DNA of 64,000 bases from Ectocarpus siliculosus. Lineage: Eukaryota > Sar > Phaeophyceae > Ectocarpales > Ectocarpaceae. Shown here in pieces: positions 1 to 64,000 of the stretch (positions within the stretch are counted from its first letter, which is position 1; each line of letters begins with the position of its first letter). Both the position numbers and the translations under genes were made by a program. The notes below the pieces were generated by a model that did not search any database, had not been told where the DNA came from, and worked only from the letters and a program-made list of their open reading frames with translations. The stretch is taken from NCBI GenBank assembly GCA_000310025.1, contig FN648469.1, forward strand, positions 71,600 through 135,599. Reading direction: 5' to 3'.

Positions 1-34
1 TAGTTCGTCCGTAGATTTCGTAGCTTTGCTGGTT

Positions 35-670
35 GCTGTCTGAGTAAACGAGGCTACCCGTGCACCCGACTGCCGCATGTGACACGATGGGCGCTGCCAG
101 GCAATGCGCGTGGCCATAACGTTGGCGGCAGTGCCAATGTGAGAGTGGCGAGGGTGCGCTTCTATGTTCCCTCCGCCTCCTCGATGAAGCCTGTTGGGCA
201 TGGCTGTGTGTGAGCTCGAGGGATAGAGTCGACGGCAGCACACTCATGTGCCTACTAGTAGGAAGCTACGCGGGTTAACGCCTTCCTCGCTCTCGGTAGC
301 GATGCGCATCCCCGACGGCAAGCAAAATACGCCAATCAATCCGGACAATAACATAATGTTCTTGTGCCTACAAATGGAAGTTCGCCCGGGGGTATTTGGT
401 GCTTGCCGAAAGAGCGGGACTTAACTATATTGTGCCGGTCCGCGTTCTGATGGTCTTCTTCATTCGGGTGGGTGTGATCGTGCGTACCAGCCAGATCATC
501 AGCAAGCACGATTGGCGAGATTGTTGACTGCGTGGACTCCCTCGCCACATACAGTGCATATGCATGGATGGGCGCTGTGATAAGTACTCTTCCTTCTCTC
601 CGCTGAGGGCCGGTCCAAGACTGTTGTTATTTCCGGGTGCGCGTCAGGTTGTCTCATTTTTCTTCGCGCG
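35..670. repeat. diverged tandem duplication, copy 1
   Basis: This stretch aligns by eye with 1,064-2,070. Shared anchors in the same order are GAGGCTACCCGTGCA, ACGATGGG(C/T)GCTGCCAGG, ACGGCAAGCA, CAGATCATCAGC and AGGGCCGGTC. The best reading frame on the minus strand (336-548) covers one of the shared blocks, but it is not conserved in a way that suggests coding. No gene is recognised. The stretch 670-1,064 between the copies holds nothing I can identify. Confidence 0.6.
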
Positions 671-1063
671 AGAAACAAGTCAGGGTCCCCACCAACAATA
701 ATAGTTCATCTGCTAGCAGAGGTGCAGGCACACTTTGGTTCGACCAGGATCGTTAAAAAGTGTTATTTTTCGTTCTCTGCTCAGTTACGTCTAACATCTA
801 TCTGTGTACATTCCCAAGCTCGGTAGAGTTTGGTCTCTATCGACCAAAATTCACTCTCTCTGTCCCTGTCATTTTCGTTCGTAAAGCCCACCCCTTGCCC
901 GACAGGGTCTCAAATGCTGATCTCGAGCCACAGTGGTCAGAGAGACGAGAGTGGGTGTGTTCTCGAGAGTTAGTGCCTTGTCTTCTCTCCGCTCTTCTTT
1001 CTCGCCTTTCGCCGGTGGGGTCCCCACGACAACAACGGCAACCGCTATTGGTTGTTTTTCATC

Positions 1064-2070
1064 TTGCTGACTGAGTAGACTAAAGAGGCTACCCGTGCAT
1101 CCGGCTGCTGTATGGGAGACGATGGGTGCTGCCAGGGAATGGGCAGGACCATGATGCTTTCTGCAGTGCTCTGTCTATGCTCTCGTCCGCCTCCTTTCCG
1201 AAGCCTGTCGTTCCAGGCTCACTGTCTTCGCGTCGCTCTCTTGGTCTCGCTCTCGTACTTCTTCTATATGATTCCGTTTGTTCATGCTTTGTTTTTTTGG
1301 GGTCCCGCGTCCACCCATCGTTTCGCGGTGTTCATCTGACACGGATGTCAGGGTTCTTGAGATGCGGTAGTTCGCCAGTGGTGGTTATAGGCTGTTGCCC
1401 GGTCTTGTCTGTGGTCATGTTCTTTTAGTACACTTGTCACCACATTGTAGTAGCTCCTGCCTCCTACGGCTAACGCCTATTGCTCGCGTAGCGTTGCACG
1501 CCTCCAACGGCAAGCAGAATAGAGTATGCGAATCATGAAGTTGCGTTGACGTCATTCATGATGTGGGTTGACGTTTGTTTTGACGACAAAAATGAATGCA
1601 AGTTCGGCCGGACGTGTTTGTTTTGCCGAGTGAGAGGGACTGTTGTACCGGTCCACGTTTCTGGTGGTCTCCTGCATTCGGGTGTGATACCGCGTACTGG
1701 ACAGATCATCAGCGAGCATCATTAGCGAGGAGATTGTTGACAGCATCAAGTCCCTCGCAACAAAAAAGTGCATGCAGTAGGGGACCTAATAAAGTGGCAT
1801 GTAGAGGCAAGAGAGGAGAATATGCCACTATTCAGGGCAGTGCCATTATTCGATAATCGGGTTCATGCACACGTATGTATGTCGAGATTGTGACAAGAGA
1901 TTTTGATGCCACTATATGTGCAATTCCGGCTATTCAAGTTGCCACTACGTTGGGCCACCTACTGTACGCACGCATGGATGGGCATTCTGAGAAGTGCCCT
2001 CTCTCGCCGTTCAGGGCCGGTCGCGGCTGTTCTTTTCGGGAGCGCTCGGGCGACATGTGTATCAGACCCT
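1064..2070. repeat. diverged tandem duplication, copy 2
   Basis: This is the second copy of the unit at 35-670, in the same orientation and longer because of extra sequence at about 1,150-1,430 and 1,780-1,960. The anchors are those listed for copy 1. Short frames here are interrupted and unlike any family I know. From 2,070 to about 2,400 I see no feature. Confidence 0.6.
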
Positions 2071-2399
2071 CTGGCCGAACATGCTAGCTAGTTTGTCGTG
2101 CGTCCACAGGACAACTTGTGTCTAGGCTCGGTGTTCGTTAGGGTTAGCTTCTTCGGGTTGGACTTTGTAGGCTCAATATTCTGTGGGTATGCATCGCTCG
2201 TTACAGTATCTTTCCGTTTGCGTCAGTTGCAGACTGCGGGGCCCCGCCCGTGACGCGTGACTCTCCGTTCCTTTCTCAAGTGGAACGTGTGTTGTTGTTT
2301 TCCTTCGTTGGTGAGTAGGATGAGCCCGGCATGACGCAAGAAAGGAAAAAAAGGAAGCTTGGGACTAGCGTGCCGACGATATTAGTCGGCTTGCTTTTG

Positions 2400-3517
2400 A
2401 AACAATATATGTACTTGCAGGATGGTCGACGTGTCGTGACATCACCCTAAGGTATATACTCCAAGGATTCATTCCGTCGCACTACTTGGAAATAGAGTAG
2501 GTGGAGGTTTTATTTTATTTATTTTTTTGCTTGCGCACGCGGCACACCTTTTCGACGTCAAGCCACATATTCTTCAATTCAAACTCTTGGCAGGGCAGTC
2601 AGAAAACTGTACATTGGTTGCCGCGTATCATCATTACTTTCATCGCCGCTCACCAGGGCGTTAACGTCATCAAGCGAACCTTTGCGGCACTACTCGCGGC
2701 GTAGATATGTCCGCCATTCTTTTCCGGTGTTGGTTGGGTTTTTCTTCTGCATGTTTTTATCGGATCCTGCAGCCTCAACGCCGTTATCGGATGGTTGTTA
2801 CAGTAAATACAGAGCATCTCCACAATATAATCTCTTTTTGGTCAAGCCTTCATCATCTTCACATACAGGTACCCGTGCGTTCTCACCACATATTACGTGG
2901 TGCCACGCCTTTCCACTCTCACCCACGCACGGGAACAAATTCTCATGAGGGTTCCAACTTCTTCGCCGTCTTCATTTTTTCTCCCTTTTCACCGTTCGTT
3001 GTCGATTACTTTCGCATGCGGTTCTAGCCCTCGCGACCGCTGGGGGCGCTGGGGCCGTGCAGTACCCAGTATTTCTTACTTTAGTATGGGAAAATATAAT
3101 AAGTCGTCGCTCGATTTTGCACCAGACACCGCAACCGAATGATAAAAGGCCGACGCGCGTCACAAATGATATGACAGCACGGAGCATAGACGCGCAGCAC
3201 GCGTCAGCCGTACTTGTAGACCTACCGCAAGCCATTAAAGGGTGGCCCAGCTTTGGTAAATTGTAGCGCGCATGTATCTACAACAAGCTGTTTTACGCTG
3301 CATGCAGCAGCACGCACTGCAATAGCAGTACACCTGTCAATCAAGCACAGATAAAGGCCGACACACGTCGCAACTGGTTGACAGCATAGAATAGACGCGC
3401 AGCACGGGTCGGCCGTACTTGCAGACCTACCGCAAGTCAACTAAGGTTTAAGCGCAGATTTGAACGCACGTGTGTGCATATCGACAGCGGCACCACGCTT
3501 GATACAGCACACAGCAG
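2400..3517 (+). repeat. family T repeat, left part
   Basis: This is the left part of a dispersed repeat whose uninterrupted copy is at 40,411-41,840. Shared blocks in order are GGATGGTCGACGTGTCGTGA (2,422 and 40,431), the segment with GGCCGACGCGCGTC (3,150 and 40,577), GACAGCATAGAATAGACGCG (3,380 and 40,793) and the block with GACAGCGGCACCACGCTTGA (3,483 and 40,883). Similarity stops sharply at 3,517 and resumes at about 10,348, so the unit is split by the block between. About 2,470-3,025 has no match to the other copy and no recognised gene. Confidence 0.7.
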
Positions 3518-3524
3518 GGTAATA

Positions 3525-3542
3525 TACATTATTGTCGATATG
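3525..3542 (+). repeat. left terminal inverted repeat of the palindrome-array block
   Basis: TACATTATTGTCGATATG matches the complement of 10,321-10,339 at 16 of 19 aligned positions, with one gap. It begins 7 bases inside the probable target duplication. Confidence 0.5.
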
Positions 3543-3546
3543 GCAC

Positions 3547-4195
3547 ACGCTTCCATGGAAGTGGATTGCTACTTCCATGGAAGTATATTGTTATTTGCAT
3601 GGAAGCCCATGGAAGCTTCCCCCGCTTCCATGGAAGCTCCATCTACTTTCATGGAAGGTCCTTCCATGAAAGCCGCATGGAAGTGGTCGTGCGAATCCGC
3701 CACCGTACTTCCACGCTACTTCCATGGAAGTACCTCGTACTTCCATGGAAGTCGATGGAGCTTCCATGGAATCAGCGGTGGTAGCTTACATGGAAGTCTC
3801 GCCTGAAACTTCCACGGAAGTCCGGCCATCGATCCTATACGAGAATCTGGCATTAACTTCCACGGAAGTATATTTACTTCCATGCAAATTACTTCCATGG
3901 AAGTAAACGGAACGATTGGGCAGCGACTTCCATGGAAGAGAATCAACTTCCATGGAAGCGTTCGTCTCGATTCCCACGCAACTTCCATGGAACTTTGTCA
4001 ACTTCCACGGAAGACATTTCTTGCACTGCCATGGAAGTCATTGAATTTGCCAGAGGTCAACTTCCGTGGAATCCAGCGACTTCCATGGAAGCCATTATTC
4101 GAACTTCCGTGGAAGTGTTCGATGGCGAGCAAAGGTCGTCTTCCATTAACTTCCATGGAAGCTGGCCAAGAACATATTGCCCCATGGAACAAGAG
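3547..4195. repeat. left array of the ACTTCCATGGAAGT palindrome
   Basis: About 27 copies of a 12-14-bp perfect or near-perfect palindrome centred on CCATGG are scattered at irregular 15-40-bp spacing, with unrelated sequence between them. The spacers differ, so this is not an ordinary satellite. Most non-consensus sites change only the central CATG, to CACG or CGTG (for example near 3,810, 3,860, 4,001, 4,062 and 4,102), which stays close to dyad symmetry. Long frames crossing the array only read the motif repeatedly (TSMEV, FHGS, LPWK) and are not genes. Confidence 0.9.
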
Positions 4196-4304
4196 GCAAA
4201 CATAACAAGTCACAAGACGCGCATGCCACGCTGCTGTCATGAAGGATGAAGGGGCACACAGAGGAGACAATATTACTGGATAGAAATTATGACCACATGC
4301 ATTG

Positions 4305-4600
4305 ATGATGAGGAGCCGCGGAGCGCGAAGCGTGCCATTTTTCCCTTCACGCTCAAGGAGGGAAGAAAAGGCTTTAAATATCGGGCTCTTTCAACCATCG
4401 CGCTGTAGAGTGCCCCTTCCGCGTTAAAAAAAACGTGAATGAATGGTATGTCAAAATATTTCCGCCTGTGGTGTTGAATGACAAGATAATAACGAGGTCT
4501 ATAGAGCACCGATTTACGATCTGCTGGGTTGTAACGAAAGAACGAAGCTAATTAGGGCACTGTTTGATAACAGATGGCCGTGGGTCTGTACCCATATTCA
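4305..4600. repeat. dispersed repeat shared with 18,475-18,750
   Basis: Roughly 75 percent similar by eye to 18,475-18,750. Shared anchors are CCGCGGAG, ATATCGG, a GCACCGATT segment and CAGATGGCCGTG, in the same order and orientation. It lies immediately inside the left palindrome array. No coding function is seen. Confidence 0.45.
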
Positions 4601-5019
4601 TCGAATTTATTGCCCTCGTCCCCGGGAGTTGGACGAGAGGTAAAGGAACACAAATAAGGCGGAGATCGCCTACACACACACACGAAGCGAAGAAGCGAGC
4701 ATTGATCCGTGTGGAGGAAGCGAAAGGCAAGGGAGTTATTTCGTGGTTGACAATAACAGCAGAACGCCTACAACTGCAAGAGCAGTGTAGCAGCTGTGGT
4801 ACGCTGTGGGTGGCGTGTGTGGCTGAGGCTTGCGTAGAGAAACACAGAATGATTTATTACCTTCACACAGACGCCCAAGCTGTCTTCACCCAACGGTTAC
4901 AGACTTGGCAACGCCTCCACAATAATACTGCATCGAACCCAATGCAGTATAATAGAGCCGTTCTACAAGCACTTCTACAAGCACTTCTAACAGACAACGC
5001 AAGGGTTGTCAGCAGATGA
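4564..5019 (+). CDS. unrecognised open frame
   Basis: This is a 151-residue frame with a basic stretch rich in Arg and Lys at residues 25-60, then a leucine- and glutamine-rich part (LQALLQALL near the end). I recognise no family. It lies just upstream of the nuclease-like fragment at 5,236 inside the putative transposon, so it could be a decayed upstream part of the same protein or a chance frame. The length alone is weak evidence. Confidence 0.15.
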   Translation: MITDGRGSVPIFIEFIALVPGSWTRGKGTQIRRRSPTHTHEAKKRALIRVEEAKGKGVISWLTITAERLQLQEQCSSCGTLWVACVAEACVEKHRMIYYLHTDAQAVFTQRLQTWQRLHNNTASNPMQYNRAVLQALLQALLTDNARVVSR

Positions 5020-5235
5020 AAGAATGCTGCCTGATCTATATCGGGAGTCAATCGGTCGTGTACTGGGGAGTCACGATCGAACAAACTGCGACACAGGCAA
5101 ACTTTGTGGTGCAGGTGCATTGTTATCATGCAAGGACCGCTTGAGCTGAGACCACTCCCTCGTCTGCACCAAGAGCGGCGCCTCAACCTTCCTCCAGAAT
5201 AGGATGGTTCGGGTATTCCTCAAGACACTGCGCGA

Positions 5236-5768
5236 GTGGCAGTGCCCATCGCCGTTGAGGATTCTTCCCCTTTTACCACAGGCATTGGTAGGGGAAACGG
5301 AGTGCAATACAGGATGGATTTTGTAATCTCCCCAGGATTACATGCAGGAGAGAAGGAAGAGGAACTCTGCACCAAGTCCATTCTTATAGACGTAGCAATC
5401 GTCAACCCATCCACAGGTCGAAGCATCGTCAAGTCGATCCACAAGCCAGGATCCGCCCTCGAAGATCGAGTCGTAAGTAAGTCTTATCGCTATTGCGGGA
5501 ACTTTCTACCCGTCTAGATCTACCCTCCTTGCTTGCTGCTTTTTCAACGTATGATGGTCTTGGTGAAGGCGCCAATCGACTCATCGTAGCTATCGCCAAT
5601 CACTTGGCACAGGAAGCTTTTTGCCGGGGGAATTTTGACAACGAAAGAGCCTTAGTTCGCCCGAGTGCTTTTCACACTAACAGGATTCGGAGACGGTTTA
5701 CCTTCGAGCTACAGCTCGTTTACTGTCGATGCGAACTCGCGATGTGTTCAAACGTCATGGGCTACTGA
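5236..5768 (+). pseudogene. restriction-like endonuclease C-terminal fragment of a retroelement polyprotein
   Basis: Two overlapping frames join into one recognisable region with a frameshift near 5,500. The first reads RMDFVISPG, then ILIDVAIVNPSTG, then SALEDRVVSKSYRY. The second continues with LAAFSTYDGLGEGANRLIV and ends in a basic RIRRRF stretch. The order Asp, then hydrophobic-Asp-Val with NP, then Lys near Tyr, followed by an aromatic FSTYGxLG motif, resembles the PD-(D/E)xK-like tail after the reverse transcriptase in some non-LTR retroelements of algae and other eukaryotes. The RT itself is not visible upstream. The assignment is by pattern memory only, and the fragment cannot be functional as it stands. 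Confidence 0.4.
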
Positions 5769-6208
5769 ACGACCAACTTCCACCAGGGCCAATCGGTTGG
5801 GATCTCTGCGACAAAGATAGTAATGAGTGTAATACTTTTGGGAGTAACGTAGACGAAGGAAAGGGAAAGGGAAGAAAGGAAGACGAAGACGACGATGGAG
5901 GAGGAGGTCAACATGGAGGAGTGGAAGAGAGCAAAGGGTTAGAGCCAGATGACCTTCCCCAAAACAAAAAACGGAGGGCTAGGGAAGAACTGGCAAGAGA
6001 TTGTTGTCAAAATGAGGATCAGAATGATGGTAGCGACAACAAAGGGGATGATGGTGAAAGAACTCCTAAACGAACTCGAGTACAAGGTAATAGCCTTGGT
6101 AGACGCGTGCAGTTTTCTTCTGTTGCCACTGTTTCTGTCTTTGATCCGAAGGATAGTTTAGCCTCCCCAATGCTGCCCCCTCACGGGGTCCCAGTTCATG
6201 GCAGATAG
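5729..6208 (+). CDS. acidic low-complexity frame, unrecognised
   Basis: This 159-residue frame overlaps the end of the nuclease-like fragment. It has a Lys/Gly stretch, then runs of Asp/Glu and Gly (residues about 45-65), then basic clusters such as KKRRAR and PKRTR that could act as nuclear localisation signals. No fold is recognised. It may be the C-terminal tail of the upstream protein or a chance product of a GA-rich stretch. Confidence 0.2.
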   Translation: MRTRDVFKRHGLLNDQLPPGPIGWDLCDKDSNECNTFGSNVDEGKGKGRKEDEDDDGGGGQHGGVEESKGLEPDDLPQNKKRRAREELARDCCQNEDQNDGSDNKGDDGERTPKRTRVQGNSLGRRVQFSSVATVSVFDPKDSLASPMLPPHGVPVHGR

Positions 6209-6209
6209 A

Positions 6210-8340
6210 AGTGTTTTGTGTTTTCAACCGCACTAAGGCTGACGTATTTTCATTGGTCAGCCGGTTAGCGCGGTCGATGCTAATAGTAAAGACACACACG
6301 AAGCAGGTAGTTGCTCGGTTTACAACCCCGGGAAAGCGGAGGAAGCACTCGGTAAGCTAAACACGCAACACCGTCTCGTGGTGGGTGTCATCGTCATTGC
6401 TGTTGTTGCTTTGGCCTTTGGGGAGAGGGATGATCGGTAATCGAAACCTTTGCGCCTGGCCAAGGGTACACGTGAAAATCATTTCAAGACACATAATCGG
6501 CCTGTCAATCGAAGATCGGGGTCATTTGTGGGGAGGGACAAACTTGGTTGGGACGGCGGGGGCATATACCCATGTATCTGAGCAGCACGCAGCCCACGCA
6601 AGGAAAAATAACTCCGAAATCCATCTTGGGTACAGCAGCCTCCCGCTATCATTCTTATTTGGGACAGACCAACAAGTGCAACCACGTCTCCTCTTCCTCT
6701 AGTCAGGTTTCAGGCACTTCACGCTGACTCCATGCACTCGCAGATGATTGACCAACAGATATTTCACCTTCCGCTCCAAACAAAAACTCAGATTTCAACG
6801 CCTCTCTCTGCATCCACGCCGGGGCGTCGGCGGTTCGGGGTCATCTTTTTGGGGTTAGGGCATATACCCATCCATGTATGCCCGGGTTTTCTGCCGTTGC
6901 CTCGGTGCCTTGGCGTCCCGATCTCGCATGGTGTGCATCACTGCTAGCGCTGCTGGACACCCCGGTCATCTTCGCAATCTTAGGGTTAGAAACCCCAGGG
7001 AGCCGCAATAATAGGCCGCCAGTCGCCCGTGTGGCCTATTGGTCCAGCCAAACGTAACCCTACAACAAGAAGAAGACCAAGGCTACGGGTAGATTATTTG
7101 CGACACTATGTTCCCTGTTGTGCAGTACTATGTAGAGGAGGCGGCAACGTCAAGTTTGCAAGGCAAGTGTGGTTCGATGTGAAAGCTGGTCAATGACCTG
7201 TTCCAACCGAATTTGACGGATACTACTACTCCTACTGTTTTTCGGTTGGCTCGTGGGGTTTTGGAACTGAAGTTCTACGGAAAGGTAGATGTACCGACGT
7301 CCGATTGTTTGTTGTGAAGACAAAACACTTCGTACCCCCGGCCCCCTTCGAAACCATCGAGCAGTCTCCGGCGGCCGAAACGATCCTACAACCGAGGCTT
7401 GTGTGGAGCTTTACATAACACTCTTGCCCCTTTCATCTGGCCGTTTCGAGACATACATACTGAGACGCAATGGAGGCCGGCCACAAACCGCGGTTTAGTA
7501 TGGGCTATAAGATGTACCAGCTGTCGCTACAACGAGCGACAGCTGATAGATGTAACTGTCATCAGACGTGTGCGTCCACGGGCGTAAATAGAGTGCAAAT
7601 ACCACACACCTGATCCTACACCTGCTGTGCGCTGGAGTGAGAGCCGTGGTAACGTAAACTTTCACCCGCCGGCTACCCCCCTCGTGTCCACATCCCGCTT
7701 TCGTGAACATAGTCTACACACTATTGCCGAACACCCTGTTCCCTCTTGTTTTGATCGTTGGTTTTCCAACTCCAAGCGAAACAGCAGGACACAAGTCGGC
7801 TCTCGTCACATAGCGCACCAATCGTCATGGCACCACTTCGAGCGTGTGCTCAATTGCGATATCTCTGGGCGTGATAGCTTTGTTAGGCATGGGTGCCGAG
7901 TGTGGGAAGACCTTCGCGGCGGCGTGGAATCAAAATCGTGTTTTTGGTCCGGGCAATCGGGCCGCATCGCCAGGCGAAATAGCCAAACCGGATTTCACAT
8001 CGCCACGATGCTCTCGCCACATACAGCACCCATGCTCAACACGACCATCACGCCCCTCGACACCACCATGGTGCACACGCTCGAAGCGCGATGGCGATCG
8101 GCGTGCAAGGTTTCGAGAACAAATGTGGTACTGTGTTCATATTGTTGGCAATTGAACGCGGCGGTAAACAAAAATGCGCGACAGCATTACATGGCCTCAT
8201 CACACCACAGAGAGTCTACCGGCATCGACCCCAGATGCTGTCGCCCGCTGCGCGTGTGTGTCACCTGTGATGCGTACGCTGTCTGCTGTGCGTGTGTTGT
8301 CTGCGGTGCGGTGTCGCCCGCAGAGCGTGTGTTCTCTGCT
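6210..8340. other. stretch without recognisable genes
   Basis: This interior part of the putative transposon has only short frames, except a 244-codon frame at 7,627-8,361 (+). That frame begins with GTG rather than ATG, is unlike any family I know, and ends in a cysteine-rich stretch. I do not call it a gene. Isolated TTAGGGTTAG at about 6,981 is too short to mean a telomere. Confidence 0.5.
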
Positions 8341-8399
8341 GCAATCAGCTGGGTACCCTGAAAAAGAAAACAAGCGCATCTGCTGACCCCAGTAGTCTA

Positions 8400-9061
8400 A
8401 GATCAGGTCGTGTACTCAAAAACCTACATTTAGCGAACAGACGTGACAAAATCTTTGGTCTTGATGGGGCCCTATATTGCGGCGAAACCTCAAGCCAGAT
8501 AAGAAATCTCGCTTCGCTCGAATACAACCAGCACATACTACGTGAACCCATGCGTTGGTGATGATCCTCACAGGGACTTTGCCTATGAAGTTGTTGCAGT
8601 CTCAACCACCCTTCTTGTACAGCAACACCTTGATGGTTGCGTCCTTCCACTCTTGGGGGGTCTCTCCTCCGTTCGACAACTCACCGAGGATGGCATGGAG
8701 GAGGTGCTCCACGAGGATGGGTTCCTCGTCGTCGTCGATCTTGAGCTACTCCGCAGGTAGGGAGTCATTGCCATGTGCTTTCCAGTTTTGCAGTCCTTTC
8801 GTTACCCGTTCCACCTCCTTGAGGTCTGGCACTGATCCCAAAACGTGGAGTGGCACCGGTCGCCGGTCGCTGCGTCACTTGCTTGATACTGTCTGGGGTC
8901 AGGGTGGGTGACTTGGGGTTGAGGAGGGGGCCGACGAACCTCGCCCATCGATCGAGGATGTCGTCCTTCCTCCCGAGCAGCACGATGCCATTCTCGTCCG
9001 CAACGGGCTGCTTTCCTCCCGCTTGTTGCCTCCCACTGAGACCCACTGATCTCTTCATTCA
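8400..9061 (-). pseudogene. LINE (non-LTR) reverse transcriptase fragment
   Basis: Read on the minus strand from 9,061, the frame gives DENGIVLLGRKDDILDRWAR, then FVGPLLN. This is the typical linker before the RT palm in LINE polyproteins, where a line such as 'DGxxLTDxxEILDRWxxHFxxLLN' is common. After frame changes it continues with KIDDDEEPILVEHL, ELSNGGETPQEWKDATI and DCNNF, matching the conserved W(K/R)xAxI...KGD...CNNYRGI region. Several frameshifts and stops are present and the catalytic palm core is not reached. It lies inside the putative palindrome-array transposon, so it is either cargo or a later insertion. Confidence 0.6.
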
Positions 9062-9069
9062 GGTGTTTT

Positions 9070-9755
9070 GGTAGAGGCCTGACAGATCGCGGTGATTGAT
9101 TGTCGCTCGTTTCGAGTATTATTGGTCACATATCTGTCCAGGTGGGCATATGTGCCCGTTTTCCCTGCTGCTGCAGCCACTCCCTTACACACTTATTTGA
9201 GGGCCCTTCACGACGTTGTGTTCAAATTTGTCCTTATCACTCGACGCGCTTCCCGCGGAAGACGAGGGCTCGAGAAATAAAGACATGTTCGCGCGCGGTT
9301 TCATACACGATGACAATGACCCAACATTTCACGTCCGTGCGATATTCATAGACCCTATTTTTCGTCCTTGTGGCAACTAACTGTGGTGCTTGATGTTTTA
9401 GACACTCACGCCCGGTTGGCCGTTGGGGGGGAAGAGCAGAGGGTGCCACGCGCACGACAGCTAACAACGTGGGGGCTCCGAACAATCATCCTCTGGTCGT
9501 ACCACCCAACGCATATCTATGTATGTGCAGGGCACCTGAAACAGTCATCATGTCATCATGTCTTTCTACCGCCAGATCCGACTTCACACGAACATGCGAC
9601 ACATGTTTCTTCCTTCTCCAGTAAAAAAACAGGGCCAAGGGGTGGATCCCCCCGCATATGGTAAGGTGGGATAACCTGCCATGGGAACTGAGACACGCGG
9701 ACTACATACAGTCTACGCCTCCTCCCGTCATGCTACCTACTGTACCATGGTTGAC
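9070..9755. other. stretch without recognisable genes
   Basis: Only short frames occur between the LINE remnant and the right palindrome array. Nothing supports a gene, RNA or repeat here. Confidence 0.5.
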
Positions 9756-10315
9756 TTCCACCTGGAGCGGAGAGTAGGACGGGTGATGATGTACTTCCAT
9801 GGAAGTATCGGCATGACATCTGTGAACGTTTCCATGGAAGTCGCTTCTGATTCCTTCCATGGAAGCTTGGGGCGGATGGCGTACTTCCATGGAAGTATCG
9901 CCACGATACATTTGTACAGCTTCCATGGAAGCCGCATATTTTGACTTCCATGGAACCTGGGGTCGGGTGGTGTACTTCCATGGAAGTAGAGCGATGATGC
10001 TTCCATGGAAGCTAGATATTATGCTTCCATGGAAGCTGTCCGATTATGGCCCACTTCCATGGAAGCACGTGGAAGTGGGTGTAATCGACTTCCGTGGAAG
10101 CATTCCAAACTACTTCCATGGAAGCTACCAAACTTCCATGGAAGCTTCAACTTCGATGGAACTTGTTGCTGACCCCCCAGCTACGTGAACTTCCACGGAA
10201 GTCGCCCACACTTCCATGAAAGTCAGTTTCGAGCTTCCATGGAAGTTAAATCAATGAGCTTCCATGGAAGTATGTACTGCTTCCATGGAAGTAAACATCT
10301 ACTTCCATGGTAGCT
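9755..10315. repeat. right array of the ACTTCCATGGAAGT palindrome
   Basis: About 20 copies of the same palindrome as the left array, at 17-38-bp spacing, with unrelated spacers. Variants again fall mainly in the central CATG (CGTG near 10,090, CACG near 10,189). This array ends just before the right inverted repeat at 10,321. Confidence 0.9.
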
Positions 10316-10320
10316 ACACA

Positions 10321-10339
10321 CATATGGACATTAAATGTA
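10321..10339 (-). repeat. right terminal inverted repeat of the palindrome-array block
   Basis: The complement reads TACATTTAATGTCCATATG and pairs with 3,525-3,542. It ends 8 bases before the second ACACAGCAG. Confidence 0.5.
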
Positions 10340-10347
10340 GAGGACTG

Positions 10348-11235
10348 ACACAGCAGCAGTACGCAACAGCGCCGTTTCCGTTTCGCGTAATAATTATCCG
10401 TATGACACGACACTAAGCACAATACTACTGTAGTCTGGTGCGTGTCCCAATCCATGATATCGAAAGCAGAGGGAGTTGCGGGCGCTGTCGTGCGCCCAGC
10501 ATACCAATCTGGAAATTACTGCAGTGCACACGCCCTCACAGTCTTCTTTAGTTTAATTACTTTAGATACATACGTGATTTTGTTGGCTGCAGTGCTCAGT
10601 TTGGAGTAGGTGTCGGGACGACGCGCGCAAGATTGACACGCCCCGAGTACAAGCCTGGGCTGGTTGTTGTTTTTATCCCCCATTTTTCCGCATGTCCATG
10701 TCTACAGCGTTTCTACCCAGAGTTCCCTACGTTGTTCGTTTGTATGTATGTCCATTTGAGATATCCCGCAGTCTTCACTTCTGGGAGTATATGGTTGATA
10801 GGTGTTGTAGTTCATGTACACATACTTCTTTCGGTTCCTTGCCATGGGGGCTACGTTGTTATGCACTCGAAGTGTATTGCAATCGATCTATGTTCTACTG
10901 TATGACTGCACAAAATTTCCTTCTTCCAACAGCAGTACATGTACCTCATTAAGTTGCAATCGTTGCTATCGTCAAAAGCTTGAACGAAATATGTAAATGG
11001 ATCGACCATTGCCGCGCCGAATGAAGGATGTGGATTGGTGACGCGCGTCTTGGCTGTAGGGGACAACAAATGCTTTTGAACACGACATAGTATTTATTAG
11101 TCTGTCCACGAAATGAAATGGTCGAGAGGTGGACCCCAACTACTGTTGTACGACAGTACAACGTGATTGACCGCACATCGACCATAGCCGCGCAGCACAC
11201 GTCGGCCGTTCTCACAGGTCTGCTCAACATCTCTC
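10348..11235 (+). repeat. family T repeat, right part
   Basis: Continues family T after the inserted block. Matches to 40,912-41,840 include CGCGTAATAA(T/C)TATCCG, TTTTTCCGCATGTCCA, TTCGGTTCCTT(G/A)CCATGGGG and CGCAGCACACGTCGGCCG (about 11,190 and 41,806). The order and orientation are the same as in the uninterrupted copy. Confidence 0.75.
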
Positions 11236-11239
11236 ACAC

Positions 11240-11425
11240 CTTATGCCCCCCCCGCCCACTGGGGGCGCGAGGGCCGATGCTTCACCCTCCTGTGCCCTCT
11301 CGCTCTTCGCGAACGTCTTTACGTCTGTCTTCACGTCTTCCATTGCGTCTACACACACCATCCCTTCGTGCTACTTCTTCTTATTTCTCATCATCATCCA
11401 CTGGGGGGCGGGGGGCCAATCAGTA
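11240..11425 (+). repeat. family H unit bounded by GC-rich hairpins
   Basis: Starts with CCCGCCCACTGGGGGCGCG and ends with CCACTGGGGGGCGGGGGG followed by CCAATC. A second unit of the same design is at 41,846-42,085, where it also directly follows family T. Each end can form a short stem around a CCNNTGGG core next to a G-run. The middle is C/T-rich and non-coding. Confidence 0.65.
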
Positions 11426-11920
11426 CGAAAGAGGAGGCACACCACATGTTACTGCTTGCTGTTTCTCTGGATACACGCCACATCGATCACCCACTCACAC
11501 TCAGATCACGCGTTCGTCGAGCATTGTAACAGTTTCATCAGGGCAATGGGGTCGGTATCGCCGTGTCAATCGTTACGTTTGGGTTTCCTTGCAGTAGTGC
11601 CAAGTAGGACATATTCCCCAGGAATCCCTTTGCGCAGCGACCACAATATGGCGACACGTAGACTATAGGTGCACGTGTTGGTCGGCAGCATCATGTGACA
11701 GGTGCACGACGCGCGCACGGTTGTTCGCATCATTGAAGAACGCTTCGTCGTTGCAGGAGGTGTCCCATCCAGTCTTGGGCGTCGCGGTAGGCCGCAAACA
11801 TTCTTGGTCGATGTCTGGTCCGTGCTGCTGTACCCAAAAACAAAACATCTTTATTTCCCATACTAACAGTAAGAAGTGTGTCACGACGACCACCCTGTGA
11901 GTATATGTAACACCAGGGTT

Positions 11921-12372
11921 GGATTGTCCCCCCGCCCCCCAATGGGGCTGATTGCCATAACGTGAAGGATGGCGGTGAGGGTTTCGGAGGGAGTGAAGTA
12001 TATAGAAAGGAAGACGACCGCACTCTTTTTCGCCTCTATCTTCTGAAGCCGTAAGCTCCAACGGCAATTCAGCTTTGTCGCCGACCGACCTTCTTATTCC
12101 GATTCCCGCACCCTTGCTCGCGGAAGTCGATCACACTTGGCGACTGATCATGATTTTGGGATGTCCTATCGGGCAAGGGCGGGGGAATCGGAATTAGAAG
12201 GTCGGTCTGCGACAAAGCTGAATTTAGGTCGGAGAGACGTACAGCTTCAGAAGATAGAGGCGAAATAGAGTACGGTCGTCTTCCTTTCTATATACTTCAC
12301 TTCCTCCCAAACCCTCACCGCCATCGGTCACGCTATGGCCGCCCGCCCCATTGGGGGGTGGGGGGACAATCC
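11921..12372. repeat. large inverted repeat (foldback)
   Basis: Two arms of about 200 bp (11,921-12,120 and 12,165-12,372) are near-complementary around a spacer of about 45 bp. Landmarks on both arms are GGATTGTCCCCCCGCCCC / GGGGTGGGGGGACAATCC at the tips, the segment with AGTATATAGAAAGGAAGACG / CGTCTTCCTTTCTATATACT, TCTATCTTCTGAAG / CTTCAGAAGATAGA and AATTCAGCTTTGTCGC / GCGACAAAGCTGAATT. The tips are the same GC-rich hairpin used by families H and P. The left flank (about 11,820-11,920) is the reverse complement of the start of family Q. No gene lies inside. Confidence 0.85.
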
Positions 12373-13000
12373 TTAACCGTAGTGTAAAAAAAGCCAAGTT
12401 TGTTGTCGAAGACGGAATAAACTGCAGTTTGTTGAAACCGTAAGAGTTAAAAGCATCATTCTTGGAAAACTGGGGACTGGTATACGTGGATTAGATTCCG
12501 TGTGCCCCCCCCACCAAAACGTTCTAGACATCACGGGAGAGCACACGTGCACCGGTGTTGTAGGTCGTAGCGCTTGTGAGCGCGAGAGAGGACCATCGGA
12601 GTACGTGGGCACGCCGAAGGATTGAGGCAATGGCCAGCACAGAACAGGTGGCCAGAAAGTAGTGCCTTATTCCTTCAGGCTGGCGGCTAGGCACCAGGCG
12701 GGAGGCACGTGGGCCCAAGGAAACGAGCATTTGCGGGAGAGAGAGGCTACTGCCAGGTGGGTGCAGAACGCAAAACAAGAATAAAAAGCGAACACGACGC
12801 GCTGAGCGCGATACGATTCGCGTTGCCTCATGCAATTCCATCTTCGGTCTGAGGCGCGCGTGGCAGCAGCGGGGGTCCCTTCGGGCGGCCATCGTGGCTG
12901 AAGCACGGAAACAGCCAACTGAGAAAGAAGAAAAAAAACGACAGTGAAACAAAAAACGAGAGAAAAAATACAAACGGGGTTGTGGGCGCTGCTGATGATG
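12373..13000 (-). repeat. terminal-repeat body, copy beside element A
   Basis: The reverse complement of this stretch aligns with 35,330-35,930. Shared anchors on the minus strand are GCCACGCGCGCCTCA, TTCGGCGTGCCCACGT, TCGCGCTCACAAGCGCTA and AACAAACTTGGCTT. The 257-residue minus frame over it is not conserved in the other copy and is not called a gene. Confidence 0.65.
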
Positions 13001-13029
13001 CATGATACCACCCACCCATATCTCCCCCG

Positions 13030-13520
13030 CAACGCCATATCGTATGCAGGCGAAAACATGTCGCTGAAACGGTGCCCTGTTATTGCGTTGGCGGCTGGCT
13101 TTGGCCGTCGTCGCCAACTCAGCAGGTAGTCGGATCCGGGGTGAACAATTCATGTAAAATGCAATGTTAAACAAAAATATATATTGTTGCTCGAACGATG
13201 CCCTGTTGCTGAGCCCAGAGGCTGGTTTCGATGCCCCCAACTCAGTAAGTAGTCGGATCCGGGGTGGACAATGAATATCTGCAACGTTAAACAACAATAA
13301 ATTGTCGCTCGAACGGTGCCCTGCTGCTGGGCTAGGAGCTGCCTTCGGCCGTTACCGCCAACTCAGTAGGTAGTCGGATCCGGGGTGGACAATGAATAAA
13401 CAGCACTGTCAGCCAACAAAAATTGTCGCTCGAACGGTGCCCTGCTGCCGAACTCGGGGGATGGCTTCGGCCGTTGCCACCAACGTCGGTACTGGGATAG
13501 GTGGATCCGGCGTGCCAGTG
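13030..13520 (-). repeat. ~125-bp satellite, four tandem copies
   Basis: Four units in tandem each carry, on the minus strand, CGGATCC, then an ACTGAGTTGGCGG-like block, then CTCAG(T/C)AGCAGGGCACCG, then TTCGAGCGAC. Single or double units of the same satellite occur at 32,822-33,140, 35,205-35,310 and 45,105-45,240. Beside elements A and D it sits upstream of the coding part in the same relative orientation, so it is probably part of the retrotransposon end rather than a centromeric satellite. Confidence 0.75.
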
Positions 13521-13797
13521 CGAGTCGATCGAACGATAATCGTCGATGAGATCTGACGCCATGCCTTGAAATGTTTTCGTCGCCCGAAAATTTTCAACAT
13601 GATCAGATATGCCGCCACGCGCGGCAGCGAGGGCGTGGGTCACCCGGTCGTCGTCCCGTACGAATGCACACGGTGCGGAGGCCGCCGGTTCTACGAGGAC
13701 GTGATCGTCAGCACGGTCGTCCACTAGGTCGGGGGCAGGGCGGGCGACTGCCCGTTCTAGTCCTCGCGCGAACCGCCGGGGGACCGCGACGCGGAGC

Positions 13798-15045
13798 GTG
13801 GCCACCGCCTCTCGTTCTCAGTCGGAGGGGCCGTCACCCATAGCCGCTCTGCAGCAACGGCTGCAAGAACTCACCGAGAAGTTCGAGCAGAAGGAGGATG
13901 AGCACCGGGGGGTGGTCGATCAGATGCAAGCGCAGATCGACGACCTCTCCATTAGCAATCTTGGTGGTGCTGCAGGGAGGTCTGCGGGGGAGGTCGAACT
14001 GCTAGGGACGCAGGGGCCGCCACCGGATGCCGCTACGCCGGCGACACCGCCTGCGGCCGTCCAGAAGATGACTCGGAAGGAAGCCATGACCGAATGGAAG
14101 AACCTCCACACGCGCATGGCCTGGCTGGTTCTTGCTCGGCGCCCCCTCATGAGCACTCTCACGGCCTCCCAGTGGCAAGCGTCTTACCCAGACGTCTGCA
14201 TCAGCTCGCAGATCGCGTCGACGCTCAACACGGTCACACGATTTTGGGTGTCGGACTGGCGTATGGCGTCCGACAGCGCGTCGGCAAGGGTCAACATCGA
14301 CTAGTCGTTTGAGATCGTGATCGACGTCATCTGCGACGCTTTGGGTCGCGGCATCAACGAGAGAGAGAGTAAGGAGCGACTGCGTCTTCTCGAAGAAGCA
14401 CTCCGGGAGGGGCTCCGCGACGTCCGCAATCACCTCCGCAAGCACCGCGACGAGATAAGGACGGCGGCCAGCCGGCGTCTCCTCCTGTCGTTCCTCGTCG
14501 AAGATTTCAAAACGTTCGCCAACGACTGGTTCTCTGCCGCGCACACGATCAGAGGCATTTACATCGCTCCTCCGGTCGGCGTCGAGCACTATCCCCCGGT
14601 GCCCACGCCCAAGTTCGCCACCACGAGGAACTTCATGGCGTCTGGGGGGCTGGGAAACGCCGCCTTTTTTCGGCCGCCCCCTCCGTCGGACGTCATGTCG
14701 CCGACGAAGCGTAGGCGCAAAGAAGGGCCGGCGTCCAACGAGCAGGCGTCCTGGACGAGTGCGGGGTACCACCGCCGCGAGTCACGTATCTGCTTCGCGC
14801 ACGTCAAGGGAGACTGCGAGAAGCCCACGTGCCGATACCTACACCCACAGGACCCCGGTTCGGACCGCACATCATCGGGCGCTCGCAGGGGCCCCATAGG
14901 GGGTGCCCGAGGCAACCAGGTCCGGGCTAGCGGTGGCACCGGAAGCGGAGGCGGAAGCGGGGCAGGCGGCACGGTCGGGGGGAGCGGCGATACGCCCAAA
15001 GCATCTTCCTCCTTCCGAAACGAAAAAAGTGGGAAAAGCAAATAG
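13798..15045 (+). pseudogene. Gag-like protein of DIRS element A
   Basis: One frame of about 415 codons broken by a single TAG at 14,302-14,304. Its N-terminal part has a heptad-rich coiled coil (LQQRLQELTEKFEQKEDEH), followed by a helical region on both sides of the stop. Near residue 335 there is a CCCH-type finger, C-x7-C-x4-C-x3-H (CFAHVKGDCEKPTCRYLH), then a Gly-rich tail. A finger of related type occurs in the Gag of element B (CTRRNCPRDH). Gag would package the RNA. The true start is uncertain: the frame opens with GTG and the first in-frame ATG is at 13,924. The stop is one C-to-T change from CAG. Confidence 0.65.
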
Positions 15046-15086
15046 GGGCGCGGGCCTTCCCGGGGAGCGGGGGGCCTACCTCAGGT

Positions 15087-17274
15087 GTGGATGCGGTTGT
15101 GCGTGATTTCAGCGACGAAATTGGCGCTCTCGTAGCGGCTAAAGAGCCGGTGGCAGTACGGGAATCTTTGTTTCGGGTGGCTGGGGTGTGCCTGATCTTC
15201 CTCGACATGCACGACGGATACTTTGAATCCATGCACACGCTAGAAGACGTCCTGCCGATACCCCGGGTGGACCCCGATCGGGTTCGACAATGGTTCGGTG
15301 GGGTTAAAAACTTCCCCTTGATTGACTTGCTTGTTCACATCGTTTCATTCGGAGTTCCGGTACCTGTTGCAGCGGGGGGTGACATAGTTACGGCCTTGCA
15401 GTACGGCAATCATAGGTCCGCACGACCGCATGGCGCGCAGATCCTCGAAAAGGTTAGAGATGATGTTCAGTACGGCAGGGCGTTCGTCTTTCCTAAAACC
15501 GCGGCGTCTCAGATTGAGGGTTTGCGTGTCTCACCGCTTGGAGTGGTCGTCAACCCGAACAAAGCACGGGTCATCAACGATTTGCGGTTTTCGGGTGTGA
15601 ACCAAGACACGGATACATCTAGCGCACCGGAATGCAATTTGGGCCACGTGTTGCGTAACGCAGTCTGGCGAGTGCTGTATCTATACAATCGGTTTGTTCG
15701 CTACGCGTCTGAGCCCAGCCCCGTGATTCTGATCTCTAAAATCGACTCTAAAGACGCTTTTCGGCAAGTGTCGGTGGAGAGGGAGCGTTCCCCGACGTTC
15801 GGCTACGCGTTCGGCGAGGTCCCAGTAGTGGATCGGCAATTGGAATTCGGATGGAACCTTAGCCCCTAGTATTTTTGCTTGTGCACGGGTGCTATCGAAC
15901 ACTCTCGCAATCGCACGACCGTCGATTCCGCCGGCGTGACATCTCACGGTCGAGCGGCCACGGAGCACATTCGCGTGTTGCCCGCCGCAGAGGTAAAACA
16001 GCCCCATCTCCCGGCGCCATGTGCGCTTCCCCCGGGATCAGGTGGGGGACCGGATGATCTTTTCTTCGCTAGAGCATATGTAGACGATGTCATCGGCGTC
16101 GATGTGCACGTCGAGCACCCAGGCATCGACCGGTGTCTGCTAGCGTCAGCGTCTTTAGCGTCGGACCACTTCAGATTATTCGGCGACAGGCCGCGTGGTT
16201 TCCCCCCCCTCTTTTCGTCGAGCACGCTAACGTCGTGGGAGTCGCGTATGGAGGTCCTTGGTTGGGATATTGATACGAAAACGCTGTCGATCTCTGTGCC
16301 CCACACGAAACTCCTCCGGGTTCACGATGTGTTGGCTGATTGGTTGGTCCGTAGTACCGCTCTAGAAAACGAAGTTCGGTCACTCATGGGCAAGCTTCTC
16401 CACATATGCGAGGTAGTTCGTCCCGGAAAATTCTTTGTTCGTCGGATGCTCAATCAGTTGGGTTTGCCGCCAGGACAGCCGTGGGACGAGAAACTGTATC
16501 GTTCCGGGGGCGGCCCGAATAGCTTCAATCGGATTGTTACGCTGGGCCCAGAGTTCCGCTCGGACGTGTCGTTCTGGCATATGATGCTTGAAAGGGCGCT
16601 GGGCGCTGAGAAGCAAGGGAGGCTAGCGATGCCGTTGTACAGCTTTTATTTGCAACCACACGCCCGTACGTTGTGGAGCGATGCTAGCGGCGATGCGATG
16701 GGTGACTACTGTTTGGAGACGGGGAAGTACTGGCGGATGGACTTTTCCGGCGACGTCAGACAACGTTTGCACAACCGCGTGTTGGGTAGAGATGATCTCA
16801 GCATCAACGTGCTGGAACTGCTCGGCATGGTGGTCACAGTATGGGCATTTACGGTAGATGGAAGAACCATGCCCGAGTACCAGGGGCAGAGTGTTCTTAT
16901 GAGAGGCGGTAATATGAGCGCGCTGAGCACTCGTGAAATCAGTCAGAGGACCCAAAGAGCCAAGGTCGGGAGCGATGATGCGAGTGATGGGGTGCTTAGA
17001 GATGTGGAGTGGCTGGTCCTTTAGGGCGCGGGACGTGAAAGGCATCTCGAACACCCTTGCCGATGGTATTTCGAGATGGGTTTATGACAGTATCCTCCCC
17101 AACCTCCGCGGTTTCCGACCGGATATTCAGTGGAAGGCGCAAGAACTGGGGCAGGCCGTGCGGGACCTAGTCTCCGACAACTTGGCGTGCAGCTCGTCGG
17201 GCAATCAACTGCGCCTTCGTCTAGACGCACTTACGCGTCGGGTTTCAAGTCTTGGTGCACGTTTCGAGGGATGA
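15087..17274 (+). pseudogene. reverse transcriptase-RNase H of DIRS element A
   Basis: The RT palm motifs run in order: RVINDLRF, LISKIDSKDAFRQ (motif A, catalytic Asp), FGWNLSP (motif B) and AYVDDVIG (motif C, YVDD). RNase H follows with LWSDASGDAMGDY, then a conserved Glu in INVLELLGM, and RGGNMSALS. A TAG at 15,867-15,869 splits the frame directly after motif B, and a frameshift between about 16,930 and 16,985 moves the end (DVKGISNTLADGISRW) into another frame. All catalytic residues I can see are intact, so the copy died recently. It lies 41 bases after gag and overlaps the recombinase start by about 140 bases. Confidence 0.85.
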
Positions 17275-18205
17275 TAGGCGAACCGCGTTTTTTCCCAGCC
17301 GGCATCTTCAACGACCGCAGGGTATGGGAGCTGATTGATTTTTCGGCATGGTGCTTTGAGTTAGGGAGCAACTCCGCTAGTACGATTTCAGGGAAGCTAG
17401 CAGCGGTGCAGTTTCACCACAGGGTGGACGCGTCTGTTGAGCTGGATATTTCGTCGCCGTTGCTAAAATGTGCATTGCGGGGGATCGCAAGGAATCATGT
17501 AGCTCTAGGCAACCCGCGTCGTGTGCGTTTACCAATATCCTGGGGCATGCTGCTTGACGCGGAATGCAGGATCCCGGGTTGGGGAGCAGGCGGACGGGTC
17601 ATGTGGCTGTGTCTTGGTCTCAGATTCTTTCTGATTACTCGGTCTCACAAGGTTTTCGCCAACGACGCTGGTGTAGCACACGCATCGCATTGTCTCGCAC
17701 GGGGGGACGTGGCTCTATTTTCAGGCAACGAGCAACTAGACTTCCGCAACTATCGCAAGGCTGGTCGGCTAGAGTTGCGTTTTCGTGGCCACAAGGGTGA
17801 TCAGGATGAGGGAGGGAACATTCGTGTGCGGACTCGGGATCACGTTAGGGGACCGCAGTCGGGGGTGAGAGCGAGTGGCGGGGCAGTCGCTCTTGTTGTG
17901 GAGTTGTTATCGTGTCATGCGACGTTGCCCGACTCCGCACCACTATCGTCTTTCCGCGAGAAGGGGGGGGCGGTGCAAGTAATAAAGTACAGTAGAGCAT
18001 TGAGGGCGCTCTGAGACGTCGTCACTGAGTCCGGGCGAGACCCCCAACACTATTCATTACATTTGCTACGTATCGGGGGCGCTACGGCGCTGGCAGCAGG
18101 TGGAGACATTTCCGAGCGGGTGATTCAGAGAGAAGGAAAATTGTCGTCTGATGTATACAAGCAGTATGCTCAGAACAATGTCGAGGACTCGCGTAGGGTG
18201 TTTGG
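17130..18205 (+). pseudogene. tyrosine recombinase of DIRS element A
   Basis: The N-terminal DNA-binding part includes SSRRTYASGFKSWCTFR. The catalytic part has a first Arg box (FLITRSHKV), then LLSCHATLPDSAPL, a His-x-x-Arg box (HLLRIGGATAL) and a C-terminal YKQYAQN with the likely nucleophile Tyr. This enzyme would join the circular DNA copy into the genome. A TGA at 18,012-18,014 interrupts it. Element D reads CGA at that codon, so one C-to-T change made the stop. Similarity to element D continues only to about 18,207. Confidence 0.85.
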
Positions 18206-18207
18206 AG

Positions 18208-19440
18208 GGAATTGGACAAAATACACACGATCTCTCTAGAGGGCTTGAAACCCTCTACGGTTCAATTATTCCCTCTAGAATATGTGTTGCTACATGTACA
18301 GAGTTCTTGGGGGTAGCCGATCGGCACATGTGTAATCATCGAAGTGTCAATTGTTTCTGCCCTCTCTTGTACAACTACTACTGCCTTTTATTGCTCCTTA
18401 AACAAATGAAATTGAGTTTGGTGACGACATACTAACAGAGGCACCAAGACAATAGCAGCCTTCCAACAAAATATATTGAACCGCGGAGAGCGAGGCGCGA
18501 CATTCTTCCCTACATCCAGGAGGGGAAAAACAGCTCGATATATCGGCCTATTCCCCCACGTTTTGCACGGGCCCAAAGCTTTTTTTCCGGGAAGCCGAAA
18601 TAGCCACCGTTGGGACCAGGACGACATCTACAGGGCACCGATTGACTGTCTGTTCTCTTCTGAGGAAGAACAATAGGGCGCTCTTCGTCACACCGGTTTG
18701 TTAGGTCGTGCTCCGATAGCAGATGGCCGTGTTACACTATACAAGCGTTTGTGCCATAAATTCGTAGACAGAGACGCAACAACACCACACGAACAAAGGC
18801 ATCACCGCTGGGACGTTGATCCGAGACCAGCTTTTAAAACCAGGAGGGGACGAGACAATACGACCTACGCGCCGTGGGTGTAGTCATTCGCCATGTGTAA
18901 CATGGCGGGTGTTTATTGATGTTGAGTGGGTCCAACCGACTGTTCAGAAACAATGAACAGCAGACCGATGGTCACGAACACACCTTCATGCGTGCCTCTT
19001 CCAGACGTGTGTGTCTGCGTCCGCATGTATGTGCATCAACGGAAATAGATTTCTGCATGTAAAGTGAATTTCTCTAAACGGGGGCCCCCGTCGCGCCCGT
19101 CGCACCCCTGTGCCTCTGGTGCGCGTAGCTGCACCACAAACGAGTCGCACTGCTGTGTGTTGGGATTCGTGTACTACCAGCATCTCTGATAGGACTACTG
19201 CAAAGTATGGAGTCGCTACCCCGCGGCTCATTACCCCGCCCTGTGGTATTTTCGGCACAAAGAGAAATTGGGTTAGCGTGAGAAGTAAAACCGAAGCTTG
19301 GTGGTGAAGGGAGCTTGCGGCACGGCGTCACACCAGCCCCGATAAGAGGAAAACGTGTTTCGAAACGAGTCTAATATGTTTGCCCCACCTCTCTCTTCCG
19401 AACGCCCTGCTTTTCGCAAAATTTCCATTTGTCATAGCCA
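18208..19440. other. stretch without recognisable genes
   Basis: After element A is cut off, the only match I can find is 18,475-18,750, a diverged copy of the repeat at 4,305-4,600. Reading frames are short and unfamiliar. Confidence 0.5.
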
Positions 19441-19445
19441 TCGTG

Positions 19446-19738
19446 ATGCCGGTGTTCAGACTCCGTCTTCGCCTGATCGCAGCTGCGTGCTTGGCCCTTT
19501 CGGTCGTCGGTGCTGCCGTGGCAAAGGAATGTAAGACGTTGATTTAACTTGTCGTTGTTGTTGGTATTATTTGTTGATGTAAACAACTGACGTTCAATGT
19601 TTTAGGGAACCATTGTGCAGTGGGACCGTTAAAAAATCCTGCTTTAGCAAACATTGGTATCATGCCCATTCATTGCAGTGGTGGTTTAGTCCTTGGAAAT
19701 GTGTGTGGGCTGAGTGAATTGTCAACGCGACCTATTGC
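19446..19738 (+). CDS. possible secreted protein, first two exons
   Basis: Exon 1 (19,446-19,530) opens with ATG and encodes about 28 residues that look like a signal peptide: a basic start (RLRLR), a hydrophobic core (LIAAACLALSVVGA) and an AVA cleavage site. A 75-bp intron (19,531-19,605) has GTAAGA at the 5' end, a CTGAC branch-like site and TTTTAG at the 3' end. Exon 2 (19,606-19,738) stays open in the joined frame, has cysteines in NHC, IHC and VCG, and ends at GTAAGT, a second donor. The next exon is not clear, and DIRS element B begins about 250 bp later, so the gene may be cut. The family is unknown. Confidence 0.45.
19531..19605 (+). other. probable spliceosomal intron
   Basis: GTAAGA...TTTTAG, 75 bp, T-rich with CTGAC 21-25 bases before the acceptor. 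It links two frames in phase 1. Confidence 0.45.
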
Positions 19739-20018
19739 GTAAGTGTCATACGATAGAAACTTTTTTCTTCGACACACACGACCGTTTATTGTTTTTCGTT
19801 CGAATTCCCATTTTTGCCTTAATGTTTTCTCTTCACACGCGGGGCAGAAAACCACACTGACAGAACACGTTTCCTGCAGACTCCCTCTGCGCCTGTCCTA
19901 CCGCGTCTCTGTCCCTCAGTACTACTCTCTCTCTCTCTCTCTCTCCCTTCCCTAAGAAAACAGCCCGGGGTTTCTCTTTCCACCGGTGTGGGGAACTCTT
20001 TCTACTGTACGGAACCTT

Positions 20019-20462
20019 TCAGACGACCAAGTCCCCAAATGGTACTCTACCATTTACTCTACCCAATTCGAGATCGTCACTACAGTGGAACCTCGACTCT
20101 TCTTCCTGCGAACCCACTCCGTGTTTCTCCCCCGGCTGTCTCGCCGCTCCAATTTCCTTATCGCCTAATATGCTCGACACCCGTCGCGAATCCTCCACAT
20201 TGATATATGTGTATGGCTTGTACGGATCGTACTTCCACCTCCCTGCCCTCTGGATTACTCGCTGCCAAACCTCCCCAGATTGGAAGGAAATGCGAACCAA
20301 AGTCTTTTTGTTCACCCCCGACTTCTGGACTACCTCGCTAAATGCCCACAGATCCTGGCCATACCTTAACGCTTTGACTTCATGACCGCTACGGTACGAG
20401 GATAGTGGCGCGTCGTCGGGCAGCGTCGCATGACAAGACACCAATTCCACGATCAGAGCCAC
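20019..20462 (-). pseudogene. tyrosine recombinase C-terminal fragment, element B
   Basis: Reads VELVSCHATLPDDAPLSSYR, then RVIQRAGRWKYDPYKPYTY, then INVEDSRRVSSILGDK. This parallels the end of element A's recombinase (VELLSCHATLPDSAPLSSFR, RVIQREGKLSSDVYKQYAQ). The His-x-x-Arg box is damaged (VRISFQSGE where A has HLLRIGGAT), so it cannot be catalytic. Sequence after the recombinase end reads on without a stop and is not homologous. Confidence 0.75.
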
Positions 20463-20639
20463 GGCACCGCCGTCTGCTCTGTACCCCGACTGCGCGCCAC
20501 TAACCTCATCCCGTGTGCTCCTCGAAACACCAAGCAGAAAGGTCTATCACAGTCCACACCATCTCTTCGGGCCATGCATCTCTCCGTAGGAACATATTAT
20601 TCAGCCCCATCAGCCTACGAAAAATACACAAAACGGGAA

Positions 20640-21601
20640 ACCTGACGCGCTGACTAATAGAGATTGGCCCCGCCGTGCGGCCGAGCCCTTACTCCTATGG
20701 GCCATCAGGTACTCCGCCACGGCCGTTAGCACCGCCCGCGCCATTTCCGCCACTGCCTCGGCCTCCTCCGCCGCTGCCACCGCTGCCGCTCCCGAGACCA
20801 CCGCGCCGTCGTTCGCCGCCGACAGTTCCACCTCACTCTCCGCCTCTCGTGCCCATGTCCTGATCGCACCCACCACCAGCGGCTGGTTTTCTTGGCATGG
20901 TCCCGTGGGCAATTTCGGCGTGTACACCCCCCCGGTCTGTCCTCCATAAAACCCCGGCGGTCGCCGGAATCCCCCAGGCGGGGACGCTTGGTCAGCGACA
21001 TGATCGAGTGGTTACCGAGGAGGACGATGTTGCACAGTTTCCAGAAGCGATTAAATTTCCAGTGAAGTTCCACTGAGGCCTCTCCCGTGGCATGGATTCG
21101 ATGTGCGGCGGCGCCGGGTTCTGCTTCTTGAACGCCAGAGCCCTGGTGAACCATGTCCGCCATCGTCTTAAAGGTGGCATCATCGGTCATCTTCGAACGG
21201 TGTTGGCGACAGTGGGCGCGGACCATCTTAACACCTTCCCGAAGCTGCTGACGAAGTATCTCTAGGCCCGTTTTCCCGTCCTCCGACCCGATCCCAGCCT
21301 TCAGGACTTTCATGATGGCGTACACCAGCATCTCCATGTGTTCCACCAGGTTGGTCCGGGTAAGGTTCGGATCGTCACTCTCCGCGATGTACATCCTTAC
21401 GCGGAATCCCGACATCGCGTTCAGCTGTTCGAGCACCCCTGCCATCACCCGCACCGCGTCCCGCATCAACGACTGCATGTCGATTACCTCGAGATTTGCC
21501 AACGTGGGCCGTTCGCCGATCAGCATCCATACTTTCATGATGGAGAGGTTGTGCCATGCCGCTAAAGATTCCTTGGCCTGAGCGTTCTGCACGTGCACCA
21601 A
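20640..21601 (-). pseudogene. Gag-like protein of DIRS element B
   Basis: The minus frame opens with an ATG at 21,601 and encodes a helical N-terminal region (AWHNLSIMKVWMLIGERPTL), a segment ending ILRQQLREGVKMVRAHCRQH that parallels LLEEALREGLRDVRNHLRKH in Gag A, a basic SLTKRPRLGD stretch and a CTRRNCPRDH finger-like motif. After that it becomes Arg-rich low complexity and runs into the deletion junction. The region 21,602-21,900 upstream is GC-rich and may hold the missing coiled coil in another frame. Confidence 0.55.
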
Positions 21602-21899
21602 GGATATGGGCGGTGCCGAGCGCGTCAGATCAGAGGAGCGAGTTTCCCGCCGGTGTTACCGCCCCCGTTCGAAGTTGGCTCCCCAGCCGCCGCCGCCGCC
21701 GCCGCCGCCGCGCGATCTTTCTTCTCCGCCTATAGCTGGCGAACCTGACCATTCGCGGCGTCCAAGCTCGCTTTCATTGCCGCCAATGCGTCGCGCATTT
21801 CGACCATGTCAGCGGCCCTCGCCCCGATGCCGCGCAGCGGCGCAGCCGATCGCGTCCGACCCCGAGTCAGCGTCCGTCATGTCGTAGCACTGGTGGATC

Positions 21900-23840
21900 G
21901 CTGAGCAGTGCGCCCCCGGCCCCGCCCCGCCGGCGTCTCACCAGACCTAGACCTCGTCGCCGGTGGCATCTGTTGTGTCCCGACACACCACGGCGAACAG
22001 GACGAAGGCAACAAAAACGAGTTGGGCGGTAGCTACTGCTGCTCGGCGAGCGCCGACCGTTGCGGAATCACGTCGATGTGTACATCGCAATGGCAAACTT
22101 CGTGGCTTGTTTGGCCCAGGAACTCCGTGTATGTGGACCGCGGTCCGCTACTCTTTGGTAAATCTTCTTTGCCGGTCAGCAACTCTGCATATGTGGACCG
22201 CGTCCGTTCTTTGAAGTCTATGTAATGCTCTTTCCGAGAGTCGGCCATTGGCATCATGGCTGCGTGAAATGGTGTGCACACGCCCTCGTTGACAAAGAAC
22301 ACTACCGTGACCTACCGCGGTTGCCACCCATAAGATTTTCGGCGCGTCCTCATAACAACTGACTTGGTGCGGCTCATGCTACAACAGCAAACCACAGGCA
22401 TGGTTGGTTCGTAGGTCCTCAATCGGAAAACCGTCGGTCAGTTGTATCGATCACGCACGTAATGGTATCAATACAAGTATGCATATTTAGGATCAGCAAC
22501 CCGCCACCTGAGTCATTCTGGACAGCCGAGAGTCCGGCTTGCGTACACACCACACCGGCCGAGAGTAAACGTGCGTCAATGTTGGGTATGGCGTTCGTCG
22601 AAGCAAGTTGATGAGTGCAAAATGTACCTGTTGTAGGCATTTCGCGGTCGAACGGGAAGGCGAGGAACGGCGTAATGCGTGATGAACGCGGTCGGGGTCG
22701 TACTGCTGTTGGTACGTAGCAGGGGAAGACAAGTTCACTCCGGTACAGCAGCAGGGCTGCAAGCGATATGTGTGCTTCTTCATGGCTTGACGGCTCTCCG
22801 TTCCTGTTGTGTGGCCGGGTTGACGACATCCTGGAATTGTGTGGTTACCTCCGGCAGAGCCTATACATACAAGACGTGTTGAGGGTGTCGGCTGCTGTTA
22901 ACAATGCGAAGGACACAGTAGTTATCTGTACTGCCAATCCTGTGCTCCTGAGCTTCGGTGCTGGTGTGCACACGCGGCTGTCGCAACGTCCGAGCCCTAA
23001 GAACACATGTGAGACGTGCTTGAACTAAAGTCCACACTGCTTTGCCGTGTACACACGCCACAGTATAGACACGTGTGTGCTGTATAGTGGCTATAACCGT
23101 TCGTTGCCGCTCTGTGTACGCAATCGTGCGGTGCTCAAGATACCGCATATATGTATGTCTAGAATTCCTCACTAAACTCATCCAATCACGACCACTGCTC
23201 AAGTGTGAGAGTACATGTTCCTTTGGTCAAACGTTTTGGCGGTCGGGGGCAGCCCGACGCTGTCGTATTCAGTCTCACACAAAGGGGTGCAGCGCGCGCA
23301 AGAAAAAAAGAACGACCAAAGAATCTCTACTCTGTTTTCAAGTAGTGCGACGGAATGAAGTCTTGGAGAATATGACTTAGGGTGACTGCGACACGCCTAG
23401 GACCTCAATTTTGCACATGTTTTTACGGCCAAAAAAGTGTCCGTGGTCGTTACCCGAACATATTGTACATAGATCCGGTGCAAAAAAACAATCCACGACC
23501 CTGAAACTGGTCGCTGACTTACGTGACCAAACCTCTGCAAAACACAGCTTCATTTGTCAACAACACGGAGGCGTACGAGGCGCACCACACATAACATAGT
23601 CTACCCAGCCACCGGATCGCAAATGTCATGTGCACGACGCTGGCAGATCGGGAGCAAAATCTACTAGTTGGAGCAGCAGCGCATACAGCAGTATCTCCGT
23701 GACCGTTTATTCTTCCCCTCTAGTGTTGGAAAAGACAGCTGCTCCACCTCCCGCGGCTGGTGAAGTCACCCTTTCAAAACCTAGCTCCACAGAGTGAACA
23801 GATTAAGATGCCAATTTCAAGGTGTTTTATGGTTTTTCCC
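21900..23840. other. stretch without recognisable genes
   Basis: Short frames only. A TATGTGGACCGCG(G)TCCG segment appears twice, about 60 bp apart (near 22,129 and 22,190). I see no RNA gene and no coding family. Confidence 0.5.
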
Positions 23841-24172
23841 ATACTATCTTCTTAGAGTAACGGCGTGTTCCCGAACGCAGCCAATGAACGACCCCGTTCG
23901 CTCTGTGGAAACTCGTTCAACTCCCGGTACTGGTCCTCCGTGATCCCTTCTACCATGCCTTCGCTTCCCGCTCCTGGAGCTACCACCTCCATCAACCTCA
24001 TGTACCTCCACGCCGTCTTCGGGTTTTTCCAAGGCGCCCTCTGCATAATTGTCGAAAGAGATTCTCCGATTAGAGCCCTCGAAATGCCCCCCTGCCCTAA
24101 ACGAGTGCATCGGAAACTCCCGCTCCAAACCGACGCCTTTCGCGTAATCTTCAACTTTGCTGTAATGTACGC

Positions 24173-24481
24173 CGGTCGCCCCGGTGGTCTAGTTGGCAAC
24201 CTCGAAACTTTCTAGAGGCCAGGTCAGGGGTTCGAATCCCGGCGTAAGCGAGCTTTTCTTGCAAAGTGAGTTTTTCGCTCGCTTCCGCTCCTGGCCTAGT
24301 GGATAGCACTAGTTCGTGTGTACACAGAGGGAAGAGAGTGCTGAACTCTTCTCGCATTAAAAATCGAAGTCAAAGTACCGTAGGAGGGGACGGTGGAGAG
24401 GGGCTCTTCTGTGTGACCACGGGTTGGAGTAAACGGCACTAGTGCTGTAAGCGCTGATTTGAAGTGAAGACAAAAAAAAAA
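24173..24481 (+). mobile_element. tRNA-related SINE inserted in a recombinase gene
   Basis: A 309-bp insertion begins with a tRNA-like head: an A-box-like TGGTCTAGTTGG at about 24,185 and a B box GGTTCGAATCC at about 24,228, near the spacing of a Pol III internal promoter. It ends in an A-run of 11. It is flanked by ATGTACGC (24,165-24,172) and ATGTATGC (24,482-24,489), an 8-bp target duplication with one difference. A second A-box-like TGGCCTAGTGGATA lies at about 24,294. The head does not fold as a working tRNA: its acceptor and T stems do not pair fully. Confidence 0.8.
24185..24240 (+). promoter_or_regulatory. Pol III type 2 internal promoter boxes of the SINE
   Basis: TGGTCTAGTTGG and GGTTCGAATCC are both close to the consensus A and B boxes. 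Confidence 0.6.
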
Positions 24482-25667
24482 ATGTATGCAGCCGTCACTG
24501 GCGTCGGCTCCCTTTTTGGCTTCTTTCCCGTCTTAATTGTCGAAATGCCCGAGAACAAATAGCCGGTACTCATATCCCAACTCACACTATTGTCTATGTA
24601 GCACGCTACCGCACTAACAGGGCACAACGGCAGACACTCCGAATCGTACTCCACTGATAGCACGTGATCCGCCCCATCTCGCTGCGTCTTCCCCCATTGG
24701 AAATTGAACATCAGTCCACTCTTGTTGGGTAGCCGCAGTATACGTTGTATGAGCGTGTTTACCAACTCGCTGCCCTCTTAGTGTGAAGACAGCTATATCT
24801 CGGGCCGAGGTCACCGTCTTCTCCGCAGATGTTGTAAAATCGAGCTCGGCCCTCAATGGAACCAGTATATGATGCAAAAGGCTGCGCAAGGTCCCTGGCG
24901 CTTGTCTAACGAGTACCCCTGCTTGCTTTTGCTGCTTCGTTGTAAATCGCATGTACTGTGTCACCAACTCGCTTCCCACTGGGTTTCCTGTTCGTCGTTG
25001 ACTGTCCCAATCGTGCGTGCACCCCAACTCCTTCTCGAAAGCCACCGACAATTTTGACACAAACGTGGTTCGTTCTCAGAGTATCGTGAGCATACCTCTT
25101 GGTACACGCTCCCTGCTCGGTTGAACAGGCGTCTAAGCTTGAGGTGCTGACCACTTGGCATTCCCTTGCGCGTACTACCGTTCGCCTCCTCTTGCCGCAG
25201 GCATCTAACCAGCAAAGATAGTCAACGATATCTCTCGGCTGAGATTCCGTCATAGACACCACACGCCCTGTTTGTCGCGACTGAAGAAACTGCGTGTATG
25301 CAAGCATTGTCGCACATCTGCTCCTCATCGCCGCGTTTTTTTCCGTTGCCTCCTTGAATTCTCTGTATCTCTTCGCTAGAGCGGCCTCGTCAATGTTTAA
25401 GGAACCGACCGTAGAGTTCTGACCTGAGATTGTACAAGCCTTCGCGCACCATTGGCAATACCTGTATCGCTCATCGTTTTCCCCTCAACATTCTGAGTGC
25501 GGGCACAAAACTCTTGATCGTGCCGGTGCCACCTCGATCAAGTGATCATGGTTGATGGATGATCCTCGTTTTTGTTGTTATTGGCCCGTACCAGACCACC
25601 ACCTCTCCAGAATAGTCAAGATGAGCCTCGCCGCTGTTAACAAGCCCCATAGCGTCTGATACACACA

Positions 25668-25921
25668 TTAACGTAACACAACAATAATCTGAATTATTAA
25701 TCGGCGAAGTTCACCTCCACCGCTCGCATCGCCCACCGTAAAAAAGCAAATGATACCTTCCCTCGCTGATGGTGCATTCGATAGAATACCGATCCCTCTG
25801 CCTGTTTGGCTATCGAGTAAGACCGTACCGTAGCGTCTGCCAACATTGGATACCAGTTTTGGTGTTGGTCTGGCACTATCACAACCGCTCGCGCTCCACA
25901 CTCTGCCATGCGTTGTAACAC
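25668..25921 (-). pseudogene. methyltransferase-like tail of element C pol
   Basis: The minus frames read LQRMAECGARAVVIVPDQHQ, then NWYPMLADATVRS. This fits the region after RNase H in DIRS-like elements, where a Dam-like methyltransferase domain or its remnant is often found. The expected NPP-type motif would lie just upstream, where the frame is broken. It separates RNase H from the recombinase and has no counterpart in element A. Confidence 0.4.
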
Positions 25922-26036
25922 CGCTCCTGCCAGTGCGGTAAGTGAAAAAAAAAAATCATGCCCTCTCGGAACCCGGCAAACACCTCAAATCCTGACTCAG
26001 CACATCACTGCCTGTGCACGCCTCATTGTAAAGCCT

Positions 26037-27905
26037 TTAGTATATCGGTAGCTGCCTGTCGCTTCCTGGTATATTATGTGCCGATGCCGCTGTGGCCATC
26101 AAATCCATGTCGAAAGGTCTACCAACCCACCGCCACAATTCTGCGATTTTTTCTTCCTCCAACCGAACGTACGCATCTGCGTCCGAGCGCGACAAATCGC
26201 CCGCCTCTGAGTTCGCCTTCGAACACACCCACGGTGAAATCCGCCCACTTGTAGCCGAAACAACTCTGCCACAATCTCGTGCAAACGAGTGTTTGAAGAC
26301 TTCCCGTTCCTCAACGCGTAGAAAAGAGCTTGATTGTCTACATCCACGACCAACGTCGAACCTTGCACCTTCGTTGGTCTTTGCTGACAGTACAAGACCA
26401 AGAGCTGTCGAATCGTGTACGCTTCTTGCTCGTTAATGTGCTGTGTTGTCCAATCGTCTGGAAAATCACCCGCTCGCGAACCACTCCTTCGCCTGGACAT
26501 CGAATCAAACCGCCCCATCCGGTCGACGATGCGTCCGACGCCCCCACTATGGTCGGTTTTTGGTGCCGTGCCGCGTACCACGCTGCTCCGTTCATCTTCT
26601 CTCGTACCTCCAACCACTTTGCCATCTCAAAGCCCAACCGCCGGTCTTGGGGTTGTCAATGTCCATGTTTCTCTTCCGTCCGCCGTTTCTCCGAAACATT
26701 CCGATGTGCTTGTACATGTGGTGCGTATATAGAGCTGCCGCTGGACACGCTACTGACATGCTCGTACACTTCCCTTCGAGCTTTTCCAAAGCCTGAAAAG
26801 AAATATCCCCTCGTGTCAGTGCCTCGGTGAGAATTGTCTCCACCTTCGCTAGTTTTTCCTCCGGAATAAAGAACTTAGGGTTAGGGTTAGGGTTAGGGTT
26901 AACCTTCCTCTGCTCCTTTGAGTCACACACCACTCCTAAATTGATCCGTCTGTTCTTCGCCTTGAGATCACATTTTGGTATGGACATAAAAGTACCCCTC
27001 CTTGTAAAACACGATCATGACCAAGTATCCTGCTACCCTGGCGGCCTGTTTCTGCTGCACTGGCTCCAATCCGCGAGTAGAACGGAAATTCGTGAAAAAA
27101 AAACATCGATCCACGTGAGTACTGGGATGCCTTAGGCGAAGAGCACCACCCGAAGCACAGGGTCGTAAACACGAAGTATCTGCCACCTCACTTGAAGACA
27201 AAGTACTGCCATGATGCCTTCGCCAACGGTACATGGTGAAAACCCGACTTGTGGTCGCACGTTATCTGGAAAGCTCCTGGCCATGCGCATTGTGCTACCT
27301 TTCCTGCCGCATCCATCTTGAAAGGAGTTTTTCTACCGATCAGGTTGAGACAACGTGCGTCTAAGAATGTTCGTGGTTTCGACTCCTCGAGTCCTGGCGG
27401 CATCACCATGTGCGGTTTGGGGTGTTTCGAAACGTTGGCTACCACCCCGCTCTCCACGTCCGTTTCCACCTGCTCGTCGACAAAGCCTGTGAACGCCTCC
27501 GGCACATGGTTCGGGAGCTCCACTGACGTCATCTCCGAACCTTTGTACTTCTGTCCTTGAAATTCCCCTTCCGTATCCGGGTCAATAAATTCTCTGATAT
27601 CCACAACTCGTAGCCACCTGAGGTACAGTAGCCCACTCTTCGTCGTCGCAGACTGTCAGAATATCATCCTGCCAAAACTGTGTACGGTACGAGATGTGTC
27701 CTGGAACAAAATCTTCTTGGCACCATACCGGAGGTTGATGCGGCGTGACGGGAGGTTGCTCGTGCTGTAAAACGTCCTGCACTAGGTCGACATCTAGGCG
27801 CTGAACGTGTCGCTTGCTATTTCGGTCGTCTCCAACGGAACCGGTACGAAATTTCGCTACGCATCGTGCTCGCTCTCGCAGAAAATCATCTGCTCCTGAA
27901 CCCAC
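26037..27905 (-). pseudogene. reverse transcriptase-RNase H of element C
   Basis: From 27,905 down, through several frames: a leader (LVQDVLQHEQPPVTPHQPPV), KPRTFLDARCLNL, FQITCDHKSGFHHVPL (motif A), CFGWCSSP (motif B), GYFYVHTKCDL, then KLEGKCTSMSVACPAAALYT. RNase H follows with VGASDASSTGWGGLI, NEQEAYTIRQL and VVDVDNQALFYALRNG. The motif C region reads WID, then is shifted by a run of nine T, so the second catalytic Asp is lost. At 26,877-26,901 a telomere-like hexamer run codes Asn-Pro repeats. Confidence 0.75.
26877..26901 (+). repeat. interstitial telomere-like repeat inside an RT gene
   Basis: Four TTAGGG units in tandem. On the minus strand they read in frame as Asn-Pro repeats within element C's RT, between EQRKV and the KFFIPEEKL segment. 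Confidence 0.9.
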
Positions 27906-28444
27906 CTGTCATCTTACATGTCAAGCCTTTTGGTCATGCCTCAAGGTCCGCCTGACCGTTCTCGATCAGTATTAACTATCTAGCGAGCCATGCGCCCCTC
28001 GTCGACCAAAGTCCAAGCGAATAAAGGGCAAGGTTCAGATGTATCAAAGGTTCACTATGCCAGCACGTAAACATACGGGCTATCGTAAATATCGTGTGCA
28101 CGAAATGGAATGTTGTCGCTTCTTGTTGTGTGAACCACTGTGTGATGGGACTCGATGCGGTGCACGCGTACAAAGTAGATCTCGTCGTGCACGACCTGTG
28201 TGTTTCGTCTGGTGTGTGGAGGTTCTCAGCACCTGCCCCTGACCAACCTGTAGCCAGTTGGGGTCCCTGTGGCTCGCAAACCTCCGCAAGCATTCTCTCA
28301 TTCTCTCATCATGCCTCATCATTCATGTTTTTTTTGTTTTATTTTTTGTGCGCGAAGTGAACTCCCAAACAAACATAGGACCAATGTCGCCGAATACCAA
28401 AACCATCCCTTCGTCGTACTACCTGCCATCTTCATGGTTTGTAC

Positions 28445-29145
28445 TTAATTAGGGCAGTCACGCCTAATGTGCCCCAGCATGTCGCGCTTAAAACACGCTT
28501 GCTCCGGGCACGTGCTGAAAGAATGGTCAGCGGGCTTTCCCATCTGCAAGCACCTACCACAGACAGCGGCGCCGCCTTTCACGGCGCCTGTACCACCTCG
28601 GCCACCCCGACGGCCCCCGCCGAAACCACGACCGCTAAACCTATTGTTTGACGGCCCGTAGTGCCCGGCTCCCCCGAAGCCCCTGTTCGTGGGCTGTGCG
28701 TACTGTTGCGGAACCGAGGGGAATGCGGGTGCTGCTGCATGAAACGCCGGCGCCAACGACAGTGGTTGTATGCCACCCGCCATCAAGCCCCCACTAACGC
28801 CGCTCAAACCGCCCCAATTGGGCTGCTTGGTCAAGCCTGCTTGCAAACGGGCGTCTTTGAAATGTTTGCGCCAGGCCTTATAGCAACAGCGCTGCCGTTT
28901 TCAGATGACGCAGCCAGCTCTTGGTAGAGCGCCATGCAGCCGACTACGGGGTCCTGTACTAGCACGGAATGGTCGATCATGGCACTCAACATGGCGGTGA
29001 ACTCGCTCTCCTTCGTAAAATGGGTCACGTCTTGACGTGCAAGCTTATGAAGCTCGCGTAGCTCAGCCCTCATGCGGGCTATCAGTGTGGAACATACCCC
29101 GTGCCCAATGTGCATCGCCCTTCCGAGGTCCGGAACGTATTCCAT
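28445..29145 (-). pseudogene. Gag-like protein of element C
   Basis: From 29,145 down: a helical part (LGRAMHIGHGVCSTLIARMR, FTAMLSAMIDHSVLVQDPVV), a frame change near 28,840, a Gly/Arg-rich segment (GFGGAGHYGPS, GRGFGGGRRGGRGG) and two zinc-binding motifs. The first has CGRCLQMGKPADHSFSTC. The second reads CFKRDMLGHIRRDC, a CCHC knuckle in which the second Cys is replaced by Arg. This arrangement is typical of retroelement nucleocapsids. Confidence 0.65.
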
Positions 29146-29149
29146 GATG

Positions 29150-30620
29150 CGCGAGAACCTAGTCGACCACTACGTGCCGCATAAAGCAACAACCAGACCG
29201 GGCATGAGAAAACGATCGAGGGAAACATGTGGCGTCATTGAACTTGTTGTGCAAGTGCGTCGCGCCCTGCGCAAAATTATTGTACTTTCCCAACATACAA
29301 GTGCTTATGGTAAAAATCGAGAGAAGGAAGGGCCTAATAATACACTCGCCCACCCCTTCGACACATGTACCCTGCGTCGTACGTGCGCCTGTACTGAGCT
29401 AATGTGCATTCGCCCGAGTCGAACTCGGTTGCCATACTCGTTCGCCTGTGTGCATCACCGGGCTAACGATTCCGCACGTGCGCGTACCACCGTATGTACC
29501 CCCACCGGGTCTGTGCGTGTTCGCCCCTCGTGTCTGTACCGCTCGTCAATCGCGCCGTATGCCTATGACGCGCAATGACGCGAAACCTCGCTATGTTTAC
29601 CCTTGAGTGTGCGTGCTTCGACCATATACGTGGGCATGCGCATGCGGGAACCGCTCGCCCCACATCCCGCTCTGTGCGTATGCGTGCGTGTGTCTCAATG
29701 TGCTTGTGAGGTATTTTGTGCGTGCGGGGCCTTTGCCCATGTTGTACCGTGCTTGCGTACCCTGTGCTCTTTCGTTTATGCCCGAAATTGTTTCTGGGGA
29801 CCTTCGGCCAGGTTGTACCGTGCGTGCGTACCCTGTGCTCTGTCGTCTGTGCTCAAATATTTTTTCCGGTACGGGCGTATGTGCGTGTGCCTGAACTCGT
29901 CTATAAAGTGTCTGCCGCCCCTCCCGGGCGCTCTTACGGTGCACGTACTTTTACGGCAAGGCCCTTGTACTTGAGGGGTTGTGCACTCGCTCCCCGTGTG
30001 CCGCCGTGCATATGCATACCCCACAGAAATACGTACGCCACAATCACGAATATTGAACAAAATATAGCTTCTTGATTTGTGTTTTAAGCCCACTGCTGCT
30101 GTGGGTCCATGGATGAACTTTATCGTCTCGTGAACAAAAAATTTGCGTGTAGCCCTCGTCAACGTGCTGGAAAACGTAGTCACGCCTCCGACTTGTACCG
30201 TAGGACATCCTATTCGCGTGATCTCGCGCGTGTGACGACATCAGCAACGCGACTGCTGCAGCGGGGTGAAATGACGATCACAAACCAACGCGAGTGGCCC
30301 CTCCGGACCTAAAACACAACAGGTGCCGCTCGTTCCGATTTGAAAGTCACCCAATATTTGAACATGTTCCAACGCGCGCGACGCGAATAGTCAAGGATCG
30401 AAGACAAAACACACAGACGGCTCTGCATCACGCCTCAAACTGTACTGGCTCCTCCTGGAGCATCTGATCGTCGCGCCGGGTGGTACGCCACGCGCTATGT
30501 CTGACGCACCAGGGCGCGCTTGTCTGACGGTAGCGTACGTGAGACAAACAGCAGTGCGATGTGCTGACCTCGAGCGACAGGTCTGGTGTACAAGAGCATG
30601 TGAGCGAAGATGTTCTGCCT
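29150..30620. other. stretch without recognisable genes, with a short tandem duplication
   Basis: A segment of about 73 bp containing GTTGTACCGTGC and GCGTACCCTGTGCTCT appears at about 29,740 and again at about 29,813. The region is rich in GTGCGT runs that give long chance frames on both strands. No gene is recognised. Confidence 0.55.
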
Positions 30621-30625
30621 TCACC

Positions 30626-31342
30626 TCAATCGCGCCGAATGCGCCTCCCTACAGGCCGGCCGTCGCAAAACCTCACACGCACGCGTACCTGCGCCTGCAC
30701 CGACATCTTGACCAACGGACGATCTCCTTCCGCCCCGTCCGTGCGGGCCCGCTTCTTAGCGCCCTCCTCGTCCCACGGGTGACTCCCAGGCGCTCCTGCG
30801 GGCCCTGAAGGCGCGGGGGCCGACGGAACAACGGGCTGGTCCGCAGGGGGAGATGACGAATACACAGACCGCAAAAAGACAGCGTCGGGAAGCACACGGA
30901 GGTCCCCGTGGTTGACCCGCTTGAAGAGGCACTCGAGCGTGGCGTAGAGCAGAGCAATGTTGGCGCGCGTGACGATCTCCGCTCCGCTCCTGCCCGCGTC
31001 ACGCGTCGCCGACCACAGATCCAGATACATGGGCTTGGGCTCGTAGTCCTGAGCGTCGACCAGTGGTTGCCAAACCCCAATTAGCACGGACAGGTTTTTG
31101 GTGCCCGAGCACGACCTCGGCCCGGGAAACACCCCCACGCGCTCGAGATCCATGACGCGGGAGTCGCCGCGCTGCACCAGCATGGGATCTTGGACGACGG
31201 CGCAGTCCTCCCCTGCCGCAATGGTGGACGCGACCGCCGGATCGGCGGTCACGCGAGCCGGCGAGGACATGGCGGCCACTGCTGTAGATACGGGAGACAA
31301 GAGGAAAGATGCTGAGGCAGCAACGCGCGTCGACAAACGCAA
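30626..31342 (-). CDS. unrecognised 238-residue frame, perhaps a retroelement Gag
   Basis: An uninterrupted minus frame with a second possible start at residue 25 (MSSPARVTADP). The middle (residues about 55-160) looks protein-like, with GTKNLSVLIGVWQPLVDAQD, MYLDLWSATRDAG and ALLYATLECLFKRVNHGDLR. The end is Pro/Ala-rich, then basic (KKRARTD). I cannot assign a family. It lies about 300 bp from the end of DIRS element D on the same strand, so a Gag of another element is possible. The stop at 30,626 comes after an Arg-rich tail that may be chance extension. Confidence 0.35.
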   Translation of the reverse strand: MRLSTRVAASASFLLSPVSTAVAAMSSPARVTADPAVASTIAAGEDCAVVQDPMLVQRGDSRVMDLERVGVFPGPRSCSGTKNLSVLIGVWQPLVDAQDYEPKPMYLDLWSATRDAGRSGAEIVTRANIALLYATLECLFKRVNHGDLRVLPDAVFLRSVYSSSPPADQPVVPSAPAPSGPAGAPGSHPWDEEGAKKRARTDGAEGDRPLVKMSVQAQVRVRVRFCDGRPVGRRIRRD

Positions 31343-31659
31343 GACGGCCCTTGTGGTGTGCGCCGCGCTGCTACGAAGCCCCGGGTGTCACACAGCCGGG
31401 GCGCCCCTGACGAATGAACTGCTGCAAAACGTGCTCTCTCTTTCCTCCTGTTTGTCGTGTCGGCACTTGGTTGCCCAAAGAATTGGGGATGAGAGGCACC
31501 CCTGTGATAAGTGTGCTATTGTGTGCGAACGTTCCTGAAAAATGTTTAGAACATTTCCCGGACCGGTCTTCATAATATTACATATGTATGTGTGCATACA
31601 GCAGCATGAAAATCGAACAGATGCTTATGAGAACGAAGGAAAAAATAGACCGTTTGTTG

Positions 31660-31905
31660 ATTGCTTTCGAGTTCCTTCATCATTATCAGTTTCTAGATCA
31701 CCGAGAATAGAGAGAAAGAAGAGTTGGAACCGTCCCTGAAAAACACGCAATCCTCGCGCCTGACTCCCCCCCCAAACCCGCCTCTGTCTCTCCGCACGCA
31801 AGTCAGCTAAATCAGTCGGGGGGGAAACCGACTACTGCTACTGCGCGCAGGAGTCTGGAGTGACCAACTTCCCAAATGGAACTCGACCATTCACCTACAC
31901 CCAAG
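31660..31905 (-). repeat. 3' terminal sequence of DIRS element D
   Basis: Aligns with 35,935-36,145: CTCTCCGCACGCAAGTCAGCTA, split here as CTCTCCGCACGCAAG and TCAGCTA, then CGCAGGRGTCTGGAGTGAC, then TCGACCATTCA. A weaker match occurs at element B (about 20,025-20,060). These shared ends mark the 3' side of the family. Confidence 0.6.
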
Positions 31906-32861
31906 CCGAGGTCAACTCCAGCCTACTGCCCACAGGCAGACGGCCATACTACTCCCCACGCGCAACCAGCCCCTCGTTCCCCATATCGTACCTTCCCCCG
32001 GCCGTCTCACGTCAGACCTCGTCCCGTTCGTCAGTATTCGCGACACCCTACGCGAGTCCCCCGACATTGTTCTGAGCATACTGCTTGTATACATCCGGCG
32101 ACAATTTTCCTTCTCTCTGAATCACCCGCTCAGACGTGTCCCCGCCCGATGCCAACGCCGTAGCGCCCCCGATACGTAGCAAATGTAATGAATAGTGTTT
32201 GGGGTCTCGCCCGGACTCAGTGACGACGTCTCGGAGGGCCCTCAATGCTCTACTGTACTTTATCACTTGCACCGCCCCCCCCTTCTCGCGGAAAGACGAT
32301 AGTGGTGCGGAGTCGGGCAACGTCGCATGACACGATAACAGCTCCACCACAAGAGCGACTGCCCCGCCACTCCCTCTTACCCCTCGACTGCAGTCCCCTA
32401 ACGTGATCCCGAGTCCGCACACGAATGTTCCCTCCCTCATCCTGATCACCTTGTGACCACGAAACCGCAAAATAGCCGATCAGCCTTGCGGTAGTTGCGG
32501 AAGTCTATGTAGTTGCTCGTTGCCTTAAAATAGAGCTATACGCCCCCGTGTGAGACAATGAGATGCGTGTGCTACACCAGCGTCGTTGGCGAAAATCTCG
32601 TCAGACCGGGTAATGAAGAAAAAAACTTAGAAGACACAACCACATGACCCGTCCGCCTACTCCCCATCCCGGAACCCTGCATTCCTCGTCACGAAGCATG
32701 CAACAGGATACTGGTAGGCACACACGACGCGGGGTGCCTAGCGCTATATGATTCCTTGCGATCCCCCGCAATACGCATTTTACCAACGGCGATGAGATTT
32801 CCAACTCAACAGAAACCAGCCCCGAGCTCAGCAGCAGGGCACCGTTTGAGCGACAATTCAT
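31906..32861 (-). pseudogene. tyrosine recombinase of DIRS element D, 5'-truncated
   Basis: From 32,861 down, SVELEISSPLVKCVLRGIAR matches the middle of element A's recombinase (SVELDISSPLLKCALRGIAR). After frameshifts and stops, the 3' half (32,470-32,048) reads VELLSCHATLPDSAPLSSFR, HLLRIGGATAL and DVYKQYAQNN, with intact His-x-x-Arg and Tyr motifs. It keeps CGA where A has a TGA stop. Gag, RT and the recombinase N-terminus are absent; satellite units abut the truncated side. Confidence 0.8.
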
Positions 32862-33140
32862 GATTATTTGTTTCTCTTATTTTGTGATTGCGCTCCGGAT
32901 GCTAAGATGGCGCAATGGCCCAAGCCAGCCACGAACTCAGGAACAGAGCACTGTTGGAGGGACTTTTATTCACGCTCCGGTTCCGACCAACCTACTGAGT
33001 TGGCGGCGGTAGCTGAGGCCAGCCACGAACTCAGTAGCAGGGCACCGTTCGAGTGAGGTTATTTGTGCACTCCGGATCCGACTAGCCTACTGAGTTGGCG
33101 GCGATGGCCGGAGCCAGCCACAAACTCACCGTTCGAGCGA
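32822..33140 (+). repeat. satellite units next to element D
   Basis: Two to three units of the ~125-bp satellite, with CTCCGGATCCGACTAGCCTA, TGAGTTGGCGGC and CAGTAGCAGGGCACCGTTC. Relative to element D they have the same orientation as the four units beside element A. Confidence 0.75.
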
Positions 33141-33189
33141 CTACATATTCTTCAAGTATCATGTTATGTATATACATTTCTTGTTATTA

Positions 33190-33850
33190 GTATGGGAAAA
33201 AAAAAAAAGATGGCTCGATTTTTGTATTTCTACAGCAGTATGGACCAGACGCCGACTGTACATAGAAGTCGTGCGAGTGTCGACTTAGTTGTGCTGTCAC
33301 AGCATCTTCCACCCACTTCTGCCAGTGCTGGTTTGGTGATTGGAGTCTTGTAGGTCGAGATACAGCAGTGGGATTCTCGGGTTGTGGAGGCAAAGGTGAA
33401 CCAGAGCAAAAAATTGCATGCATCGCTCGATTACTGCTGTGTTTTTGCAACAGTAGTATGGACTTGACGCCGAACGGCGTCCGCGTACTACGGCAACGAC
33501 CTAACTGGATGGGATACTTCTTGCCACGGTGAACCATAGTACAGTGCGATGCAAACATCCGTTCGTGTGTCGTGCGGCGGCCACATGTGTCGACGACAGG
33601 TACACGTAGAGCTCTCGCCATGTTGTCGTTACCGCGCAGGAGGACCCCTCGGAGATGTTCCACACGGTGCTACAACGACAGCAGTACTACTGTGCATATA
33701 TGTCGTAGGAGAGTGGAGTTGTGCTGTCACGGCATCTTCCACGAACTCTCCTACCGGTGCTTGCGTCGCTTGGAGTCTTGTAGGCCGAAATACAAGAGTG
33801 AGTTGGGTTCCCGGGTTGTGGAAGCAAACCTGCCTGCAACAACAGAGAAG
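33190..33850 (+). repeat. family Q repeat, copy 1
   Basis: Two related halves follow each other. The first has GGACCAGACGCCGACTGTAC and GGAGTCTTGTAGGTCGAGAT. The second has GAACGGCGTCCGCGTACTAC, ACATGTGTCGACGACAGGTA and GGAGTCTTGTAGGCCGAAAT. Other copies are at 38,490-39,200, 52,518-52,960 (reverse), 53,030-53,760 and 53,870-54,438. Chance frames cross each copy but are not conserved as proteins. Confidence 0.8.
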
Positions 33851-34039
33851 GCGATGTTCTATTTTCTACAGTATCCCGCTCAACTATTTTTTTTGGCGAG
33901 ATGTGGTTGCATATTTCTTTGCCACTGCCGAAAAAGACCGCTGGATCTTTACGCAGCCCATCTTTCGCATCTATTACGGAATAATATAAACTCACACAGA
34001 AAGACCACCCATTCGAGATATACCCACAGTCGAACGGGA

Positions 34040-34480
34040 TGTGGTGGAGTCTTTTACACCGAACGACGCAGGACGGGTCGACCTTCATCATTGTTGTTGT
34101 TGTTGTCTTCACATTAAAAACCGTACCGATCTGTCTCTACCCAGTACCTTCATATGTCCGTACTGATCAAACACTTGACGCTGTGGATTCCCGCGGTCAC
34201 AGGCTAACTAACCCTAAAAAGGTACGCTCAAACAACCTGGCCCCGAGGGGTCCGCAAGTCAATAGAAACCAACGACAGATATTCTGGAGTCCTCCGCTCC
34301 CTCTGCGCGCTATGCGAGGTAACAACTGAGACTAGGAGTCAGCATCACGGGCCAGAGAGAAAGAGGTGCACCCCCTTGGTTCAATCTTGGTGCTTCACAC
34401 GCAAGCAGAGACAAAGCCATCTGACCAGAAAAAGAGAGAAACAAGAGCGACAAAGAGAAAAAAAAAGAAAAAGAGAAAAA
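34040..34480 (+). repeat. repeat between families Q and P, copy 1
   Basis: Matches 39,340-40,080. Anchors are GGACGGGTCGACCTTCATCA, the CAGTACCTTCATATGTCCGT segment (interrupted in the second copy by a 313-bp insertion), GGTACGCTCAAACAA and CCCCCTTGGTTCAATCTTGG. Confidence 0.75.
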
Positions 34481-34529
34481 AATATAAGGAAACAGGAAGA
34501 AAAGAAAAAAAATGTTACGTGACTTTTGT

Positions 34530-35180
34530 TTTTTTGTGTGCACTTTTCTTCTTGTGAAGTTTTGACATTGCGCTTGCCATCGTTTGTGTCTTCAAGCCTT
34601 CCCAACCGGCTTTCAAGTTTCTTGTTGATAAGTTTCCGTGGTAACTTCTCGGCGCATGAGTCATATGCAGTTATGACCTGCACTTTGACTTTCACGATGG
34701 GTATGTTACCTCCCCGTCTTGCATTGGTGAGTACCTGCGTTATACGGGAGGAAGGATCGTTCCACGACGCAAACGTCGACGTCTCCGTTTTTTTTTTGTT
34801 CCCTTCGCACTCCTTCCTTGCCGCGGTTTTCACACCGACTTCGAACGTGGGGTACAATTTCCTCTCTTCGCACGTTCCTCGTCGGCCTTCTCCATCGCTA
34901 TGTACATAATGTATACCTCGAGTTTCAGGCTTTTCGATTCCGATGGACAAGACTACGGACTGACATGTCCCTTTCGCCCCCGACGGGACCGCGCGCTCGT
35001 TTGGTTCTGAAATTCTTCACCACTTCGTTGCCTCTCCCAACACCGTCCCTTCTTCCCGCCCCTACAAATCCTCTCCTCTTCTACTTTCCTTCCTCCCGGA
35101 CACTCACCACCATCCGTCCTGGATGTTGGCCCCCAGCCCCATTGGGGGGCGGGGGGCCAATCGCTAACCCTATACGTATT
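34530..35180. repeat. family P repeat, copy 1
   Basis: Copies at 37,810-38,470 and, partial, 40,090-40,410. Shared anchors include TGACTTTCACGATGGGTAT, ATGTACATAATGTATACCTC and GACATGTCC(C/A)TTTC. Each ends in CCCAGCCCCATTGGGG plus a G-run and CCAATC. A minus-strand frame over it (34,950 down to 34,560) shares SIGIEKP, RGIHYVH and ITAYDSCAEK with the second copy, so it may be a decayed exon of an unknown element protein. Confidence 0.75.
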
Positions 35181-35204
35181 TGTTTCCGTTAATTTAATTG
35201 TTTC

Positions 35205-36160
35205 TATTTCGCTCCGGATCCGATTTACCTACTCTGAGATTTGGCTGCGGTGGCCGAAACCAGGCGCCAACAACTCGGTAGCAAGCCACCGTTCGACCGA
35301 CATTATTTCCCCTGCATGTGATGTTGCGTTGCAGAGGAGACGTGGGAGGTGTTATCATGCAACATCAGTCGCGACCCCGTTTCTCAGTTGGGTATTTCCG
35401 TGTTGCAGCCGTGACGGCCGCCGAAGCGACCCCGCTGCTGCCACGCGCGCCTCAAACGGAATTCCGAGATGAAAAGGAAGGCATGAGGCAACGCGAAACG
35501 TGTCACGCTCGGCGCGTCGTGTTGGCTCTCGTGTGCTCTGCACCCGTCTGACGTTAGCCTGTTCCGCACACGGATGTTGCACTCTTTCCCTCGTCCACTC
35601 GCGCTACACGTCTGGCGCCTAGCCTCCAGTCTGAAGAGAAAATGTCACTACCTTCTTGGCCAGTGCCTCAATGTTTCGGCGTGCCCACGTGCTCCTATGG
35701 TCCCTCTCTCGCGCTCACAAGCGCTATGACCTTCGACACCGGTGGACGTGTGCTCTCCTGTGGTGTCCAGAACGCTCTGGTCGGGGGTACGCGAAATCAA
35801 ATCTACGTATACCAGTCCCCAGTTTTCCAACTATGATGCTTTCAACTCTTACGGTTTCAACAAACGAAAGTTTATTCCGTCTTCGACAACAAACAAACTT
35901 GGCTTATGTGGTTTTCTTTCAAATTGCTTGGACATTATCGGTTCTTGATCACCAATGTTGGAGAGAGAGTAGGAACCGGCGCAGAAAATCCACACAACGC
36001 TCGCGCCTGAATCCCCCACAAAAACTGTCTCTTTCTCTCCGCACGCAAGTCAGCTATATCTAGCCGAGGGAAAACCGGCTTCTGCTACTTGCACGCAGGG
36101 GTCTGGAGTGACTGAGTCTCGAAATGGTGATCGACCATTCAGCCACACCCTTCACCCAAG
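35205..36160 (-). repeat. solo DIRS terminal region
   Basis: On the plus strand: a satellite unit (35,205-35,310), the repeat body seen beside element A (35,310-35,930) and the 3' end sequence of element D (35,935-36,145). Having body, satellite and DIRS end contiguous suggests these form one terminal repeat. A partial second body copy (TTCGGCGCACCCACGT, CGCTCACAAGCGCTACGAC) follows at 36,290-36,420 in the same orientation. Confidence 0.6.
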
Positions 36161-36429
36161 ATATCTCTAGAAACCTAACCAAAGTAAATGAGGACTTTGC
36201 ACCCGTTTCTGTTGCCCCACCTTGGGAAGCAAAGGGGTGGGTAGGCGGGAAAAATACACTACTTTTAGAGGCAATCTGTTCAATGTTGGCCTGTGCCTCA
36301 ATCCTTCGGCGCACCCACGTACTCCGAGGTCATCTTTCGCGCTCACAAGCGCTACGACCCACGACTGGTGCACGTGTTCTCTCCTCTAGTGTCCCCAAAT
36401 TGTGGGGGGGCACGCGAAGTCTGTTCTAC

Positions 36430-37800
36430 GTAATCAGTCCCAGTTTTCCAACAATTGTGCTCTCCCAACTCTTTTGGTTACTGTTTCGCAACGCGGTGAC
36501 CCTCGGAACGATGAGATACAGTATGTCGTTGATGTTGTTCCTGGCTGACTCTAAGGCCAGGTTTTGACGGTAGTAGATGGCAGTGAGAGGGAGAGGCCGG
36601 GGGCCAGCTCTCGATCACTGTAAAAGATAGCAACAATATGGGTAATCCACTATGGATTGAGGCGGAATTTTGCACTTTGTTTTAGGATTGACGCGAAAAT
36701 AAGCTGTGTATGGTTGGGGTCATGACGCGAAAATAGATCTCGCCACGTGCGCCCGTTGGAAGGGCCAGGAACCAATATTTGAGAAAGAGCGAGCATGCGG
36801 CTGTTTTGGAACGGCTGCAGATGTTTGAGCTTCGAGCTCGCCACGCTCCAAACAATCAGAAAACATAAGCGCACAAGCGCAGGAGGCCATGGCACGCCTC
36901 GCTCGCGGAAGGATCCGCCGTGAGACGTACAACGAGTGCGTCTTCAATCATCGCGATGGCCGTTCTGTGTTTGTGTAGGACATGATGATCTATTCGTCGT
37001 GATGAGCTCAGTGGGCCTGCTTCATTTCGAAGAGTACCACGAGCTCGTAGCAACGACGACAATCCGGCTTCTGTGCCCATTTTCAGGGATGTCACAGGCG
37101 GCTTCGACTGTTGGGAGCTCACCAGGCTCGAGAAACGAACTAACCCTAACCCTAAAACCTGTCCACCAGCGCGGGTGACACACACCGGACACAACGAAGG
37201 CGTTGAATAAGCTGGGTGCGTCTGGCACATAACATACTCATATATATATCTCTCTACTGCTGCTGTGTGGACTTTGCGACCCCTGCGCCCGGTGCGCATG
37301 ACTCTGTGGTGCATCTCCCACATCAGATGCGGTGTCCCACCAGACTGCTGTGTGCCAGCAAGCGCCTGTCACACGCATACACGCACTGCTGTCACCCGAC
37401 CGTGCCGAACACACGGCCACAACGAACGACAGCATCAATCAGCTGCTGTGTGCCAGCAAGCATGCCCCTTGGAGTTAGTATGAACGCACTTCTTGTCCGC
37501 CAGCACGGGTCACACACACAACATCATGTTATCATGTTATATATATACTCACAGGATGGTCGTCGTGACGTGATACATTTCTTGTTATTAGTGATGTGTA
37601 GTATCCTTTCGCCTACTATTTTCGTGCTCCGGGACATCATTCGCTGGCGGAAGTCAATCTTTTCTCACGCTTCCTTCTAGGGGGCACGCACGGGGGCGGG
37701 GTCGTCGGACGGCCAGCACCCGTGGCCCGTGTGCTTGGCGCCCATAGTTGCAAAAAGAGAGTGTAAAAAGAGAGAGGCATAGATAGGTCGGCATCCGGCC
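36430..37800. other. stretch without recognisable genes
   Basis: Short frames only. A CTAACCCTAACCCTAAA run at about 37,140 is two telomere-like units. A CCAGCAAGC segment with TGCTGTGTG repeats at about 37,350 and 37,445. The start of a family Q-like segment (CACAGGATGGTCGTCGTGAC) is at about 37,550. Confidence 0.5.
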
Positions 37801-37809
37801 TTTTCTTTT

Positions 37810-38470
37810 TTGTGTGCACTTTCTTCTTGTTGTGAAGTTTTGACGTTCCGCTTGCCATCGTCGCTGAAGTGTTTGTGGCTTCAAACCTTCTCAGCCGGCC
37901 TTCAAACTTCTTGTTGATAAGTCTCCGTGTTATCTTCTCCGCGCATGAGTCATACGCGGTTATTATGACCTGCACTTTGACTTTCACGATGGGTATTTTA
38001 CCTCCCCGTCTTGCATTGGTGAGTACCCGCGTTATACGGAAGGATCGTTCCACGACGCAAGCATCGACGTCTCCTTTTTCTTTTTTTTCCCGTCGCACTC
38101 CTTCCTTGCCGCGGTTTTCACACCGACTTCGAACATCGAACGTGGGGTGCAATTTCCTCTCTTCGTACCTTCCTCGTCGGCCTCCTCCATCGTTATGTAC
38201 ATAATGTATACCTCGATGTTTCGGCTTTTCGATTCCGATGGACAAAACTACGGACGGACATGTCCCTTTCACCCCCGACGGGACAGCGCGCTCGTCGAGT
38301 GCCGAAATTCTTCACCACTTCCTTGCCTCTCCCAACACCGTGTCCCTTCTTCCCGCCCCTACAAATCCTCTCCCCTTCTTCTTCTTCCCTTCCTCCCGGA
38401 CACTCACCACCATCCGTCATGGATGTTGGCCACCAGCCCCATTGGGGGGGGGGGGGGCAATCCTTAACCC
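37810..38470. repeat. family P repeat, copy 2
   Basis: See 34,530-35,180. It ends in CCCATTGGGG and an unbroken run of G before CAATCC. The minus frame again shares SIGIEKP, GIHYVHNDG, LTNARRGGKIPIVKVKVQV and TAYDSCAEK with copy 1, but with several replacements. Confidence 0.8.
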
Positions 38471-38474
38471 TAGT

Positions 38475-39200
38475 GTTATCTAGTGTTATATATACTCACA
38501 GGGATTGTCGTCGTGACGTGATATATTTCTTGTTATTAGTATGAAAAAATCTAAAAAAAAGATGGCTCGATTTTTCTATTTCTACAATACAGCAGTATGG
38601 ACCAGACGCCGACTGTACATGGAAGCCGTACGAGTGTCGACTTAGTTGTGCTGTCACAGCATCTTCCACGCACTTCTGCCAGTGCTGGTTTGTCGATTGG
38701 AGTCTTGTAGGTCGAGATATAGCAGTGGGATTCTCGGGTTGTGGAGGCAAAAGTGAACCAGAGCAAAGATTTTTAGGCATAGCTCGATTACTCCTGCTGT
38801 GTTTTTGCTACAGCAGTATGGACTAGACGCCGAACGGCGTCCGCGTGCTACAACTACCGCAACGACCTAACGGGATGAGATACTTCCTGCCGCGGCGAAC
38901 CATAGTACAGTGCGATGCAAACATCCGTTCGTGTGTTGCGCGGCTGCCACATGTGTCGACGACAGGTACACGTAGAGCTCTCGCCATGTTGTCGTTACCG
39001 CGCAGGAGGACCCCTCGGAGATGTTCCACACGGTGCTACAACGACAGCAGTACTACTGTGCATATATGTCGTAGGAGAGTGGAGTTGTGTTGTCACGGCA
39101 TCTCCCACGCACTCTCCTACCGGTGCTTGTGTCGATTGGAGTCTTGTAGGCCGAAATACAAGAGTGGGTTGGGCTCCCGGGTTGTGGAAGCAAACTTGCC
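38475..39200 (+). repeat. family Q repeat, copy 2
   Basis: Same order of blocks as copy 1, preceded by GTTATATATACTCACAGG and GTCGTCGTGACGTGATA. It follows directly after the family P hairpin, so P and Q are adjacent units of a mosaic. Confidence 0.8.
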
Positions 39201-39447
39201 TGCAACAACAGAGAAGGCGGTGTCCTACGGTATCCCGCTCAACTTTTTTTTTTTTGCGGCATGTGGTTGCATATACTTCTTTGCCACTGCCGAAAAAGAC
39301 CGCTGGATCTTTACGCAGTCCATCTTTCGCATTTATCATTTTACACCGAACGACACAGGACGGGTCGACCTTCATCATTGTTATTGTTGTTGTTGTTGTC
39401 TCCACATTAAAAACCGTTCCGATCTCTCTCTGCCCAGTACCTTCATA

Positions 39448-39760
39448 GATAATATATGGGGGTGTTTGATTTAATAATTTTGTGTTTGATTTATTGTTTT
39501 TGTATATGACTCCCCAAACCCAAAAACAATTAAGTAAATAAAACACCCCCCTATATATATGAATGATCGAATGAATGAATGAACGAAAGTAGAGAAGCAA
39601 GAGCCAAAAATTTCAAACCGTCGTATTTGATGGGTTTGATAGGTTTCAGAATTGGTATATATATATGCATATATGCAGAGATGCAGTCTATGAATTATAT
39701 ATGGGGTGATTAATAATATTGGTGTTTGATTTAATTAATTGTTTTTGGGTTTGGGGAGTA
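39448..39760. mobile_element. 313-bp AT-rich foldback insertion
   Basis: It interrupts a repeat that reads straight through at about 34,152 (CCTTCATATGTCCG). CATA flanks both sides (39,444-39,447 and 39,761-39,764). Internally, GTGTTTGATTTAATTAATT and TTGGGTTTGGGGAGT at the right end have a near-complement at about 39,509-39,547 (ACTCCCCAAACCCAAAAAC, then AAAACACC). The left end has its own short inverted pair around ATATGGGGGTG / CACCCCCCTATAT. No coding capacity. It resembles a MITE, but the family is not recognised. Confidence 0.65.
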
Positions 39761-40089
39761 CATATGTCCGTACTCATCCAACACTTGACGCGGTCGATTC
39801 CCGTGGTCACAGGCTAACTTACCCTAAAAAGGTACGCTCAAACAAACTGATCCCGAGGGCCCGCAAGTAAATAGAATCAACGACAGAAATTCTGGAGTTC
39901 TCGGCTCCCTCTGCGCGCTATGCGAGGTAACAACTGAGACTAGGAGTCTGCATCACGGGCCATCAGAGAGAAAGAGGTACACCCCCTTGGTTCAATCTTG
40001 GTGCTTCACACGCAAGCAGAGACAAGGCCATCTGACCCAGAAAAAGAGAGAAAAAAGAGCGACTAAGAGATAAAAGAAAACAAGAGACT

Positions 40090-40410
40090 CCATCGTTATG
40101 TACATAATGTATACCTCGATTTTTCGGCTGTTCGATTCCGATAGACAAGAGTACGCACTGACATGTCCATTTCACCCCCGACGGGACCGCGCGCTCGTTG
40201 GGTGCCGAAATTCTTCACCACTTCCTTGCCTCTCCCAACACCGTCCCTTCTTCCCGCCCCTACAAATCCTCTCCCCGTAGCAAGCTCTTAGAGGGATCCG
40301 GAAACAACCCTTCTTCTTCCTCTTTCCTTCCTCCCGGACACTCACCACCATCCGTCCTGGATGTTGGCCCCCAGCCCCATATTGGGGGGCGGGGGGCCAA
40401 TCCTTAACCC
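40090..40410. repeat. family P repeat, copy 3 (partial)
   Basis: Holds only the right half of the unit, from ATGTACATAATGTATACCTC to the terminal hairpin (CCCCATATTGGGGGGCGGGG). A 30-40-bp extra segment with AGAGGGATCCGG sits at about 40,276-40,310. Confidence 0.75.
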
Positions 40411-41840
40411 TAGTACCATATATATTTGCAGGATGGTCGACGTGTCGTGACATATTTCTTACTTTTACAGTAGTATGGGAAAAAAAAACTTTGTAGTTCG
40501 ATTTTTTTTGGCTACACAACAGTATGCACCAGACACCGGAGAAGGTTCAAGCTCAGTCACGCGCAACCGCATGATAAAGGCCGACGCGCGTCGCAAATAA
40601 TTGACAGCACGGAGTATAGACGCGCAGCACGTATAGACCTGCCGCAGGCAAATTAGGGGAAGCGCAGAGCTTTGCTATTATAGCACGTATGTTCCACACA
40701 CACAACACGCTGTTGTACGCAGCAGCATACACATGAACAGATACACACGTTCACTCACACGCAGATAAAGGTCGACACACGTCTCAACTGATTGACAGCA
40801 TAGAATAGACGCGCAGCACGGGTCGGTCGTACTTGCAGACCTACCGCAAGCCAGCTAGCTTTGGATGCACGTGTATGCATATCGACAGCGGCACCACGCT
40901 TGATACAGCACACAGCGGTACGCGACACCAACGTTTTCCTGTTCGCGTAATAACTATCCGCATGACCCGAGACAAAGCACTCTACTGCTGTAGTCTGTTG
41001 CGTGTCCCTTTCCATCACAACGAAAGCAAAAGGAGTTGCGGCCGCTATCGTGCGCGTCCTTACATAGTCTTCTTGAGCTTTTTGTCTGTAGATACGTGAT
41101 TTCGATATGTGTAGCAATGTTGTGGGTATGGAGTAGGCGTGGGAACACCCCGTGTCGATCTCAACTCTCCCCGACTTCAAGGCCAAGCTGAATGCTGTTT
41201 TTTTCATTTTTTCCCTATTTTTCCGCATGTCCACGTCCACAACGTTTGTCCAGAGCTCCGTACGTTGTTCGTTTGTGTGTATGTATGTCCATCTGAAATA
41301 TCCCACAGCCTTCACTACTCGGCGCATATGGTTCATAGGTGTCATGTAGTGTTGTACTTCATGCACAAAAATACTTTTCTTTCGGTTCCTTACCATGGGG
41401 GCTATGCATACGGTGTTGCGTACTCCAAGTATATTGTAATCGCTCTATGCACTGTATTTAGTACTTCTTTTTCGTTTCTCGGGCCACTGTTTCTTTTCTT
41501 TCAACAGCAGTATGTACTTCATCAAGTTGTACTCGTTGCTATGGTCAAAAGCTTGCACGAAAGATATATATATGTAGATGGATCGACTATTGTTATTGCC
41601 GCACCGAAAAATGAAGGATGCGGATTGATTGGTGACGCGCGTCTTGGTTGTATGGGACAACAAATGCTTTGAATACGAAAGATTTTTTCGTGATGATGAT
41701 AGACTTTTAGTCTACTCACGAAATGGAACGGTCGAGAGGTGGCCCCGAACTACTGAACCACAGTGCAACATGTAGTATATGATTGACAGCATCGACCATA
41801 GCCGGGCAGCACACGTCGGCCGTTCTCGCGGACCTGTCAC
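40411..41840 (+). repeat. family T repeat, uninterrupted copy
   Basis: This copy serves as the empty-site reference for the block at 3,518-10,347. The junction GCACACAGCGGTACGCG at about 40,908-40,924 is continuous here. It is bounded on the left by a family P hairpin and on the right by a family H unit. Confidence 0.8.
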
Positions 41841-41845
41841 ACCTT

Positions 41846-42085
41846 ATGCCCCCCCCGCCCACTGGGGGCGCGGGGGCCGATGCTTCACCCTCCTGTGCCG
41901 TCTCGCTCTTCGCGAACGTTTTCACGTCTTCACATCTTCATTACGTCTCCATACACCGTCCCTTCTTGCTGCTTCTAAGGTGTCGTCTTCATTCATTCTT
42001 CTTATTCCTAACTTCCCCCCAAACCCTCACCGTCATCCATCCCGGTGTGGCCGCCCGCCCCAGTGGGGGGCGGGGGGCCATCCTT
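41846..42085 (+). repeat. family H unit, copy 2
   Basis: Starts with CCCGCCCACTGGGGGCGCGG and ends with CGCCCCAGTGGGGGGCGGGG. The interior shares GATGCTTCACCCTCCTGTGC and CTCGCTCTTCGCGAACG with the unit at 11,240. Confidence 0.75.
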
Positions 42086-42686
42086 AGCCCTAGTCCATAC
42101 ATACATGACACACGCACTGCTGCCCACCAGCGTATATATGCCCGTTGCATATGCAGTTGCATATGCATGCAATTCGTTTTTTATGCCCTCTCTCCCTCTC
42201 CCTCTCTCTATTGTAGCTCTCTTCTTCCCTTTTTAGTCTTATCTCATGTCTTACAGCAGTACTACACTGTAGCCGATTAACAGCAGTTGTTGCTCGGCAA
42301 TCAGCCAGTTCCGCAGTGATCTTACGGTCGATTCGAGTCTTGCGGTCTCTGCGGTCATCCGCGTGGCCAGATATAGCCCAGTGGATCAATGTACTACGCA
42401 CACACACACAGGAGGATTCGACTTTTGGTGTAGTGTATGCCCGGTCTGTCTCTTTTGTCTCTCCAGGACAAATATTGTAGCTCGATGAAATTCATGTGCA
42501 TGCACACACAGGATCCGAAATATATTTCGGAATTGTATGCCTCCGGGTATTTCTCTGTCTGTCTGTCTGCCTTTCTCTCTCTACCACCTACTGGTCTTAT
42601 AGGGGGCACGGAGAAGCGGAATATATTCGATTTTGAGTGGTCATGTCATTGCCTATTATTGTGCAATTGTACGATATTATACATAC

Positions 42687-43342
42687 TTACAAGGCTCCCC
42701 TTCGGGATGTAGGTGCAATGGCCTCCCGGGAGCGACGCGAGAGGAAATGGAAATGAATTTTGGGGTTGTATCGTAGCGTGCGGTGGTGCTGGTGGCCATA
42801 TAATACATCGCACGTATCATCGGATGGTGGAGGCGGGTACGGTTGACCAAAGAGTGTAATTTTTATGTTCATGTTGTACAACTGCTGTTGGGCAGCTACA
42901 ATCTCTATTCCCCTTCCGTAGGTGGTTGGGTTTGCCATGAGTTGAAGGTGTAGTGCGCGACACTTTGATAGGTTTGCTGAAGATGACCGGCTATCTATTT
43001 GAACGTGTTCTGAATTTATTCCCGCTGAGATGCTCTGGAAAAAGGTATTTTGACCTGAGCCCGAAGGTTGTGCGTTATGTGGCCGATGAGTTGCCCTCGG
43101 ACCGAAGAGTGCATGCTAGGATCGTGGAAGACGCGACGGGCAACACATCGCAGTAGGCGTGCACCATCACCAATTTCGTCGACAATATGCCAGGACCCGT
43201 TGCTGTCAGAGCCACTGGAAGGGTTATTGCCGTTGTCATTTCCGTTGTTGTTGCCGTTGTTTTGGTCATCACGGTCGCCTTGGTTATTGTTATTGTGGCT
43301 GTCGTTGGTGCAACCGTGACCGGGTAGTTGAATGTCGAACAC
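42687..43342 (-). pseudogene. OTU-type cysteine protease-like pseudogene
   Basis: From 43,342 down: an Asn-rich linker encoded by a GTT/ATT-rich stretch, then IVDEIGDGARLLRCVARRVF and DPSMHSSVRGQLIGHITHN. This matches the OTU N-terminal pattern (GDGxCLFRxVAxxVFxDxxxHxxVR). After a frame change near 42,940 it continues with PTTYGRGIEIVAAQQQLYN, then LRYNPKIHFHF, the usual OTU end with a central Gly/Glu helix and a terminal His. OTU enzymes remove ubiquitin. Here the catalytic Cys position reads Arg (DGAR in place of DGxC), and the frame is broken, so it is inactive. Such domains also travel in transposons. Confidence 0.6.
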
Positions 43343-44070
43343 TGTTACCCGGGACTGGCTGCATTAGCACTTCATTTCAGCCGCGGCCCTGGCGGCTAAT
43401 CGGCACTAGCGAGTCAATAAGTAGTTTGCACACGCAAACGAACAGAGTTAAAGATTCAACGAACTCCAATAATAGGACTAATACTCAAATGTGATTTTGG
43501 ATATAGATTAATTTACCTATACTCATCCAGAAAAGGATCGTTGATGACGAAAGATTCAATCTGAATATTTTTTCCGAGGAATTTAAGAGGAGGAACGGTC
43601 GTGTTGTATTTTCGCACGATTTTTTTCAGATGATCCAGTCCAGCTCATGTGTGGGTTTAGAACGTACGTATACCCATCAGCGGAGTCTTCACAACAGGTG
43701 TACCTATATGCATACCCCTTCTGTTACCTGAGGCTGACTGCATCAAGAAGTTCATTAGATCTACTCCGAAGTATCTATCTGATTTACTTAAAATCCGTGT
43801 AACCGAAACATGTTATATACTATGCGTGACCTGTAAGATCCAACGCAAGGGCGAAAGGTTCACCACTCAAAAAACCAATCAGGAATTTTACTCGGAGCAA
43901 TCTAATTGACAATGTTGATTTTTTTTTTTCTTTCTTTCCATGATCCAGTAGCTTCATGCTTTATAACGTGTGTACGCATACCCATCGGCGCACTCTTCTG
44001 AGCAGCTACCTACTATTCCCCTTCTGTTACCCGGAACTGGCTGCATTTCCACTCCCTTTCAGCTACACAA
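43330..44070 (+). repeat. tandem-like family around GTTACCCGGAACTGGCTGCAT
   Basis: Three related segments: TGTTACCCGGGACTGGCTGC (43,342), TGTTACCTGAGGCTGACTGC (about 43,722) and TGTTACCCGGAACTGGCTGC (about 44,026). The last two are each preceded by a GTACG(T/C)ATACCCATC block. The spacing of 300-380 bp suggests diverged tandem units. No gene is seen. Confidence 0.5.
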
Positions 44071-44109
44071 GTATGGGAGGTGAGTATGTCACGAATGTCA
44101 ATACAAATT

Positions 44110-44360
44110 TTTCATGAACTGTTTCACGACAAAAATACCACGGGCATCCATGGAACTTTAGACGAACGTTAGTGAAAAATGACATGGAATTGCAAGGAAT
44201 TCCACCGGCCTTTCATTTCATCAATTTCCATGGCAGTTTCATGGACTTTCATGGAATATTTCATGGATTTCCATGAAATGTTTCATGGACCATGAAACCG
44301 TTCCGTGAACTTCATTGGACTTCCACGGACTTCCGTGATCCGTTTCATTGGAAAAGTACG
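44110..44360. repeat. cluster of TTTCATGGA / TTCCATGGA motifs
   Basis: More than ten copies of a TTTCATGGAN- or TTCCATGAAA-like motif within 250 bp, irregularly spaced. It resembles a decayed relative of the palindrome arrays at 3.5 and 9.8 kb. No inverted repeat or target duplication was found around it. Confidence 0.55.
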
Positions 44361-44484
44361 AAAGCGTGCATGCACGATCGCCTGTGGCAGCTTTTGGACG
44401 GCGGGAGAGATGTGAAACAAAGCTCGAAGATGTGTGATGTTTTGGCCTCCTTTCTTTAGGAGTTTCAAGGTTATGTGCCCCCCG

Positions 44485-44660
44485 CCTTGTGGGTCTCCCT
44501 CACTTCAACCAAACCGCCAATGGGCACCACGTTGGGCCCATGCGCTGCCCGTGGCTGCTTGGGTGGCTAAGTTTGAGGTTGAAATACCGGCGGTGAACTA
44601 GGTTGAAGTGCCCATGGGCGACCAATGGGTGTCCCGTGGGCGGTTTAGGTTACGTTAGCG
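44485..44660. repeat. small foldback with CCCATGGGC-type motifs
   Basis: CACTTCAACC with AAACCGCCAATGGGCACC on the left and GGTTGAAGTG, then GGTGTCCCGTGGGCGGTTT on the right, are near-complementary. The segment between is rich in CCCATG and CCCGTG. Confidence 0.5.
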
Positions 44661-45104
44661 GTTTGGCAAAACTGCCAGTAGTGTGAGAGATTCCGCGTGG
44701 CCAAGCAACAGATGTCGACACCCCTTCGCCGCGGCTACTCTCAAGGGCTTCCGATAACCAGGATCAGTAGAGCTAACGTACATGCCATCAGCACCGGCAA
44801 TCGAAGCTTGTAGGTGGTGGAGAATGTGCGAGACCGGCGGCTAAAAAATTGTATCTGTTTTATCAGCAGTAGCAGAGGGAGAAAGGGGTTTTGTTTTTGC
44901 TGGTACCGTCTGTTCACATCGATGTGCTTCCATTGCTCCCCTCCCTATCAAGGAATCGGGGCGGCACTCTGGTTCAACACGGATGTCGTGTCAGTGTTTG
45001 GTCCGTTCGGGTGGACAGTGCGTGTATGCATTGTTCCAGGCGTACCTGCGGCTGCTGTGTGCGTTGTGTGCGTCTCTACTGTCCAATATTTGCCACAATC
45101 TCAC

Positions 45105-45240
45105 TAAGAGGACAGGCGCCGTTCGAGCGATCTTGTTTCGCCTTCACCTCATTTCGCTCCGGATCTGACTACCTACTGGACGTCAGCGTCCTAAGCGAGC
45201 CCCGTGCTCACTAACAGCGCACCGTTAGAGCGACATTTAT
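45105..45240 (+). repeat. single satellite unit
   Basis: GGCGCCGTTCGAGCGA, then GCTCCGGATCTGACTACCTACT, split here as GCTCCGGATC and TGACTACCTACT, then AACAGCGCACCGTTAGAGCG. A diverged copy of the ~125-bp unit, away from any recognised DIRS coding sequence. From 45,240 to 46,130 nothing further is recognised. Confidence 0.6.
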
Positions 45241-46134
45241 GTTCTCGTTTAACATAAAAGACTAATTCGGACTCGAATTTTTTCCAGATCAAGGAAACAG
45301 GTTTTGAGTTAATACATCGTTCCGAGGATAGCTCCTGACAGTCTCGCCAAAACCAACGACAGGGAACAAAAAAAAACTAGATTAACAGCGGAGCGAGGCT
45401 CGTTTTGTGGAAATATTGTTCACGATTTCACGATTTAGCAACATGGTTCGATTTCAACACATCCGCCACCACCCATACGCACACAAACCAGTCCGCTCGG
45501 CCAAAGAGAAGATCAGCGGCCAGCGAAAAAAGCCCTTGAGTTGGCGCGCCGCCAATACAAAAAGGGGGAGGCTGCATGGCCAGAAAGTTGGGTAGTTGCG
45601 CGGCTTCAGATCAGCAACACGCCCCCGTCACACACAGATCGAGGCAAGGGGGAAGAAGAGAGCCGGAACCGCGCGGACAACGACGACCGACGGCGTAGAG
45701 GTGGTGGCAGCACCGCCAGCAAAGCGTAGAGAGAAGGACGAGCACGCAGTTGCCTTCCGATGAAGACGGGCACGTCCTTCCCCGTCCTTCCCCTCCAAGA
45801 ATATTCTCTGCTTCTACTAGAGAGAGCGTTACACTTGCACACGTGCCCCCGTCCCAAAAAAAAATCACCCGAACGCTTGAAATGCGACATATGTAGCGCT
45901 TCGTTCAGAACATTCCGGCCAGTTCGTGTACTTCCTGTTTCCGTACTGGTACGAGTTCGTGTGCTGGGGTTGAGGGGGCAACAGCAGCAGCAGTGGGAGC
46001 GCTGTCATCAGGGTGCAGCTATCACCCAGCGCACCACGAAGAAATAGCAGTACCTACGAACAGGGGAAGTTCGTTGGATGGGATGGGACGACTGTTGCCC
46101 CACAGCCAAGTCACATGAACCCGCGCAGGCGGAC

Positions 46135-46400
46135 ACATTTTCGGCGGTATTGCCATTTGGCGGTATTTGTTTTGGCGGTAGGCGGCAATGCCCACTTTTG
46201 CGGTAACGACTTTAGTGGAGGCGAAAAACAAAATAACGGCGGTATTTTTTCGGTGGTAACGCCAGACGGCGGTATCGTGTTGGTGGTGGTTGGCGGTATT
46301 CGCGTTTTTCGGCGGTATCGAATTTGGCGGAGGCGGCAAATCCGAAAAACGGAGATGAAACGGCGGTACGCCCATCACGGCGGTGTTTCACGGCGGTGGC
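46135..46400 (+). repeat. cluster of GGCGGTA motifs
   Basis: About 15 copies of GGCGGTA or one-base variants lie at irregular spacing within 265 bp, all on the plus strand, with unrelated sequence between. This is the same design as the palindrome arrays but with a non-palindromic motif. Confidence 0.75.
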
Positions 46401-49400
46401 AAATATTGAAATATGGCAACAACTTCATGCGACACCACACAATGCCACACAATATCGCCCGAACAGACGGCAACCCTCTTTCCCGAAGATTGACCCTGTA
46501 CCTCCTCCATGTTTTGTATTGTCGTTTTCACCAGTGATCACATAATAATAAACATAAAAACATTAAAAATCGACAATAACAACAACAAACGAATACAAAA
46601 CGTCGGCATGCTGTTTTGCAAGTCAAAATGTGACCACGGGTGCCGAGACGGCGTTTGCAATCTTATGACCCTTGGGTCGGGATGCCTCTTCTTCCGGGGT
46701 GTTGTTGTTTTTCTTCACATTAAACTCGTGTCAGTTGCTAATCCCCAAAATCTAGCAAAGACTCGGCCCGTGTTCACAGAAATGGTAAAGCCATGAGAAG
46801 ATCTAAAGAACACGCACACTATTAGCAAGAAAAGGGTACACAAGCCCAAGGAGGTACACCTACAATCCCTGCAGCACGTTTGCGTGCTCACAACTGAACT
46901 ACACGCCCACACACTACATTTCGACTACAGCAGGCGGCATCACCCCCCTTGTCCCGCACTTCACCAAAATGAATGTTTGTCGACTACAGCGTACTGCTGT
47001 CTGAAGTGCTGTCTGCACAAATAACACCATGCATGGTGTATGGTGCACAACAAGCTCGGGGCATGCAGCTGCTGTCGGAAGTGCTGTCAGAATGGGTTCC
47101 GTGGACATACAATGAAGAAGAACAACCAACCAAAGCCATCATCATTGCACTTGACAATCGCCCGAATCTATCCAGATCATCGGTGTTAGACACAGCAGTG
47201 TAAACATCGACACTGACTAAGAATCGTTCCACATATATGATGGGGTCTTCCACGATGCAGGTACACAATTAAGGCACCCGTGTTATCCGCGCCATCTCTG
47301 CCGCGTCTCTCTACAAAACCAGTGACGTCATCACACATACCTAACACCTATATTCAGGAAAAAAACGGAAAATAATTGGCAACACAAGAGATGTTTGTCC
47401 GTGCGACACGGTTCGATGCCGTCCGCATGCTCCGGTGTCGCTGTGGCCAGTCCTAGCACGACCAAACTCGACCCGCTCCGCTTCGTACACGCTCTCGTTG
47501 CTGTCCTTCCCAGTCGGTTCCTCGCTTTCTCCCTCGTTGCACTTAGGGTTCTTGGTCTGAAAATTCTCGCGCCGAAGGGTCAACCAGCCCAGTCAGCTCG
47601 TCACCACCTGTCCTCTCCTCATTTGATGGCAAAACCAGGTTACTGAGACAGTACAGCTCCCTCTAGCAAACATAGGGCCGTGTACATAGTGCCCGTCCAC
47701 CTTTCTGATGGCGTCTGCCTCCGCGCACAAAGATGAGATAGGCATTGCTGCCTGCACCGACGGCCTCGAGGCCCGCGCATCTGCACCTTTGTACCTGACG
47801 CACCAGTGCCGACCCAACTCCACCAGTACGCACGCCTCGCGGCGGGTGCGCTGTAGCAAGAAGGTATCGGTCCCTTGAGGGTGAGTCTAGCCCTGCTCGC
47901 TAGAAAGACCCCCCCTCTCGCTTTGGGTCATGCCTAAGCAAAACCTTGCCGAGGCAGCGAGGGGAAGAAGGGAGAGTGCGCAGAGCCTAGAGGAAGCGAT
48001 CACACGGTTTTTTTCTCTGAACTTAAGGGAGAACAGACAACGACCAATGGACTACACCCCTCTGAACAAAGGTGAAAACCATGTGTTCTCTGGTGATCGG
48101 GATGCGGACATTAATCGCAACCGTGTGATTCGTAGAGTATGATCTGTAGACAGGTGTTGTAAAGTATGAAGCGCCAACGCTCCACCTGGAGCCAGCATTT
48201 TCAATTGTAAGATCTCGGTCTCAATCCAAGAAAATATATTTTGGGCCACCGAGTCAGGAGAAAATAACATATTCTCAGGCTGGTTGTGATGTCGTTGATG
48301 CTGCTAGTCGTTAGCGGCCTACTCTCAAAGTCTAACAGTAGTGTTGTTATCGCTGGGTGGCGCAATTGTCACCAAAAAACAGCTGCAAATGTGAAGCTAT
48401 ATTCATTGACTTTTGCCGAAGGAGCGTCCCCGCAAAAGTCATCAAAAGGGAACAAAAGGAACGACGATCAATGTAATGGAATTCCTTGAGCATGTTCCGT
48501 TGAGTATACCACATTCTAGTCCCTAGAGGGCTTATTCGTGGGGAAAATTCAATACGCCATCGATTCTCACTGCCTCATACCTCATACGGTAAAAGAAGAG
48601 TTCTACCGGGCACGATGACGACAGAGGAAGGAAATTGAGATCAACAGGGACTCCGGAGAGACCCTCGCGGTACTTGACACGTGGGGTGGCATTAGGGTCA
48701 AACGCTAAGTTCGGGGTAAAAGAGAGATATCTGAACATGTGAAGAACATGTGAAGTGAAACAATGCCCTACCAGGTGTCGACTTGAAGCAGGACTTAAAT
48801 CAAATTTCATTTCGCCACCCTCGATCGGTAACAGCCACACCAAGCCACCATGGAGAAGAACAAAAGCAGGACAACATCAACCCAACGGTGAGAGCAGTTC
48901 TAACGAGCGGGAGCTGGGTAGGGATGGGTCCAACGCAATTCGTGGGAAATTTTGTCTTTCGTCTTTCTTGCTTTCCTCTTGCTCAAGGACGGCGAGTGTT
49001 TTCAATGTTTTGAATCGTGATATCACAGGCAGCTACTACGCCTCATACGAGGTTGTTTCATTCGTCGTGCGGTTCCTCGTGTAGTCGTGCCGACGTCGGT
49101 AACTGTGCGAAGGCTTTGGTGCGTTAGCGATCGATGTGAAAAGTTGCCTCCGTCGATGGCCTCGTGTACCCAGACCGTTGCAAAGCAAAAATCAACAAGC
49201 TAAAGATAAAAACGTTGTTTACATTTTACAAACGTTCGGACAGGGTGCCTCGCCCTTCGCTTCATGAAACACGAACGTGGACTTTTCTTCGAGTGTAGTC
49301 ATGATCTGATCCTTGTTTTGCCCAGTCAAAAACATCTGTTTGTACCTCTTCATCGTTGGCGTCCAAAAATCGTTTGTGTGTCGTCTGTGTCCGTTGCTTG

Positions 49401-49425
49401 CCTGCTACGCTCTGATATGTGCTGC
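46400..49425. other. stretch without recognisable genes
   Basis: Moderate frames exist (47,593-47,859 minus; 47,930-48,142 plus; 48,532-48,843 minus). The last looks somewhat protein-like (HMFRYLSFTPNLAFDPNATP) but matches no family I know. No repeat shared with the rest of the window was found. Confidence 0.45.
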
Positions 49426-49429
49426 GTAG

Positions 49430-50127
49430 ATGATGGGGGCCGTCCGCACGGAGAAAGAGGACAGCCTGCAGCAGACATTTGGCATAGAAACAGATCTCCC
49501 AATCACTGGCATGTGCGACAATGTTGCTCGTGTGTTGGAGAGACCCCGAGACATCGAAATCGAGGCTCCACCTGAAAGCTTATCGGGCTGGTTTACGACC
49601 TGGTGAGAGGAGAGGCGCAGAGTAGGCTTTCGTTTGACGATGCTTACTTGCGAGAGGATTTAGAAATGAACAACAACGCTTGCAAACAGTTCGGTTACTT
49701 GCGTCGATACGTTACTCCGAAATGGTCACCGGTAGTCCGTTTAGTGGTTAACCTCGCAAACCTGCTAGTAGCAGGTTGCGGGTCAGATTATCTGCCTGGA
49801 GGTGTTTTGTCTTGGCTACAATTTCGTGTTGTCGGCAGGTGACGAGGTGGAGCGCGGCGTGCCTGTCAACGTATTAATCCGGTACAACACTCGAATGCTT
49901 ACGCTTCGAAACTGGTAATAACGATTTCGTTGCGATGCATATCATGATCATAAGGCTACTAACAAACTCAACTCTGCGATAGACAGTATCGCGACGATCG
50001 AGACTGTTGGGTTAGCAGCAGGTGGTCCAGCTGGGCAAGCAGCTGGTGGAAGTAGAGCATACGGCGGAGGTGGGTCCGACGGTGGATACGGGGCCAACGA
50101 GAGAACGGCCCACAGAAAAAAAAAATG
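49430..50127 (+). pseudogene. frameshifted unrecognised gene, possibly a retroelement Gag
   Basis: Protein-like segments succeed each other in changing frames: MMGAVRTEKEDSLQQTFGIE ... RPRDIEIEAPPE (frame from 49,430), then LIGLVYDLVRGEAQSRLSFD ... NNACKQFGYLRRYVTPKW (to about 49,790), then GYNFVLSAGDEVERGVPVNV ... RYNTRMLTLRN (to about 49,915), then NKLNSAIDSIATIETVGLAA with a Gly-rich tail ending in RKKK and a stop at 50,127. The order and composition (helical body, Gly-rich basic tail) suit a retroelement Gag, but no zinc knuckle is seen. At least three frame changes break it. It ends 67 bases before the small copia element, separated by a fragment of family Q. Confidence 0.4.
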
Positions 50128-50188
50128 AAACTCCCCGGCTTATGACGGGGACTTCGCCGTCTTCCCACTCTTGTCTTTCGGCCTAGAA

Positions 50189-50193
50189 GACTC
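50189..50193 (+). other. target site duplication, left
   Basis: GACTC, matching 52,513-52,517. Confidence 0.9.
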
Positions 50194-50447
50194 TGTTCGT
50201 GGGTCTACGGACATGGTTTGGATATGTTAGCCGTACGTACAAGTGTGGCGCAGATGGTGTAGAACCTTTTAGGTAGGGGTACGGTGATGATGCACCGGGG
50301 CCCCCTTTTGTTGTGTGCAGCAGCCCTGCTGCCACTCCTCCTTTCTGAGCACGACAGCGCCCTGGGTACGGGCGTTGCCTCACCGTCTGAAGTTAATACA
50401 CTACACAAACAATACCCGATAAGTACGCGGAGTACGGCCGACAAACA
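50194..50447 (+). repeat. 5' LTR of the small copia element
   Basis: TGTTCGTGGGTCTACGG at the start and CCGACAAACA at the end. It would carry the promoter for the genomic RNA; no clear TATA box is seen. Confidence 0.9.
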
Positions 50448-50462
50448 CTCTAGAGTTATTTG
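50448..50462 (+). promoter_or_regulatory. candidate primer-binding site
   Basis: CTCTAGAGTTATTTG directly follows the LTR. The larger copia element has CTCTAGAGTGTATCC at the same place (54,676). The conserved CTCTAGAGT is the likely priming site, but the tRNA is not identified. Confidence 0.45.
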
Positions 50463-50489
50463 TCCTTCGAGGGATAGCCGCATCGGGTG

Positions 50490-52232
50490 ATGGCTGTGTC
50501 GGACAGCGGTTCGGTCGAAGGGCTGGGGGAAGAGACCTCAGCCATGCAACAGCAACACGCCGAGGACCCGGCGATTGCGAGACTGGAGGGCCAGTTATCG
50601 CAGCTGATGAGCATAGTGATGGAGCTTAAGAGGAAGGAGCCTGGCGACGCCGTGGCGGGCGATGCCAGTAGGGGCGGCGGTGCTGCCGTCCCAAGCCAGA
50701 GAGAGTCCTTGCCGTCAGAGGGCGGCAGGGCATTTTCCCGGGAAGCGGCCCGTGATGGGCCAAATCACCCGCGGGAAAGCCGCTGGGACAACATACCGGG
50801 AGCGAGTCCTGGGGTTCCAGCGAGAGTGGGGCCTGGCGTAGGAGCTGACCGCGGGGAAGCGAGGGGGTTAAACCCCCCAGAGTACCAACAAGCGAAGTTC
50901 CTGTTGGAGACGGCGACAAAGCTGGACAGGGGCGAGATCGTCAGGATCGTAAGCACGGTGCACGCGAGCCTCCCGGAGGGGAGGAAGGCCCCGAAGGGCC
51001 AGCGGAAGGCGGAGCATGCTTTCCTCGCGAGCGACGGTAACAGCAGGGGTGGAGCGCCCGGCCGCAGCAGCGGCGGCCGCAACAAGGGTGGCGGCGGCGG
51101 TGGTGGCGGCCAGAACGGGAAAGGGGCTGGCAGCAAGGGCGGTGGGGGCGGTGGTGGTGGCAACAGCGGCGGAGGCGGCGGCGGCGGTGCGAGTAGCATG
51201 CACGGCCGCTGCTTCCGGTGCGGAGAGAAGGGTCACCAGGCGGCCGCCTGTACCAAGCCCGAGCCCCTGCGATGCGAGAAGTGCCTGGGCTACGGACACG
51301 ACAAGAGCACGTGCTCGTCCGAGCAGGCGGTGCTCGCGGTGGAGCTGCCGGTCTTGGACGCCACCGCACTGGACGTGGCAGAGGAGGCGCTAGTGGTCCG
51401 TGACTTCACAGGCGAGTGGAACAGAGTCGTTGATCGAGGGGGTGTAGAGCAGGCCAGGCAGGAAAGGTTTGTGGCCGATACCGGCGCAACCAACCACATG
51501 TTCCCGAGCGCTAACGCGTTCGAAAACTACCATGAGTGCGATCGACGTTTGAGTCTCGCCGCAGGGAAGCAAGCCTTCGCCATCGTAGGGTATGGCGACG
51601 TGAGGGTGACCATCGGTTCTCGCGTTGGGACCACAGACCTGTTGTTGAAACGGGTCGCTCATGTGCCGGAGCTCAACTACAACCTCGTGTCCCTCACAGC
51701 CCTCTTGAAACAAACCAAGGGCCGCTTAGCCGCAGATGAGAACGAGTTGGAGGTGTTCGTTGGTGGGGGGGAGTCGGTGTACTTCCCTCTATGGGGGGAC
51801 CTGTTCGTTCAGACTGGTCACCGCGTAGAGTCGGGTAGGGAACTAGCCTGTGCCATAATTGCTCCTGGTAACGCGAAAGCGAACCGCACCCCCGTTGACA
51901 TCAACGACTTCCACTGCGCGCACGGCCACTCCCACGAGGTGCTGCTGAAGAACACGGCGAAGCAGCAAGGGGTGACGCTGGTGGGCCAGCTCCGGGAGTG
52001 CATGGTTGCGGGCTGTGTCCCAATGGCAGGAGTAGGAGGCTTGCCTCGCATTCTTGTCTTCGCCTTGGCCTTCCTGATAAGTGCGGCCGTTGTGATCCGC
52101 CGTGATAGCAATGGTTTGTGTTGGATGGGATTTATTTTCGAGGGGTTTTGCCCGGGCGCCGGGTTTCCCCTGGACCACCGTATTGGCATTTTAATGATGT
52201 ATCCGGGGTGTTTTTGCCCCACTGATGGTTAG
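50490..52232 (+). CDS. Gag-protease protein of a non-autonomous copia element
   Basis: An intact frame of about 580 codons; I take the ATG at 50,490. The N-terminal part is helical with a conserved core around residues 130-170 (LNPPEYQQAKFLLETATKLD). A Gly-rich linker precedes two CCHC zinc knuckles (CFRCGEKGHQAAAC and CEKCLGYGHDKSTC, about residues 245-285). The aspartic protease active site is VADTGATNHM (about residue 330). A GAG-pre-integrase segment follows with the HHCC pattern (HCAHGHSHEVLL, then CMVAGC). Past this point the sequence jumps to an unrelated hydrophobic tail, so the integrase core and everything after it are deleted. No stop breaks the frame, which suggests recent or selected activity. 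Confidence 0.85.
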   Translation: MAVSDSGSVEGLGEETSAMQQQHAEDPAIARLEGQLSQLMSIVMELKRKEPGDAVAGDASRGGGAAVPSQRESLPSEGGRAFSREAARDGPNHPRESRWDNIPGASPGVPARVGPGVGADRGEARGLNPPEYQQAKFLLETATKLDRGEIVRIVSTVHASLPEGRKAPKGQRKAEHAFLASDGNSRGGAPGRSSGGRNKGGGGGGGGQNGKGAGSKGGGGGGGGNSGGGGGGGASSMHGRCFRCGEKGHQAAACTKPEPLRCEKCLGYGHDKSTCSSEQAVLAVELPVLDATALDVAEEALVVRDFTGEWNRVVDRGGVEQARQERFVADTGATNHMFPSANAFENYHECDRRLSLAAGKQAFAIVGYGDVRVTIGSRVGTTDLLLKRVAHVPELNYNLVSLTALLKQTKGRLAADENELEVFVGGGESVYFPLWGDLFVQTGHRVESGRELACAIIAPGNAKANRTPVDINDFHCAHGHSHEVLLKNTAKQQGVTLVGQLRECMVAGCVPMAGVGGLPRILVFALAFLISAAVVIRRDSNGLCWMGFIFEGFCPGAGFPLDHRIGILMMYPGCFCPTDG

Positions 52233-52250
52233 TCACTTGCGTGAAGAACC

Positions 52251-52258
52251 AGGGAGGG
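52251..52258 (+). promoter_or_regulatory. polypurine tract
   Basis: AGGGAGGG directly before the 3' LTR, the expected primer site for plus-strand DNA. Confidence 0.6.
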
Positions 52259-52512
52259 TGTTGGTGGGTCTACGGACATGGTTGGGATATGTTAGCCGTA
52301 CGTACAAGTGTGACGCAGATGGTGTAGAACCTTTTAGGTAGGGGTACGGTGATGATGCACCGGGGCCCCCTTTTGTTGTGTGCAGCAGCCCTGCTGCCAT
52401 TCCTCCTTTCTGAGCACGACAACGCCCTGGGTACGGGCGTTGCCTCACCGTCTGAAGTTAATACACTACACAAACAATACCCGATAAGTACGCGGAGTAC
52501 GGCCGACAAGCA
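52259..52512 (+). repeat. 3' LTR of the small copia element
   Basis: TGTTGGTGGGTCTACGG at the start and CCGACAAGCA at the end. Same length as the 5' LTR. Confidence 0.9.
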
Positions 52513-52517
52513 GACTC

Positions 52518-52960
52518 CAATCGGCGCAAGCACCGGTAGGAGAGTGCGTGAAAGATGCCGTGACAGCACAACTCCACTTTCCTACGACATCTATGCACAT
52601 GCTGTCGTTGTAGCACCACGTATGTGGAAAATCTCGGAGGGATCCTCCTGCGCGGTAACGACAACGTCGTGAGAGCTCTGCGTGTGTACCTGTCGTCGAT
52701 ACATGTGGCAGCCGCACGACACACGAAAGGATGTTTGCATCGCATTGTAGTATGGTTCGCCGTGGCAGGAAATATCTCGTCCAGTTAGGTCTGTAGCAAA
52801 AACACAGCAGCAGCAGTAATCGAGCTATGCATGCAACGTTTTGCTGTGGCTGCAGGCAGACGTTTCGCCTCCACGTCTCGAGAATCCCACTCCTGTATCT
52901 CGACCTACAAGACTCCAATCAACAAACCAGCACTGGAAGAAGTGCGTGGGAGATGCCGTG
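52518..52960 (-). repeat. family Q repeat, reverse copy split by the small copia element
   Basis: The reverse complement matches 33,300-33,850 in order. The remainder of this copy is the short piece at about 50,165-50,193, on the other side of the element. Confidence 0.8.
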
Positions 52961-52994
52961 TGATAGATATACTTGTAGCAATGCCAAGTGGTTG
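52961..52994 (+). repeat. 34-bp segment identical to 60,236-60,269
   Basis: Starts TGATAGATATACTTGTAGCA and ends CCAAGTGGTTG in both places. Weak similarity continues for about 20 bases after gaps. It may be the start of an LTR of another copia family. Confidence 0.6.
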
Positions 52995-53029
52995 ATACGG
53001 AATGTTCCCATCATGTTATATATATACTT

Positions 53030-53760
53030 ACAGGATGGTCGTCGTGACGTGAACATTTTGTTGTTATTAGTATGGAAAAAAATAAAAAAAAAGATGGCTC
53101 GATTTTTGAATTTCTACAGCAGTATGGACCAGACGCCGACTTTACATGGAAGTCGTACGAATGTCGACTTAGTTGTGCTGTCACAGCATCTTCCACGCAC
53201 TTCTGCCAGTGCTGGTTTGTTGATCGGAGTCTTGTAGGTCGAGATACAGCGGTGGGATTCTCGGGTTGTGGAGGCAAAAGTGAACCAGAGCAAAACATTT
53301 CATGCATAGCTCGATTACTGCTGCTGTGTTTTTGCTACAGCAGTATGGACTAGACGCCGAACGACGTCCGCGTGCTACAAGTACCGCAACGACCTAACGG
53401 GATGGGATACTTGCTGCCACGGCGAACCATAGTGCAATGCGATGCAAACATCCGTTCGTGTGTCGCGCGGCTGCCACATGTGTCGACGACAGGTACACGT
53501 AGAGCTCTCGCCATGTTGTCGTTACCGCGCAGGGGCACCCCTCGGAGATGTTCCACATGGTGCTACAACGACAGCAGTACTACTGTACATAGACGTCGAA
53601 GGAGAGTGGAGCTGTGCTGTCACGGCATCTTCCACGCACTCTCCTACTGGTGCTTGTGTCGATTGGAGTCTTGTAGGCCGAAATACCAGAGTGGGTTCGA
53701 CTCTCGGGTTGTGGAAGCAAACCTGCCTGCAACAACAGAGAAGGCGGTGTTCTATGTATC
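53030..53760 (+). repeat. family Q repeat, copy 4
   Basis: Same block order as the other Q copies, beginning with ACAGGATGGTCGTCGTGACG. It lies head-to-head with the reverse copy at 52,518-52,960. Confidence 0.8.
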
Positions 53761-53869
53761 ATAGAGTATCCCGCTCAACTTTTTTTTTTTCGCGGCATGT
53801 GGTCGCATATTTCTATGCCACTGTCGAAAACGACCGCTGGATCTTTTACGTAGTACATCTTTTGCATTT

Positions 53870-54438
53870 ATCATTTTACACTCCGACTGTACATGGAAGT
53901 CGTACGAGTGTCGAGATAGTTGTGCTGTCACAGCATCTTCTACGCACTTCTGCCAGGGCTGGTTTGTTGATTGGAGTCTTGTAGGTCGAGATACAGCAGT
54001 GGGATTCTCGGGTTGTGGAGGCAAAAAGTGAACCAGACCAAAATTTTCATGCATAGCTCGATTACTGCTGTGTTTTTCCTACAGCAGTATGGACTAGACG
54101 TCGAACGACGTCCGCGTACTGCCGCAACGACCTAACTGCATGGGATACTTCCTGCCACGGCGAACCATAGTACAGTACGATGCAAACATCCGTTCGTGTG
54201 TCGCGCGGCCGCCACATGTGTCGACGACAGGTACACGTAGAGCTCTCGCCATGTTGTCGCAGAAGGACCCTCCGCAGATCTTCCACAACATGGTGCTACA
54301 ACGACAGCAGTACTACTGCAGTACATAGATGTCGTAGGAGAGTGAAGTTGCGTTGTCTGGGCATCTTCCACGCACTCTCCTACCGGTGTTTGCGTCGATT
54401 GGAGTCTTGTAGGCCGAAATACAAGAGTGGTTTGGGTC
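53870..54438 (+). repeat. family Q repeat, copy 5, cut by the large copia element
   Basis: Begins with the CCGACTGTACATGGAAGTCG block. It stops at AGAGTGGTTTGGGTC, where other copies continue into CCGGGTTGTGGAAGC. The larger copia element starts at the break. Confidence 0.8.
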
Positions 54439-54675
54439 TGTTCGTGTGTGCATGAGCGGATGAGAATCTTCCAACGGGACTGTAGGAATTGGCTACGCAG
54501 ATAGGAATTGATAGTCCCCTGGGTTGGTTTCATGGTTGATCCACGGGGCTCGACCCTGCGAGAGTGCTTGCTGTGTCGTGGCACTCTCTTTCTCCCGCCG
54601 CGTCCTGATCGTGCCTGCTGTCCTAAATACAAGTCATACCATCATCTTCAACACACTTACATGGGTATACTAACA
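54439..54675 (+). repeat. inferred 5' LTR of the large copia element
   Basis: 237 bp, TG...CA, bounded by the break in family Q and by the CTCTAGAGT site. No partner LTR was seen to confirm it. Confidence 0.5.
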
Positions 54676-54712
54676 CTCTAGAGTGTATCCCTCGCGGGAA
54701 CCCGTGCTGGAG

Positions 54713-55660
54713 ATGAGTGACGCCGATGTTGCAGCAGAGGCTGTCGACGTCACCACTAGTACGCAGGGCAGGGTTGACAACCTGGAGAGCAAAGTTTCAG
54801 GCCTGACGGACGAGATACAGCAGCTGGCAGGGCTGCTCTGAGCCGCCCTCGGAAAGTTAGACAAGGAGGTGGAGTCCGGCGGCGCTGGGGTAGGCGCTAT
54901 CATCACGGGCACTACGTCCACCGGCGGTGCCCATGATGTCCGAGATTCGTCTAGAGAAGGACAGAGTACGGATAATAGTGGAATGCTTGGGCGGAGATGG
55001 AGGCGCGAATGAAGAAGAAGCAGGAGAGTGTGAGGGCTTATGCCCTCATCAGTAGCGGTGAGAACCGTAGTGGCGGGGGCGGGAACACGGAGGGCCCAGG
55101 GAAGACGAGAGGAGAACGGAGAACGGCAACGCGGCAACAGCAGCAACAGCCGCAGCAGCCACAGCAGCAGCATCAGCTGTACTTCAACCAGCAGCAACAG
55201 GTATACCCGCCGCCGTACCCGCCTGAGATAAAATATTGTGACCTCCACAACTCCTCGTCCCACAGCAACGAGGAGTGTCGCTTGTAGCAAGCTTGGGGCG
55301 GCCAAGGTGCGAGCTACGGCGGAAGGCACGGGCCCCAGCATGGGGGCCGAGGCTTTTCTGGAGGAGGACGTCGTCAGCAGCAGCCGGCAAGAGGAAGACA
55401 CTAGGGACGTGTCGCCAATCCCGGTGGATGGGGCAGAGGCCCTCCTCACCAGGGAGCAACAGGCAGCAACCTTCCCGCCTACCCCGTGTCTCAGCAGGGG
55501 TACGACTACAGCGCGTACCCTCCGAACCTCTACCGCCCCCAAGGAAACGAGCCGCCCATCCACGCAGCAGATCCGAGAAAGCGGTACGATAGCTGCGGTG
55601 GGATAGGTCACAACCACATCTTCAGCCCTTCACGGGTGGATGTAGGCAGACCAGCCGGCT
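54713..55660 (+). pseudogene. Gag region of the large copia element
   Basis: Begins MSDADVAAEAVDVTT with a coiled-coil segment (DNLESKVSGLTDEIQQLAGL), then a stop at 54,839. Further on, in shifted frames, a Gln-rich tract (glutamine codons from CAG/CAA runs) is followed by YCDLHNSSSHSNEECRL. This C-x2-H-x4-H-x4-C motif is found in place of the CCHC knuckle in some copia Gags. A short GGIGHNHIFSPSR segment lies near 55,600. Confidence 0.6.
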
Positions 55661-56079
55661 AGCCCACACCGCTCGCCCCGCCCCGCCCGCCGGCCGCCGG
55701 ATACAACACCCGGTGGCCCCAGTGGGCCCACTTCTAGGGCCAGGCTCACGGCGCACAACAGTACGGCGGGGGGGCGCACGAGACAGGAGCAGCGACAGGA
55801 GCGTCAGCAGGAGCGGCGGCAGGAGCACAACAGCAAGCGGTGATGCACGTGAGCGGCGTTTACCAAAATCCGGTGACGCACGCGAGCGGTGTTTACGAGT
55901 ACCCGCCCCAACACCAGCAGCCGGAGTACCTTTCCCCCCCCGTGCAACAGCATCAGTCCATCCCCAACCCGTACGCTCCTCCGACGCCTTCGACCGGAAC
56001 GTCTCCATCGACTGGTGGGGATTTGCAGGTATGTGTGGTGTGGGCTTTTCCAAGTGAGCCTGAGAATGGTGTGCTGGTA

Positions 56080-56385
56080 GAGCGTAGGGTCGAAGGTTTT
56101 GCAATGATGAACGTGATTGACGAGAGTGTAGGAGACGAAACTTGGCTTGCAGACTCTGACGCCACGAGAAGCGTTGTTGTGCCAACCCCCGTCTCTGGTT
56201 TCCCGCCCGCTGCCAGCAGCGTAGTACATTCTGGCGACCCCACCGCTCACAGGTATATTTTTCATGCCCCCGTGTCGAATTCTCCGCCCGCTGATGCCGG
56301 CGTACTACCCTCTCCCGTGTCCGGTTTCCCGCCCGCTACGAGTAGCGTCGTTCCTCCGGCAAATGTATGCCCCCTCCCCCGCTGA
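56080..56385 (+). pseudogene. aspartic protease region of the large copia element
   Basis: The frame reads MMNVIDESVGDETWLADSDA, then TRSVVVPTP. The usual active site is D-S-G-A-T; here Gly is replaced by Asp (DSDAT). The following sequence repeats a short module (PVSGFPPAxSSVV) three times, which is not typical protease and may be a later expansion. Confidence 0.5.
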
Positions 56386-56649
56386 CAGGAGTTGTGGCTT
56401 CTTCTTCCGCTCCTCAAGTGCCGCATGGAATGGAGTTGGTGGCTGTTCCCGGGCTGCCCTCGCCCGACGTCTCCGTTTTTCAGGAGAGTATTGACGATGA
56501 TGACCGTAGGTGCATTTCGTACACAGAGCAGGGAGATTACAAGTGGGCTGTGTACCTCTTGGAAACGAAGAGAAGAATCAGAAGACCCTCATGAATTTTT
56601 AGACTTGATGTTATAGTCTGGGTTTGCGAATGTCTTCGATGATGTTCCC

Positions 56650-57640
56650 TTTGCCGTCCCCGTCATGGCCCCGGGCAAGCGACCTTTTTCGGTGAGGAAA
56701 CACACCACCATTGTTGACATCAATCTTCTCCACGTGTCGTGTTCCCATGCGGATGAGGTTTTGTTGCGTGAGCTTTCAAAGCAGCACGGCCTCCGCCTGA
56801 CAGGTGTTCGGCAGCCTTGTGGTGGTTGCCTGGAGGCGAAGGGGAAGAAGGCGGGCGTGCCCCATACAATGGGCGCGCGCGGGCAGGCCGCACGATCTTT
56901 GGCACATCGATCTGTGTGGGCCCATGACGGCGTCGCTGGGGGGGTCGTTTTTCATGATCATTTTCGTGGACAGCTTCTCGCGGTGGATGAAGCTGTACGG
57001 GATGAGGCGCAAGTCGGACACCCTCGCCTTCGTCAAGAAGTTCCTCGCCGATATGAGTGGCACCGGTGTTCCTCGTTCTTTCCGGATGGACAACAGGGGG
57101 GAGTTCTTAAGCCGCGACTTCATCGCCTTCTGACTACAACCGCGGCATCCGCCGTACGTACACGGCGCTGGACACCCCGCAACAGAATAGTCCAGCGGAG
57201 AGCGCGATCTGGCGCGTGAACAAGGCCGGCCACGCCGCTCGTCTGGAGGCATGCCGCCTGTTCCCCAAGTTCGACTTTACCCGCATCCCCGGTTACGGGC
57301 GCGATGGCGAGCGCCTTTGGCTAGAGTCCTGTCACTGGGCAGCCGGCGGCTTCAACCGTTCCCCGACCAAGGCAAACGTCGGGTACAAGTCGCCGCACGA
57401 GCTTTTCATCGGTCGCCCGCCCCCGCTCCAAATCGTCCCGTTCTTGCAGCCGGGGTACATGCTTGTGACGCGTGCGCGGAAGATGGATCCCCAGGCAGTG
57501 CTGTGCTGCTACCTCAACAACGGCGACAACCACCACGACTCGGCGTTCAAGGTCCTGGAGTTTGCGACGGGGCGCGTATGCATGACGAACAACGTTGTGT
57601 GGGTCTCCAACCGCGCGCCATTGCTGACCCCGCCGCTGGA
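56650..57640 (+). pseudogene. integrase of the large copia element
   Basis: The zinc-binding HHCC part reads LLHVSCSHADEVLLRELSKQ, then PCGGC. The catalytic core, in the next frame, has HIDLCGPM (first Asp), FVDSFSRWMKLY, FRMDNRGEFLSRDF (second Asp), and, after another shift, TPQQNSPAESAIWR (Glu). The end has SPHELFIGRPP and VLCCYLNNGDN. All three acidic residues are present but in three frames. Confidence 0.8.
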
Positions 57641-57689
57641 GCTGCCGGCGCCGGCGGGCGAGGGGAGGAATTCAGATGTCGCCGCCGCA

Positions 57690-58260
57690 CCGACGTTTCT
57701 AGTTGAGTACATTGCGCCGCCTCTCTTACCCCATAACTGTTCGCCCGAACTCCCACTTCACCCGCTGCCATACCCTTACAGGCGCCGCCGGCAACTTCCA
57801 CACCACCATCGCCGGCGCCGCCGTCTACCGCAGCCACGCCACCGTTCACCACCGCCGCTGCACCGTCAGTAACACCGTCTCCCGCCGCCGTGCCGCCCGG
57901 TGCCGCGCCATCGACCAACATGCCGCCGCTCACTACGAGGCCCATCCGTGAGCTGGACGTGGGGCGCGGGGACATGAGGGTTTCTGGGCGCACGAGGGCA
58001 GCCGCTAAGGATCAGGGGGGGGGGGCGGGCGTCATCAATTCCGGCCCTCTCTGCCAGGGCCAATCGAGAGCTGGACTTGGGACGAGAGACGCGGGTGCCA
58101 GGGACGTTGAGCGGTCGGGGAGGCGCGTTTCCGGGATGGAGGGGCCGAGCAGTCGACGTCACCTGGGGGGAACGGCGACGCTCCCGCCCACCGCTTCGGG
58201 CTTGTATCCCTGCAGGACGAGGCAACGCTCCTGTCGACTCTCATCACTCGTAGCGTCGTC
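57690..58260. other. linker between integrase and RT
   Basis: Pro/His-rich, then Gly/Arg-rich low-complexity sequence in several frames, as is usual between copia integrase and RT. It has a run of 11 G at about 58,016. No domain. Confidence 0.5.
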
Positions 58261-58369
58261 GATGGGGGGAGAAAGGACATCCCGATTTCGGCCGGAGGAC
58301 GCGATGGAGCGGAGCTGGGGGGGCGAGAGCCGGGGGGGCAAGAAAACAGAAGGACTGCGTGAAGAAGTC

Positions 58370-59460
58370 CCATTTGCGTGCGCCACCGTACCTGCCTCCC
58401 GCAAGGACATTGATCGCGCGATGAGGCACTTCGATCCCCCGGAAGTGGCACCGGACTTGCCACGGTACTATGCTAGCGACTTGCGCGTGCCCAATACGTA
58501 TAGGGAGGCTGTGTCCTCTGAGCATGCTGACTTGTGGATAGAATCTGTAGAGACGGAGTTCTGAGCTCTAATGCAAGCTGGTACCTTTGAGGATGTACTG
58601 TAGCAACCAGAGAGTGTTATCGAGGCCAAGTGGGTGTTTGATTGGAAGTCTGATGAGTATGGATGGCCAACTAGGGCTAGTAGCGAGAGAAGATATGCAG
58701 CGTGTACATGTAGATTGTGGAGAGACGTATGCACCGGCTGTAACGGTTTCTAGCATTCGCTTTCTGGCAGCGATGGCGTGTAGGTAAAATGTTTCTCTCC
58801 GTCATCTTGACATCAAGCAAGCATTTGTCCAGTCGGATTTGGATGAGGATGTTTTCATGCGTCTGCCAGAGGGGTGTGGTAGATTGTCAGGTATGATAGT
58901 GAAGTTCAACAAGAGTTTGCAGGCATCAAGGCAATGGCATTCACACTTCGCGAGGTGTTTGATTTGTTTTGGATGTATTGAAGAGCGGTAGTGACTCTGG
59001 TCGTACATGTAGATGATATATTTTCGATAGGAGAGGAGGAGAGGTGTGACCAGTTTGGCAGAGATCTCAACACCATGGTACCGGTGAAGAATATTGGGGA
59101 TTTGTTTTTGGTATTCAGGGTGCTTTTATGAGAGAGATTGGGATGCAGGGACTTAAGATCTTGCAGCAGACGTACGCTGAAGAGTTGGGGATGGAGTTTG
59201 GGGTAGAGTACGGGAAGGAAATTCCTCTTCCTGTAGGGTTGAAGCTTTCAGAGTTTGACCAGGATGAAGTAGTGGTATCATGGCCTTTTCGTGAGCTGAG
59301 AGGATCATTGATATAGCTGGCAACGCAAACGAGGCTAGATATCGCGAACGCAGTAAGAGCGGTAGCACGGTACTGTGCTTTTCCCAAAGAAAGTTGTTGG
59401 AGAGCAGGTCTTGGTATTTTGGGGTATGTGGTAAGGACTAGTGACTTGTGTACTGCATTC
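58370..59460 (+). pseudogene. reverse transcriptase of the large copia element
   Basis: TYREAVSSEHADLWIESVET (to the stop at 58,562), AKWVFDWKSDE, HLDIKQAFVQSDLDEDVFMR (catalytic Asp), LPEGCGRLSG, then VVHVDDIFSIG, where His replaces the usual Tyr of YVDD. The thumb side continues with MGLQGLKILQQTYAE-like sequence and LDIANAVRAVARYC. At least five stops or frame changes are present. Confidence 0.8.
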
Positions 59461-59939
59461 AGAAGGGGAGTGTAGCAGGGTTGACCGTGGAGGTGTTCGC
59501 TGACGCAGACTATGCAAGTAAGGCTGCCGATAGGAGGTCTGTGTCAGGAGGATTGGTGATGTGTGGGGGAGGATGCATTTCTTGGTTTTCAAGGACGCAG
59601 AAATGCGTTACGTTGAGCATGACAGAGGCGGAGTATGTCTCCCTTGCGGATGTGATGAAGGAAGTGTTGTTTCTGAGGCAAGTATGGCGTTTCATGTTGC
59701 CAGAAACCGGTATGCCGTGTATTCCGGTGTTCGAGGAAAACCAGGGGGCTATTCAGTTGGCGCAGAACCCGATTAGCAACAGTAACTCGAAGCACATCGA
59801 CGTAAGGCACCACTTTATCAGGGATTTGGTACGCAGGAAGGAGATTTCGATTTTTCACGTGGAATCGGCGTATCAACATGCTGACTTCCTCACGAAGGCA
59901 CTCAACGTGGGAAATTTCGAGTTTCATCGTACTTCGTAA
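59448..59939 (+). pseudogene. RNase H of the large copia element
   Basis: An open frame of 163 codons: FADADYASKAADRRSVSGG (first Asp), MTEAEYVSLADVMKEVLFLR (Glu), FEENQGAIQLAQNPISNSNS (the usual DNQGAI reads ENQGAI), HIDVRHHFIRDLV, then QHADFLTKALNV. It ends at the normal C-terminus of copia Pol, so this part has decayed little. Confidence 0.85.
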
Positions 59940-60235
59940 TGAGTATGGGTTAATATTTTGATGTTTGGGTTTATTTTGTGTGTGATTAAACAACTAGGGT
60001 GGCAACATTTTGCATTTTTGCCTATGGTTTTTCTCAATGGATGGTGTTCTAGGCTGGGGGGCAAGTAGTTCGCTGAAGTTAGAAGAAGTATAACTGGTAT
60101 GATTGGGGATGGGTATTGATGTCTAGCCAAGAAGGATATTGTTCTGGAGTTGAGTTGGGTTTCTGAATTTATTTTCTTGTGTTTTGGAGTTCTTGAGGAT
60201 CGAAAAAGACATGGCATGGTCACAAGCAGGGGGGC

Positions 60236-60269
60236 TGATAGATATACTTGTAGCAATGCCAAGTGGTTG
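60236..60269 (+). repeat. 34-bp segment identical to 52,961-52,994
   Basis: Follows a purine-rich tract 300 bp after the RNase H stop, where a 3' LTR would be expected. Confidence 0.5.
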
Positions 60270-61936
60270 TAGGATTATGTGGTACGTGGAATGTATTTCC
60301 AGGGTGTGCAAGGTACCCCTGTTGTATACTGCGTCGCCCCCTCATGGTGGTGCGTGCACGCGTGCGTGCAGTTCATGTGTTCATGTGTTCATGTGTTCAT
60401 GTGAGTCCCTGTTTTTCATGTGAAGAAGAAGTCTATACAACAAACCCAGCGCATCTTTCCTCCTTGGCGCGAGTTCGCCGAGTTGCCGACACCCTATTCA
60501 ACACACGTCTTGCGACAAGCTACCCCCAGTTCGGATCATCCTAACATCTCTCTCCGACCCTTCTTTTCGTGCTTCGCGCGAAATAGTATAATTTTTTCTG
60601 TTGGACCCCTATGTATGGGAGGGGAGCCGAAAAATTACAATCGGGGCCAAACGTGCGGGAATGGAAGATCCACTGGTGCTTATGCGAATCACGAACGATT
60701 ATCAAAGGCAGATCTGCGCCACCGCGAACAACCCAAAACGTGCGCCGTTTGCCAGTTGTAAGAGGTTGCTGTTATGACGTGGGCCATGCCACATGGAACA
60801 AGGAAATGTTACACTTCGGTTTGATTTTTTGACCTCGGTCTGGCAAAAGTTCCGAAGGCTGAATATTCTATTCGGGGATCGGCAAGTAGGGTGTTTGCGA
60901 AATGGTCTCCCATTTCAGTCTTGGAAGTTTGAAGGAATTCCGGCCCAAGATTGAATGTTGGTTTCAAAAATAGCTTGCGAAGACCGGAGCGCAATATTTC
61001 AGTCTTGAACATGCGGAAATTTCCTAGAACGTTGCGTTCAATACGACGGAGCCCCTTTGCCGGCGGCGGCAGACAGATGGTTGAGCCGACTCGGAACACC
61101 AAACATATTTATTTCCGAGCTTCCGCTTTCACCCCAACAAGGCTACTACTCCACTATCACTGCACCCTCACCCACCCCCAGTCATGGAGAATACTGATGG
61201 AGGAGCAACGTACTATTCATGAACAGGCGGTTGACCCAGTTCAGTTACCGGGAGTGCATGGGAAGCGTAGCGCCGCAAAAAGCGGAGGCATGCATGTGTG
61301 TACGTACCCCTTCAGCACGCGAACAAGTTGTGATACATATCGCAGTCAGTCAGTCGTCGACGGAGTCGATCGTTTCCTGTCAAACAAATCACCACAGCAC
61401 GGTCCACAGGACGCACGCGCTGCAGCTCCTCACGCCCCCACGCCGCTTGAAGCATCCCCATCTCCATCACCTCCGCCGCCTCCACCACCTGTGCCGCACT
61501 CCTGAGATCTATGCCGCCCGCCTCACCGCCTCACCCTCCTCACGCCGCGGCTTGATGTGTCACTTATTATGAGCATATGCATGTAGAGCGGCATGCTTCT
61601 GTCCACGCATAAACATTTAAGATGAAGCAAAAGTTGCACCATGTCGGCAGCATGCAATGCGCACCGGGTGTGTGTGCGGTGCAGCGACGTTTGTCTGACC
61701 GTCTGTGGTCTGGCGGCACTGCTGCTGTTTGTAGTTGGTTCGCCATGCATGGTGTCGTCTACGGCGGCCAAGGTGTGTGTGTTTGGGCAGCTCCACGGGA
61801 TGGTGAGGCGGTGTCGGGAGGACGTCGGGAGTATCTCGGGGTGTGTAGGCCAATCAAAACTTGTTCCTTCAAAGACCAAAATGAGCAAGACTGAATTCAA
61901 GCTTTCCTGCGGTCTTTGGGGGCAATTCCATAAAGC
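60270..61936. other. stretch without recognisable genes
   Basis: Contains a four-fold TTCATGTG run at about 60,372-60,402 and otherwise only short frames. No repeat shared with the rest of the window was found. Confidence 0.5.
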
Positions 61937-62451
61937 AAAAGATTGAATTCCTAAAGATCCATTGGTCTTCGGCGCTCGGGGGGATCAAAAAGACCAAGAT
62001 GAAACTGAAATTTCAACTTCGCAAACACCGTATTTATGTCATTCTTGTATCTTTCAATCCGAATTCAGGCCCCGTGATTGAAGATAGGGGGGTGCTGTGA
62101 ATGCCACCTCAGACTGCTGTAGTAGATTGTGACGTCAGATGACCTGTCGGAGATCTACCTTCGGGGTGTTGCCACAGATAGAGTCAGTGTCGGATGGATG
62201 CTGAACCTTGCTTCAACACAAGGTTGCTCCCCCCCTTGACTCACAGCACAACTATCCGTACTCGTCAGCCTCTTCACCAGAGGTTGAACCGGTGTGTATC
62301 CACACCACACATCCCAACGGGAACTTGCTCACACGCGAACCTGGAGACAACAGTCTCATAAAAGATTGAATTCCTAAAGATCCACCGGTCTTCGGCGCTC
62401 GGGGGGATCAAAAAGACCAAGATGAAACTGAAATTTCAACTTCGCAAACAC
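61937..62451 (+). repeat. 92-bp direct repeats flanking 331 bp
   Basis: 61,937-62,028 and 62,360-62,451 are nearly identical: AAAAGATTGAATTCCTAAAG, then GGTCTTCGGCGCTCGGGG and CAACTTCGCAAACAC, with two adjacent differences (ATT/ACC). The segment between has no frame of note. Confidence 0.85.
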
Positions 62452-62530
62452 CCATATTTCAAACTCGAGATTCCTGGATTATTTGACTGGATTGTCGGGA
62501 TTCCCGGGAATTTGAGTTTGAAATACCGCG
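62445..62530. repeat. short inverted repeat
   Basis: TTTCAAACTCGAGATTCCTGG pairs, with few mismatches, with CCGGGAATTTGAGTTTGAAA about 40 bp on. It begins at the end of the second direct repeat. From 62,530 to 63,690 nothing else is recognised. Confidence 0.6.
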
Positions 62531-63695
62531 CGGAGATTCCTGAACCATGGATCGGGAATTTCTGGCTGGATCTTTGTTCCCGAATAAATATTCAGAGGGG
62601 TGTTTTGGCCCGATTACAAATTTATTCAGGAAGGATCTTTAGCTTTTTGTACCTCCGCCCGTGACAGAAGGGAGGGACAGCTCGCACGACGGTATCAACC
62701 GCACGGACACCGCTACCACTCGAACAGCTACCACCGTGCAAGCTTGCTAGCCAGCGCGGCTTCTACCTCGGAGGCTGCCCCACCCCTCCGTCCTCCTGCT
62801 TGAGATATATCACAGATGGTGCATCACTCCTCGTCTATGCATTCAACACCCTCTTCTACTACAGCACATCAGCACAGCAAAAAACACCGCAACTCGTCTT
62901 GAAAAACCCAACGGCTCCGCCCATCAGCCGCTCCCTCCAGGTGTTCGCAGCTGGCAATCTCGCTCAGACGCAAATAACGGCAGAGGACGGACACAAAACC
63001 TAGACCCGCACCCCCAGAGCTTTGACACCGCGCACACGCAAGTATTCATATGTAGGTATGCATGGCTTCATGAATCTCTCATCCGGTTATGCATCGATCT
63101 TCTGCTGTTGTCGCTCAAGAATCGGTTGTGGTGTGTTTTTTCTTTCCAAAGGCTCTTCTCCGCTTGGTGACTTCTCCGCTTGCTGACATAAGTATGCATA
63201 CATCATAACCATCGACCGTGAGAGTGCCCTCCTGAAAGGTGCATGGTTAAACTGGGGCATGAGTGGCTAGGGTGTACGTGTCTGGTGTGTGTGCTTTGTG
63301 TTGGCAGCGAGCCGGGGCTGCCTGTTGATGTGTTCATCATCCTGTTCATCATGCATGCATGCGATATTTCAGCCAGCTGCCCAGCTGGAGAGAGAGGGAA
63401 AATAGCATCTCGCTGCGTGGTGTCGCTCTGCCTCTCTCTTGAAACACATCCCAACCACATACGAAGTCTCAACACAGGCGTGCGTATTCTTTCAACATAG
63501 TTTGCTGACAGCAGCGTAGCAGTTATGAAAGTCTCCCGTCTCTCCAAGTTGGCCTCTCTCTCCAACGTACTGTGCTGTATACTGCTGCAGCGCAGTACTT
63601 ATGTGTGGCAGCAAGGTGTGCGCACGGAGTTTCGGATTACACGTCATGTATTGGAATATTAACCTCGGAACGGCCATATACCGTATATGACACAA

Positions 63696-63756
63696 GATAC
63701 CACACCCCGGTGATAACATTTTAGAGTTCAGAATTATTATCACCGGGTGTGGTATC
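63696..63756. repeat. hairpin with 20-bp arms
   Basis: GATACCACACCCCGGTGATAA and TTATCACCGGGTGTGGTATC are complementary apart from one base, around a 20-bp loop. The arm motif GGTGTGGTATC recurs at about 63,765. Confidence 0.85.
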
Positions 63757-63819
63757 CTGTGGGGGGTGTGGTATCTTGGGTACCCCCGGTGATAAAGTGC
63801 AGCTCGCAGGGGCTCCTAT

Positions 63820-64000
63820 GGGGGTGTGATAAACCAGGGGGTGTGATAGCGCGTCCGAACACCCGCAGGGTCTGTTTGGGGGTGTGATAAATGAGGGGGT
63901 GTGATAACAGGGGGTGTGATAGCGCGTCCGGACACCCGCAGGGTCTCTTTGGGGGTGTGATAAATGAGGGGGGGTGATAAAAGGGGGTGTGATAGCACGT
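63820..64000 (+). repeat. GGGGGTGTGATA tandem array, running off the end
   Basis: Units of about 60-75 bp contain GGGGGTGTGATAAA, AGGGGGTGTGATAGCGCGTC and ACACCCGCAGGGTCT. Two full units and a partial third are visible. The array continues past the window. Confidence 0.85.

Follow-up and report, generated by a model that had tools for sequence, protein, structure and literature searches.

The block at positions 3517-10347 of the window (the whole analysed stretch of 64,000 nucleotides from Ectocarpus siliculosus) was confirmed as a copy of a DNA transposon, here named T, and is not a product of chance. With a probability of about 0.6, T is read as a non-autonomous cut-and-paste transposon that is moved in trans and whose palindrome arrays are cooperative binding sites. 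Its features are located in Table 1.

Both borders coincided with points where homology to other copies broke off in copy alignments, at 10347/10348 for four of them (L001, L005, L007 and L011) and at 3517 for L005. The element displayed imperfect terminal inverted repeats of ~26 bp. A sequence-only reading of the window had described matching imperfect inverted repeats; inverted ends are indeed present, but they are two distinct ends, with tips beginning GGGTAA (end A) and CRRTCY (end B), rather than plain matching repeats. That reading had also observed that the repeat interrupted here (which it called family T, a label used in this text for the transposon) is unbroken near 40.9 kb, and the window flanks, once joined with one duplication copy, gave a single alignment to 40554-41055. 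By hand alignment, this empty-site paralogue displayed GGTACG after ACACAGC, where the occupied site reads AGCAGTACG; it backs seven of the eight duplicated bases, and the three-base difference adjoins the junction. The duplication length was set at eight bp because other copies show eight, the empty site backing only 7/8. The nine bp first proposed had to be shortened, as the ninth base (G) also opens the left end.

Table 1. Features of the T element and related sequences in the window
Feature	Position	Strand	Basis
Transposon copy, subfamily T1, 6831 bp	3517..10347		Homology stops in other copies; end and duplication analysis
Target site duplication, left copy, ACACAGCA	3509..3516	+	8/8 match with right copy; paralogous empty site
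Target site duplication, right copy, ACACAGCA	10348..10355	+	8/8 match with left copy
End A: GGGTAATA and core TACATTATTGTCGATATG	3517..3542	+	Same layout in other copies
End B: CAGTCCTC and core TACATTTAATGTCCATATG	10321..10347	-	End analysis, reverse complement
Left array, 23 CTTCCATGGAAG-like palindromes (≤2 mismatches)	3550..4161		Motif scan; shuffles for chance
Right array, 20 CTTCCATGGAAG-like palindromes (≤2 mismatches)	9794..10313		Motif scan; shuffles for chance
Dispersed repeat whose 5' starts vary and whose 3' end many copies have in common; read as the tail of a LINE, truncated at its 5' end and nested within T	4993..6299	+	Repeat search
ORF, probable second nested LINE fragment	8765..9058	-	Resembles by eye a LINE-like frame in L059
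Empty site in an uninterrupted paralogue of the flanks (40554-41055), with one ACACAGC	40910..40916	+	Hand alignment
Short S element, GGGTCTCC and GAATCTCT ends, CCCATGGG-like motifs	44491..44694		End and motif match

The genome yielded 21 two-ended T copies of 0.4 to 7.9 kb. This set (22 rows before) omits L042, which is almost a copy of the insertion at L039, and retains L035 and L036, which are one insertion on two contigs. The sequence-only reading had proposed that further copies be examined for target duplications: flanking 8-mers were at least 7/8 identical without slop in six out of 21 copies, as opposed to 0 out of 420 swapped pairs. Perfect 8/8 duplications flanked five copies (the window copy, L028+L043, L031, L034 and L038). 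When up to four bases of slop were allowed per side, duplications of at least 7/8 were found in 11/21 copies versus 2/420 swapped pairs, and the other ten lacked one even so; L013 was scored as a miss, though its shortened end A is directly adjoined by an 8-bp match, GAGTGAAA. Both tips could be typed in 16 copies, each of which displayed one A and one B, many pairs having been picked by that orientation. L005 is an internally deleted version of the window element with ends and arrays retained, and the short copies L031, L040 and L041 (0.4-0.6 kb) likewise retain both.

The other arrays examined, too, come with inverted repeats, as had been expected: a related end adjoined the array in ten out of ten loci fetched solely for their palindrome clusters. 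Some arrays sit at back-to-back or unpaired ends. L002 was discarded as a paired copy, being in fact two back-to-back B ends. At C138, two B ends face each other across 28 kb; a giant element was rejected here, and the ends are read as separate insertions into one repeat because both have nearly the same outer flank. Five ORFs of more than 200 aa in 20 kb between these ends gave no Pfam match better than E 0.08, none passing the cut-off. The arrangements in L002 and C138 are what might be expected if the block were a segmental duplication, or an insert of viral origin, whose end arrays are unrelated to it. Such an origin is extremely improbable in view of the target duplication and empty site, the dispersed copies with the same boundaries, the internally deleted L005, and the absence of viral domains among the 12 window ORFs searched with Pfam.

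The sequence-only reading had put the palindromes at 20-27 per end; the counts of both arrays are given in Table 1, and four CTTCCATGGAAG matches at ≤2 mismatches lay outside them in the whole window. At ≤1 mismatch, ACTTCCATGGAAGT matched 25 times in the window, always within the block (25/25); the shuffled window gave a mean of 0.01 and a maximum of one. Exact palindrome sites numbered 272, of which 183 lay in the window and fetched loci (locus overlaps counted twice). A genome-wide listing covered 50 of the 272, each on both strands; isolated exact palindromes include those at C2:1010773, C3:603647, C3:4024516, C3:4079400, C4:2537041, C9:3406665 and C11:1468863. Spacing between palindromes peaked at 15, 20-22, 24-25, 30-31 and 35-36, from which no claim of helical phase is made because the copies are related. 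The palindrome edges are ACTT/AAGT.

It is quite unlikely that the arrays are a mere by-product of minisatellite-like amplification near the ends, with no role in transposition. Tandem Repeats Finder reported short arrays with diverged units, which would suit such a process, and palindromes were only slightly better conserved than spacers (47/1066 and 115/1507 mismatches between copies, respectively, pooled over seven overlapping, biased comparisons), being slightly worse conserved in two of the seven. Against this, an identical 12-bp core occurs at both ends, in subfamilies alignable only in part, and a sister family carries another motif in the same place at 7/7 loci.

This sister family, S, has its end design in common with T, but its arrays are built of CCCATGGG. 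S ends gave 251 genome-wide matches at ≤2 mismatches and none with the reversed-pattern control. The seven fetched S loci each displayed 4-20 CCCATGGG-like sites, more than any of 200 letter shuffles gave; the T motif was absent from all seven. L066 displayed both S ends and the flank duplication AGCCTTAC, which is eight bp long if the G before CAATCTCC is counted in the tip and nine bp otherwise; this G precedes CAATCTCC in six out of eight S ends of that type. No clear target duplication was found for L070 or for the S element of the window.

Inside the window element, the repeat at 4993-6299 recurred in at least 35 further places when 40 of 2594 candidates were scored, with query starts from 794 to 1416 and many matches ending near 2100; in some copies the piece at 4690-4753 abuts it directly. 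The C16 copy (L011) partly shares this nested repeat. Because a second copy shares it, the LINE-like insertion may have been carried along inside the element during transposition. Pfam matches were found neither for the ORFs of this repeat nor for the ORF at 8765-9058. No known transposase had been visible in the block at first reading, and none was recognised among its interior ORFs searched with Pfam or in the T copies read, part of whose ORFs were searched. The window copy and these T copies are therefore probably non-autonomous.

Several long or complex copies were considered as autonomous elements and rejected. L012 (7.4 kb, with internal tandem repeats) gave no Pfam match for six ORFs, of which one lies mainly beyond the element; L032 (7.9 kb) was judged by eye to be a T copy with a nested copia-like element; L033 and L034 (3.8 and 2.4 kb) gave one Pfam match at E 0.16 for six ORFs; and the complex, nested L023/L036 and L024/L035 gave none for four. 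The other ORFs of these copies were inspected by eye only. L060 displayed end B with an array and a DDE_1 gene, which belongs to a pogo-type element nested there (735-5068), with TA on either side and ends of its own; a Harbinger-like gene beyond it recurs elsewhere without listed T ends.

Candidate movers were looked for among known transposases. MULE duplications are ~9 bp long. Two out of 45 MULE matches in the genome (C30, C5) lay outside a T element at a distance of 8-12 kb from it, and the five fetched loci displayed single palindrome-like sites only; MuDR/MULE was rejected on this absence of arrays and on the eight-bp duplication versus ~9. Galileo/foldback elements and Rehavkus MULEs have repeat-rich ends as T does, but the repeats are not known to be short dyad palindromes and the duplications are seven bp (Galileo) and nine bp (Rehavkus), unlike the eight bp of T. 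A Harbinger-like peptide, so named by eye and without a Pfam match, gave 42 matches, of which one lay within 10 kb of a T end (among the ends listed), beyond the nested pogo element, and one more (C42) ~11 kb from a T element, outside it; at L063, the other fetched Harbinger-like locus, which is about half N, no T array was found. PIF/Harbinger was rejected, its duplications being 0- to 3-bp long (PMC12730594) versus eight bp in T, and the gene not lying inside the elements.

A hAT-like transposase moving T by cut-and-paste, its BED fingers on the ACTT/AAGT palindrome halves, is rather unlikely. Duplications of hAT elements are usually 8-bp (PMC12730594), the length found in T, and the BED domains of Hermes reportedly recognise subterminal repeats of AAGT, with cooperative binding to a quasi-palindrome (PMC10368747), AAGT being also found at the T palindrome edges. 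Hermes nevertheless differs in that, for its left end, only two pairs of repeats are described as palindromes (PMC10368747), as compared with ~20 per end in T. The genome displayed 20 hAT domain matches; however, none lay within 20 kb of a T end among those listed by pattern search, and the T array was absent from all six fetched hAT loci. At one of the hAT loci (L055), an S end with a CCCATGGG array was found ~2.4 kb downstream of the hAT domain, the element pointing away from the gene. These loci led to rejection of hAT there as the mover; moreover, the S motif CCCATGGG is devoid of AAGT, and the published hAT count of Ectocarpus is low, at 128 copies (PMC12477816). MULE, hAT and Harbinger-like genes are thus not systematically linked to T ends.

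The most likely mover would be a KDZ (Kyakuja-Dileera-Zisupton) transposase, with hAT second; KDZ is placed first because the duplication has a fitting length and because KDZ elements are reported as abundant in Ectocarpus (PMC12477816). Eight-bp duplications, as in T, are described for Zisupton and Cryptococcus KDZ1; KDZ2 and KDZ3 have 4-8 bp, and two Kyakuja families have seven bp and no inverted repeats (PMC12730594, PMC12810828). T differs by its imperfect inverted repeats of ~26 bp, those of Cryptococcus KDZ1-3 measuring 139-241 bp (same sources). The KDZ profile PF18758 gave no match in the genome, but also none in any control genome. A mover from a superfamily new to science, specific to brown algae or relatives, is about as doubtful as a hAT-like one: it would agree with the absence of a transposase among the interior ORFs searched, with the lack of a systematic link between the ends and the MULE, hAT and Harbinger-like genes, and with the empty PF18758 search, which is however weak evidence in a genome where KDZ is reported abundant.

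Multiple short motifs inside both ends are also a design of CACTA/En-Spm elements, whose subterminal repeats serve as recognition sites for TNPA and differ from family to family within a species (PMC2613891). The likeness is one of design and not of membership, as the CACTA element described there has a 3-bp duplication and CACTA tips (PMC2613891), in contrast to eight bp and GGGTAA/CRRTCY in T. Brown-algal transposon families are reported as mostly unclassified, and the published Ectocarpus repeat library lists 94 families as Unknown and 51 as DNA/Unknown. As points of likeness with KDZ, the same study describes for Ectocarpus non-autonomous families, giant elements and nested insertions that have become fixed among copies (PMC12477816). 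The main text of that study does not mention palindrome arrays (no matches for palindrom or subterminal).

In the preferred reading of T as a non-autonomous element, the transposase would act in trans, KDZ being the most likely and hAT the next, and would cut the element at its A and B tips. Array palindromes would be bound cooperatively, as dimers, by this transposase or by a partner DNA-binding protein, so that the arrays may load many molecules per end, aid pairing of both ends and set T apart from sister families. The unlike A and B tips may ensure that a left end pairs only with a right end. More speculatively, and on balance improbably, the families would share A/B tips and an eight-bp duplication while the CCATGG-dyad array of each (CTTCCATGGAAG in T, CCCATGGG in S) acts as an address label that can be exchanged and is read by a coevolving transposon protein, sisters being moved separately by a mover of a new superfamily.

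T and S, with related tips and different private arrays, offer a natural experiment on how a transposase picks out its own ends and keeps off those of relatives. The arrays also give an easy means of locating the autonomous elements that are missing. Should they bind protein, the family would strew dense clusters of binding sites over the genome.

The block belongs to subfamily T1 and is one member of a dispersed family, designated T. Near-exact ACTTCCATGGAAGT sites (n = 25) were grouped in two clusters inside it (shuffle mean 0.01) and, with two mismatches allowed, these comprised 23 and 20 sites, in agreement with the palindrome array that the sequence-only reading had placed inside each end. 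The 189-Mb genome displayed 272 exact sites, while the reversed control gave none. Ten clusters were fetched, picked among the matches listed (50 of the 272). Arrays elsewhere without inverted repeats had been named beforehand as counter-evidence; a similarly built inverted-repeat end adjoined an array in all ten loci, one of which displayed a run of N on its left side (L001) and another two separate ends (L002). Further T copies were obtained by a second route, a search on the end sequence. Locus L011 (contig C16) was ~92 % identical to the window element from 5127 to the right end and lacked the left part, L005 corresponded to the window element with an internal deletion, and short T copies retained both ends and arrays.

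The sequence of the left block end is GGGTAATA-TACATTATTGTCGATATG; that of the right one, on the other strand, is CAGTCCTC-TACATTTAATGTCCATATG. Homology of other copies to the block ends at 3517 and at 10347/10348, and the direct flanks are identical on both sides (ACACAGCA). Joined with a single duplication copy, the two flanks gave one match, at window 40554-41055, which bears out the continuous relative claimed near 40.9 kb. By hand alignment, this paralogue reads ACACAGC-GGTACG (40910-40922) and the occupied right side ACACAGC-AGCAGTACG; the paralogous empty site contains one target copy, with seven of eight bases directly confirmed and a three-base difference adjoining the junction. The target duplication, claimed as 9 bp, is present on both flanks, but its ninth base is equally readable as the first base of the element, and its length is taken as eight because this was set by the other copies.

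Both ends begin eight bases outside a common core, YACAYTATTTGACAAATG in T2 and TACATTAYTGTCCATATG in T1. The claim of matching inverted repeats holds for this core but not for the tips, which are GGGTAA in end A and CRRTCY in end B. Both tips could be assigned to a type in 16 of 21 two-ended copies, and all 16 joined A with B (the other five had one unplaceable tip), a count that is partly by construction, many pairs having been fetched because A and B matches faced each other; the window copy, L005, L006, L016 and L031 were chosen otherwise. Target duplications were, as proposed, also encountered in other copies: the 8-bp flanks matched at seven or eight positions in six of the 21 (five perfect) and in none of 420 swapped pairs and, with up to four bases of slop, in 11 (eight perfect) against two of 420 (one perfect). 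L005 displayed good ends on both sides and yet no duplication, and L033 and L039 were also among the copies of this set without one. ACCC is found between the 8-bp match and tip B in L006 (777-780) and L041 (214-217), thus in at least two copies; its letters are the complement of the GGGT of tip A, as an end-to-end junction would leave. In L013 the 8-bp match directly abuts the core and tip A is missing. The cleavage point may be variable, or tips may have been altered between rounds. Two B ends face each other 28 kb apart on contig C138 (L064 near 100, L062 near 7365); because their outer flanks are nearly the same, they are read either as two T insertions at one point of a repeat or as an inverted duplication of the region. 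Eleven ~116-bp repeats occur at L012 4499-5690, inside a 7.4-kb T element, all of which include a TACACTATTGTACAAATG-like version of the end core and most of which also hold a CTTCCATGG motif.

Sister family S was first met at a hAT locus (L055) and in copy L024. Its ends read TCTCCCACACT...ACAGTTT, followed by CCCATGGG arrays, and the end pattern had 251 genome-wide matches at up to two mismatches (reversed control 0). In each of the seven S loci fetched among the matches listed (100 of 251), the region inside the end contained between 4 and 20 CCCATGGG-like sites, where shuffled sequence reached no more than 2-4; the T motif was absent from all seven. Of the ten T loci picked by palindrome, eight lacked exact CCCATGGG; a single site was present in L004 and three in L009, some or all of these three coming from the S element hosting the T insertion there. 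In L009 (766-850 and 854-1787) the T element sits inside the CCCATGGG array of this S element and, since its flanks read CCCATGGG and CCCACGGG (two bases of slop), it probably took one of the S palindromes as its target. A complete S copy of ~150 bp is present at L066, where GGGTCTCC forms end A, GCAATCTCC forms end B and AGCCTTAC flanks both sides (9 bp if G is counted as flank), and L070 has both S ends and no clear duplication. The tips of S and T2 appear related, since a tip A starting with GGGT and a tip B ending with ATCTCC or close are common to both; array motifs of S and T differ around a common CCATGG centre. Just left of the short S-like element of the window, a cluster of TTTCATGGA/TTCCATGAAA-like motifs (44145-44330) is possibly a third array motif around a CATG centre. 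Repeats of GGTGCTCCATGG adjoining a Harbinger-like gene (L063 6656-7044) form another cluster centred on CCATGG, and no T-like end was observed there.

Coordinates of the delimited elements
Feature	Location	Strand	Basis
Transposon block	window 3517-10347		homology stops and end/flank analysis
Short S-like element	window 44491-44694		S-type ends and motifs
Nested pogo-type element	L060 735-5068		DDE_1 E 9.5e-20; other ORF with EsV-1-7 motif E 9.1e-9

Profile searches on interiors agreed with the initial statement that no known transposase is visible: no Pfam match better than E 0.9 was obtained for 12 ORFs of the window, and 23 ORFs or stretches from L001, L011, L012, L013, L023, L033, L034 and L035 gave one meaningless match (E 0.16). 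The copies may contain a decayed or intron-split transposase; since the ORFs run lacked meaningful matches, T copies are read, for the part of ORFs covered, as non-autonomous. Among 40 candidates scored, a repeat at window 4993-6299 recurred in 35 other places; its 5' ends are scattered and many copies have the same 3' end, a pattern expected of truncated LINE tails. Because L011 shares most of this repeat, it probably moved along with the element. The 1-kb stretch 7509-8527, partly self-complementary in its middle, has 81-84 % identical copies on contigs C10, C491, C52 and C9, and is either an additional nested repeat or some related element.

Genes of MULE, hAT and Harbinger-like type were present in the genome with no systematic link to T ends. 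One MULE match was located ~8.5 kb past the L012 element and another ~11 kb outside L003; at L055 an S-family end lies 2.4 kb downstream, oriented away. The Harbinger-like peptide of L060 had 42 genome matches, of which only its own was within 10 kb of any of the T ends listed. L060 displays end B with its array, then a nested pogo-type element, then the Harbinger-like fragment. The pogo-type element, which is bordered by TA and carries GGGGGTGTGATA-like repeats of its own within the ends, fits TcMar-2_Ec32, an Ectocarpus element with an N-terminal EsV-1-7 domain (PMC12477816), in this motif and in size (4.3 kb versus 4.4 kb). Window 63679-63857, adjoining a tandem GGGGGTGTGATAA array (63820-64000), shares 78.6 % identity across 187 bp with the end region of this pogo-type element. 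By elimination on duplication length, KDZ (Kyakuja-Dileera-Zisupton) is the leading candidate for the transposase acting on T ends and hAT the second. Zisupton and Cryptococcus KDZ1 generate 8-bp duplications, as T does, whereas 4-8 bp or 7 bp are described for other KDZ elements (PMC12730594, PMC12810828). KDZ profile PF18758 had no match in the genome, and matched no control genome either. Reported Ectocarpus copy counts are 6403 for KDZ, 128 for hAT and 56 for MuDR, with 51 DNA/Unknown families, and giant elements harbor nested insertions fixed among copies (PMC12477816).

The arrays were not described in the literature searched on motif letters, Ectocarpus palindromes and subterminal palindromes, nor in the main text of PMC12477816; family T may already be catalogued without comment. 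Marks of mobility, arrays at both ends and motifs private to each family are shown. The best functional precedent for such private subterminal motifs is CACTA, whose family-specific motifs have a bound partner protein (PMC2613891), and paired binding to a quasi-palindrome is known from Hermes (PMC10368747). The T palindromes would likewise be bound by protein, their form implying dimers or paired domains and their number, ~20 per end, cooperative loading.
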